DNA of 44,577 nucleotides from Candidatus Dormiibacterota bacterium (GTDB taxonomy: Bacteria; Chloroflexota; Dormibacteria; Aeolococcales; Aeolococcaceae), in NCBI GenBank assembly GCA_036495095.1, contig DASXNK010000105.1:1-44577 (forward strand), in the 5' to 3' direction. Both the position numbers and the translations under genes were made by a program. Positions within the stretch are counted from its first letter, which is position 1. Every line of letters begins with the position of its first letter. The notes under the pieces are model-generated. The model saw only the letters and a list, made by a program, of their open reading frames with translations, did no database searches and had not been told where the DNA came from. Positions 1 through 44,577 of this stretch are shown here, one piece after another.

Positions 1-2
1 AC

Positions 3-89
3 CTGTACAACCATCATCGGGCCCACACCGCGCTCGGCCTCCAGGCGCCCATCTCGCGCGTCAACAACGTCCCGGCCCATTACATCTAG
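3..89 (+). pseudogene. IS481-type transposase, C-terminal end only (cut by window edge)
   Basis: The frame open from base 3 encodes a tail beginning L-Y-N-H-H-R-A-H-T-A-L-G and ending in TAG at 87-89. The YNxxRPHxALGxxPPISR-like ending is characteristic of IS481-family DDE integrase/transposases, whose rve domain finishes this way. Only about 28 residues are visible, so the element may be intact to the left or may be a remnant. I could not define the terminal inverted repeat: the element should end within a few tens of bases of the stop, before the kinase gene that terminates at 179. Confidence 0.6.
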
Positions 90-178
90 CTCTAGGGCTC
101 AACGCCCGGGAGGTCACAGTGCTCACCCGCCGGTGGCTCGGGGTCAGCCTGCCAGGTTCCGCGGCTGCTCCACACCCA

Positions 179-1534
179 TTAGGAGGCGACCGGCTCGAGC
201 ACCGGCGGGGGCGCCGCACCGGCGTCGGGCCACCAGCCCGCCGCCACCCCGGCGGCCACCGCCGCGCCGCGCGCCGCCGCCTCGCCGGTGCCGGCGCGCC
301 ACAGCGGCGCCGGCAGCCGCCGCGCCTTGGCCCGCAGCCAGGGCAGGCTGCGGGCGCCGCCGCCGACCACCAGCACCCGCTCGGCCGGCCCGGCCAGCCG
401 CTCGCAGAGGGCGGCGGCGGCGGCGGTGCGACCGGCCAGCTCCTCGAGCACGGCCCCCCACAGCTCGCCCCGGGGCGCCGGGGGGAGCGCGGGCTCCGCG
501 CCGGTGAGGACGGCGTCGACGAGGTCCGCGACCGCAAGGGTGGCGCCCTCGACCGCGGCGGCGTCGAGCTCCTGCAGCGGCGGCGAGCCGAGGGCGGCGG
601 CGACGGCGGCGAGCACCGTCCCCGACCGCGGTCCCCGGGCCAGCACCGCCCAGCCGTCGCCGTCGGGGCGCGCCGACACCGCCGCGCCCAGCTCGAGCGC
701 CCGCGCCAGGATGCCGGGGTCGAGCCGGGAGGCGCCGGGCAGGCGCCGAACCAGCGACTCGGCGGTGCCCACCGAGTCGACGAGGTCGGCGGCGCCGGCC
801 CCGCAGCCGGCGGCGGCGGCGAGGTGGTCGTGCCCCGCCGGGGTCACCGGGACGCCGATCACGAGCCCCGACCAGGCGGCGGCGGCGGCGGTCACCCGGC
901 CGGCGACGCTGCCCGCGGCGACCACCCTGGGCAGCGCCACGGCGGGCACGCCGATGGCGGCGGCGACCTCGGGCAGGTAGGCGCGGGCGGCGACGTCGTA
1001 CCAGCCGGTGCGGCTGGCCAGGCTCGGGTCGGTGACCGCGGCGCCGCCGAGGGCGTGGACGCAGAGCTCGGGGACCCCCAGCCAGCCGCCGGGGGGGTGT
1101 CCCGCCCGCTCCACCCACCAGCCCAGCTTGGCCACCGACGAGACCGTCCGCAGGCGGCGGCCGGTGCGCTCCGCCAGCGCCTCGCCGCCGCTGCGGATCA
1201 GCCGCTCGACCACGTCCTCGCCGCGGGGGTCGTACCAGGCGATCACCGGCCCCAGCGGCCGGCCGGCGGCGTCGAGGGGGGCGCCGCACTCCGCCATCCC
1301 GGCGACCCCCACCGCCGCCGCCGTGGCCCGCAGCGGCCCCAGCCGCCCGAGCACCGCCGCGACCGCGTCGAGCAGCTCGAGAACCGCCATCTCCGACCCC
1401 TCGGAGGAGGTGGCGAACGGGGTCGGGCCGGCCGCGGACGCCCGCTCCACCCCGGCCGCGTCGATGAGCACCGCCTTGATCCGGGTGGTGCCGACATCGA
1501 GCCCGAGGAGGGTCTCGGGGGGCTGATTGGGCAT
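179..1534 (-). CDS. FGGY-family carbohydrate kinase
   Basis: A sugar/polyol kinase of the FGGY (xylulokinase/glycerokinase) superfamily, transferring the ATP gamma-phosphate to an unidentified sugar in the cytoplasm. The N-terminus has the phosphate-1 motif GLDVGTTRIKAVLID. The mid-protein GHDH supplies the likely catalytic Asp, and a late VVGGGARSLPWL segment matches the adenosine-binding motif. At about 451 aa it is slightly short for the family (usually 480-520 aa). I use ATG at 1534; a GTG at 1558 adds eight residues and cannot be excluded, since neither has a convincing Shine-Dalgarno. It stands alone next to an IS remnant, with no transporter or isomerase to suggest the substrate. Confidence 0.8.
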   Translation of the reverse strand: MPNQPPETLLGLDVGTTRIKAVLIDAAGVERASAAGPTPFATSSEGSEMAVLELLDAVAAVLGRLGPLRATAAAVGVAGMAECGAPLDAAGRPLGPVIAWYDPRGEDVVERLIRSGGEALAERTGRRLRTVSSVAKLGWWVERAGHPPGGWLGVPELCVHALGGAAVTDPSLASRTGWYDVAARAYLPEVAAAIGVPAVALPRVVAAGSVAGRVTAAAAAWSGLVIGVPVTPAGHDHLAAAAGCGAGAADLVDSVGTAESLVRRLPGASRLDPGILARALELGAAVSARPDGDGWAVLARGPRSGTVLAAVAAALGSPPLQELDAAAVEGATLAVADLVDAVLTGAEPALPPAPRGELWGAVLEELAGRTAAAAALCERLAGPAERVLVVGGGARSLPWLRAKARRLPAPLWRAGTGEAAARGAAVAAGVAAGWWPDAGAAPPPVLEPVAS

Positions 1535-1690
1535 CGGGACACAGTCGCACGCGGCCACCTCTGGGCGCCATGCCCATGGGGTTCGAATCGGCGCAAGTCT
1601 CGTCCGCCACCTTCCGTTCTCTCTACACGGGCAGCGCCGCCCGACCGCCCGGCGGGGTGCGGCTCAGCACACAGGGGCTTGGGGAACGAC

Positions 1691-1924
1691 ATGGCAGCGC
1701 CACAACGCCGCACCACAGTGACCGTCACCGACGGGGCCGGAACCGCTCCCGGCGCCCCCTCCACCACGCTCGCCCAGTGGCTCGTCAACGTCAACGAGGA
1801 CGACGAGATCCGCCGCTACTCGACCGGCGTCACCCTCTGGCGGCTGATCGGGGACGCCGAGCGCCGCGCCGTCGTCGCCCAGCGCCTGGAGTCCGCCCTG
1901 CTGCTGCTGCAGCGGGCCGCCTAG
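1691..1924 (+). CDS. Small hypothetical protein (77 aa)
   Basis: ATG at 1691 is preceded by a GGGGAA stretch that can act as ribosome binding site. The product is 77 aa. Its N-terminal half is Thr/Ala/Pro-rich, and its C-terminal half is predicted helical and mixed-charge (NVNEDDEIRRYSTGVTLWRL, ending in a Leu-rich stretch and QRAA). There is no signal peptide, membrane segment or recognisable domain. Codon use is like the neighbours. A longer overlapping reading frame on this strand is a GC-rich shadow. I do not recognise a family; the call rests on start context and on composition unlike random frames. Confidence 0.45.
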   Translation: MAAPQRRTTVTVTDGAGTAPGAPSTTLAQWLVNVNEDDEIRRYSTGVTLWRLIGDAERRAVVAQRLESALLLLQRAA

Positions 1925-1972
1925 CCCACCCGGCGGGGCGCGGGGGCGAGCCCGACCTCCCCACCCCGCGCC

Positions 1973-2021
1973 GGCATCCATCCGGCGTTCATCCTGCGTT
2001 CAGTCCACTCGGTCAGTTCAC
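1973..2021 (+). promoter_or_regulatory. PHO-box-like 11-nt direct repeats upstream of sqdB
   Basis: GTTCATCCTGC (1987-1997) is followed without a gap by GTTCAGTCCAC (1998-2008). A weaker, in-phase unit with a TCCA core lies upstream (1973-1983) and a slightly out-of-phase GGTCAGTTCAC lies downstream (2011-2021). Tandem 11-nt units starting GTTCA match the architecture of PhoP/PhoB-type boxes in actinobacteria. That the regulator is PhoP is inference. Confidence 0.5.
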
Positions 2022-2040
2022 AAGCGCGGCGGGCAGCCTG

Positions 2041-2046
2041 TACCCT
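2041..2046 (+). promoter_or_regulatory. Candidate -10 element (TACCCT), near-leaderless sqdB start
   Basis: TACCCT fits the TANNNT consensus and ends 7 nt before the sqdB ATG at 2054. The mRNA would therefore begin at or very near the start codon, as in the leaderless transcripts common in high-GC Gram-positives. There is no good Shine-Dalgarno in the gap. Confidence 0.4.
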
Positions 2047-2053
2047 GCCGGGG

Positions 2054-3316
2054 ATGCGCATCCTCGTCCTCGGAGCCGACGGCTACCTGGGGTGGCCCAC
2101 CGCCCTGCATCTCTCCGCCCGCGGCCACGACGTGGTGGCGGCCGACAGCCTCGTCCGGCGTCGCTGGGACCGGGCCTGCGGCACCCACAGCCTGGTGCCG
2201 GTGTCGACCATGCCCCGGCGGGTCGAGCGCTGGGAGGCGGAGAGCGGGCGCCGCATCCGCTGGCAGCGGCTCGACGTCTGCGACCTCCAGGCGCTGCGCT
2301 CGCTGATCGCCGCCGAGGCCCCCGAGGCGGTGGTGCACTTCGCCGAGCAGCGCTCCGCCCCCTACTCGATGATCAGCGCGAGCCACGCGATCGAGACCCA
2401 GGTCAACAACGTGGTCGGCACCCTCAACCTCCTGTTCGCGCTCCGCGACGTCGCCCCCGACTGCCACCTGGTGAAGCTCGGCACCATGGGCGAGTACGGC
2501 ACCCCGAACATCGACATCGAGGAGGGGTTCATCGACATCGAGCACAACGGCCGGCGCGACCGGCTGCCCTTCCCGAAGCGGCCGGGGTCGTTCTACCACC
2601 TCTCCAAGGTGCACGACAGCCACAACATCGAGTTCACCTGCCGGGCCTGGGGGCTGCGCGCCACCGACCTCAACCAGGGCGTGGTCTACGGCCTGTCCAC
2701 GCCGGAGAGCGACCTCCACCCGACCCTGGCGACCCGCTTCGACTACGACGACATCTGGGGCACGGCGCTCAACCGCTTCTGCACCCAGGCGGCGATCGGC
2801 CATCCCATCACGGTGTACGGGCGCGGCGGCCAGACCCGTGGCTTCATCGACATCCGCGACACGGTGCGCTGCGTCGAGCTGGCCGCGCTCAACCCGGCGG
2901 CGCCCGGCGAGTTCCGGGTGTTCAACCAGTTCACCGAGCAGTTCAGCATCCTCGACCTCGCCCACCGGGTGCAGGCGGCCCGCCAGGCCCACGGGCTCGA
3001 CACCACCGTCGCCCACCTCCCCAACCCGCGCACCGAGCTCGAGGAGCACTACTACAACGCCCGTCACCAGAAGCTCGTCGACCTCGGGCTCGAGCCCCAC
3101 CTGCTGGAGCAGACGCTGATCGACACCGTGATCACCCGGGTCGAGCGGATGCGCTCACGGGTGCGTCCGGGGCTGTTCGCGCCGCGGGTCGACTGGCGGG
3201 CGCGCGAGCAGGCGTTCAGCGAGGCCGGCCACCTCAGCGCCGGGCGCAGCGCCCGCGGCCTCGTCGGCCGCCACACCAGCCACCGCCAGGCCACTGCGCG
3301 AGTGGCCGCCCGGTAG
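2054..3316 (+). CDS. sqdB: UDP-sulfoquinovose synthase (SqdB/SQD1 family)
   Basis: An NAD-dependent extended SDR that converts UDP-glucose plus sulfite to UDP-sulfoquinovose, donor of the sulfonated headgroup of SQDG or of sulfoquinovose-bearing glycans. The Rossmann motif GADGYLGWPTALHLS is nearly that of plant SQD1 (GGDGYCGWATALYLS). The family signature GTMGEYGTPNIDIEEG gives catalytic T144-M145, and the YxxxK pair is Y181/K185 (FYHLSK). The substrate-loop segments NQGVVYG and GRGGQTRGFIDIRDT are also present. Length (420 aa) is normal. ATG 2054 is chosen because the Rossmann motif begins within seven residues. The gene converges on a GT2 with a 5-bp gap. No SqdX-type sulfolipid transferase is adjacent. 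Confidence 0.93.
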   Translation: MRILVLGADGYLGWPTALHLSARGHDVVAADSLVRRRWDRACGTHSLVPVSTMPRRVERWEAESGRRIRWQRLDVCDLQALRSLIAAEAPEAVVHFAEQRSAPYSMISASHAIETQVNNVVGTLNLLFALRDVAPDCHLVKLGTMGEYGTPNIDIEEGFIDIEHNGRRDRLPFPKRPGSFYHLSKVHDSHNIEFTCRAWGLRATDLNQGVVYGLSTPESDLHPTLATRFDYDDIWGTALNRFCTQAAIGHPITVYGRGGQTRGFIDIRDTVRCVELAALNPAAPGEFRVFNQFTEQFSILDLAHRVQAARQAHGLDTTVAHLPNPRTELEEHYYNARHQKLVDLGLEPHLLEQTLIDTVITRVERMRSRVRPGLFAPRVDWRAREQAFSEAGHLSAGRSARGLVGRHTSHRQATARVAAR

Positions 3317-3320
3317 GCGG

Positions 3321-3344
3321 GTTACCGCCAGCGCTGACGGTAAC
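3321..3344. terminator. Hairpin between convergent sqdB and GT2 genes
   Basis: The 7-bp perfect inverted repeat GTTACCG (3321-3327) / CGGTAAC (3338-3344) has further pairing across a GCGC loop. It lies just past the sqdB stop and overlaps the last codons of the convergent GT2 gene. It has no long T tract, so its role as a bidirectional terminator is only plausible. Confidence 0.35.
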
Positions 3345-4050
3345 GCATGAGCTCGCGGATCGCCCGGAGCACCGCTCGCGGACGCGCCCCGGAGCGGCGG
3401 CCGAGCTCGCGGGGATGATGCGGCACCGGCACCTGGGCGGTCCGCCACCCGTCGCGCCGGGCCTTGCAGAAGAGCTCGGCGTTGATCAGCGCGCTGTGCG
3501 ACTCGAGGTCGATGGAGCGGAGGAAGTCGGTGCGCATCAGCTTGAGGGCGCAGTCGACGTCGCGCACCCGCAACCCGTAGAGCAGCCGCAGGGCGACGTT
3601 GAAGACCCCGCTCACCACCGAGCGCACCGCCGCGTCCTGGCGCTGGCGACGCCAGCCGGCCACCAGGGCGGCGCCGCCGAGCAGGTCGGGCACCAGGAGG
3701 GCGAGGTCGGCGACGTCGAACTGCCCGTCGGCGTCGGTGAAGGCGGTGTACTCCATCCGGGCGGCGCGCAGCCCGTCGGCCACGCTGATGCCGTAGCCGC
3801 TCTTGCGGGGGTGGCGGATGACCCGCACCTCGAGCCCGATCTCGCCGCCGAGGCGCTCGGCGAGCTCGCCGCCGCCGTCGGTGCTGCCGTCGTCGACCAG
3901 CACCACCTCGACCCGCCGGGCGATGCCGGGGAGCACCTCGGCGGCGCGGGGGAGCAGCCGGCGCAGGCTCTCCGCCTCGTTGTGGGCGGGCATCACCAGG
4001 GTGAGGCTGCTCAGCCTCTGGAGGTCGGGGAGGACCGCCGTCACCGCCAT
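3322..4050 (-). CDS. GT2 glycosyltransferase, DPM1/polyprenyl-phosphate-sugar synthase-like
   Basis: A 242-aa soluble family-2 transferase. The nucleotide-binding start LTLVMPAHNEAESL is followed by VEVVLVDDGSTDGG, and the metal-binding FTDADGQFD supplies the DxD. The segment VRDVDCALKLMRTDF is typical of DPM1-like enzymes that load polyprenyl phosphate with hexose. It lacks the C-terminal membrane helices of GtrB-type proteins. ATG 4050 was chosen because the catalytic core begins about 15 residues later. It is divergent from the ArnT-like gene, with only 24 bp between the starts, so the two probably share a promoter region. I infer that it makes a lipid-linked sugar donor for that membrane transferase; the sugar is unknown. 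Confidence 0.82.
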   Translation of the reverse strand: MAVTAVLPDLQRLSSLTLVMPAHNEAESLRRLLPRAAEVLPGIARRVEVVLVDDGSTDGGGELAERLGGEIGLEVRVIRHPRKSGYGISVADGLRAARMEYTAFTDADGQFDVADLALLVPDLLGGAALVAGWRRQRQDAAVRSVVSGVFNVALRLLYGLRVRDVDCALKLMRTDFLRSIDLESHSALINAELFCKARRDGWRTAQVPVPHHPRELGRRSGARPRAVLRAIRELMRYRQRWR

Positions 4051-4074
4051 GCAGCCCTGGATGATAGGTGGCCC

Positions 4075-5625
4075 ATGGCACCTCACCGCCGGACCGGCCC
4101 CCTCGCCTGGGGGCTGGGGCTGCTCGTCCTGCTCCGGCTCCCCTCGTTCTTCGAGCCCCCCTGGTACACCGACGAGGCGGGGTACACCACGGCGGCCCGC
4201 AGCCTGCTGCAGGGGCGGTCGCTGTACTCGGAGATCTGGTCGAACAAGCCGCCGCTGCAGACCTGGACGGTGGCGCTCACCGTCCGCCTGCTGGGCACCT
4301 CGGAGGCTGCGCTGCACACCCTCACGCTGATCGCCGGGGCGCTCACCGTCGCTGCCGTCGCCCACGCCGCCCGGCGGCTGACCTCCCCGAGGCGGGCGCT
4401 GGCGGCGGTGCTCGGCACCGCGCTCCTGCTCGGGGTGCCGATCACCGGCGCCCAGCTGGCCGTCCCCGACAGCCTGCTCTGCGCCGCCACCACCTGGGCG
4501 GGCGCGCTGCTCATCCCCCGGCTCGCCGGGGTGACCCCGGCGGCGGCCGCCCGCTCCTGGCCGGTGGTGGTGGGGGTCCTGGCGGCGATCGGGATCGCCT
4601 TCCAGCAGACCGCGGTGGCCGACGCCGCCGTGTTCGGGCTGATGATCCTGCTCAGCCCGCGCGCCGGCCGCCGTGACCTGCTGGTCTACTGCGCCACCGT
4701 GGTGGCGCTCACCGGGGCGTGGGTGGCGGCCTACGCGGCGCTGGCCGGGCCCCACCGCCTCGGCTTCGCCCTGCTCGGCTTCTACGGCCAGTACAGCGCC
4801 GACGCGCTGCCCACCACCACCGCCGAGCGGGTCCTCCACGCGGTGCTGCTGGCGCTCGCGCCCGGGCTGCTCACCGCCGGCGCCTGGCTCAGCCGGCGCT
4901 CCGCGCGTCCCCTGTGGATGCTCTGGCTCTGGGCGGGCGCGACCCTGCTCGTCCCCGCCGCCGCCCACCAGCCCTACGCCCACCTGCTCACCCCCTCGAT
5001 CCCGCCGCTGATGCTCGCCCTCGCCGCCGGGCTGCGCCTGCCCTCGGTGCGGCGGCTGCGCTCGGGCGCGGCGGCGCGCTTCGCCCCGCTCGCCGCGGGG
5101 GCGGTGCTCGCCGGGGCGCAGGCGAGCGTGACCGGGCTCGACTGGGACCCGCTGGGGCTCGCCGGGGTCCAGAGCCCGGCGCCCACCCTGGGGACCTACT
5201 ACATGGGCGGGCTGCGCACCCTGCTGGGCCGGGAGGACCGGGTCACCTGGACCACCGACTTCGACGACAAGGTGCTCGCCGACGCCCGCTCCAGCGCCTG
5301 GATCCGCGCCCACGGCTGGTCGGGCCACCGGGCGGTGCTGTGGAGCTCGGACGCCTGGCCGTACATCCTCGCCGACCTCCCCCTGCTCCTCCCCACGGCG
5401 CCGATCTACAACGACATCGTCCTCGCCGGCTCGCACCAGGCGCTGGTGGCGCAGGTCGCCGCCCTCGACCCCGAGGTCATCCTCAGCCAGGACTTCGACC
5501 TGGTCGTGTTCCCGGAGGTCTCCACGCTGCTGGAGCGCCGCTACCGGCAGGTGTTCGCCGACTTTCCCGACGCGGTGTGGATTCGCAGCGATCTGCCCGA
5601 CACGGCGCCCCGGCAGATGCCATGA
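4075..5625 (+). CDS. ArnT/PMT-like membrane glycosyltransferase (GT39/GT83 type)
   Basis: This 516-aa multi-pass protein has the hallmark first periplasmic loop after TM1, with acidic residues at WYTDEAGYTTAARSLLQG and the motif IWSNKPPLQTW, as in ArnT/PMT and PF13231 enzymes that use polyprenyl-phosphate sugars. About ten hydrophobic helices follow, then a roughly 130-aa extracytoplasmic domain. The C-terminal segments RAVLWSSDAWPYILADLPLLL and PEVSTLLERRYRQVF look like a soluble sensor/acceptor domain of this family. AGGTGG lies 5 nt before ATG 4075. The acceptor (lipid, glycan or protein) is unknown. It pairs functionally with the divergent GT2 and overlaps nothing; the hydrolase gene follows after 10 bp. 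Confidence 0.8.
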   Translation: MAPHRRTGPLAWGLGLLVLLRLPSFFEPPWYTDEAGYTTAARSLLQGRSLYSEIWSNKPPLQTWTVALTVRLLGTSEAALHTLTLIAGALTVAAVAHAARRLTSPRRALAAVLGTALLLGVPITGAQLAVPDSLLCAATTWAGALLIPRLAGVTPAAAARSWPVVVGVLAAIGIAFQQTAVADAAVFGLMILLSPRAGRRDLLVYCATVVALTGAWVAAYAALAGPHRLGFALLGFYGQYSADALPTTTAERVLHAVLLALAPGLLTAGAWLSRRSARPLWMLWLWAGATLLVPAAAHQPYAHLLTPSIPPLMLALAAGLRLPSVRRLRSGAAARFAPLAAGAVLAGAQASVTGLDWDPLGLAGVQSPAPTLGTYYMGGLRTLLGREDRVTWTTDFDDKVLADARSSAWIRAHGWSGHRAVLWSSDAWPYILADLPLLLPTAPIYNDIVLAGSHQALVAQVAALDPEVILSQDFDLVVFPEVSTLLERRYRQVFADFPDAVWIRSDLPDTAPRQMP

Positions 5626-5635
5626 TGGGGCCGCG

Positions 5636-7720
5636 GTGGGCGCGGTTCTCCGGAAGTCGCGGCGTCACCGGCGGGCGCTCCTGGTGCTGCTCGCCGTGGG
5701 AATGGCCGTGCCCGTGCCCGTGGCCGCCCACCTCTCGCCGCTGCCCGGCCTCCGCCACGGCGGCAGCCTCGCCTCGGTCGAGCGGCTGCTGACCCCCGAC
5801 GACGGCGCCCTCCACCTGACCGAGCCCGGCTACCGGCTCGCCTACGAGCCCCACGGCGGCCGGGTCACGGTGGCCACGCTCGCCGGCCGCGAGTACGTCG
5901 ACTTCCCGCTGGCGATGACGGCGGCGGGGCTGCGTCCGCCGCCGCACAGCCGGCTGGTGGGCCGCCGCTTCGCGGCGCAGTTCGAGAGCCGCCTGCTCGC
6001 CGCCGACGGGCGGGTGCTCGAGGAGGCGCTGCTGGAGCCCTCACGGGACAGCTTCACGGTGCGCTTCGCCGCCCGTCCGGAGCTGCTCGGCGGCGGGTCG
6101 CCGCGCTTCTTCCACGACGGCGCCGGCGGAATCGACCTCGCCGCGGTCACCGCCGGCTACACCCCCGACCCGACCCGGCCGGCCGGGTCCGCCCTGCCGG
6201 TGACCGGCATCGCCGGACGCACGCCCTTCGCCCCTCCGCCCTACCAGATCCAGCTGGGCACCACGCCGGGCTGGGTGGGGTTCGGCCTCGTCGAGGTTCC
6301 CTCCGCCACCACCATGCGGCTGACCGCCGGCGGCGGGATCGACGTCGACTACCCGCCGGCCCTGGTGAGCCGGGGGGGCGACCTCGGCGCCGGCCCCGCG
6401 GTGAACGGGCTGGTGCGCTTCCCCGCGTTCGTGGTGACCCTCGCGGCCGACCCGCTGAGCGGCCTCCGCGCCTACCACGACGCTCTCAGCGGGCAGGGGC
6501 TGTCCGCCTCCGCGGCCCCGCCGGGGAGCCGGCCGGGGTGGTGGTCGCGCCCGCTGGTCGACACCTGGGGCGAGCAGATGGCGACCGGCTCGGCGCGGAC
6601 CAGCCCCCGCTACACCGCGGACTGGGTGCGCCAGTTCGTCACCGAGTGGCGGCGGCACTTCGGCCCCGGCCCGGTCACGGTGATCATCGACTCCCGCTGG
6701 CAGGCGCGGATCGGCGACCCCGAGCCCGACCCGGTGCGCTTCGGCGGGGCCGCGGGGATGCGCCAGCTGGTCGACGAGCTCCATGCCCAGGGAGACCGGG
6801 TGGTGCTCTGGTGGCCGATGTGGGCACGCAACCTGGTGCGCTTCCCGCCGACCACCAGCGCCTTCCGCAGCGGCGCGCCCCCGGAGCAGGTCGTCGACCC
6901 CACCGGCCCCGGCTTCGAGGAGACCACCCGCGCGGCGATGGCCACCCTGCTGGGCACCGGCCCGGGTCAGCTCGGAGCCGACGGGCTCAAGCTCGACTGG
7001 TGCTACGACATCCCGCTCTCCCTCGCCGACGCGGGGCTGGGCTGGGGAGCCGCCGCGCTCTACCGCTACCTCGCGACGATCCACTCGGCCGCCCACGCGG
7101 TGCGGCCCGACGCCCTCGTCGACGCCAGCGCGGCCGCCCCGCAGTTCGCCGCCGTCACCGACGCGGTGCGCCTCTACGACGCCTGGAGCGAGGCCGACTG
7201 GAACCGCCGCGCCGGGGTGGTGAGCGCCGCCGTCCCGGACACCCTCATCGACGGCGACGGCTTCCAGACGACGGCGGCGAACCTCGTCGCCCACGCCGTC
7301 TCCAGCACCGTCTACGGCACCCCCGCGGTGTACTTCGCCACCCGGCTGATGGACGGCCGGGCGATCCCGCCGGCGCTCGCCGCCGAGGTGGGCACCCTGG
7401 TCGCGCTCAGCCCCGACAAGGGGCAGGGCCGGCCCCGCTGGCTGGGTGGCGGCGACTGGGAGTACGTCACCGGCTCGGCCCGGCAGGCGCGCAGCTTCGG
7501 CGGCGGCACCGGGCTGGTGGTCTGGCGCAGCGCCGGCTGCGGCACCGCGCTGGCCACCGCCGGCGGCCGGATCGCGCTGCCGCTGCGCGCCCCCGCCGGG
7601 GTGGTGGTGCGCGACCCCGGCGGCCACCCGGTCGCCGCCCAGCGCGTCCCTGCCGGCCTCAGCCTGGTCCTCGCGGCGGGCCGCCCGTATACCCTGCAGC
7701 GAGCCGGAGCCAGCTGCTGA
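5636..7720 (+). CDS. Secreted clan GH-D glycoside hydrolase (GH31/GH36-like)
   Basis: A 694-aa protein with an N-terminal hydrophobic segment (RRALLVLLAVGMAVPVPVAAHL), read as a signal peptide or anchor. An N-terminal beta-sandwich of about 280 aa precedes a (beta/alpha)8 barrel. The strand ADGLKLDWCYDIP contains the likely nucleophile Asp in the KxD motif of alpha-galactosidase/alpha-glucosidase-type enzymes. A later Asp in AAVTDAVRLYDAW sits where the acid/base is expected. VVLWWPMW and TWGEQMA line the predicted active site. The start is GTG 5636, 10 bp after the preceding stop; upstream ATGs are out of frame. Substrate is unknown. A sulfoquinovosidase is tempting beside sqdB, but I do not see the defining YihQ-type motifs. 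Confidence 0.72.
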   Translation: MGAVLRKSRRHRRALLVLLAVGMAVPVPVAAHLSPLPGLRHGGSLASVERLLTPDDGALHLTEPGYRLAYEPHGGRVTVATLAGREYVDFPLAMTAAGLRPPPHSRLVGRRFAAQFESRLLAADGRVLEEALLEPSRDSFTVRFAARPELLGGGSPRFFHDGAGGIDLAAVTAGYTPDPTRPAGSALPVTGIAGRTPFAPPPYQIQLGTTPGWVGFGLVEVPSATTMRLTAGGGIDVDYPPALVSRGGDLGAGPAVNGLVRFPAFVVTLAADPLSGLRAYHDALSGQGLSASAAPPGSRPGWWSRPLVDTWGEQMATGSARTSPRYTADWVRQFVTEWRRHFGPGPVTVIIDSRWQARIGDPEPDPVRFGGAAGMRQLVDELHAQGDRVVLWWPMWARNLVRFPPTTSAFRSGAPPEQVVDPTGPGFEETTRAAMATLLGTGPGQLGADGLKLDWCYDIPLSLADAGLGWGAAALYRYLATIHSAAHAVRPDALVDASAAAPQFAAVTDAVRLYDAWSEADWNRRAGVVSAAVPDTLIDGDGFQTTAANLVAHAVSSTVYGTPAVYFATRLMDGRAIPPALAAEVGTLVALSPDKGQGRPRWLGGGDWEYVTGSARQARSFGGGTGLVVWRSAGCGTALATAGGRIALPLRAPAGVVVRDPGGHPVAAQRVPAGLSLVLAAGRPYTLQRAGASC

Positions 7721-7751
7721 CCGGGCCAACGACGGGAGGCCAGCCAGACCC

Positions 7752-8396
7752 ATGAGCACCACCGCGACCACCGTGACCCCGGAGCTCCAGGCGTACCTCG
7801 CGCCCCTGTTCTGGCCCGAGGACAGCCTGCTCCAGGACCTCGCCCGCGACCTCGCCGAGCGCGGCCCGCAGATCCAGGTCTCGGCCGACGAGGGGCGGTT
7901 GCTGGGCATGCTCGTCACCCTGACCGGGGCCCGGCGGGTGCTCGAGGTGGGGACCCTCTTCGGCTACTCCGCGGTCTGGATGGCCCGGGCGATGGGGCCG
8001 GCCGGCCACCTCGACACCGTGGAGTTCTCGCCGGTGCACGCCGAGGCGGCGCGAGGCTGGGTCGAGCGCGCCGGGCTCGCCGAACGGGTCACCGTGCACG
8101 AGGGCCCGGCCCTCGAGGTGCTGCCCGGGCTCACCGGCACCTACGACCTCGCGTTCTTCGACGCCGCCAAGTCGGAGTACTGCGACTACCTCGACCAGGC
8201 GCTGCGGCTGGTGCGCCCCGGCGGGCTGATCCTCGCCGACAACGTCTTCTGGAACGGCCGGGTGACCGGTGGGGGCGACGGGGACGCGGACGTTCGCGGC
8301 ATCCGTGACTACAACGCGCGGATCGCCTCCGACCCGCGGCTCACCTCCACGGTCATCCCCGTGGGCGACGGCCTGGCGGTCTCGGTGGTGCGGTGA
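7752..8396 (+). CDS. SAM-dependent O-methyltransferase (PF01596, COMT-like)
   Basis: A 214-aa class I methyltransferase. The SAM-binding motif is RVLEVGTLFGYSAVWMARAM. The acidic strand HLDTVEFSP contacts the ribose, DLAFFDAAKSEY carries the metal-binding Asp, and GGLILADNVFWNGRV carries the second metal-ligand pair (D-N). This is the standard layout of cation-dependent caffeoyl-CoA/catechol O-methyltransferases. ATG 7752 has GGGAGG about 14 nt upstream and is followed closely by the fold. It is co-directional with the hydrolase (31-bp gap) but is not obviously part of glycan chemistry; its acceptor cannot be read from sequence. It converges with a small membrane-protein gene. Confidence 0.88.
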   Translation: MSTTATTVTPELQAYLAPLFWPEDSLLQDLARDLAERGPQIQVSADEGRLLGMLVTLTGARRVLEVGTLFGYSAVWMARAMGPAGHLDTVEFSPVHAEAARGWVERAGLAERVTVHEGPALEVLPGLTGTYDLAFFDAAKSEYCDYLDQALRLVRPGGLILADNVFWNGRVTGGGDGDADVRGIRDYNARIASDPRLTSTVIPVGDGLAVSVVR

Positions 8397-8403
8397 GCCG
8401 GCC

Positions 8404-8718
8404 TCAGTGCTCCCCGGGCGGGTCGGGGTCGTCGGTGGGCCGGGGCTTCCTCCGCTCGTGACCGGAACCGTGGCGCCCGTCCCGGCCGGTGCTCTGGTCG
8501 GGGACCCAGCGGCCGCTGCCGTCGTAGTGGCCGCGGCAGTCGTACCGACGCGAGTCGCAGGAGTACGAATGTGACGAGCCCGAGTTGCCCGAGCCGGTGT
8601 TGATGGTCGGCAGGTTGATGCCGCCGCATCCGCCGAAGAGCACGAGCAGGAGAAGAGCCCCGATGCCGAGCACGATCGGCACGGTGGGGTCGTTCTTCTT
8701 GCCACCTTCTCCGGCCAA
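8404..8718 (-). CDS. Small single-pass membrane protein with charged Cys-containing tail
   Basis: About 104 aa from a TTG at 8718; an in-frame GTG about 12 codons later is an alternative start. A short Lys/Asp N-terminus is followed by one strong membrane helix (VPIVLGIGALLLLVLFGG). Then comes an extracellular tail with Cys residues (SYSCDSRRYDCRGHYDG), ending in an Arg/Asp/Pro-rich low-complexity segment. GGGAGG lies 12 nt upstream of the TTG, which is long spacing, so the start is uncertain. It resembles the next gene upstream in architecture (charged N-term, K-K/D-S/T before one helix, then a C/D/R-rich tail), suggesting tandem paralogues. No known family recognised. Confidence 0.5.
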   Translation of the reverse strand: MAGEGGKKNDPTVPIVLGIGALLLLVLFGGCGGINLPTINTGSGNSGSSHSYSCDSRRYDCRGHYDGSGRWVPDQSTGRDGRHGSGHERRKPRPTDDPDPPGEH

Positions 8719-8784
8719 CTCTGCCTGAAACCTCCCTGGTGGCCTCCAGTATGAGCCGCGGTCGCCGCCGCCTGCAGGCGCCGC

Positions 8785-9042
8785 TCAGGGCCCCCGGCGA
8801 TCGGGCGGCGGAGGGCGATCCTCACCATCGTGGCCGGAACCCCGGCCGTCCCAGCGGTGGTCGCAGCGCGAGGTGTCGTTCTGGACGCAGCCGGGCGACG
8901 TGCCCCAGCCCCGCACGCCGTGCTGGCCGCCGTACAGGAGGAGGAGCAGCAGCGCCAGGAGGACGACGACGATCACCCACGTGCTGTCGTCCTTCTTCTT
9001 CTCCTCCTTCCCAGGCCGGACCGTGACGTCCCATCCCGGCAT
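8785..9042 (-). CDS. Small single-pass membrane protein (85 aa)
   Basis: ATG 9042 is preceded by AGGGAAGGAC, a good Shine-Dalgarno. Residues 1-20 are charged (GKEEKKKDD). Residues about 21-37 form a helix (TWVIVVVLLALLLLLLYGG), followed by a hydrophilic tail with two Cys (SPGCVQNDTSRCDHRW) and a Pro/Arg/Asp-rich end. A promoter lies 54 bp upstream, so this is the first gene of a two-gene unit with its likely paralogue. The topology (positive-inside N-terminus, exported Cys pair) suggests a small envelope protein. I recognise no family. Confidence 0.6.
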   Translation of the reverse strand: MPGWDVTVRPGKEEKKKDDSTWVIVVVLLALLLLLLYGGQHGVRGWGTSPGCVQNDTSRCDHRWDGRGSGHDGEDRPPPPDRRGP

Positions 9043-9095
9043 GTCCTTCCCTCTCCGCCATCCACGTCCGAGACCGACGGCAGCGCCCCCCGTCC

Positions 9096-9124
9096 CTTGT
9101 ACGCCGGGCCCGCGGTATTGTCAA
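9096..9124 (-). promoter_or_regulatory. Sigma-70-type promoter for the small membrane-protein pair
   Basis: Read on the minus strand: a perfect -35 TTGACA (9124-9119), exactly 17 bp, then TACAAG (9101-9096) as -10. The predicted start near 9089 gives a leader of about 47 nt before ATG 9042. This is the best consensus promoter noticed in the window. Confidence 0.65.
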
Positions 9125-9171
9125 GGTATGTCACTATCTATGGTCCGCCGGCGGCGCTCACGGGCGTGGAT

Positions 9172-10344
9172 CTAGCCGGCGCGCACCAGCGCGTCGCGGC
9201 CGAGCCGGTCGAGCCCGGTGTGGCCGCTGAGGGCGAAGGTGAGGTCGAGCTCGGCGAGGAAACCGCGCAGCAGCTCGGCCACGCCCTCCTCGCCGGCCAC
9301 CGCCAGCGCCCAGATGTACGGACGGCCGAGGAGCACGGCGCGGGCCCCGAGCGCGAGGGCGACGAAGGCGTCGGCGGCGGTGCGGACACCGCTGTCGAAG
9401 AGCACCGGCAGGCTCTCGGGGACGGCGTCGACCACCCCGGGGAGGGCGTCGAGGGCGGCGATGGAGCCGTCGACCTGGCGGCCGCCGTGGTTGGAGACGA
9501 GGATGCCGTCGACGCCGAGGTCGGCGGCGCGGCGGGCGTCGTCGGGGTGGAGGATGCCCTTGAGCACGATCGGCAGCGAGGTGTTCTCGCGGAGGAAGGA
9601 GAGCCCCGCCCAGGTCACCGAAGGGTCGGAGAAGATCCCGAGGAAGTGCCGGACGGCGCCGGCCATGTCCTCCTCCGGAGGGGTGGGCAGGGCGGCGCGG
9701 AAGACCGGGTCGGAGAGGTAGTTGGCGATGCCCTCGCCCTGGAGGAAGGGCAGGTAGGCGAGCTCGAGGTCGCGCGGCCGCCAGGCCAGCATCCAGGTGT
9801 CGAGGGTGACGACGATGGCGCCGTAGCCGGCGCGCTCGGCGCGGCCGAGCAGGCTGGCGGCGAGGTCGGGGTCGCGCGGCCAGTAGAGCTGAAACCAGCG
9901 CGGGGCGTCGCCCTGGGCCTCGGCCACCTCCTCGAGGCTGCGCGAGGAGGCGGTGCTCAGCACCATCGGCACCCCGGTGGCGGCGGCGGCACGGGCGACC
10001 GCCACCTCCGCCTCGGGGTGCACGATCGACTGGACCCCGACCGGCGCGAGCATCACCGGCGCCGGCATCGAGGTGCCGAGCACGGTGGTGGCGAGATCGC
10101 GATGGCTGACGTCCCGGAGCATCCGCGGCACGATCCGCCAGCGCCGGAAGGCCTGGCGGTTGGCCCGCATCGTGTCCTCGGCGCCGGCGCCGCCGGCGAC
10201 GTAGCCGAAGGCGCCGCGGGTCAGCTGCCGCTCGGCCCGCTGCTCGAGCGCCTCGTAGGTGAGCGGCAGCCCCGGCAGCCGCCCCGCCAGTCCGTCGAGG
10301 TAGATGCGGTTCTGGTACCCGGCGAGCGGCGCCACCTGGATCAT
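9172..10344 (-). CDS. FMN-dependent alpha-hydroxyacid oxidase, lactate 2-monooxygenase-like
   Basis: A 390-aa TIM-barrel flavoenzyme of the FMN_dh family that oxidises an L-2-hydroxyacid such as lactate. Motifs in order: GYVAGGAGAEDTMRANRQAF near the N-terminus; STASSRSLEEVAE; WFQLYWPRD; TLDTWMLAWRPRDLELAYLPF, very close to mycobacterial lactate 2-monooxygenase; the catalytic LVSNHGGRQVDGS with active-site His and substrate-binding Arg; and the FMN phosphate segment DSGVRTAADAFVALALGARAVLLGRP. Its ATG overlaps the stop of the upstream SDR gene by 4 bp (ATGA), so the two are co-translated. Monooxygenase versus oxidase/dehydrogenase activity is not decidable by eye, and the substrate may be a larger hydroxyacid. 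Confidence 0.88.
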   Translation of the reverse strand: MIQVAPLAGYQNRIYLDGLAGRLPGLPLTYEALEQRAERQLTRGAFGYVAGGAGAEDTMRANRQAFRRWRIVPRMLRDVSHRDLATTVLGTSMPAPVMLAPVGVQSIVHPEAEVAVARAAAATGVPMVLSTASSRSLEEVAEAQGDAPRWFQLYWPRDPDLAASLLGRAERAGYGAIVVTLDTWMLAWRPRDLELAYLPFLQGEGIANYLSDPVFRAALPTPPEEDMAGAVRHFLGIFSDPSVTWAGLSFLRENTSLPIVLKGILHPDDARRAADLGVDGILVSNHGGRQVDGSIAALDALPGVVDAVPESLPVLFDSGVRTAADAFVALALGARAVLLGRPYIWALAVAGEEGVAELLRGFLAELDLTFALSGHTGLDRLGRDALVRAG

Positions 10345-11123
10345 GCTGGGTCTCCCTCCGCGGCCTCGGCCACCCGGTGGCGCAGCCGCCGCATGCCGCG
10401 CAGCCAGCGGTCGTGGTCGGCGGCGCGGCGCTGCGCGTAGCCCGCCACCTCGGGATGGGGGAGGATGAGGAAGCGCTCCCGGCGCACCCCGTCGAGCGCG
10501 ATCTCCGCGACCTGGTCGGGCTCGAGCAGGTCGCCGAGGATGGCGGCGGCGGCGCCCTCGGCCGCGGCCATGTCGGTGCGCACCCCCTGGGGGCAGAGCA
10601 CCGACACCCCGATCTCCTCCCCGTGGGCGATGGCGAGCCACTCGAAGAGCGAGAGCGCGGCGCTCTTGGTCACCGCGTAGGGGGCGGCGAAGACGTGGTT
10701 GACGAGCCCGGCGGCGGAGACGGTGCCGAGCAGGTGGCCGCGGCCCCGGGCCAGCATCCCCGGGATCACCGCCCGGGCGGCGTAGACGTGGGCCATCACG
10801 TTGACCCGCCAGATCCGCTCCCAGTCGGCGTCGGCCACCTCGGGGCCGCCCCGCACCGCGATGCCCGCGTTGGAGCACCAGAGATCGATCGCCCCGTGGG
10901 CCGCCTCCGCCCGCTCCACCAGCGCCACGACCTCGGCCTCCACCGAGACGTCGCAGCCGATGCCGAGGCCGCCGAACTCCGCGGCGACCCCCTCCGCGGC
11001 GGCGGCGTCGAGGTCGGCGACGACCACGGCGCGGGCCCCCTCTGCAGCGAGACGCCGGCTCAGCGCCCGGCCGATCCCCCGCCCCCCGCCGGTGACCACC
11101 GCGACGCAGCCCTCGATCCGCAT
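10341..11123 (-). CDS. Short-chain dehydrogenase/reductase
   Basis: A classical SDR of 260 aa. The cofactor motif is TGGGRGIGRA at about residues 12-21. DLDAAAAEG after strand 2 suggests NAD(H) preference, since the acidic residue binds the adenosine ribose. Other motifs are SNAGIA, catalytic Ser in GTVSAAGLVNH and YAVTK as the YxxxK pair. The Arg-rich C-terminal 40 residues (RWLRGMRRLRHRVAEAAEG) are an extension beyond the core fold. It is the first gene of a two-gene operon with the alpha-hydroxyacid oxidase, with a 4-bp overlap. A joint pathway, alcohol or hydroxyacid oxidation, is inferred; no substrate can be named. Confidence 0.88.
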   Translation of the reverse strand: MRIEGCVAVVTGGGRGIGRALSRRLAAEGARAVVVADLDAAAAEGVAAEFGGLGIGCDVSVEAEVVALVERAEAAHGAIDLWCSNAGIAVRGGPEVADADWERIWRVNVMAHVYAARAVIPGMLARGRGHLLGTVSAAGLVNHVFAAPYAVTKSAALSLFEWLAIAHGEEIGVSVLCPQGVRTDMAAAEGAAAAILGDLLEPDQVAEIALDGVRRERFLILPHPEVAGYAQRRAADHDRWLRGMRRLRHRVAEAAEGDPA

Positions 11124-11145
11124 GGACCCGATGGTAGGAGTCCGG

Positions 11146-11271
11146 ATGGCGCAAGAGTTTGAGCGCCGGTTCGTTGAAGTGAATGAGCCCGGGGAGCCCG
11201 CCACCCCCGGGCTCTTATTTTTCCCCCCGGCGCCGGCCCCGCTCCGGGCCCTCCGTACACTGCACGGGTGA
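11146..11271 (+). CDS. Possible leader ORF upstream of the HlyIII-family gene
   Basis: ATG 11146 follows TAGGAG with 5-nt spacing and opens a 41-codon frame. Its stop TGA (11269-11271) overlaps the GTG start (11268) of the downstream membrane-protein gene. A strong hairpin plus T-run (11185-11222) lies inside the ORF. The arrangement resembles a translated leader controlling an internal terminator, but the peptide shows no conservation I can assess and such ORFs arise by chance in GC-rich DNA. Confidence 0.25.
   Translation: MAQEFERRFVEVNEPGEPATPGLLFFPPAPAPLRALRTLHG
11185..11222 (+). terminator. Rho-independent terminator-like hairpin in the HlyIII leader
   Basis: A 10-bp perfect stem, GAGCCCGGGG (11185-11194) / CCCCGGGCTC (11205-11214), with a 10-nt loop is followed by TTATTTTTT. 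The T tract follows on the + strand, yet no + strand gene ends here. It therefore terminates either an unseen transcript or the leader of the gene starting at 11268 (attenuator). Confidence 0.65.
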
Positions 11272-11936
11272 GCACGCCCGCTCCCGCGAGCAGTCCCGCC
11301 AAGCCGATCCTCCGCGGCTACTCCCACGCCGTCGCCGCCGTGGTGGGAGGCGCCGGGACCGTGTTCCTCCTGGCCCGCACCGTCGGCGACGCGCCCAAGC
11401 TGATCTCGGTGCTCGTCTACGGGATCAGCCTGGTGGCGCTCTTCGGGGTGAGCGCCCTCTATCACATGGGCACGTGGAGCCCCGCCCGGCGGGCGCTGCT
11501 GCGCCGCCTCGACCACGCCAACATCTTCGTGTTCATCGCCGGCACCTACACCCCGGTGGCGGTGAACGTGCTCGACGAGGGCTGGCGGATCGCGGTGCTG
11601 GTGACCCTCTGGGGGGCCGCCCTCTGCGGCGCCGTCGCGGTGGCACCGGCGCTGCAGATCCCCCGCTGGGCGCTCACCTGCGTCTACCTGCTGATGGGGT
11701 GGGTCGGCCTGGTGGTGATGCCCCAGGTCGCCGGCCGGGTCGGCGCCGGGGTGCTGCTGCTCGCCGGCGGGGGCGCCCTCTACTCGGTGGGCGCGGTGAT
11801 CTACGCGCTCCGCCGCCCCCGGCTCTGGCCGCGGGTGTTCGGCTACCACGAGGCCTTCCACCTCCTGGTGATCGCCGCCAGCTGCCTCTTCTACGCCTTC
11901 GTCGTGGCGTTCGTGGTCCCTCACGAGCGGCCCTGA
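11268..11936 (+). CDS. Hemolysin III/TrhA family (PAQR-like) membrane protein
   Basis: A 222-aa protein with seven predicted membrane helices. It carries the three conserved HlyIII/PAQR motif regions: SALYHMGTWS (His and Ser of the metal site), LDHANIFVFIAGTYTPV, and GYHEAFHLLVI near the C-terminus with the paired histidines. These residues form a zinc site in the superfamily. Bacterial members influence membrane lipid/fatty-acid energy homeostasis; the hemolysin label is historical. The GTG start is preceded by TACACT (11256-11261), only 6 nt upstream, suggesting a leaderless transcript as an alternative to the leader ORF described above. The gene is followed by a 332-bp intergenic region. 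Confidence 0.88.
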   Translation: MSTPAPASSPAKPILRGYSHAVAAVVGGAGTVFLLARTVGDAPKLISVLVYGISLVALFGVSALYHMGTWSPARRALLRRLDHANIFVFIAGTYTPVAVNVLDEGWRIAVLVTLWGAALCGAVAVAPALQIPRWALTCVYLLMGWVGLVVMPQVAGRVGAGVLLLAGGGALYSVGAVIYALRRPRLWPRVFGYHEAFHLLVIAASCLFYAFVVAFVVPHERP

Positions 11937-11955
11937 GGCCGGCTTCGGACCGGGC

Positions 11956-11995
11956 GTTCACAACCCATTCAGCCGCGTCAGGATTCGTTTATGAT
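11956..11995 (+). promoter_or_regulatory. 11-nt GTTCA/ATTCA direct repeats and TATGAT -10 ahead of the GT/APH operon
   Basis: GTTCACAACCC (11956-11966) is directly followed by ATTCAGCCGCG (11967-11977), so TTCA recurs at 11 nt. A TATGAT -10 (11990-11995) lies 12 nt further downstream, where a PhoB-type activator would contact RNA polymerase. No good -35 is present, as expected for an activated promoter. TTCACAA is also shared with the sqdB upstream region. Confidence 0.5.
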
Positions 11996-12268
11996 TCGGA
12001 CAAGGAAGGGTTAGGAGCTGATGAGGTCGGGGGCGTCCTGGGCGGAGGTCGCAGGGGTCCAGGACGCGGTGCGGGTCGCGCGCCGGGGACCATTCCCGGG
12101 CGTCGCGGATCCGCACAGGGGTCAGGAAGTGCTGACGGTGGCCACGCCGGGTGTCCCGCGCCGCGTTCCTCCTCCGCTGTGCGGCGGAGTGCCGAGGATC
12201 GTCGCGGGCTGAGAGTCGGCCGCGACCTCGCGTGGCGGTGACGCCACAGGAAGGGAAAGGGAAGGGAG
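11996..12268 (+). other. Long leader of the GT/APH operon with a possible 63-aa uORF
   Basis: About 270 nt separate the predicted start site from the first recognised gene. An ORF from ATG 12021 (preceded by TAGGAG, 3-nt spacing) to a TGA at 12212 encodes 63 aa rich in Val/Arg/Pro with no recognisable domain. The remaining sequence is GC-rich with many potential helices. I recognise no known riboswitch class. The purine-rich AAGGGAAAGGGAAGGGAG just before 12269 is the ribosome binding site of the glycosyltransferase. Confidence 0.3.
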
Positions 12269-13663
12269 ATGGCTGTCAGGGTGATGCCGGCGCCGGACGA
12301 GGGTGCGGAGCCACAACCGGGGTGGCACGCGCTCATCGAGAGCCCCGGCGAGGTGGAGGTGCCGCTGACCGGGCGGCGCGTCCGCGGTCGCAGGGTCAGC
12401 GCGGCGATGCTGGCGCGGCGGAGCGGCGTCCGGCTCCTCATCTACACCCAGGACGGGCTCGGGCTCGGCCACCTGCGCCGGGCCAGCTCGGTGGCGGCGG
12501 AGTTCCTGCGCGGTGAGGCCGAGGGCTCGGTGCTCACCATCTCCGACTCGCCGCTGGGCTCGCTGATCCGCGATGTCCCACACCACGACTACCTCAAGCT
12601 GCCCTCGATCGTGAAGGCGGGGCCGGGCGACTGGCGGCCGCACTCGCTGCCGCTGGAGATCGGCGAGGTGCGCCGGCTGCGGAGCCGGCTGATCCTCGAG
12701 GCGGCCACCGCGTTCCGCCCCGACGTGCTGCTCGTCGACCACATGCCCCACGGCGCCCTCGGCGAGCTCCTGCCCACCCTGGCGGCGCTGCGCCACACCC
12801 CCACGCGGGTGGTGCTCGGGGTGCGTGACATCATCGACGACCCCGCGGTGGTGCATGCCCGCTGGCGCGCCGAGGGCGCCTTCGACGCCCTCGCCGAACA
12901 CTACGACCAGGTCCTGGTGTACGGCTCGTCGGAGGTCTTCGACCTTCCCGAGCAGTACGGGTGGCCGGCCGAGCTGGCCCGGATGGTGCGCTTCTGCGGC
13001 TACGTCTGCACCCCCGCCCCGGTGGCCCAGCGGCGCCTCCCCGCCCGCCGGATCGGCATGGAGCCGCGGGGCAGCATGGTGGTGGCGATGGCCGGCGGCG
13101 GCGCCGACGCCCACACCCTGATGAGCACCCTCGTCGACGCCGTGCCCCAGGTCTGCGCGGCCCGGGCCTGCACCTTCGTGATCGTCACCGGGCCGTTCAT
13201 GCCCGACGCCCAGCGCCGCGACCTCAAACGCCGCGCCGTCGGCCTGCCGGTGCGGCTGCGGACCATGGTCGGCGACCCGCTGCGCTATCTCGCCGCCGCC
13301 GACATGGTCGTGGCCATGGCCGGCTACAACACGACGATGGAGGTGCTGCGGGTCGGCACCCCGGCGCTGCTGGTGCCGCGGCGGGGTCCGAGCGCCGAGC
13401 AGCGAATGCGGGCGCAGCGCTTCGCCGACCGCGGCTGGGTGTCGCAGCTCGACCCCGACGAGCTCGAGCCGGGCCGGCTGGCGGCCGCCGTGCTCGAGGT
13501 GCTCGATCGAGGGGCGGCGACGCCCGCGGTGCCGCCCCCCGACCTCGGCGGCCTCGCCCGCGCCGCCGAGTCGCTCCACGCCGCGGCGCTGGCGGCGCGC
13601 GCCACCGTGACCGCCGACCAGCATCCGGCCGCCGCGGCCAGGGTCGGCGAACGGGTCGTGTAG
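12269..13663 (+). CDS. GT28/MurG-fold predicted glycosyltransferase (COG4671-like)
   Basis: A 464-aa GT-B fold protein. After a roughly 50-aa N-terminal extension, RLLIYTQDGLGLGHLRRASSVAAEFL is the Gly-rich, His-containing entry typical of MurG/UGT-like enzymes. LLVDHMPHGALGELLP and VVLGVRDIIDDPAVV follow, as in COG4671 predicted transferases. The C-terminal nucleotide-sugar half contains MVVAMAGGGADAH, then ADMVVAMAGYNTTMEVLRVGTPALLVPR, the donor-phosphate region (GGYNT/xxE). ATG 12269 has a strong purine-rich RBS. It is the first gene of a six-gene operon, with the next start 1 bp after its stop. It probably transfers a hexose to a soluble or lipid acceptor in the cytoplasm; donor and acceptor are unknown. 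Confidence 0.82.
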   Translation: MAVRVMPAPDEGAEPQPGWHALIESPGEVEVPLTGRRVRGRRVSAAMLARRSGVRLLIYTQDGLGLGHLRRASSVAAEFLRGEAEGSVLTISDSPLGSLIRDVPHHDYLKLPSIVKAGPGDWRPHSLPLEIGEVRRLRSRLILEAATAFRPDVLLVDHMPHGALGELLPTLAALRHTPTRVVLGVRDIIDDPAVVHARWRAEGAFDALAEHYDQVLVYGSSEVFDLPEQYGWPAELARMVRFCGYVCTPAPVAQRRLPARRIGMEPRGSMVVAMAGGGADAHTLMSTLVDAVPQVCAARACTFVIVTGPFMPDAQRRDLKRRAVGLPVRLRTMVGDPLRYLAAADMVVAMAGYNTTMEVLRVGTPALLVPRRGPSAEQRMRAQRFADRGWVSQLDPDELEPGRLAAAVLEVLDRGAATPAVPPPDLGGLARAAESLHAAALAARATVTADQHPAAAARVGERVV

Positions 13664-13664
13664 C

Positions 13665-14996
13665 GTGGACGTGGAGGGGGTGCTGTCCGGTCGCGGGGGC
13701 GACCGCCCGGTGCGGAGTCTGCTCCTCGGCGCCGGCCGCGCCCCGCTGCGGGCGCTGCTGGACTCGATGGCGGGTGGCTCCGGCACGGTGCGCGGCTGCC
13801 GGCTGCGCCGGGCGCAGCTGAAGCCGGGCAGGAAGCTCACCGCATACCACGACGTGCTCATCGCCGGCGACCCCCGGCCGGTGCCGGTGGTGGTGACCTG
13901 GCACTCCGGCGGCGTGCCCGAGGGGGCCGCGGAGCGCGCCGCCGCCGCCGAGGCGACGCTGCGCGCCGCCGGCCTGCCCGCCCGTCTGCCCCGCCTCTGG
14001 GCGGTCGACCGCGCCGCCGGCATGATCGTCCTGGCGGCGCCGCTGGACCCCGCCTTCCCCGCGCTGGCGCGGCTCTCCGACCCCGCCTCGGTGCCGGAGA
14101 CGCTGGCCCGGTGCGGGGAGGAGGCGGTGCCGGCGGCGGGCTGCGGCGTCCGCCCGCTCCGCTACCGCCCCGGGCAGCGCCACGTGCTCGAGTATCTCGG
14201 CCCCCGGCGGCTCCGCCTCTTCGTGAAGCTCTACCGGCCCGGCGAGGGGGCGCCGGTGGCGGGCGCGGTGGGCGTTCTCGCCGCGCTGCTCGAGGAGTCG
14301 GGGGTGCCGGGGCTCCACGCCGTCCGCCCCGCCGCCGTGCTCGGCGACGGCGACGCCCTCGTCTACCGCGAGGTCGCGGGCGCGGCGCTCTCGCGCTCCC
14401 TCGGCGCCGGCTGCCGCCCCGACCCCGCCCACCTCGAGCGGGTGGGGCTGATGCTCCGCGCCGTGCACGCGGCGACGCCGGCGCCGCCGTCGAGCCTGCC
14501 CGGTCGCGAGCTCGCCGCCGAGGTGCGCACCGTCGGCCGCGCCTGCGAGGCGATGGCGGCGCTCCGGCCGGACCTGGGCGCCCTCGCCGCGGCCACCGTG
14601 GAGCGCGCCTGGCGGGCGATCGCGGCGCTCGAGCAGGAGCCCGCCACCACCCTCCACGGCGACATGAAGGCGGACCACCTGCTCTGGGGCCCGGGGGGCC
14701 TCCAGGTCCTCGACACCGATCGCTGCTCCCTCGGCGACCCCGCCTACGACCTCGGCAAGATGCTCGCCGACCTGCGTTTCTGGGCGGCGGTGACGGGCTC
14801 GCCCGCCGCCGCCGGGGCCGAGCGGGCGGTGCTCGCCGCCTACGCCGGCGGGGAGCCGCGAGTGGCCAGGGCACGGCTCTACGCCGCCCTGCTGCTGGTG
14901 CGGATGGCGGCCCGGCGGGTGCCGCTGTGGCGCCCCGACTGGGCCCCCCGCACCGCCGCGCTGCTCGCCTCCGCCGCCGCCGCGGTCGACGGATGA
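13665..14996 (+). CDS. APH-fold phosphotransferase 1 (canonical HGD)
   Basis: A 443-aa aminoglycoside-phosphotransferase/choline-kinase-fold protein. The N-lobe (about residues 50-200) includes RLFVKLYRPGEGA with the likely ATP Lys. The C-lobe has the catalytic loop LHGDMKADHLLW with D333. The usual Asn of HGDxxxxN is replaced by His, in ADHLL. The metal motif is VLDTDRCSLGDPAYDLGKML. GTG 13665 lies 1 bp after the preceding stop. The N-terminal 130 residues look like an extra, partly duplicated kinase N-lobe (LKPGRKLTAYHDVLI resembles the Arg-rich segment in the two-domain relatives downstream). It probably phosphorylates a sugar or another small alcohol. Antibiotic resistance is unlikely, given four such genes in a glycosyltransferase operon. 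Confidence 0.78.
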   Translation: MDVEGVLSGRGGDRPVRSLLLGAGRAPLRALLDSMAGGSGTVRGCRLRRAQLKPGRKLTAYHDVLIAGDPRPVPVVVTWHSGGVPEGAAERAAAAEATLRAAGLPARLPRLWAVDRAAGMIVLAAPLDPAFPALARLSDPASVPETLARCGEEAVPAAGCGVRPLRYRPGQRHVLEYLGPRRLRLFVKLYRPGEGAPVAGAVGVLAALLEESGVPGLHAVRPAAVLGDGDALVYREVAGAALSRSLGAGCRPDPAHLERVGLMLRAVHAATPAPPSSLPGRELAAEVRTVGRACEAMAALRPDLGALAAATVERAWRAIAALEQEPATTLHGDMKADHLLWGPGGLQVLDTDRCSLGDPAYDLGKMLADLRFWAAVTGSPAAAGAERAVLAAYAGGEPRVARARLYAALLLVRMAARRVPLWRPDWAPRTAALLASAAAAVDG

Positions 14997-16201
14997 CCCG
15001 GCTCCCCGCCGGGCTCGACCCGGCGCTTCCCGGCCTGGGCGCCGCGCTCGACCCGGATGCGGTGGCCCTGCGCTTCCAGCGACGCTGGCCGGCGCCGGGC
15101 GATCCCCCGGCGATCCGCGGCTGCACCGTCCAGCACCGGCGCTGGTCGCCCGGGGTCGAATGCGAGGCGGTGTGCCTGCTCACCACCTCGCGGTCGCCGG
15201 TGCCCACCCTCGGGGTGGTCACGGTGCGGCCGGAGGGGATCAGCCACCGCCTCTACGAGGATGACCCCGGGCTCGAGGGGCTCGCCGCGGCCGCCGACCC
15301 GGCGCGGATGCGGGACTGGCTGGCGGAGCGGCTGGGGATCGCGGTGGGCACCTGCACCGTGGTCCCGTTGAGCTACCGGCCGGGGCTCCGCTGCGTGCTC
15401 CGCTACCGGCTCGGCGCCGGGCCCGGCCCGGTCTACGCCAAGGTGGTCGCGGAGGGCGTCTTCGAGATCCTGGCCGGTGCCGCGACGGCGCTCGGCGGCG
15501 AGCTCGCGCCGGCGCTGGTCGGGGTGGCCCCGGCATGGCGCCTGGTCGCCCAGGCCGACGCCGGCGGCCACAGCCTGCGCAGCCTCGCCGCCGACCCGCC
15601 GCCCCCGGGCGCGGCGGCGCAGCTGCGCGCCGCGGGACGGCTGCTCGCCCGCCTCCACTCCCGCTCCGGGCCGCCCGGCGAGACCCGCACCCTGAGCGGC
15701 GACGCCGCCGCGCTCGGCGGGCTGCTCGCCGCCGTCGAGAGCGCCCTGCCGTCGAGCGCGGCGGCCTGGGTCGACGCCGCCGCCCGCCTCTCCGCGATCG
15801 GAGACGGTGAGCCACCGGCCCCCGCCCACGGTGCGCTGCGCCTCGACCAGGTGCACCTCGGCGAGGCCGGGCCCGCGCTCATCGACCTCGACTCGTACTG
15901 CTGGGCCGAGCCTGCCCGCGACCTCGGCAACCTGCTCGCCTACCTCCACTGGCGCGAGATCCGCCGGCCCGCCGCGGCGGCCTCGCTCGCCGGGGTGCGT
16001 GCCGCGCTGCTCGAGGGCCACGCCGAGGTGTGGGGCGCGGCGGTCGACCCCGGCCGGATCGCGCTCCACCAGGCGGCCTCGTCGCTGAAGATCGCCGGGC
16101 GCTGCCTCCAGAAGCTCGCCGTCGCCGAGTGGGAGCACCTCCCCCGGCTGGTGGAGGCGGCGCTCGACGGGCTCGGCGCCGCCGCCGGGACCCCGGGATG
16201 A
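14993..16201 (+). CDS. APH-fold protein 2, predicted pseudokinase (HGD to HGA)
   Basis: A 402-aa APH-like protein overlapping its neighbours by ATGA at both ends. The N-terminal half contains VVPLSYRPGLRCVLRYRLG followed by a VYAKVVAEG strand, which supplies the ATP-binding Lys. The expected catalytic HGD reads AHGALRLDQVHL, so the catalytic Asp is A281. The metal-binding segment is kept (ALIDLDSYCWAEPARDLGNLLAYL). The frame is uninterrupted and codon use normal, so this is not decay. It may be a regulatory partner or scaffold for the active paralogues, or may use another residue; both are inference. The N-terminus shares PGxxCxLRY/RPG features with APH 1, indicating paralogy. Confidence 0.72.
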   Translation: MTRLPAGLDPALPGLGAALDPDAVALRFQRRWPAPGDPPAIRGCTVQHRRWSPGVECEAVCLLTTSRSPVPTLGVVTVRPEGISHRLYEDDPGLEGLAAAADPARMRDWLAERLGIAVGTCTVVPLSYRPGLRCVLRYRLGAGPGPVYAKVVAEGVFEILAGAATALGGELAPALVGVAPAWRLVAQADAGGHSLRSLAADPPPPGAAAQLRAAGRLLARLHSRSGPPGETRTLSGDAAALGGLLAAVESALPSSAAAWVDAAARLSAIGDGEPPAPAHGALRLDQVHLGEAGPALIDLDSYCWAEPARDLGNLLAYLHWREIRRPAAAASLAGVRAALLEGHAEVWGAAVDPGRIALHQAASSLKIAGRCLQKLAVAEWEHLPRLVEAALDGLGAAAGTPG

Positions 16202-17166
16202 GCGGCTCCCGCGGCCCGCTGCTCGTGCAGGGCGCCGCCGAGGCGCTCGACCCCCACCGGATGTCGCGGCGGCTGGCGCCGTTCCTCGAGCCCGCCGGCC
16301 CGGGGCTGCGGGTGCTCGCCGCCCGGGTGGTGGCGGTGGCGCCGGAGCGGCGCGCCGTGGTGGCCTACGACACCGGCGGCGCCGCCGGCCCCGGCCCGGC
16401 GCTGATCGCCAAGGTGTACGCCGACCCGGGGCGCGCCGGCCGGCTCCACGAGCTGCTCGGCCGCCTCGAGGAGCTCGGCATCGCCGCTCCCCGTCCGGTC
16501 GCCCACCTCCCCGAGCTGGGCATGGTGGTGATGACCGCCGTGGCGGGCCGCACCCTCGACGCACTCGGCGGCGCAGAGCGGGTCGCCGGGGTGGAGGCTG
16601 CGGCGGCGTGGCTGGCCGCCCTGCACGGCTCGGGCCTCGAGCTCGACCGCACCTTCGACCTCGCCAGCGAGAGCCGCAACCTGGTCAGCTGGGGGCGGCA
16701 GGTGGCGGCCCTCCATCCCTCCACCGCCATCGCCGTCGAGCGGCTGCTCGAGCGGCTCGACGGCCTCGCCGGCGACCTCCGCCTGGCGACCGCCACCCCG
16801 CTCCACAAGGACTTCCACCACCAGCACACCCGCTTCGGCGAGGCCGGCGTGGTGGTGATCGACCTCGACGAGGCGCGCGCCGGCGACCCCGCCTTCGACG
16901 CCGCCCACTTCGCCGCCAACCTGCGCCTCCTCGAGCTGCGCGAGGGCACGGCGGACGGCGGGCTCGAGGCCGCCTTCCTCGACGCCTACGCCGCCCGCAC
17001 CGGGTACGCGCCCGACCGGCGCCACCGCTGGTGCCACGCGTACACCTGCCTGAAGATCGCCCGCCAGCTGGTCCGCGGACGGGGACCCGCCCCGGCGCCG
17101 GCCGGCGCCGAGCGCGAGCGGCAGCTGGGGCTGATCCTCGGGGAGGGGCTGCGGTGCCCGGGGTGA
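16198..17166 (+). CDS. APH-fold phosphotransferase 3 (HKD variant)
   Basis: A compact 322-aa APH-like kinase. The N-lobe has AVVAYDTGG followed by ALIAKVYADPGRAGRLHELL (ATP Lys in AKVY) and MVVMTAVAGRTLDAL (hinge). The catalytic loop is LHKDFHHQHT (residues 202-211): the Gly of HGD is Lys but D205 is kept, and the region is unusually His-rich. The metal motif is VVIDLDEARAGDPAFDAAHFAANL. It overlaps APH 2 by 4 bp and the GT4 gene by 13 bp, so it is translationally coupled. HxDFHxxH catalytic loops occur in real kinases of this fold, so activity is expected. Substrate unknown. Confidence 0.78.
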   Translation: MSGSRGPLLVQGAAEALDPHRMSRRLAPFLEPAGPGLRVLAARVVAVAPERRAVVAYDTGGAAGPGPALIAKVYADPGRAGRLHELLGRLEELGIAAPRPVAHLPELGMVVMTAVAGRTLDALGGAERVAGVEAAAAWLAALHGSGLELDRTFDLASESRNLVSWGRQVAALHPSTAIAVERLLERLDGLAGDLRLATATPLHKDFHHQHTRFGEAGVVVIDLDEARAGDPAFDAAHFAANLRLLELREGTADGGLEAAFLDAYAARTGYAPDRRHRWCHAYTCLKIARQLVRGRGPAPAPAGAERERQLGLILGEGLRCPG

Positions 17167-18392
17167 GGGTGGCCTACGTGGTGCGGAGCTGGCCGCGGCT
17201 CTCCCAGACCTTCGTCCTCAACGAGGTCCTGGCCCTGGAGCGGCTGGGGGTGGGGATCACGATCTTCGCCATGGCCCGAGCCGGCGAGAGCGTGGTGCAG
17301 CCTCAGCTCGCCGAGCTGGCGGCGGCGGTGCACCACCTCGACCCCGGTCCGGTGGCGGGGATCGGCGCCCACCTCCGGCTGGCGGCGCGCTCGCCCGGCC
17401 GCTACCTCGCCACCCTCGGTTTCGCGCTCAGCCGGCGCGGGTTGCTGGGCGGCTACACCCAGGGCGGCGCCGCCCGCTCCTTCCACCGCGCCGCGCTCGT
17501 CGCCGCCCGCCTCGCCGCCGAGCCGGGCGCCCCCCACACCCACATCCACGCCCACTTCGCCCACGACCCGGCGCTGATCGGGCTGCTCGTGCACCGCCTC
17601 ACCGGCCTGCCCTTCAGCTTCACCGCCCACGCCCGCGACCTCTACCAGATTCCCGGGGCGGCACTTCGCGGACGGGTCCGCGAGGCCTCGGCGGTGGTCA
17701 CCTGCTGCCGCACCAACGCCGACCACATCGCCGCCGTGGTCGGCGCCGCCGGGCCCCCGGTCGAGCTCGTCTACCACGGCGTCGACCTGGGTGTGTTCCG
17801 CCCCCTTCCGGAGCGTCCCGAGCGCGACCTGCCGCTGCTGGTCTCGGTGGGCCGGCTGGTGGAGAAGAAGGGATTCGACGACCTGCTCCGCGCCTGCGCG
17901 GTGGCCGCCGGCCGGGGGCGGCGCTTCGCCTGCGAGATCTACGGCGACGGCCCCTGCCGGGATGAGCTCGAGGCGCTGCGCGACCGCCTCGGCCTCGCCG
18001 GGGTGGTGCGCTTCCTGGGGGCGCGGACCCAGGCGGAGCTGCTCGGCGCGTACCAGCGAGCCGACCTCGTCGCGCTCACCCCGCGGGTGACCGCCGACGG
18101 CGACCGTGACGGCGTCCCCAACGTGCTCGTCGAGGCGATGGCCTGCGGCATCCCGGTGCTCGCCACCCGGGTGGGCGGGGTCGCGGAGCTGGTGACCGGG
18201 GGCGCCGATGGCCTGCTCGCCCCCGCCGGCGACGTCGCCGCCATCGCCGCCGGCCTGGAGGAGCTGCTCGACGACGCCGGGCGGCGGCGGCGGCTCGGCG
18301 AGGCGGCGGCGCGCAGCGCCCTGCGTTTCGATGGCAGGGCCGCCGCGCTCCGGCTCGCCGCGCTCTTCGACCACCGCAGCGGCGCCGCGTGA
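17154..18392 (+). CDS. GT4 glycosyltransferase
   Basis: A 412-aa retaining GT-B enzyme. The start VAYVVRSWPRLSQTFVLNEVLALERLGV is typical of exopolysaccharide/colanic-acid-type GT4 proteins (WcaL/ExpE-like). HIHAHFAHDPALIGLLV and FSFTAHARDLY follow. The donor domain has LLVSVGRLVEKKGFDDLL, then the ExFGxxxxE-like region VPNVLVEAMACGIPVLATRVGGVAELV with conserved EA..G and E. GTG 17154 is preferred over GTG 17163 because GGGAGGGG lies 5 nt before it; it overlaps APH 3 by 13 bp. It acts in the cytoplasm on a nucleotide-sugar donor. Its placement between APH kinases suggests the same glycoconjugate pathway. I see no SqdX-specific features. Confidence 0.88.
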   Translation: MPGVRVAYVVRSWPRLSQTFVLNEVLALERLGVGITIFAMARAGESVVQPQLAELAAAVHHLDPGPVAGIGAHLRLAARSPGRYLATLGFALSRRGLLGGYTQGGAARSFHRAALVAARLAAEPGAPHTHIHAHFAHDPALIGLLVHRLTGLPFSFTAHARDLYQIPGAALRGRVREASAVVTCCRTNADHIAAVVGAAGPPVELVYHGVDLGVFRPLPERPERDLPLLVSVGRLVEKKGFDDLLRACAVAAGRGRRFACEIYGDGPCRDELEALRDRLGLAGVVRFLGARTQAELLGAYQRADLVALTPRVTADGDRDGVPNVLVEAMACGIPVLATRVGGVAELVTGGADGLLAPAGDVAAIAAGLEELLDDAGRRRRLGEAAARSALRFDGRAAALRLAALFDHRSGAA

Positions 18393-19693
18393 TCAGCCCC
18401 GTCCGCGCGGCCTTCGACCCGCTGCCGAGCGTGCCCCTCCGCCACCGCTTTCCCCACCTCGTCGAGGCCTTCGACACCGAGGCGATGGGCGCCCACCTCC
18501 AGCGTGCGCTGCTCGACGGCACCGGCTTCGAGGCCGAGGTCTGCGGCCGGCCGCGGGCCGAGCTCGACGGCGACGCCTGCTCGTTCCAGTACCGGCTGGG
18601 GGTGCGCGATCCCGGCGGCGACCGGCGCGAGCTGCTCGTGCTCGGGACGATGCTCCCCGCCCCGGGTGCCGCCGCCGCCTACGAGCGAGAGGTGCTCGCC
18701 CCGGTGGCGGCCGGCTGGGCGCCCCAGTGCCCCGCCCCCCGGGCCACCGCCGCCGTGGAGACGCTGGGGATGGCGGTGAGCGTCTTCCCGGTGACCGGGG
18801 AGGTGCCCGCGCTGGTGGCCGCCACCGACCCCGCTCGGGTGGCCGCGGTGCTGGGCTCGCCGGTCGAGACCGCCGACCTGGTCCGCCTCCGGCGCTCCGG
18901 CGGCGCGGTGCTCCTCTACCGCCGCGCCGGGGGTGGCGACGTCTTCGGCAAGGCCGGCTACGCCGCCTCCGCCGAGCTGGTGACCGCGGTGCTGGAGGCG
19001 CTGCCTGGCGGCGGCGAGGGCGGGGTCGCCCACCCCCGGGTCCTCGGCCGCTCCGCCGAGCTCGACCTCACCCTGATCTCACGGGTCCCGGGACGCCGCC
19101 CCGACCTGCGGGTGGCCGCCGACCGCGAGGCCGCGGTGGGGGCCGCCGGCCGGGTGGGGGTGGCGCTGCACAGCTCGGCGATCGCGGCCGGCCCCGCCCA
19201 CACCCTCGGCGACGAGCTCGCCCGGGCGGCGGCGGCGGTGGCGGCGATCGCCGTCTACATTCCCGAGGTGGCGGCATGGCTGGAGGGAGCGCTGCGGGGG
19301 GCACGGGCCGCCGCCGGCCGCAGCCCGGAGGCGCCGCTGGCACTCGCCCACGGCGACCTCACTCCCTCGCAGCTGCTGCTCGACCCCGGCGGGGTCGGGG
19401 TGATCGACTTCGACGGCGTCTGCCAGGCCGAGCCGGCCTTCGACCTCGGCCGCTTTCTCGCCTACCTGTGGACGGGGCTGGCCAAGGTGGGCGACCCCGA
19501 CGGCGACGGCCACGCCGGGCGGCTGCTGGCCGCATATGCGGCCGCGGGCGGGGCCGAGGTGGCGACGGAGCGCGTCGAGGCCTATGCGATCGCCAGCCTG
19601 GTGCAGATGGCGGCGCACAGCTGGCGGACGCTCAAGACCGCCCGGCTGTTCCTCGCCTGCGAGGTGCTCGACGGGCGGCTGCGGCGGCTCTGA
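18389..19693 (+). CDS. APH-fold phosphotransferase 4
   Basis: A 434-aa APH-like protein starting at GTG 18389, which overlaps the GT4 stop (GTGA). The N-terminal half has SFQYRLGV and RRELLVLGTM, then a second lobe GAVLLYRRAGGGDVFGKAGY with the candidate ATP Lys (GKA). The catalytic loop LAHGDLTPSQLLL (H321-G322-D323) keeps HGD but again lacks the downstream Asn. The metal motif is GVIDFDGVCQAEPAFDLGRFLAYLW. It is the last gene of the + operon; its stop is 4 bp from the stop of the convergent ABC exporter. The two-lobed N-terminus resembles APH 1 and APH 2, arguing for ancestral duplication inside the operon. Confidence 0.78.
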   Translation: MISPVRAAFDPLPSVPLRHRFPHLVEAFDTEAMGAHLQRALLDGTGFEAEVCGRPRAELDGDACSFQYRLGVRDPGGDRRELLVLGTMLPAPGAAAAYEREVLAPVAAGWAPQCPAPRATAAVETLGMAVSVFPVTGEVPALVAATDPARVAAVLGSPVETADLVRLRRSGGAVLLYRRAGGGDVFGKAGYAASAELVTAVLEALPGGGEGGVAHPRVLGRSAELDLTLISRVPGRRPDLRVAADREAAVGAAGRVGVALHSSAIAAGPAHTLGDELARAAAAVAAIAVYIPEVAAWLEGALRGARAAAGRSPEAPLALAHGDLTPSQLLLDPGGVGVIDFDGVCQAEPAFDLGRFLAYLWTGLAKVGDPDGDGHAGRLLAAYAAAGGAEVATERVEAYAIASLVQMAAHSWRTLKTARLFLACEVLDGRLRRL

Positions 19694-19697
19694 GCCC

Positions 19698-21923
19698 TCA
19701 GCGCTGACGCCGGCCGCGAAGGATCCGGGCCGGCGGATCGTCCTCACCGTTGAAGGCGTCGGCGACCTCGGCGGCGATCCGCCCCACGCCGCGCCGGCCC
19801 CGCGCCGCGGTCTGGCCGTCGTCGCCGCCGTGCCCGTTCCCGTTCCCCCTGCCCCTGCCGTTCCCGTGACCGTTGCCCCTGCCGCTCCCGTGGCCGTTGC
19901 CCGGGCGGAAGGCCAGGTCGAGGGTGGCGCGGAGGTCGCCGAGGATGGAGTCGAGCTGGTCGTCCGGCGAGGGCGGCGCCGGCACCGGCGGCCGGGGCGC
20001 GTCGATCACGGCCCGGGCCAGGGCCGGCGCCGCCACCACCAGCCGGCCCCGGCCCTGTTCGAGGCGCTCGGCGCTGTACCGGCTCTGCTCCTCGAGCATC
20101 CCGGCGAAGACGCCGCCGGCCCGCTTGAGCGAGGTGTAGCTCCCGCGCTCGACGATCCGGCCCCTCTGCAGCACCACGATCTCGTCGACGTTCCCGAGGG
20201 TGCTGAGGCGGTGGGAGATCATCAGCACGGTGCGACCCACCACCAGCCGGTCGATCGCCCGCATCACCTCCGCCTCGGCCTCGACGTCGAGGTTGGCGGT
20301 GGGCTCGTCGAGGATGAGGATGGGGGCGTCGCGGAGGATGGCGCGGGCGATGGCGAGCCGCTGCCGCTGGCCGCTGGAGAAGTTCTTGCCCTGCTCGCGC
20401 ACCTGCGAGGCGTAGCCGTTGGGCAGGGCGGCGATCTGCTCGTGGATGTGGGCGAGACGCGCGGCGGTGATGATCTCCTCGTCGGAGGCGTCCTCCCGGC
20501 CGAGCGCGATGTTCTCGCGGATGGTGCCCTCGAAGAGCACCGAGTCCTGGAGCACCAGGCTGACGTTGCGCCGCAGCGTCTCCAGCGGGTAGTTGCGCGC
20601 GTCGACGCCGTCGATGGTGATGGCGCCGCTCCAGACCTCGTAGAAGCGCGGGATCAGCTTCACCAGGGTGGTCTTGCCGCTGCCGCTGAGGCCGACCAGG
20701 GCGACCCTGCGACCCGGGGGCACGCGCAGGTCGATGCCGGTGAGCACCGGCTGGCCCTCGCTGTAGCCGAAGACCACGTCGCGGAAGATGATGTCGCCCC
20801 GGACCCGGTCGGGGCCGGTGTAGGCGACCGGCGCATCCTTGATCTCCGGCGCCTGGCCGAGCACCTCCTCGATGCGCGCCGCGCCGGCGGAGGCGCCGGA
20901 GGCCAGGTTCATCAGCTTCGAGAGGTTGCGCATCGGCTGGTAGAGCTGCTTCGAATAGGTGAGGAAGATGGTCAGCGAGCCCGTGGTCAGGGTGCCGTCG
21001 GCGATGAGGAAGGGCCCGATCCCGAAGGTGTGGCCGTGCCCCGAGGCGATCCAGCCGCCGACGCTGATGATCGTCGCCGAGCTGATCGCGATCAGCACCG
21101 CCACGATCGGGGTGAACTCCGCCTGCAGCCGTCCCGCCCTCCAGCTCGCCGCCCACAGCCGGGTGCTGTAGCGGCGGAAGTGGGCGGCCTCTCGGTCCTC
21201 GAGGGTGAACGCCTTCACCTCGGTGATCGCACCGATGTCCTCGGTGGCCACCTCGGCGACCTGCCCCGCGGCCTTGGCCTTCACCTTGTTGGCCCGCTTG
21301 ATCGCCAGCGTGTAGCGCAGCACGGTGAGGAAGAGCGCCGGCACGATGACCATGCAGAGGACGGTGAACTGCCAGTTGAGCAGCACCATGACGATGAGGA
21401 TGCCGACCAGGGTCAGCACCCCGGCGAGCAGGTCGACGAGGCCGTCGGTGACCAGCTTCTCGACGTCCAGGATGTTGCCGGTGATGCGCTGCACCAGGTC
21501 GCCGGTGCGCTGCCGCCCGTGCCAGTCGAGCGAGAGGCGCTGGAGGTGCTCGAAGAGCCGGGTGCGCAGCCGCGCCGACAGGCTCGAGCCCACCCGGGCG
21601 GCGATCAGCACCTGGATGTACGAGAGCAGCGCGCTGATCAGCGAGAGCGCCAGCAGCATCAGCGTCGAGAACGCGACCACCCCCATCTGGGTGTGGATCT
21701 CGCTGTCGTTGAGGCCGTTGCGGGTGCCGATCGGGTCGAGCTTCGAGATCAGGCCGCCCATCAGCGGCACCGCCGGGTCGGCGTGGTGGACGATCTTGTC
21801 GAGGATGAACTTCAGCGGGAAGGCGGTGAGGATGTCGGCGCCGACCTGCACGAAGGTCATGGAGACGGCGACGGCGACCACCGCCCGGTAGCCACGGAGG
21901 TTGCGGTAGAGGAAGCGCCACAT
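19698..21923 (-). CDS. MsbA-like ABC exporter (fused TMD-NBD) with Gly/Asn/His/Arg tail
   Basis: A 741-aa half-transporter. An N-terminal six-helix ABC_membrane domain spans about residues 15-330. The NBD has Walker A GLSGSGKTT at about 408-416, a Q-loop in LVLQDSVLFEGT, signature FSSGQRQRLAIARA (Ser for the usual first Gly of LSGGQ) and Walker B ILILDEPTANLD followed by the H-loop SHRLST. About 130 extra C-terminal residues include a Pro-rich stretch, a short helix (DDQLDSILGDLRATLDLAF) and a low-complexity GNGHGxGRGNGHGNGRGRG-type segment. It probably acts as a homodimer exporting a lipid-linked or amphipathic product. ATG 21923 lies 22 bp beyond the ATP-grasp stop, making it the third gene of the - operon. 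Confidence 0.9.
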   Translation of the reverse strand: MWRFLYRNLRGYRAVVAVAVSMTFVQVGADILTAFPLKFILDKIVHHADPAVPLMGGLISKLDPIGTRNGLNDSEIHTQMGVVAFSTLMLLALSLISALLSYIQVLIAARVGSSLSARLRTRLFEHLQRLSLDWHGRQRTGDLVQRITGNILDVEKLVTDGLVDLLAGVLTLVGILIVMVLLNWQFTVLCMVIVPALFLTVLRYTLAIKRANKVKAKAAGQVAEVATEDIGAITEVKAFTLEDREAAHFRRYSTRLWAASWRAGRLQAEFTPIVAVLIAISSATIISVGGWIASGHGHTFGIGPFLIADGTLTTGSLTIFLTYSKQLYQPMRNLSKLMNLASGASAGAARIEEVLGQAPEIKDAPVAYTGPDRVRGDIIFRDVVFGYSEGQPVLTGIDLRVPPGRRVALVGLSGSGKTTLVKLIPRFYEVWSGAITIDGVDARNYPLETLRRNVSLVLQDSVLFEGTIRENIALGREDASDEEIITAARLAHIHEQIAALPNGYASQVREQGKNFSSGQRQRLAIARAILRDAPILILDEPTANLDVEAEAEVMRAIDRLVVGRTVLMISHRLSTLGNVDEIVVLQRGRIVERGSYTSLKRAGGVFAGMLEEQSRYSAERLEQGRGRLVVAAPALARAVIDAPRPPVPAPPSPDDQLDSILGDLRATLDLAFRPGNGHGSGRGNGHGNGRGRGNGNGHGGDDGQTAARGRRGVGRIAAEVADAFNGEDDPPARILRGRRQR

Positions 21924-21945
21924 GGCTAGGCCACGCCCTGATCGG

Positions 21946-22770
21946 TCATGCGGTGGCGCTGGCCTCCATCGACAGTCCCTCGATGAAGGCCGCGAGGGCG
22001 GCTGCGGCGCCGGGCACGCCGCGATACCCCGGGAACGCGTTGACATCGACGATCGCGGGGCCGCGGGCGGTCACCAGCAGGTCGACGCCGTAGAGGCTGA
22101 GGTCGAACTCGCGGCCGGCCCGCAGCGTGGCCCCGACCCAGGCGGGCGAGAGCTCGCCGTCGACGATGGGGACGCTCTCCCGGCTGGCGCCGGCGAGCAG
22201 CGGGGTGGGCCGGCGGGCGGCGAAGGCGTGGCCGCCGACCACCCAGAGCTTCACGTCCCAGCCGTCGTTGTCCTCGTACTGCTGGAGGATCACGGGCTCG
22301 CCGCCCCACCGCGGCATCAGCGCCTCCATCTCGTCGGCGCTCCGCACCTGGGTGACCAGGTCGCCGGGACGGCTGAACCTGCTCTTGACGACCAGCGGGA
22401 AGTGCAGCGCGGCGAGCAGTCGCCGCGCCCGCCCCAGGGTGGGGACGCTCCAGGTGCGCGGGCAGGGCAGACCGGCCGCGGTCAGCCGCCGGGCCATCAG
22501 CACCCGGTCCTGGCAGGCACGGGTCGCCGCCGAGCCGTTCACCACCGTGCCGCCGCAGACCTCGAGCCGCCCGGCGAGGTCGAGGGCCGCGGGGGAGTGC
22601 GACTCGAGCAGGTACACGCCGGCGAGGGCGCGTGCCTCCTGCGCCGCCAGCGCGGCGGGGTCGGCGCCCTCGGCGCTGATCACGGCGACCTGATGGCGGG
22701 CGTCCAGCTCGTCGAGCATCGCCGCCAGCACCGGGTGCTCGGGCCGGTCGGTGATCAGGGTGATCCTCAT
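21946..22770 (-). CDS. ATP-grasp ligase-like protein (RimK/ITPK-like)
   Basis: A 274-aa protein with a Rossmann-like N-domain (MRITLITDRPEHPVLAAMLDEL) and an ATP-grasp core. PLVVKSRFSRPGDLV carries the nucleotide-binding Lys, VILQQYEDNDGWDVKLWVVGG matches the ATP-grasp strand pair, and AIVDVNAFPGYRGVPGA carries the Mg-binding D-x-N. The FPGYRGVPGA ending is like RimK or inositol-phosphate-kinase-fold members (ITPK). It would ligate a carboxylate to an amine, or phosphorylate a polyol, in the cytoplasm. Its start overlaps the stop of the upstream lipoprotein gene by 4 bp and the ABC exporter follows, so it probably tailors the exported product. Kinase and ligase activities cannot be separated by eye. 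Confidence 0.8.
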   Translation of the reverse strand: MRITLITDRPEHPVLAAMLDELDARHQVAVISAEGADPAALAAQEARALAGVYLLESHSPAALDLAGRLEVCGGTVVNGSAATRACQDRVLMARRLTAAGLPCPRTWSVPTLGRARRLLAALHFPLVVKSRFSRPGDLVTQVRSADEMEALMPRWGGEPVILQQYEDNDGWDVKLWVVGGHAFAARRPTPLLAGASRESVPIVDGELSPAWVGATLRAGREFDLSLYGVDLLVTARGPAIVDVNAFPGYRGVPGAAAALAAFIEGLSMEASATA

Positions 22771-23879
22771 GCGGGCACCCTGCAGTGCTTGAGCTGGGCG
22801 TCGCAGAACGCGGTCGGGTCGGGGAACACCCAGAGCGCGGCCTCCCGCAGCCGTCCGTCGTAGGTGTAGATCATGTGGTGGACGGTGTCGTAGGCGACCA
22901 CGTGGCTCTTGTGGCTGGTGGGCACCGAGGTGAGGTAGCTGATCGGCGAGCCGCTGAAGATCGCCATCTCCGCGGGCGCGAAGCTCGAGGCCGCGAAGTA
23001 GAAGTGGTCGGTGGTGGGCTCGTAGACGACCAGGTCGCCGGCGCCGGCGAGGTCGAAGGTGCGGATCGGCGCGAAGCGCTTGAAGTCCCAGGCGACGGTC
23101 ACCGGCTCGTCCTTGTCGGCGCAGCCGATGATCCCCTGGTTGGTGGTGGGGTTGATGGCGATGCCGTGGGGGATGCAGGGGACGTCGATGCTGCGGCGGC
23201 GCACCACCGTGTTGGTGCGCGGGTCGATCTGGATGATCAGGTTGTCGTCGATCGCGCCGACGTAGATCATCCCGTCCGCGGAGTCGTAGCGCGGCTGGGC
23301 GATCAGGCCGAGGCCGTCGACCCTGCCCACGATCCTGTTGGTGCGGGTGTCGACGGCGGTGAGGAAACCGTCGTCGGGATTGGCGACGTACACCCTGTGG
23401 TCGCGGGTGTCGTAGGTGATGAGGTCGGCGGCGAGCCTGCCGCCGGTGGGGACGCTGGTCACCATCGTCTGGTAGGTGGGCGAGCTGGGGTCGAGGTCGA
23501 CCACCCCGACGGTGCCGTCGTCGTTGCCGGTGTAGAGGCGCCTCACGTCGGCGGCGAGCACCATCCCGTTCGGGAAGGTCGTGCCGGTCCTGATGGTCTT
23601 CACGTAGCGGCCCGGCGAGGCGGAGATGTCGAAGACGTCGATGCCCTGGTGGTTGGCATCGGTCTGCTCGGCGACGTAGAGGGTCTGGGTGGTGGGGTCG
23701 ACGGCCATCTCGTCGAGCGATGCGGTGAGGCTGTGGATCGGCGGGATCTCCACCCGGGTCAGCGACTCACGGGTGATGGGCTGGAGCGCCGGCTCCTGGA
23801 AGCCGCAGCCGCCGGCCAGCGTGGCCGCGAGCAGGGTCAGCAGCAGTGTTCGCGAGCGTCCGAATCCTGGGCTGCGCAT
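22767..23879 (-). CDS. YVTN-type beta-propeller lipoprotein
   Basis: About 370 aa. A lipoprotein signal peptide (RTLLLTLLAATLAGGC) has lipobox LAGGC, so the mature protein is lipid-anchored outside the membrane. The body is a seven-bladed-propeller-like series of repeats: TQTLYVAEQ, RRLYTGNDDGTVGVVDLD, HRVYVANPDDGFLTAVDTRTNRIVGRVDG, GMIYVGAIDDNLIIQIDPRTNTVV and TNQGIIGCADKDEPV. YVAN...DTRTN is the YVTN signature. ATG 23879 gives a standard-length signal sequence; an upstream ATG at 23912 adds 11 residues. It is the first gene of the - operon (ATGA overlap with the ATP-grasp gene). I infer a binding or scaffolding role for the exported glycoconjugate rather than an enzyme. Confidence 0.8.
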   Translation of the reverse strand: MRSPGFGRSRTLLLTLLAATLAGGCGFQEPALQPITRESLTRVEIPPIHSLTASLDEMAVDPTTQTLYVAEQTDANHQGIDVFDISASPGRYVKTIRTGTTFPNGMVLAADVRRLYTGNDDGTVGVVDLDPSSPTYQTMVTSVPTGGRLAADLITYDTRDHRVYVANPDDGFLTAVDTRTNRIVGRVDGLGLIAQPRYDSADGMIYVGAIDDNLIIQIDPRTNTVVRRRSIDVPCIPHGIAINPTTNQGIIGCADKDEPVTVAWDFKRFAPIRTFDLAGAGDLVVYEPTTDHFYFAASSFAPAEMAIFSGSPISYLTSVPTSHKSHVVAYDTVHHMIYTYDGRLREAALWVFPDPTAFCDAQLKHCRVPA

Positions 23880-23944
23880 CCAGTGTCCCGTCCCCTTCCC
23901 TGTTGGATCCATCAGCCCCGGCCCACCGCCGCCGCCCCCGAGAG

Positions 23945-23964
23945 CCTTAATGCAACCTTAACCC
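23945..23964 (-). promoter_or_regulatory. 11-nt spaced CCTTAA direct repeat upstream of the export operon
   Basis: The + strand reads CCTTAA-TGCAA-CCTTAA-CCC (23945-23964). Read toward the lipoprotein gene it is GTTAAGGTTGC-ATTAAGG, again an 11-nt period and again G-TT-A followed by A-TT-A, as at 11956. It is the most A/T-rich patch of this intergenic region and sits 66 bp from the ATG at 23879. Confidence 0.4.
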
Positions 23965-24122
23965 GAGTCGCCCGACGGCGCAACCGATCCCATCTCCACC
24001 GAAGGCCGAATCCTTCAATCGCCACAGCCCAGAGGACTGTGCTCGCGGGACCTGCTGGGGAGCCGCGAATGCCCTATCAACGATTGGGGCAGGCCGACCC
24101 TTGCACTGCCGGCCGCTCCGGG

Positions 24123-25730
24123 TCAGGGACCGAGCAGCCTCCGGCACCGCAGCGCCATCTGGAGCTCGAGGCGGGCGTCGGAGCTGCTCAGCGAGAAGCC
24201 GCCGATCTCCTCGGCGCGCTTCAGCCGGTAGGCGAGCGAGTTGGCGTGGACGCCGAGCCGGCGGGCGGCGCGGCGGAGCCCGCCCTCCTCGAGGAAGGCG
24301 GCCACCGAGCCGCAGAGGTCGGTGCCCTCGCGGGCGTCGTACTCGCGGAGCGGCCCCAGGCGGTGCCGCCAGAAGCGGTCGATGCTGCCGTCGGCCGAGG
24401 CCTCGATGAGCATGCCGAGGAGGCCGAGGTCCTCGACGTCGACGACGCCGCTCTGGGCGCCGCCCGAGCGCGCCACCAGGTCGAAGGTGCGGCGAGCCTC
24501 GCGGTAGGCGCCGGACACCCCCGCGGCGTCGGCGGAGCGGCCGAGCACCGCGCTGCCGCCGCCGCATGCGGCTCGGAGATCGGTGAGCCAGCGCACCCCC
24601 CGATCGCGGTCGGGGCCGCCGAGCAGCGCCACCACCGTGCCCGCGATCACGTCGGCCAGCTCCCCGGAGCGGGGCGGGAGCAGGCCCTGCGCGTGCCGGA
24701 GCCAGGCGTCGGACCGCTGCTCGGCGGGGCCGCCGAAGAGGGCGACGGTGTGGGTGCCGGAGAGGTCGACGCCGACCTGGTCGGCCCGGGCCCGGAGCAG
24801 CTCGGTGGGGATGCGGCCGTCGAGCACGTCGACCAGCACCCCCACCCGCGCCATCCGCCCGCCGAGGTCGCGGGCACGCTGGTGGACGAGGGCGAGGGCG
24901 AAGAGGTGGGCGGCCTGCTCGAGGGCGACCGCCGTCACCTGCTGGCCGAGGTCGTCGTCGGGGAGGATGACGTTGCAGTAGCCGAGCAGCTCGCCGGCGG
25001 CGACCACCGGTGCCACCAGCCGGGGCAGCATCACCCCGATCGACGGATCCGGCTGGAGGCGCACCGGAAGGCCCGTCCTCGCCATCTCGGCGTAGCACGC
25101 GCGCATCTCCGGCGAGGCCCGGAAGCCCGGCGGGGTGCCGCCCGCGCGGATGGTCTCCTGGCGGTTGTCGTCGATGACGGCGTCGCCGGCGGAGCAGAGC
25201 ATGTGGAACTCGGCGTCCTCGACCAGCACCGCGGTGCCGGTGGCGCCGGCCAGGGTGTCGGCCACGGTCTGGATGCGCAGGTCGTTCGAGGCGGTGCCGG
25301 CCAGCCGGGCGGTCACCTCGCCGAGGCGGGTGAGGGCGCCGTCGAGCGAGCCGATGACGAAGTCGAGCAGGGCCCCGGCCACCTCGTCGAGGTCGATGCC
25401 GGGCGCGAGGCCGATCACCGGCAGGCCGAGCACGCCACCCGCGGCCACCGCCTCCGGCGACACCAGCGGGGCGGCCAGCGCCGCCGCACCGCCGTCGCGG
25501 GCGGCATGCACCGCCTCGCCGCCGAGCAGGCGGGCGAGGAGGCGGAACTCGCCGGGGGCACACCCCCGGGTCAGCGCCGCGGTCGAGACCCAGCGGACCG
25601 AGGCACCGAGACCCTCGTGCCCGCTGAGCACCTCGCCCTCCCGCAGGGCGGGCAGACGCAGGCAGTGGGCCACGGAGGCCACCGGCGGGCAGAGGGTCGC
25701 CTGCCCGAACCGGCTCCCAGGCTCACTCAC
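24123..25730 (-). CDS. PucR-family transcriptional regulator
   Basis: About 535 aa. An N-terminal PucR-type sensor region (SVAHCLRLPALREGEVLSGHEGLGASVRWVSTAAL) contains the W-V-S motif usual for PF07905. A GAF-like middle domain (LVEDAEFHMLCSAGDAV; PRLVAPVVAAGELLGYCNVILPDDD) follows, then a GGDEF-like helper segment. The C-terminal PucR helix-turn-helix is AAFLEEGGLRRAARRLGVHANSLAYRLKRAEEIGGF. PucR regulators control nitrogen-compound use such as purine, allantoin or GABA. Here the gene lies downstream of, and on the same strand as, nirB-nirD and a FocA/NirC channel. GTG 25730 is used; GTG 25781 is an in-frame alternative. A perfect palindrome lies at 25810-25825 upstream. Confidence 0.87.
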   Translation of the reverse strand: MSEPGSRFGQATLCPPVASVAHCLRLPALREGEVLSGHEGLGASVRWVSTAALTRGCAPGEFRLLARLLGGEAVHAARDGGAAALAAPLVSPEAVAAGGVLGLPVIGLAPGIDLDEVAGALLDFVIGSLDGALTRLGEVTARLAGTASNDLRIQTVADTLAGATGTAVLVEDAEFHMLCSAGDAVIDDNRQETIRAGGTPPGFRASPEMRACYAEMARTGLPVRLQPDPSIGVMLPRLVAPVVAAGELLGYCNVILPDDDLGQQVTAVALEQAAHLFALALVHQRARDLGGRMARVGVLVDVLDGRIPTELLRARADQVGVDLSGTHTVALFGGPAEQRSDAWLRHAQGLLPPRSGELADVIAGTVVALLGGPDRDRGVRWLTDLRAACGGGSAVLGRSADAAGVSGAYREARRTFDLVARSGGAQSGVVDVEDLGLLGMLIEASADGSIDRFWRHRLGPLREYDAREGTDLCGSVAAFLEEGGLRRAARRLGVHANSLAYRLKRAEEIGGFSLSSSDARLELQMALRCRRLLGP

Positions 25731-25809
25731 AGGGGTGAGCGTAGGGTCCCAGGGTCGGAGCTGGCATGCACGCTCACGCACAAGCCCGCCGCCCGGCGAG
25801 TTGTGCGTC

Positions 25810-25825
25810 CGGACCGGCCGGTCCG
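25810..25825. promoter_or_regulatory. Perfect 16-bp palindrome upstream of the PucR-type regulator
   Basis: CGGACCGGCCGGTCCG is exactly self-complementary and lies 80 bp before the 25730 start. Its form CG-nn-CCGGCCGG-nn-CG recurs upstream of nirB (29906-29921), so it could be an operator. In DNA this GC-rich such palindromes also occur by chance. Confidence 0.35.
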
Positions 25826-25835
25826 AGCCCGGCGA

Positions 25836-25864
25836 GGCCCGGGTCGCGCCGTGCGACCCGGGCC
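25836..25864 (-). terminator. 12-bp stem hairpin after the FocA/NirC-family gene
   Basis: GGCCCGGGTCGC (25836-25847) and GCGACCCGGGCC (25853-25864) are perfect inverted repeats with a 5-nt loop, 23 bp beyond the stop of the channel gene on the - strand. There is no T run, so it may be a transcript-stabilising or Rho-associated structure rather than a classic intrinsic terminator. Confidence 0.5.
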
Positions 25865-25886
25865 CCCAGGCTTCAGGAGACGACGG

Positions 25887-26774
25887 TCAGCGGGCCCCCG
25901 ACCAGCTCGAGCCGGCGTAGGCGGGCTCGGGCGCCGGGGCCTGGGTCGGCGGCGCAGCCTCTCCGGCGAGGCTCACCGTCGCGGACCTGGTCCGCCCCAG
26001 GTAGGCGTACGCGAGCCCCACGATGATCCCGCCGCCGACGATGTTGCCGGGGACGGTGAGCGCCAGGTTGCGGCCGAGCTGGGACCAGTCGGCGGTGTGG
26101 TTGAGGATCGCCAGGCTGAACGCGGTCATGTTGACGATCGAGTGCTCGAACCCGGCGGCGATGAAGGCGAAGAGCGCCCACCAGATCAGCACCAGCTTGG
26201 CGGGATCGCTCTTGGTCCGCGACGCCATCCAGAGCGCCAGGCAGACCAGCATGTTGCAGAGCACCGCGCGCCAGAAGAGCTGCCCGTTGGTGGCGGCGAT
26301 CTTTCCGGCCACCGTCGAGGTGACCCAGGCGAAGCCCGGGGCGACCGCGCCCGGCTTCGGCCTGGTGGCGAGCACCCCGCTCTGGTAGACCATCCAGGAG
26401 AAGGCGAACGAGCCGATGAAGTTGCCGACCAGGGCGGCGATCCAGACCGCGACCAGCTCATAGACCTTGCAGGTGCCGGCGACCAGCCCCTGGATCATGA
26501 ACATGACCTCGCCGGTGAACAGGCTCGTGCCTGCGAACACCACGAGGGTCAGGGCGACGCCGAAGATCGCGCCGGAGGTGAGCTTGACGGCGATCGAGCC
26601 CCCCACCAGCAGCGGCCCCACGGCCGCGGCCAGGAGCACGACGCCGACCCCGATGAAACCGCCGGCGAGGACGGCGCTGAGCAGGTAGGCGATCGGCCGC
26701 TTGCGCAGCTGATCGCCCTTCGCTCGGGCCAGCGCCGCGTTCTCGTCGACCGCCTCGGGAATGGGAATGGGCAT
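25887..26774 (-). CDS. Formate/nitrite transporter (FocA/NirC family)
   Basis: A 295-aa FNT-family channel with six predicted helices. Family motifs present are GGFIGVGVVLLAAAV in TM1, FAGTSLFTGEVMFM (the broken TM2 with the omega loop), NFIGSFAF in TM3, NMLVCLALWMA (the NxxVCLA motif) and FEHSIVNMTAF with the pore/central His region. NIVGGGIIVGLAYAYLG closes the fold. ATG 26774 has GGGAGG seven nucleotides upstream, better than any further start. The family moves formate, nitrite or hydrosulfide. Placement behind nirB-nirD argues for nitrite (NirC-like), with import or detoxification both possible. A 178-bp gap from nirD leaves room for its own promoter. Confidence 0.92.
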   Translation of the reverse strand: MPIPIPEAVDENAALARAKGDQLRKRPIAYLLSAVLAGGFIGVGVVLLAAAVGPLLVGGSIAVKLTSGAIFGVALTLVVFAGTSLFTGEVMFMIQGLVAGTCKVYELVAVWIAALVGNFIGSFAFSWMVYQSGVLATRPKPGAVAPGFAWVTSTVAGKIAATNGQLFWRAVLCNMLVCLALWMASRTKSDPAKLVLIWWALFAFIAAGFEHSIVNMTAFSLAILNHTADWSQLGRNLALTVPGNIVGGGIIVGLAYAYLGRTRSATVSLAGEAAPPTQAPAPEPAYAGSSWSGAR

Positions 26775-26952
26775 GACACGCCTCCCGCCTGATTGCTGAC
26801 ACACGCAGCTGTCAGGCTAGCGAGGCGGATGTGGCGGGGTCACCAGACGCCGCCACAGCCCGTGCACCGCCGCCCTGGACAAACGACGGAGGCCGACGAG
26901 CTCCCGTCCGGTGCGCACAGACGCGGCGGCCGCCGGGTTGTGCGCGGGCGGG

Positions 26953-27297
26953 CTACGCCTCGTGCGCCGGCCTCCCGGGCTCGGGCGCCACCAGGTAGAT
27001 GACGCCGCCCTCGACCACGACGTCGTGGACACGCACCCGATCGGCGCAGTCGGTGACCTCGCCGGTGCGCAGGTCGACGACGCGCATGTGCAGCGGGCAG
27101 GTGACGGTGTCGCCGGCGACCACGCCGTCGGCGAGCGGGCCGCCGGCGTGGGGGCAGGCGTTGGACACCGCCCGCACCCCGCCGTCGCAGCGGAAGACGG
27201 CGATCCGCTCGCCGTCCACGGTCACCGCCCTGCCCTCGCGCGGGGGCAGGTCCTCGAGGGCGCCCAGGCGCACGCGGGTCGGGTTGGGGCTGATCAC
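26953..27297 (-). CDS. nirD: Nitrite reductase small subunit NirD, intact Rieske ligands
   Basis: A 114-aa Rieske-fold subunit of NADH-dependent siroheme nitrite reductase. Residues C48-P-H50 and C67-P-L-H70 form a complete CxH...CxxH Rieske 2Fe-2S site. This is notable because classical enterobacterial NirD lacks the iron ligands. The GTG start (27297) overlaps the nirB stop as GTGA, implying coupled translation and a 1:1 complex. The length is typical. An independent Rieske ferredoxin is an alternative, but position and size fit NirD. Confidence 0.9.
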   Translation of the reverse strand: MISPNPTRVRLGALEDLPPREGRAVTVDGERIAVFRCDGGVRAVSNACPHAGGPLADGVVAGDTVTCPLHMRVVDLRTGEVTDCADRVRVHDVVVEGGVIYLVAPEPGRPAHEA

Positions 27298-29819
27298 TGC
27301 ACGCCCACCCCGGCGGCGGCGAGCATCGCGTCGCCGCGGTCCATCGCCTCGAGCGAGCGGTGGGCGGGGGTGGCGGCACGGCCGACCAGCTCGCGCTCCT
27401 CGGGCGCCCCGGCGGCGGGAAGGGCGCCGAACTGCAGCGGGGTGCGCGGCACCGCGCCCTCCGTCGACCAGGGCTCGCGAACCCTCGACTTGGCCCGGGC
27501 GAAGCGCGCCAGCAGCGCCTCCTGCTCCGCCGCAGGAGCATCGATGGTGGCGGCGCGGACCGCCTCGACGCCGACCCGCTGGAGGTAGTGGTAGGTGCGC
27601 TCCAGGTAGCGCGCCTCCTCGCGGTAGTGCTGCACGAAGAGGGCGACGTGGCGCAGCGCCTCCTCCGGGGTCGCCACCGTGGAGAGGAGGTCGCCCTTGC
27701 GCACCGACATCCCGGCGGCGCCGCCGACGTAGACCTCCCAGCCGGTGGCGATGCCCACCAGGCCGACGTCCTTGACGGTCACCTCGGCGCAGTTGCGGGG
27801 GCAGCCGGTGACACCGCTCTTCAGTTTGTGGGGGGTGTAGAGCCCCCAGATCATCCGCTCGAATGCGATCCCCAGCGCGGTCGAGTCACCGACCCCGAAG
27901 CGGCAGAAGTCGGTGCCGACGCAGGTCTTCACGGTGCGCACCGCCTTGCCGTAGGCGTGGCCGGAGACGATCCCGAGGTCCCGCCAGATCGCGGGGAGGT
28001 CCTCCTTGCGAACCCCCAGCAGGTCGAGGCGCTGGCCGCCGGTGACCTTGACCATGGGCACGGCGTAGCGGTCGGCCACGTCCGCGATCCGTCGCAGCTC
28101 GGCCGGGGTGGTGATGCCGCCGAACATCCGTGGGACCACGGAGAAGGTGCCGTCGCGCTGGATGTTCGCGTGCACCCGGTCGTTGATGAAGCGGGCGCTG
28201 CGGTCCTCCTCGTAGTCGCCGCACCACCACGCGTCGAGGTGGTACGAGAGCGCGATCTTGCACTTGGCGCAGCCGGTGCCGTTGCCGAGGGTCTCGAGCA
28301 CCGCCTGCACCGAGCGCAGGTTCTGCGCCCAGATCTCGGCGCGCAGCGCGTGCAGCCCGAGGGGCACGCAGGCGCAGACGTGAGGCTCGGCGGAGGACGC
28401 CGAGGCCTCCACCCCGCAGCCGGCGAGCAGGGCGTCGACGATCGAGCCGCAGGAGCCGCAGGAGCCCGCCGCCCGGGTGCACCTGGTCACCTCGGCCCGG
28501 GTGGTGCAGCCCTGACCGCGGATCGCGCCGACGATCGCCGCCTTGGTGACCCCGTTGCAGCCGCAGACCACCGCCTCGTCGGCGAGGCCGGCGGCGACGC
28601 TGGTGGGCGGCTCGCCGGTGGGCGCGGCGACCAGCGAGAGCCGGTTGCCGTTCAGGGTCGAGCCGCCGGCGATCACCGCGGTGATCTGGGGGGCGGTGCT
28701 GAGGTCGCCGACCAGGATGGCGCCGCGGAGCTGGTCGTCGCGGAGCAGCACCCGCTTGTAGACCCCGGCGGCGGTGTCCTCGAGGGTGAGCAGGTCGTCG
28801 AGCTCGTCGGCGTCGACGGCGCCGGCGCTGAACACCTCGACGCCGGCGACCTTCAGGGTGGTGGCCGGGATGCCGCCGAGGAAGGCCGCGGTCACGTCGC
28901 CGCGGAGGTGGGCGGCGAGCACCCGGGCCTGGAGGTTGAGGGGGGCGACGATGCCGTAGAGCAGCCCGCGGTGCTCGGTGCACTCGCCGACCGCGAACAC
29001 GTTCGGGTCGCTGGTGCGGAGCTGGTCGTCGACGGCGATGCCGCGGCCCACGGTGAGCCCGGACTCGCGGGCCAGGGCGGTCGACGGGCGGATGCCGCAG
29101 GCGACCACGACCAGGTCGGCGTCGAGGACCCGGCCGTCGCGCAGCGCGATCGCCTCGACCCGGCCGTTGCCCATGATCGAGGCGGTCTCCGCGGGCATCA
29201 CCACCCGCATCCCCATCTGCTCCAGCTTGTGGCGGAGCACCCGGGCGCCCACGCCGTCGAGCTGCCGCTCCATCAGCCGGTCCATGAGGTGGATCACGCT
29301 CACCTCGACGCCGCGCTGACGGAGCCCGTAGGCGGCCTCGAGGCCGAGCAGCCCGCCGCCGATGACCACCGCGCCCTGCGACCTCGTCCCGCCCTCGATG
29401 ATGTCGTCGACGTCGCGGAGGGTGCGGAAGGTGTGGACGCCGCCACGGTGGCGGCCCTCGATCGGGGGCATGACCGGGTCGGAGCCGGTCGCCAGCACGC
29501 AGACGTCGTAGGGAGTCTCGCGACCGGTGGCGTCGCGGACCAACCGCCGCTCGCGATCGAGGGCGACCACCTCGCAGCCGGCGTGCAGGGTGACCCCGTG
29601 GTCGGTGTACCAGTCCTCGTCCAGCATCGTGAGCGACTCGGGCTCGCAGGTGCCGGCGAGCACGGTGCTCAGCTTGATCCGGTCGTAGGCCGGGTGCGGC
29701 TCGGCGCCGAAGACGGTGACCTCGAAGCTCTCCCCGTCAGCGCCGGCCAGCTCCTCGAGGAGGGTGGCGGCGACCATGCCGTTGCCGATGACGACGAGAC
29801 GGCGCCGAGTTCCGCCCAT
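27294..29819 (-). CDS. nirB: NAD(P)H-dependent nitrite reductase large subunit NirB
   Basis: An 841-aa enzyme reducing nitrite to ammonium with six electrons from NAD(P)H. The FAD/NAD domains occupy the first 400 residues (LVVIGNGMVAATLLEEL, AVVIGGGLLGLEAAYGL, NVFAVGECTEHRGLLYG). One BFD-like 2Fe-2S segment follows (VVCGCNGVTK ... TRAAGSCGSC), then a second Cys-rich segment (VCACV ... GCAKCK). The sulfite/nitrite reductase core has the siroheme/4Fe-4S motif C-x5-C in CVGTDFC and C-x3-C in CPRNC. ATG 29819 is preceded by AGGAGGTGGT, an excellent RBS. It is the first gene of the nirB-nirD operon. A palindrome and a TTGACA-like element lie upstream. Confidence 0.95.
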   Translation of the reverse strand: MGGTRRRLVVIGNGMVAATLLEELAGADGESFEVTVFGAEPHPAYDRIKLSTVLAGTCEPESLTMLDEDWYTDHGVTLHAGCEVVALDRERRLVRDATGRETPYDVCVLATGSDPVMPPIEGRHRGGVHTFRTLRDVDDIIEGGTRSQGAVVIGGGLLGLEAAYGLRQRGVEVSVIHLMDRLMERQLDGVGARVLRHKLEQMGMRVVMPAETASIMGNGRVEAIALRDGRVLDADLVVVACGIRPSTALARESGLTVGRGIAVDDQLRTSDPNVFAVGECTEHRGLLYGIVAPLNLQARVLAAHLRGDVTAAFLGGIPATTLKVAGVEVFSAGAVDADELDDLLTLEDTAAGVYKRVLLRDDQLRGAILVGDLSTAPQITAVIAGGSTLNGNRLSLVAAPTGEPPTSVAAGLADEAVVCGCNGVTKAAIVGAIRGQGCTTRAEVTRCTRAAGSCGSCGSIVDALLAGCGVEASASSAEPHVCACVPLGLHALRAEIWAQNLRSVQAVLETLGNGTGCAKCKIALSYHLDAWWCGDYEEDRSARFINDRVHANIQRDGTFSVVPRMFGGITTPAELRRIADVADRYAVPMVKVTGGQRLDLLGVRKEDLPAIWRDLGIVSGHAYGKAVRTVKTCVGTDFCRFGVGDSTALGIAFERMIWGLYTPHKLKSGVTGCPRNCAEVTVKDVGLVGIATGWEVYVGGAAGMSVRKGDLLSTVATPEEALRHVALFVQHYREEARYLERTYHYLQRVGVEAVRAATIDAPAAEQEALLARFARAKSRVREPWSTEGAVPRTPLQFGALPAAGAPEERELVGRAATPAHRSLEAMDRGDAMLAAAGVGVQ

Positions 29820-29905
29820 GGTGAGACCACCTCCTGCAATGACCGACGCCGTCCACCGTATGCGTGGGGGGAGCACGCGTCACCGGACGTCCCACCGGGG
29901 GAGGG

Positions 29906-29929
29906 CGTCCCGGCCGGGACGATGTCAAA
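29906..29929 (-). promoter_or_regulatory. TTGACA element and 16-bp palindrome upstream of nirB
   Basis: On the minus strand TTTGACAT (29929-29922) is followed immediately by the perfect palindrome CGTCCCGGCCGGGACG (29921-29906). A protein bound there would block the promoter spacer. No clear -10 follows at 17 bp, so the promoter itself is uncertain. Confidence 0.35.
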
Positions 29930-30002
29930 GACCGACCCGACCAGTGAGGCGGGATGCACCAACCGGACCGCCCCCGGCTTGGCTGGTCGTACCCGCGGGT
30001 GC

Positions 30003-32033
30003 TCAGTCCCCGGACGGGGCCACGGTATCGAGGAGGAAGGCCTGGACGAAGGCCTCGTCACGCCAGCGCTGGTAGCGGCCGGAGGGGCCGCCGTGGCCGG
30101 CGCCCATCTCCATCTTCAGGAGCAGCCGGTGGTCGTCGGTGCGCAGCGCCCGGAGCTTGGCGACGAACTTGGCCGGCTCCCAGAAGCCCACCCGGGGGTC
30201 GTTGAGGCCGCCGGTCACCAGCATCGCCGGGTAGTCGCGCGCGGTGATGTTGTCGTACGGGGAGTAGGAGAGCATGTACTCGTAGAACTCGTCCTGGTGG
30301 GGGTCGCCCCACTCCTCCCACTCGATCACGGTGAGCGGCAGCGACTCGTCGAGCATGGTGGTGACCACGTCGACGAAGGGCACCTCGGCGACCACCGCGG
30401 CGAAGAGGTCGGGGCGCATCGTGGCCGCGGCGCCGACAAGCAGGCCGCCGGCGCTGCCGCCGCGGATCGCCAGCCGGGAGGGCCGGGTGTAGCCCTCCGC
30501 CACCAGGTGCTCGGCGGCGGCGCACAGGTCGGTGAACGAGTTGCGCTTGTGCAGCAGCTTGCCGTCCTCGTACCAGCGCCGGCCCATCTCGCCGCCGCCG
30601 CGCACGTGGGCGGTGGCGCTGACGAAGCCGCGGTCGAGCAGGCTGATCACCGAGGACGAGAACACCGGGTCGGACGGGATCTCGTACGCCCCGTACCCGT
30701 AGAGGAGGCAGGGGGCGCTGCCGTCGAGGGCGAGGTCGGCACGGTGGACCACCGAGACCGGCACCCGCACCCCGTCGGGGGCGGTGGCCCAGACCCGCTG
30801 GGTGCGGTAGCGGGCCGGGTCGTGGCCGTGGACGGTGACCCGCTTGCGCAGCACCCGCTCGCGGGTGCGCATGTCGTAGTCGTAGGTCGAGCGCGGCGTC
30901 ACCGGCGAGGAGAACTCGAAGCGCAGCACCGAGGTGTCGTGCTCCGGGTTCTCGCCACCCCAGGCGCTGTACACCGGTTCGTCGTGCTCGATCTCGTGGA
31001 TCGCGCCGCCGTCGAGGTCCATCACCCGGATCCGGCGCAGGCCCGCGCTGCGCTCGAAGAGGGCGAGGTGGCCGGCGAAGACGTCGACGCCGTCGAGCTT
31101 GACGTCGTCGCTGCCGCCGATCAGCTCGCGCCAGGCGGCGCGGCCGGGGGATGCCACCGGGGCCTCCATCAGCCGGAAGTTCTCGGCGCCGTCGTTGGTG
31201 ACGACGAACAGGCGGTCGCCGTGGTCGGCAACCATGTACTCGATGCCCTGGCGCCGCGGCTCGACCACCCGCAGCGCCCCCTCGGGGTCGGCGGCGTCGA
31301 GGAGGTGGACCTCGCTGGTGATCTGGCTGCCGAGCTGGACCACGATGAAGCGCCCGGTCTTGCTCCGCCCCACCGAGACGAAGAAGCGCTCGTCGGGCTC
31401 GGTGAGGACGAGGACGTCGTCCTCGACCGGGGTGCCGAGACGGTGGCGCCACACCTGGAACGGGCGCATCGACTCGTCGGGACGGGTGTAGAAGAGGGTG
31501 CGGTTGTCGGAGGCGAAGGCGAGCCCGTAGTAGGTCCGCGCGAGGACGTCGGACAGCTCGTGGCCGGTCTCCAGGTCGCGGATCCGCACGGTGTGGACCT
31601 CGCCGCCGTCGTGGTCGACGGCGTAGGCGAGCAGGCGGTGGTCGGGGCTGAGCGCCATCGACCCCACCGAGAGGTAGTCGTGCCCCTCGGCGAGCGCGTT
31701 CTCGTCGAGGATCACCTGCTCGGGCGCGCCGTCCGCTGCCGCCCGGCGGCAGTGGATCGGATACTGCTGGCCGGCCACGGTCCGGTGGTAGTAGAGGTGG
31801 CCGGCCCAGGGCACCGGGGCCGACTGGTCGGTCTCCTCGACCCGTCCCACGATCTCCTCGTAGAGCCGCTGCTGCAGCTCCCCGGTGTGGGCCATGGCGG
31901 CGGCGGTGTGCGCGTTCTCCGCCTCGAGGTGGGCGATGGTGGCGGGATCCTTGCGGTCGCGCAGCCAGTGCCACTCGTCGACGCGACCACGCTCCACCTC
32001 GACGGGGCGGCGGGGGGCGGCGGGCGGTTCCAT
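30003..32033 (-). CDS. ptrB: Oligopeptidase B / prolyl oligopeptidase family (S9A)
   Basis: A 676-aa serine peptidase that cleaves short peptides, by family after Lys/Arg. An N-terminal helical piece (VDEWHWLRDRKDPATIAHLEAENAH) is followed by a seven-bladed propeller, the size gate (about residues 70-400). The C-terminal alpha/beta hydrolase domain contains RGGGEMGRRWYEDGKLLHKRNSFTD. The nucleophile Ser is in IRGGSAGGLLVGA, the Asp in GLNDPRVGFWEPAKF and the His in MGAGHGGPSGRYQRW. EWEEWGDP is the oligopeptidase B hallmark before the catalytic Asp. Cytoplasmic, no signal peptide. It stands alone, with the MarR gene upstream in the same orientation (28-bp gap), so it may share that transcript. 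Confidence 0.92.
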   Translation of the reverse strand: MEPPAAPRRPVEVERGRVDEWHWLRDRKDPATIAHLEAENAHTAAAMAHTGELQQRLYEEIVGRVEETDQSAPVPWAGHLYYHRTVAGQQYPIHCRRAAADGAPEQVILDENALAEGHDYLSVGSMALSPDHRLLAYAVDHDGGEVHTVRIRDLETGHELSDVLARTYYGLAFASDNRTLFYTRPDESMRPFQVWRHRLGTPVEDDVLVLTEPDERFFVSVGRSKTGRFIVVQLGSQITSEVHLLDAADPEGALRVVEPRRQGIEYMVADHGDRLFVVTNDGAENFRLMEAPVASPGRAAWRELIGGSDDVKLDGVDVFAGHLALFERSAGLRRIRVMDLDGGAIHEIEHDEPVYSAWGGENPEHDTSVLRFEFSSPVTPRSTYDYDMRTRERVLRKRVTVHGHDPARYRTQRVWATAPDGVRVPVSVVHRADLALDGSAPCLLYGYGAYEIPSDPVFSSSVISLLDRGFVSATAHVRGGGEMGRRWYEDGKLLHKRNSFTDLCAAAEHLVAEGYTRPSRLAIRGGSAGGLLVGAAATMRPDLFAAVVAEVPFVDVVTTMLDESLPLTVIEWEEWGDPHQDEFYEYMLSYSPYDNITARDYPAMLVTGGLNDPRVGFWEPAKFVAKLRALRTDDHRLLLKMEMGAGHGGPSGRYQRWRDEAFVQAFLLDTVAPSGD

Positions 32034-32061
32034 GGCCGGGCAGTCTGGCAGAACCCGGAAG

Positions 32062-32571
32062 CTACGAGGCCTCCGCCTCCTCCCTGGTCAGCGCGGGATG
32101 GACGCCCGGGACCAGCGTGCGGGCGAGGGTGAGCCGGCGCAGCATCCCGAGCAGCATCTCCCGCTCCTCGGGCGAGAGGTCGCCGCAGATCGCCCGCTCA
32201 TGCTCGACGGCGACCTTGAAGGTGCGGGCGAGCATGCTCCGGCCCTCGGGGGTCAGGTGCAGGGCGCGGGCGCGGCGGTCGTTGGGGTTGGCCCGGCGCT
32301 CGACCAGCCCCCGCTGCTCCAGGGAGTCGACGATCGACACCATCCGGCTCGGGGGGATGCGCAGCGCCTGGCCGAGAGCCTGCTGGGAGCTGCCCTGGGC
32401 CTGGGCGACGTGGCGGAGCACCAGGAACTGGCGGGGCTCCAGCCCGAGGGGGGCGAGGAGATCCTTGAACCGGCCGCTGATCACATAGCCGAGCTGGGAG
32501 ATGAGGAATCCCACCCCCGCGCCCGGGGTGACGCACCCCGGATCGTCGGCTCCGCTTGGCGCTTCCGTCAC
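32062..32571 (-). CDS. MarR-family transcriptional regulator
   Basis: About 169 aa. The winged helix-turn-helix is LAPLGLEPRQFLVLRHVAQAQGSSQQALGQALRIPPSRMVSIVDSLEQRGLVERRANPNDRRARALHLTPEG, with the DxRxR wing (NDRRAR) diagnostic of MarR. The flanking helices (VGFLISQLGYVISGRF, and the C-terminal EREMLLGMLRRL) form the dimer domain. GTG 32571 is chosen; a TAGTAT -10-like element lies 9 nt upstream, suggesting an almost leaderless message. It is divergent from an MMPL transporter gene 79 bp away, the classic arrangement of a repressor controlling an efflux pump; the ligand is unknown. Confidence 0.88.
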   Translation of the reverse strand: MTEAPSGADDPGCVTPGAGVGFLISQLGYVISGRFKDLLAPLGLEPRQFLVLRHVAQAQGSSQQALGQALRIPPSRMVSIVDSLEQRGLVERRANPNDRRARALHLTPEGRSMLARTFKVAVEHERAICGDLSPEEREMLLGMLRRLTLARTLVPGVHPALTREEAEAS

Positions 32572-32599
32572 AGGACTGATACTACCAGGGCGGAATCTT

Positions 32600-32650
32600 T
32601 CTGCTATACATCGTTCCAGTCTGTAACTATTAGCGAACAGGGGATGAGAC
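32600..32650. promoter_or_regulatory. MarR/MMPL divergent control region
   Basis: This is an unusually A/T-rich patch. It contains CTGCTATACATCG and CTGTAACTATTAGCGAACAG (32620-32640), an imperfect inverted repeat with CTGT...ACAG ends, the size of a MarR operator. TATACA and TAACTA are possible -10 elements toward the transporter. AGGGGATGA (32639-32647) is its ribosome binding site. Confidence 0.4.
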
Positions 32651-34843
32651 GTGGCAGCGAAGAACCAGCTTCGAGGACGGGCACCGGACCCCGCGGCCTC
32701 GTTCATGACCCGGCTCGCCGGGTTCGTCCTCCATCACCGCAAGCGGGTGATGGCCGCGTGGGGCGTGATCTTCATCGCCGGCATGATCGCCTCCGGGGCG
32801 GTCTCGAACCGGCTCAGCTTCGACTTCTCGCTCCCCGGCCAGCCCGGCTTCGAGACCGCCAAGCAGACCATCGCAACCTTCGGCAGCGGTGGAGACCAGG
32901 CCCCCGCCATCGAGGTGGTCACCGTCCCCGCGGGTCAGACCGTGGCGGGTGACGCCTCGAGCATCGCCGCCGGCTTCGACGCCGCCCGCAGGGCGCAGCC
33001 GAAGGTGCGCGTGGTCGACCTCGCCTCCACCGGCGACCAGCGCTTCATCAGCTCCGACGGCCGCTCGACCTTCGCCCTGCTCTTCGAGCCCACCGCCACC
33101 TCGTTCGGCGGCGACACCGCGGCCACCTCGATCGAGGCCGCGCTGACGACCGCGCTCCCCGGCTACCACGTCACCACCACCGGCCTGCAGGCGCTCGAGT
33201 CCGGTGGCGACACCAGCGGGCCGGGCGTGCTCCTGGAGACCCTCGTCGCCGGCGCCGGCGCGCTCGTGGTCCTCGCCCTCGTGTTCGCCTCCTTCCTCGC
33301 CCTGGTGCCGCTGGCCGTGGCCGCGGTCTCCATCCTCGCCACCCTGCTGCTCATCCTCGGCCTCACCACCCTGACCGAGGTCTCCTTCATCGTCCAGTTC
33401 CTGGTCTCGCTGGTCGGCCTCGGCGTCGCCATCGACTACTCGCTGCTGCTGGTCACCCGCTGGCGCGAGGAGCGGGCCAAGGGCGCCGACAACCACACCG
33501 CCGTGACCATCGCCGTGGCCACCGCCGGCCGGGCGATCGCGCTCAGCGGCCTCACCGTCGGCATCGGCCTGATCGCCCTGGTGGTGCTGCCCGTGCCCGG
33601 GCTGCGCAGCGTGGGCATCGGCGGGATGCTCATCCCGGTTGTCTCCGTCGCCGTCAGCCTCACCCTGCTCCCCGCCCTGCTCGGCGGCATCGGCCCCAGG
33701 GTCGACTGGCCGCGAGTCCGCAAGGAGGCCCACGCCAGCCGCGCCTGGACCGCCTGGGCCCGCCTGATCGTCCGCCACCGCTCGATCGCGGCGACCGTCG
33801 GCGTGGCCATCCTGGCCCTCCTCATCGTCCCCGTCTTCCACCTCCAGGTCGGCGCCACCAGCGCCAGCGCCCTCTCCCAGACCGGCCCCGCCCACGCCGC
33901 CTACCAGACCCTGCTCGACGGCGGCGTGCCCGGCGGCGTGCTCACCCCGATCGAGGTCCTGGTGAAGGCCGACCGGGCGTCGGCGGCGCTCGACACCCTC
34001 ACCCGGGTGCCCGGCATCGTCACCGCCGACCTCCCCACCGGGTCCTCGCACAACGGGCTCGTCGACCTCATCGCCCTGCCCAGGGACGAGACCGTCAACT
34101 CCTCGACCCTGGCCGCGGTCACCGCGGTGCGCGACGCCATGGCCTCCCAGCCGGGCGTGGTCGGGGTCAGCGGCATCGGCGCCATCGAGCTCGACTACAG
34201 CCACGCGGTCTTCGGCAACTTCCCGCTGATGTTCAGCCTGGTGGCGCTGGCCACCCTGCTGCTGCTCACCCGGGCGTTCCGCTCGCTGGTCCTGGCCGTG
34301 AAGGCCGTGGCCATGAACCTGATCTCGCTCGCCGCCACCTTCGGCCTGCTCACCTGGTTCTGGCAGGACGGCCACGGATCGAACGCCCTCTTCGGCATCC
34401 CCGCCACCGGCGCGATCACCTTCTGGCTTCCGCTGATGGTGTTCGCCTTCCTCTTCGGCCTCTCCATGGACTACGAGGTCTTCATCCTCGCCCGTGTCCG
34501 TGAGGAGTACGACCGCACCGGCTCGACCGACACCGCGGTCATCGAGGGCATCGGCCGCACCGGCCGCCTCGTCACCAGCGCGGCGCTCATCCTCTTCTTC
34601 TCCTTCGCCTCGCTCGCCTCGGCGCCGAACACCGACATCAAGGTGCTCGCCACCGGTCTCGGCGCCGGCATCCTGCTCGACGCCACCGTGGTCCGGGCCC
34701 TGCTCGTCCCCGCCCTGATCAGCATGCTCGGCAGCTGGAACTGGTACATCCCCGGCTGGCTGGCCCGGCTGCTGCGGGTCAGCCCCGACGCCCCCCGCAC
34801 CCTGCCCGCCCCCGCGCGGAAGGAGGCGGAGACCGCCGCCTAG
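32651..34843 (+). CDS. MMPL/RND-family transporter
   Basis: 730 aa with two repeats of the MMPL fold. TM1 (KRVMAAWGVIFIAGMIAS) is followed by an extracytoplasmic domain of about 140 aa and five helices that include the family motif VGLGVAIDYSLLLVTRWREER. The second half repeats this, with a soluble loop after IVPVFHLQVGATSASALS, then FAFLFGLSMDYEVFILARVREEYDRTGSTDTAVIEGIGRTGRLVTSAA, which carries the proton-relay Asp-Tyr pair. GTG 32651 has AGGGGATGA as RBS. MMPL proteins export lipids, glycolipids or drugs. The divergent MarR gene suggests substrate-induced expression. It ends in a strong hairpin at 34870-34906. Confidence 0.92.
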   Translation: MAAKNQLRGRAPDPAASFMTRLAGFVLHHRKRVMAAWGVIFIAGMIASGAVSNRLSFDFSLPGQPGFETAKQTIATFGSGGDQAPAIEVVTVPAGQTVAGDASSIAAGFDAARRAQPKVRVVDLASTGDQRFISSDGRSTFALLFEPTATSFGGDTAATSIEAALTTALPGYHVTTTGLQALESGGDTSGPGVLLETLVAGAGALVVLALVFASFLALVPLAVAAVSILATLLLILGLTTLTEVSFIVQFLVSLVGLGVAIDYSLLLVTRWREERAKGADNHTAVTIAVATAGRAIALSGLTVGIGLIALVVLPVPGLRSVGIGGMLIPVVSVAVSLTLLPALLGGIGPRVDWPRVRKEAHASRAWTAWARLIVRHRSIAATVGVAILALLIVPVFHLQVGATSASALSQTGPAHAAYQTLLDGGVPGGVLTPIEVLVKADRASAALDTLTRVPGIVTADLPTGSSHNGLVDLIALPRDETVNSSTLAAVTAVRDAMASQPGVVGVSGIGAIELDYSHAVFGNFPLMFSLVALATLLLLTRAFRSLVLAVKAVAMNLISLAATFGLLTWFWQDGHGSNALFGIPATGAITFWLPLMVFAFLFGLSMDYEVFILARVREEYDRTGSTDTAVIEGIGRTGRLVTSAALILFFSFASLASAPNTDIKVLATGLGAGILLDATVVRALLVPALISMLGSWNWYIPGWLARLLRVSPDAPRTLPAPARKEAETAA

Positions 34844-34869
34844 CAGCCTGACATCTCCCCTCCTGCACC

Positions 34870-34906
34870 AGCCCCGTCCCCGCTCGCCGGGGGCGGGGCT
34901 GTTTGT
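34870..34906 (+). terminator. Terminator after the MMPL gene
   Basis: A 13-bp stem, AGCCCCGTCCCCG (34870-34882) and CGGGGGCGGGGCT (34888-34900) with one G-U pair, and a 5-nt loop are followed by GTTTGTT. It lies 27 bp past the stop and 16 bp before ligC, separating the two transcription units. Confidence 0.75.
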
Positions 34907-34921
34907 TGGCATCATGCGGGC

Positions 34922-35989
34922 ATGCGACTCCCGGTCATGCCTCCGGTCAAGCCGATGCTGGCGAAGTCGGTGCCGCGGATCCCCCCGGGGATGTCCTACG
35001 AGGGCAAGTGGGACGGCTTCCGCTGCATCGCCTTCCGCGACGGCGACGAGGTCGAGCTGGGCAGCCGCAACGAGAAGCCGATGACCCGCTACTTCCCCGA
35101 GGTGGTCGAGGCGCTGCGCGCCAACCTGCCGGAGCGCTGCGTGGTCGACGGCGAGATCGTGATCGTGCGGCGCGACCGGCTCGACTTCGAGGCGCTGCTC
35201 AACCGCATCCACCCCGCCGCCTCGCGGGTGAACATGCTGGCCCGCGAGACCCCGGCGTCCTTCATCGCGTTCGACCTGCTCGCCCTCGGCGACGACTCCC
35301 TCCTCGAGCAGCCCTTCCGGGTGCGCCGCGAGCGGCTGGTGGAGGCCCTGGCACCGGCGGCGCCGCCGGTGCACGTGGCCGCCGCGACCACCTCCGTGGA
35401 GGTGGCCGAGAGCTGGTTCCGGGAGTTCGAGGGGGCGGGGCTCGACGGCGTGGTCGCGAAGCCCTTCGACATCGCCTACCGGCAGGACCAGCGAGTGATG
35501 TTCAAGATCAAGCACGAGCGCACCGCCGACTGCGTGGTCGCCGGCTACCGCAGGCACAAGTCGGGCCCGGTGGTCGGCTCGCTCCTCCTCGGCCTCTTCG
35601 ACGGGGAGGGGAGGCTGCAGCACGTCGGGGTCGCCGCCGCCTTCTCGATGAAGCGCCGCGCCGAGCTGGTCGAGGAGCTCGCCCCCTACGCCGTCGACGA
35701 CCTCTCCGACCACCCCTGGCGAGAGTGGGCGGAGGCCGAGGCGCACCAGGCGGGCAGGCTGCCCGGCGCGACCAGCCGCTGGAACGCCGACAAGAACCTC
35801 TCCTGGGTGCCGCTGCGGCCCGAGCTGGTCTGCGAGGTCGGCTACGACCACATGGAGGGCACCCGCTTCCGCCACGTCGCCCAGTTCCGGCGCTGGCGCC
35901 CCGACCGCGAGCCAGGGTCCTGCACCTACACCCAGCTCGAGGAGCCGGTCCGCTACGACCTGGCCCGGGTACTCTCGGGGCCGTCGTAG
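34922..35989 (+). CDS. ligC: ATP-dependent DNA ligase, LigC type
   Basis: A 355-aa two-domain ligase very like mycobacterial LigC. The start LPVMPPVKPMLAKSVPRIPP is followed by motif I YEGKWDGFR with the adenylated Lys29. SRNEKPMTRYFPE, VVDGEIVI (motif III/IIIa region), GLDGVVAKP (motif IV) and VMFKIKHERTADCVVAGYR (motif V and the entry to the OB fold) follow, and MEGTRFRHVAQFRRWRPDR forms the C-terminus. LigC enzymes seal nicks in accessory repair such as base excision or gap filling. No Ku, polymerase or primase domain is nearby, unlike many LigC/LigD loci. ATG 34922 lies directly before the family N-terminus. Confidence 0.93.
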   Translation: MRLPVMPPVKPMLAKSVPRIPPGMSYEGKWDGFRCIAFRDGDEVELGSRNEKPMTRYFPEVVEALRANLPERCVVDGEIVIVRRDRLDFEALLNRIHPAASRVNMLARETPASFIAFDLLALGDDSLLEQPFRVRRERLVEALAPAAPPVHVAAATTSVEVAESWFREFEGAGLDGVVAKPFDIAYRQDQRVMFKIKHERTADCVVAGYRRHKSGPVVGSLLLGLFDGEGRLQHVGVAAAFSMKRRAELVEELAPYAVDDLSDHPWREWAEAEAHQAGRLPGATSRWNADKNLSWVPLRPELVCEVGYDHMEGTRFRHVAQFRRWRPDREPGSCTYTQLEEPVRYDLARVLSGPS

Positions 35990-36027
35990 CCGCCTCCGCG
36001 CGCGGACCGATCACAGGAGGATCCCCG

Positions 36028-36234
36028 ATGACCGGCGACCCCACCGACCCCACCGACGAGGACTTCGACGACGCCCTCGACGATGGGCCCGACGACGTCG
36101 ACGAGCCCGCCGACGACAGCTTCCTGCTCGGCGCCAGCGGGGTGCAGGCGCAGGTCGAGGCGGAGGCGGCGCGTGCCGAGGCCGAGCTTGCCGGCGAGGC
36201 CGCGCCCACCGACGATCACGACGCCGTGGTGTAG
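36028..36234 (+). CDS. Small highly acidic protein (68 aa)
   Basis: ATG 36028 has ACAGGAGG six nucleotides upstream, a near-perfect RBS. The first 40 residues are almost entirely Asp/Pro/Glu/Thr (TGDPTDPTDEDFDDALDDGPD) and probably disordered. The second half is an Ala/Glu-rich predicted helix (VQAQVEAEAARAEAELAGEAA). No domain or signal is recognised. It lies 38 bp behind ligC and may be co-transcribed with it; a binding partner or charge-buffering role is only a guess. Confidence 0.6.
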   Translation: MTGDPTDPTDEDFDDALDDGPDDVDEPADDSFLLGASGVQAQVEAEAARAEAELAGEAAPTDDHDAVV

Positions 36235-36239
36235 GCAGC

Positions 36240-36356
36240 TTTCCGCTGCACGTCGGCCGCACCGTGATCGTGGTCCAGACCGACCTGAGCGACGGCGCCG
36301 GGAGGCGCGTCGCCCAGGTGGTGCAGACCCAGGCGGTGCTGCCGCCGCGCGGCTGA
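36240..36356 (+). pseudogene. Possible degenerate hotdog (PaaI-like) thioesterase C-terminus
   Basis: This frame reads FPLHVGRTVIVVQTDLSDGAGRRVAQVVQTQAVLPPRG then TGA. It resembles the last two beta-strands of PaaI-type thioesterases (xHxGRxTxVVxVxVxDxxGRxVAxxxxTxxVL). Upstream in the same frame only Arg-rich shadow sequence is found, so at least 90 residues of a normal enzyme are missing. It probably represents a deletion remnant between the acidic ORF and clpB. A chance resemblance is possible, as it rests on about 35 residues. Confidence 0.4.
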
Positions 36357-36357
36357 C

Positions 36358-39006
<2,649 letters not shown>

Positions 39007-39039
39007 GGCGCGATCGATACCTTCGGTGGGCTGATGGGA

Positions 39040-39049
39040 CACTCGAGTG
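39040..39049. promoter_or_regulatory. Palindrome CACTCGAGTG upstream of clpB
   Basis: A perfect 10-bp palindrome lies 33 bp before the clpB GTG. Actinobacterial clpB is often controlled by HspR at HAIR elements (CTTGAGT-N7-ACTCAAG). This site has ACTCGAGT without the spacer, so it is at most a distant relative and could be fortuitous. Confidence 0.25.
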
Positions 39050-39110
39050 ATACCCGACACTGGTGCTGGCCAATCCTCTCGGCCGCCGCTACCATGGGCG
39101 CCGATCGAGC

Positions 39111-40145
39111 ATGCGTTTCCTCCATCCGCGTCTTGCCGACATGCTCCGGTCGCGTCCCGCCGCCCTGACGGCGGGCGCCGCCGTGCTGATCACCGTGGTC
39201 GTCTCGAACCAGCCGCACGACGAGGTGCTGACCCACCCCCAGTCGGCGTCGGCGGCCTCCACCATCCGCACCGACCGCCGCAGCGCGCCGGCGCCGATGC
39301 GCACCCTGCAGCGCCGCATCGAGTTCGCCGACGGTTCGGCATCGCACCCCGGTGCCCCGGCGGTGGCCGCCGACACCGGCATCCTCGTCGACCTCGACAC
39401 CCGCACCATCCTCTGGGAGCGCAACCCCCACACCTCCCACGCCCCCGCCAGCACCACCAAGCTGGTCAGCACCCTGGTCGCGCTCGAGAACTTCGGCCCC
39501 GACCGGCAGGTGACGATCACCCCCGACGCCCTCCACCAGGCCGGCGACGAGACGGTGATGGGGATCCACGCCGGCGAGACCTACACGGTCAGCGACCTGC
39601 TCGCCGGCATGCTGTTGATCAGCGGCAACGACGCCGCCACCGCGATGGCGGTCGACACCGTCGGCATGGACGGCTTCGTCGCCGCCATGAACGCGCAGAT
39701 GGGGGCGCTGGGGCTGCACGACTCCCACTTCACCACGCCGGTGGGGCTCGACGATCCCGCCCAGCTGTCCTCCGCCTACGACCTCGCCGCGGTGGCGACC
39801 GTGACCGGCGAGATGTTCCCCCAGTTTCAGCGGCTCGTGTCCACAATCGACATGCAGCTGCCGGCGGGCAGCGGCCACCCGGGCTTCCAGCTGCACAACC
39901 TCAACCGGCTGCTGTCGCTCTACCCGCCCACGGTCGGGGTCAAGCCCGGCTACACCGGCAACGCCGGCCCCTGCCTGGTGGCCGAGGCGGTCCGCGAGAA
40001 CCACCGCCTCGTCGCCGTCCTCCTCGGCGCCCCCCACCTCTACAGCGACATGCGCCTCCTCCTCGACTGGGGGTTCACCCAGAAGGGCCTCCCGCCCACC
40101 GTGACCCCCCCGCCCGCGCCGCCGCCAGCGCGGCCGCACCGGTAG
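39111..40145 (+). CDS. D-alanyl-D-alanine carboxypeptidase (PBP5-like, peptidase S11)
   Basis: A 344-aa serine peptidase that trims stem pentapeptides of peptidoglycan. An N-terminal hydrophobic signal/anchor ([17 protein letters not shown]) is followed by a roughly 60-aa linker. The penicillin-binding triad is SxxK at S114-T-T-K117, SxN at S171-G-N173 and KxG at K278-P-G280 (KPGYTGNAG); Pro in place of the usual Thr of KTG deserves note but is seen in S11 relatives. The C-terminal beta domain of PBP5 is absent, and the Pro-rich end ([13 protein letters not shown]) suggests a wall-spanning tail. ATG 39111 is chosen over an in-frame ATG at 39063 because it starts just before the signal region. 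It is divergent from clpB. Confidence 0.9.
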
Positions 40146-40228
40146 TTGGGGAGCTCCCGCAGGGTTCTGCACCTCCCGAACGTAGGGAACCGTGCAACCG
40201 CCCGAGACCGGGCCCACGGGAGAGAAAC

Positions 40229-40870
40229 ATGCGCCGTATCGGCATCGCCGCCGCCATGCTCGCCGCCGCCGGGATCGGCGCCACCGCGATCGTCACCACC
40301 AGCCACGCCGCCGGGCTTCCGCTGCCCATCGTCGGCGGGGGCAGCGGCCTGCCCGTGGTCGGCAGCCTGCCCGGCCTCAGCGGGTCGAGCGACCCGATCA
40401 GCGGCGTCCTCGGGTCGGTCACCGGGCTGCCCGGCTACGTCCTCAACTGCGGCGTGATGGCCAACGTGCCGGTGCTCCAGCACCCGGCCACGGCCACCAG
40501 GAAGAGCAAGACGAAGAAGACCAAGCACACCGCGCCCTCGATGCCCACCTGCGCCGGCGGCCTGCCGGTGGTGAGCGGGCTGCCCGTGGTCGGCGGCATC
40601 GCCGGCGGGCTGCCCACCAGCGGCCTCGGCGGACTCACCGGGGGCCTCCCCATCGTCGGTGGCGGCGGGCTCGGCGGGCTCACCGGCCTCGCCGGCGGCC
40701 TGCCCATCGGGAGCCTCACCGGCCTCGCCGGCGGCCTGCCCATCGGAAGCCTCACCGGCCTCGCCGGCGGCCTGCCCATCGGCGGCCTGCTCAACGGCCT
40801 CCCGGTCGGCGGCCTCACCGGGGGCCTGCCCCTCGGCGGCCTGGGCCTCTCCAGCCTCCTCGGCGGTTAG
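40229..40870 (+). CDS. Secreted Gly/Leu/Pro-rich repeat protein
   Basis: 213 aa. GGGAGAGAAAC is a good RBS before ATG 40229. The signal peptide (RRIGIAAAMLAAAGIGATAIVTTSHA) probably ends at SHA-A. The mature protein is built of GLPVVG/GLPIGSLTGLAGG-like repeats, with a central basic break (ATRKSKTKKTKHT) and two Cys (NCGV; PTCAGG) that could form a disulfide. The last 80 residues include three nearly identical 12-residue repeats encoded by 36-bp tandem DNA repeats. The composition recalls actinobacterial short secreted proteins such as chaplins or GLPV-rich cell-surface proteins, but I do not recognise the family. Its stop overlaps that of the convergent GH15 gene. Confidence 0.7.
   Translation: MRRIGIAAAMLAAAGIGATAIVTTSHAAGLPLPIVGGGSGLPVVGSLPGLSGSSDPISGVLGSVTGLPGYVLNCGVMANVPVLQHPATATRKSKTKKTKHTAPSMPTCAGGLPVVSGLPVVGGIAGGLPTSGLGGLTGGLPIVGGGGLGGLTGLAGGLPIGSLTGLAGGLPIGSLTGLAGGLPIGGLLNGLPVGGLTGGLPLGGLGLSSLLGG
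40679..40786 (+). repeat. Three tandem 36-bp repeats in the secreted protein gene
   Basis: Units at 40679-40714, 40715-40750 and 40751-40786 begin CTCACCGGCCTCGCCGG and differ by only one base between the first two and a few in the third. Each adds 12 residues (LTGLAGGLPIGS) in frame. Near-identity at the DNA level, third codon positions included, points to recent slippage or unequal crossover. Confidence 0.9.
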
Positions 40871-42870
40871 CCGAGCGCCGAACGGGGCTCCGCCGTCGCG
40901 CCGGCGTCTGTCCTCAGCGCTGCCAGGGCCTGGCAGTAGCCGAGGCAGACGTCGACGTAGGCGGCGTGGCTCCAGCTCAGCGGCGCCACCGACAGCGGGG
41001 TGCCGGTGAACGGGTTGACCTGCTCGGGGAGCAGGCCGGCGGCGGAGGCGTGGCGCTCGACCCACTCCAGCAGCGGCAGCACCGTCTCCTCGAGCTCGGC
41101 GACGCTGCCGGCGGTGCGCACCCGCCAGTCGGCGAGCCACAGGGTGCAGATCACCCACGGGTTGCCGGGGACGTCGTCGGACAGCTCGACGCAGTGGTAG
41201 TAATCGCGCTGGTAGCGGGCGAGGCCGCCGTCCCCGGCGCGCACCCAGAGCCGCTCCCGGACCGCCTCCATGGTGGCCGCCACCCGGGGGTCGCCGGCGC
41301 GGTACATCCCGAAGGCGAACAGCCCCCAGACGCTGGCGTCGAGGGTGAGGTCGCGGTCGTAGCCGGAGCGGTCGGGGCGGGGGGCGAGCCGGCGCGCGAA
41401 GCGGCCGGCGGTGGGGTCCCAGAGGTGCTCGTCGGCGCCCCGGCGCACCTCGGCGGCGGCGCCGGCGTACAGGGTGCCCTTGGTGTCGTCGCCGAACTCG
41501 GCCGCCATCCGCGCGGCGGCGTCGAGCGCGCCCCAGACCGCGGCGACGGTGAAGGCGTGGACGCCGCGGCGCTCCTCCCAGAGGTCCCACCCGGGCAGCG
41601 GCAGCCCGGTGCGCCAGTCGCGGAACGACGCCATGAAATCGGCGGCGGGCTCGACCACCCGGCGGTACATCTCGCGGAGCAGCTCGCGGTCGCCGGCGCG
41701 GCGGTGGTGCTCGCCCAGGGCCCAGACCACCAGCGCGGTCTCGTCCTCCTGGATCGGCAGCTGGGCCTCGCCGTCGCTGTACCAGGGATGCCAGGAGGAG
41801 CCCAGAGCGCCGTCGGGGAGGTACTTGTGGAGCAGGAACCCGCGGGCGCCGTCGAGCCGCCCGGCGCAGAAGTCGAGGAGGCCGCGCAGCGGCTCGGGAT
41901 AGCCGGCGCGGGCGAGCGCGCCGACGGTGAGCGCGGCGTCGCGCGGCCAGACGTAGCAGTAGGTGTCGCGGGCGTGCTCGAGGATGTCGCGGTCGGTGGA
42001 GGCGATCACCCCGCCGCCGCGGTCGCAGAGCGCTCGCGCGGTGAGCAGGCTGCGGATGAAGAGCCGGCGCAGCGGCACCGGCAGCGCGGCGGCGGCGGGG
42101 GCGGCGGTGGCCGCCCAGCTGCGCCAGTAGCGGCGGGTGCGCTCCAGCAGCCGCTCCGGGCCGGTCTGCCGGACCATGGCGTCGAGCGCGACCACCGAGC
42201 GCTGGTCGGTCCCCGCGCACAGCCAGGCGTGAAGGGTCGCCGACCGACCCGCGGGGAGGGTGAGGTTGAAGCCGGCGCAGGAGTCGACGGCTCCCTGCTC
42301 GATCGGCTGGCCGCCGAGCTCGCCGTCCTCGGCGTCGGCCCAGGTGCCGGCGAAGCCGTGGAAGCCGGCGCGCCCGCAGGTGAACATGTGCACCCCGCTG
42401 CGGCCCTCGACCCGGCCGTCGACGAGGAACCAGCGGTTGCCCCGGTACTGGACGATGCAGTGCAGCTCGGGGTCGTAGTACACGGTGTCGCCACCCTCGC
42501 CGCCGCCGATGCTGAGATCGTGGTGGAGGAAGATGCGCGCCTCGCGGGCGCGGCCGGCGAGGTCGCTCACCTCGATCTGACGGACCAGGACGTCGCTCTC
42601 GAGGTCGACGGCGTCGCGGATGCGCACCTCGACACCGAGCCCGCCGTGGTGACCCGTGGTGTCGCCCACCAGGGTCTCGTCCTCGTAGGCGGTGCGGCGC
42701 TCGAAGGCGTCGAACCAGGCGAAGGTGCCGTCGACCCAGAAGCCCAGCAGGCTGGGCGCGCCCGCGTGCGACTCGTGGCCCACCCAGGGGTAGTAGAGGT
42801 CGCGGAGCCGGCAGCCCTCGTCGAGGTTGACCTGCAGGCTGCCGTTGCCGAGGATCAGGGCGCGTGGCAC
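40867..42870 (-). CDS. GH15 family glucoamylase/trehalase-like hydrolase
   Basis: 667 aa. A super-beta-sandwich N-domain (about 1-280) begins ALILGNGSLQVNLDEGCRLRDLYYPWVGHES, typical of bacterial GH15. An (alpha/alpha)6 barrel follows with YVWPRDAALTVGALARAG (subsite -1), LPGWDLWEERRGVHAFTVAAVWGAL (catalytic acid in the EE pair) and the second catalytic Glu in SAAGLLPEQVNPFTG. There is no signal peptide, so it is likely intracellular and acts on maltodextrin or trehalose. GTG 42870 follows AGGAGAAACGAC. A TATACT -10 lies on the same strand at 42972-42967, giving a leader of about 90 nt. Substrate choice between oligosaccharide and trehalose is open. Confidence 0.9.
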   Translation of the reverse strand: MPRALILGNGSLQVNLDEGCRLRDLYYPWVGHESHAGAPSLLGFWVDGTFAWFDAFERRTAYEDETLVGDTTGHHGGLGVEVRIRDAVDLESDVLVRQIEVSDLAGRAREARIFLHHDLSIGGGEGGDTVYYDPELHCIVQYRGNRWFLVDGRVEGRSGVHMFTCGRAGFHGFAGTWADAEDGELGGQPIEQGAVDSCAGFNLTLPAGRSATLHAWLCAGTDQRSVVALDAMVRQTGPERLLERTRRYWRSWAATAAPAAAALPVPLRRLFIRSLLTARALCDRGGGVIASTDRDILEHARDTYCYVWPRDAALTVGALARAGYPEPLRGLLDFCAGRLDGARGFLLHKYLPDGALGSSWHPWYSDGEAQLPIQEDETALVVWALGEHHRRAGDRELLREMYRRVVEPAADFMASFRDWRTGLPLPGWDLWEERRGVHAFTVAAVWGALDAAARMAAEFGDDTKGTLYAGAAAEVRRGADEHLWDPTAGRFARRLAPRPDRSGYDRDLTLDASVWGLFAFGMYRAGDPRVAATMEAVRERLWVRAGDGGLARYQRDYYHCVELSDDVPGNPWVICTLWLADWRVRTAGSVAELEETVLPLLEWVERHASAAGLLPEQVNPFTGTPLSVAPLSWSHAAYVDVCLGYCQALAALRTDAGATAEPRSALG

Positions 42871-42966
42871 GTCGTTTCTCCTGTGGGCGCAGACGCGCCC
42901 CCCGGCGCGAGAGGACTCCCCCGGGCCACCACCGCGGCAGCGGTGACGGCCCTCCCCTCGGCGGGC

Positions 42967-42972
42967 AGTATA
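42967..42972 (-). promoter_or_regulatory. Candidate -10 (TATACT) for the GH15 gene
   Basis: TATACT on the minus strand matches five of six consensus bases, in a 200-bp divergent intergenic region. No convincing -35 is seen 16-18 bp upstream, so it may need an activator. Confidence 0.35.
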
Positions 42973-43071
42973 GGCAGGGCGGAGCTCTGCGACCCTGCCG
43001 TTGCACAAGCGTCTGCGGCACCGCGCGCCGGGGGCCGTAGCCTGACCCCGGTGCTGCTGGGGAGATCGCGC

Positions 43072-44427
43072 GTGCTGGCTGCCTTTCGGGGGCCCGAGGA
43101 CGGGTCGTCGCCTGCGACCACGCTCCGGGCCATGCCCGTCGAGCTCCGTTCGGCGGTCGAGCACGACCGCCGCGCGGCGGTGGAGCGGGTCATCGAGCTC
43201 GGCCGCTGGCTGGTTCTCATCCTCGCCGCCGCCAGCTTCAACTTCCCCTCGCCCTCACGGGATGCCGGGGCCGTCAACCTCATCCTGGGCGCCTGGGCGC
43301 TCTTCAACCTCGCGCTCACCGTGTGCCTGGTCGCGCGCCATCTCCCGGGGCGGCGCACCCAGTACGCGATGACCGCGGTGGACATGACCGTGGCCACCGC
43401 GCTCGTCTACCTCGACGGCGGGGTGAGCTCCGGCTTCGGGCTGACCTTCTACGCCGTGGTGATCGCCGGCAGCCTCCGCTTCGGGCTGTGGGGCTCGCTG
43501 CTCTGCGCCGGGGTGGTCAGCAGCCTCTTCCTCGGCGCCGGGGCCGCCGCCGCGGGCTCGGTCACCCCCGCGACCATCGACCTCTTCCTCTCCCACCTGC
43601 TGCTCTGCCTGCTCGTCGCGGTCACCAGCACGATGGTGAGCAGCGAGCTGGTCAGCGCCCGGGCCCGGCAGATGGCCCACACCCTGAAGCTCGAGCACGC
43701 CGCGCTCCTCGAGCTGCGCGAGGTCGACCGGGTCAAGACCGAGTTCATCATGCTCGCCTCGCACGAGCTGCGCACCCCCCTCGCCAAGGTGAAGGGCTGG
43801 CTGGCGCTGATGCAGGACGCCGGTGACCGGCTGCCGCCGGAGGCGCAGCGCGAGGGCATCGAGGTGCTGCGCAGCGAGACCGAGCACCTGGCCCGGCTCA
43901 CCGACAACCTGCTCTGCATCGCCCAGCTCGAGGCCGGCGAGATCCGGCTGAAGACCGCGCCGGTGCGGCTCGACGAGGTGTTCGTGCAGGTCGCAACGCT
44001 CTTCGGTGACCCCCGTGAGCGGGGACGGCTCAGCTGCGTCCCCGACGCCTCCGAACGCGACGTGCTCGCCGACCGCGACCGCCTCGTGCTGGTTCTGGCC
44101 TGCCTTGTCGACAACGCGCTGAAGTTCTCACCGGAGGGCACGCCGGTGCGGCTCGACGCCCGGCGAGAGGGGACGCTGATGCACATCGAGTGCGTCGACC
44201 AGGGACGCAGCATCCCCGCCGACCAGGCGGAGCGGATCTTCGCCTCCTTCTACCAGGTGGAGGCGCCGCTCCAGCGCCAGCGCGGCGGCTGCGGGGTCGG
44301 CCTCTACCTCACCCGCCAGCTGGTCGAGCGGATGGGCGGCCGGGTCTGGCTGGTCCAGGAGGACACCGGCGGCCGCGGCAACACCTTCGCGCTCACCCTC
44401 CCCCTCGACCCGGACGCTCTGCGCTGA
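43072..44427 (+). CDS. Membrane sensor histidine kinase
   Basis: About 451 aa. The N-terminus has five or six hydrophobic segments (WLVLILAAASF, LILGAWALFNLALTVCLVA, AVDMTVATALVYL, FGLTFYAVVIAGSL, SLLCAGVVSSLFL, LFLSHLLLCLLVAV) with short loops and no large outside domain, so it senses in or at the membrane. A dimerisation helix with phospho-acceptor H231 (ASHELRTPLAKVKGWL) is followed by a HATPase domain: N box VDNALKFSPEG, G1 DQGRS (second Gly of DxGxG missing) and G2 GGCGVGLYL. GTG 43072 has GGGGAG 7 nt upstream; ATG 43132 is an alternative. No response regulator is adjacent inside the window. Confidence 0.85.
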   Translation: MLAAFRGPEDGSSPATTLRAMPVELRSAVEHDRRAAVERVIELGRWLVLILAAASFNFPSPSRDAGAVNLILGAWALFNLALTVCLVARHLPGRRTQYAMTAVDMTVATALVYLDGGVSSGFGLTFYAVVIAGSLRFGLWGSLLCAGVVSSLFLGAGAAAAGSVTPATIDLFLSHLLLCLLVAVTSTMVSSELVSARARQMAHTLKLEHAALLELREVDRVKTEFIMLASHELRTPLAKVKGWLALMQDAGDRLPPEAQREGIEVLRSETEHLARLTDNLLCIAQLEAGEIRLKTAPVRLDEVFVQVATLFGDPRERGRLSCVPDASERDVLADRDRLVLVLACLVDNALKFSPEGTPVRLDARREGTLMHIECVDQGRSIPADQAERIFASFYQVEAPLQRQRGGCGVGLYLTRQLVERMGGRVWLVQEDTGGRGNTFALTLPLDPDALR

Positions 44428-44447
44428 CGCGGGGCTAGGCTCTGCCC

Positions 44448-44577
44448 ATGCCGAGCTGGGACGTCGCCGTGGTGGGGGCGGGGATCGCCGGCGCCGCGGT
44501 CGCCTGGGGATGCGCCCGGCGCGGTGCCCGCGTGGTGGTGCTGGAGCGCGCGCCCCAGCCCGGGATGGGCGCATCGG
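44448..44577 (+). CDS. FAD-dependent oxidoreductase, N-terminus only
   Basis: The gene begins ATG 44448 and runs off the window. The first residues (SWDVAVVGAGIAGAAVAWGCARRGARVVVLERAPQPGMGAS) are a textbook GxGxxG...E dinucleotide fold. The trailing GMGAS is typical of DAO/glycine oxidase-type amine oxidases. Only 43 residues are visible, so the substrate class is not assignable. It starts 20 bp behind the histidine kinase. Confidence 0.85.
   Translation, partial: MPSWDVAVVGAGIAGAAVAWGCARRGARVVVLERAPQPGMGAS

Follow-up and report, generated by a model that had tools for sequence, protein, structure and literature searches.

Phased 11-nt TTCA repeats at a candidate activator-dependent promoter of a glycosyltransferase/APH operon in Candidatus Dormiibacterota

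The GT/APH operon and its upstream site

The window, by which we mean the whole 44,577-nt stretch of Candidatus Dormiibacterota DNA that was analysed, harbours an operon ordered as a GT28-C-like glycosyltransferase (GT), three APH-like kinases, an EpsE-like GT4 and one more APH. The operon is preceded by a pair of 11-nt repeats, and the end of a TrhA/hemolysin III gene lies 19 bases upstream of this box. The features of the region are as follows.

11956..11966, plus strand: operator unit 1, GTTCACAACCC, a sequence of a class that is rare genome-wide
11967..11977, plus strand: operator unit 2, ATTCAGCCGCG, occupying the -35 position with an 11-nt period
11990..11995, plus strand: -10 element TATGAT, the sole TAT[AG]AT on both window strands; predicted transcription start ~12002
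12002..12268, plus strand: predicted 5' leader of ~267 nt, derived from the -10 and the ATG at 12269
12269..13663, plus strand: GT28-C-like glycosyltransferase (Pfam Glyco_tran_28_C), the first gene of the operon here, conserved in Actinobacteria
13665..14996, plus strand: APH-family phosphotransferase (Pfam APH)
14996..16201, plus strand: APH-family phosphotransferase (Pfam APH), start approximate
16030..17166, plus strand: APH-family phosphotransferase (Pfam APH), true start probably later
17169..18392, plus strand: GT4 glycosyltransferase, EpsE-like (Pfam and NCBIfam matches inside the ORF 16608-18392)
18389..19693, plus strand: APH-family phosphotransferase (Pfam APH)

The box at 11956-11977 consists of GTTCACAACCC followed directly by ATTCAGCCGCG, and a 12-nt gap separates it from TATGAT at 11990-11995. 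A first-pass annotation of this DNA had described these repeats, their distance from TATGAT and the lack of a -35, and both its coordinates and its letters are exact. Its further proposal, that the layout is activator-dependent, is supported by three observations: a sigma-70 scan of 11000-13000 found no -35-bearing promoter, the two strands of the 44.6-kb, ~75 percent GC window together contain a single TAT[AG]AT, and phased TTCA repeats are present at orthologous actinobacterial operons (see below). Tandem operators of the OmpR/PhoB family are recognized by head-to-tail half-sites with a 10-11 nt period, as present at 11956-11977, and by a box that takes the place of the -35 with the -10 located 10-12 nt downstream, which here is 12 nt to TATGAT.

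The predicted 267-nt leader (12002-12268) folds more stably than shuffled sequence (z-score -2.65) and contains a 63-codon ORF starting at 12021. It gave no Rfam match, and no known RNA families were found within the window.

The sqdB promoter and the rarity of the box

Some 10 kb from this site, a second set of repeats precedes sqdB.

1976..2008, plus strand: sqdB operator of three units, ATCCATCCGGC GTTCATCCTGC GTTCAGTCCAC, the first weak and the last two kept in the sister species
2017..2022, plus strand: sqdB -35, TTCACA, with an 18-nt spacer to TACCCT; conserved in the sister species
2041..2046, plus strand: sqdB -10, TACCCT, 7 nt upstream of the ATG; identical in the sister species
2054..3316, plus strand: sqdB, UDP-sulfoquinovose synthase; 533-bit match to 1qrr, and NF041015 matched at full length but below its cut-off

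The earlier naming of this gene as sqdB stands, being supported by a full-length match to the SQD1 structure 1qrr (533 bits, residues 2-382), with the SFYHLSKVHDS segment of the catalytic Y-x3-K region retained. The strong repeats (1987-2008) and the weak unit that begins at 1976 all lie upstream of a conventional -35/-10 promoter and, since the -10 is only 7 nt before the ATG, the mRNA is likely leaderless. In the sister genome (G008) the box, -35 and -10 are retained, although 8 nt after the second unit have changed. Beyond the genus, the box was absent in 28 of the 28 other orthologues examined.

The first-pass annotation assigned the same repeat architecture to both sites and pointed to sequence shared between them. 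The repeat class is indeed the same, and GTTCACAA is common to both, but the placements differ, being class II-like at 11956 and class I-like at sqdB. Likewise, GTTCACAA plays differing roles: the copy at sqdB (2016-2023) contains the -35, whereas the 11956 copy forms repeat unit 1, with 27 nt between it and the -10.

The box is rare. GTTCAN6RTTCA has six sites in the 4.375-Mb genome, two of which are the 11956 site and sqdB, against none for a backwards-pattern control. For the looser TTCAN7TTCA, the window's genome has 16 sites and the sister genome 18, against a single control site in each. By hand count, and among the spacings listed, the 11-nt TTCA period stands ~3-fold above spacings that are not multiples of three; at multiples of three, codons (TTC-A..) account for most of the pairs. 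This excess makes any one TTCA-N7-TTCA site more likely real than chance, though some are chance: roughly a third are expected to be so, and some are intragenic. The corresponding background, estimated from the spacing scan at ~5 sites per genome for any off-codon spacing, lends some support to a model in which the repeat at 11956 arose by chance and the operon is driven, without any regulator, by an ordinary weak promoter whose -35 is poor. We consider this quite improbable, as a scarce box, a correctly spaced and unique -10 and the phasing of repeats before orthologous operons would all have to coincide.

Conservation in relatives and the phosphate question

Conservation of the operon extends to Geodermatophilaceae, Intrasporangiaceae, Nocardioidaceae and others, usually with an SDR epimerase gene first. 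The closest family member with the GT gene is Ca. Dormiibacterota CP_BM_ER_82, and the sister contig derives from the CF_96 MAG. No DNA matching the GT upstream region was found in G008 or G009, the G008 contig beginning inside the glycosyltransferase gene. The comparison of orthologous upstream regions that had been suggested earlier gave a divided answer. In the 320 bases upstream of the first operon gene, 5/13 relatives, Actinobacteria among them, carry exact TTCA pairs spaced by 11 or 22 nt (shuffle control: mean 0.06, maximum 2 in 3000 trials), and off-phase pairs of spacings give 0 or 1; these regions are otherwise at most ~63 percent identical, and one of them (L138) carries four phased units. 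The nearest family relative (L132), on the other hand, has no phased repeats before the operon, and no such repeats, including 11-nt CTTAAC-type ones, were found upstream of cyanobacterial and other distant GT homologues. Upstream of the GT operons, a PHO-unit model built from actinobacterial pstS units gives the most significant unit spacings as 11 nt (p 3e-9) and 22 nt (p 8e-10), and no other spacing does better than p 8e-5. On the strength of this phasing and the 5/13 relatives, the 11-nt TTCA repeats appear, judged from sequence, to be a conserved operator class.

The match to the PHO model raises the question of phosphate control. The first-pass annotation envisaged a phosphate trigger, and the corresponding model holds that the box is a true PHO box through which phosphate starvation, via a RegX3/PhoP-type regulator, switches on sqdB and the GT/APH operon, so that sulfolipid and glycoconjugates take the place of phospholipids. 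The PHO core in Streptomyces is GTTCACC (PMC4415409), and every actinobacterial pstS promoter found in the same genomes, used as a positive control, carries GTTCAYC-N4-GTTCAYC or a close variant; one such pstS box contains GTTAACC, which suggests that both letters are interchangeable there. The actinobacterial operon boxes match the PHO model (Fisher p 4e-9) and, with the pairs scoring best at 11 and 22 nt, the GT operon may be a Pho target in Actinobacteria. Scored with this model, which is built from actinobacterial units and not the host's, the GT upstream region of the window reaches a modest 4.2 (p 0.027) and that of sqdB 16.1 (p 0.001).

Within the genus of the window, by contrast, pstC, pstS and regX3-like genes carry TTAA-N7-TTAA repeats, whose half-site differs from that of the 11956 box. 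TTAA pairs form eight distinct sites in the window's genome, four of them on the pst contig. Mixed TTAA/TTCA pairs number just three, close to the composition expectation, whilst many would be expected if the half-sites were freely interchangeable; as far as pair counts can tell, the two therefore seem to represent distinct specificities. As six mixed pairs occur in the less complete sister genome, it is chiefly the window's genome that supports this separation. In the recognition helix and wing, M. tuberculosis RegX3 has HVKRLRSK and TVRGLGYK, which in the RegX3-like regulators are replaced by HVRWLREK and TVF.VGYR, a difference that would fit an altered half-site. The promoter sequences thus do not support phosphate control of sqdB and the operon in this organism, although a looser mode of binding might still allow it, and the PHO-box model, including the proposed lipid swap, appears unlikely here. 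An ancestral phosphate link for the operon is conceivable, since in Actinobacteria the boxes before the operon are similar to the PHO boxes at pstS in the same genomes.

As separate observations, the Pho-type boxes of the genus are CTTAA-N6-CTTAA or similar (G000 C211: L069 1758; L069 8956, minus strand; L068, upstream of pstS), unlike the actinobacterial GTTCACC, and the RegX3-like regulators of the genus have W and F in place of R in the recognition helix and wing.

Candidate regulators, a proposed mechanism and known systems

If not a Pho regulator, which protein could read the box? The genome has 36 Trans_reg_C matches. Among 30 regulator loci examined, an OmpR-family regulator gene (C14, at L062) carries the same box 38 nt before its own start, the only TTCA pair in the set; three RegX3-like loci have TTAA-type boxes, one of them weak, and C25 (L044), whose helix is PhoB-like, lacks a box upstream. 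Naming the regulator by autoregulation was rejected, the TTCA pair being found at C14 alone among the 30 loci. A CutR-type motif was also rejected, as CutR reads TAWATAAA rather than TTCA repeats (PMC12802291). In three Geodermatophilaceae loci (L136, L138 and L144) the SDR-GT-APH operon is immediately preceded by an OmpR-family regulator gene, accompanied in L138 by a histidine kinase. Several paralogues match this adjacent regulator about equally (45-52 percent), and a TTCA box is absent from the regulator's own promoter.

Whether the operon and sqdB form one regulon, as the first-pass annotation had it, is a further question. In favour are the rare box class common to both, their position 10 kb apart and the retention of the sqdB box in the sister species; on the other side, TTCA boxes with differing flanks also precede unrelated genes for a hydrogenase (assigned from its translated start), a sortase, RND efflux and a UDP-glycosyltransferase. 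This spread suggests that the TTCA box class probably serves several regulators. An alternative is thus that separate paralogous OmpR-family regulators (of BaeR, CusR or adjacent-kinase type, perhaps responding to envelope stress) are employed, so that GT/APH and sqdB are not one regulon. The number of Trans_reg_C matches, the differing flanks and the dedicated regulator adjoining the operon in Geodermatophilaceae all favour this, as does PolR, a second system in Microlunatus that reads GTTCAC-N5-GTTCAC (PMC6754071); the GCGTTCA-type flanks common to sqdB and the 11956 site, and their location within 10 kb, argue against it. We regard separate regulators as a tentative possibility. That one regulator governs both sqdB and the GT/APH operon is itself plausible from the boxes, at well below even odds, given the differing placements, the several paralogous regulators and the boxes before hydrogenase, sortase and efflux genes.

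Further sites were noted in passing. Between divergent UDP-glycosyltransferase and AcrB-type efflux genes (L029 15680-15880, G000 C107), phased TTCA repeats run on both strands with up to four 11-nt units, and those before a sortase-domain gene (L026 7110, L203, L210) are conserved in all three species of the genus. Within the window, CTTAATGCAACCTTAACC (23946-23961) is flanked by a minus-strand gene for a beta-propeller lipoprotein and a gene for a PucR-like regulator; its orientation is reversed relative to the lipoprotein gene, and it is retained at the same gene in G009 and upstream of another gene in G008.

We favour, with a probability of about two in three (0.68), a reading of 11956-11995 as an activator-dependent GT/APH promoter with an OmpR/PhoB-type class II operator. 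The sequence, its rarity and phasing, the -10, the phased repeats at orthologous operons and the retained sqdB box are observed; the regulator family, the activation and any control shared with sqdB are inferred. Under this reading, the two head-to-tail 11-nt half-sites would substitute for a -35 and be bound by a tandem dimer of a predicted OmpR/PhoB-family response regulator, which would recruit sigma-70 RNA polymerase to TATGAT by class II activation. At sqdB, an operator of the same class would act from a class I position upstream of the -35. The operator class would be an old feature of the operon, also present in Actinobacteria and PHO-box-like there, and the regulator binding the 11956 box in this genus is probably not a TTAA-reading RegX3/Pho regulator. 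A bolder scenario, which we consider doubtful, is that a GTTCA-reading OmpR-family regulator other than Pho co-controls sulfolipid and the GT/APH glycoconjugate in Dormibacterota, with an operator inherited from an ancestral Pho-type operator still used by Actinobacteria at the same operon, the Pho regulator of Dormibacterota having shifted to TTAA via changes in its recognition helix.

The 11956 site offers a way into the regulation of an SDR-GT-APH operon that is widespread, uncharacterised and common to Actinobacteria and Dormibacterota, and a testable case of a Pho half-site shift between phyla in which an operon would retain the older type. If sqdB and the operon share a regulator, a membrane sulfolipid and a surface glycoconjugate would be made together in this uncultured soil phylum.

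Three known systems resemble the site. In Escherichia coli PhoB class II promoters, two 11-nt units replace the -35 and the -10 lies ~10-12 nt downstream. The 11956 site shares this arrangement of two units for a -35 with a downstream -10, but its half-site is TTCA and not TGTCA. The actinobacterial PHO box (Streptomyces PhoP) likewise has 11-nt head-to-tail units with a TTCA core at the promoter, and its class also precedes the orthologous operon in Actinobacteria; in contrast, the 11956 units are GTTCACA and ATTCAGC, without the usual YC ending, and the window's genus has TTAA units at its pst genes. In Microlunatus phosphovorus, the PolR box, GTTCACnnnnnGTTCaC, controls polyphosphate and phosphate-transport genes and its reader is not PhoP (PMC6754071). 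This box has the same half-site and period as the 11956 site, from which it differs in the second unit, ATTCAG at 11956.
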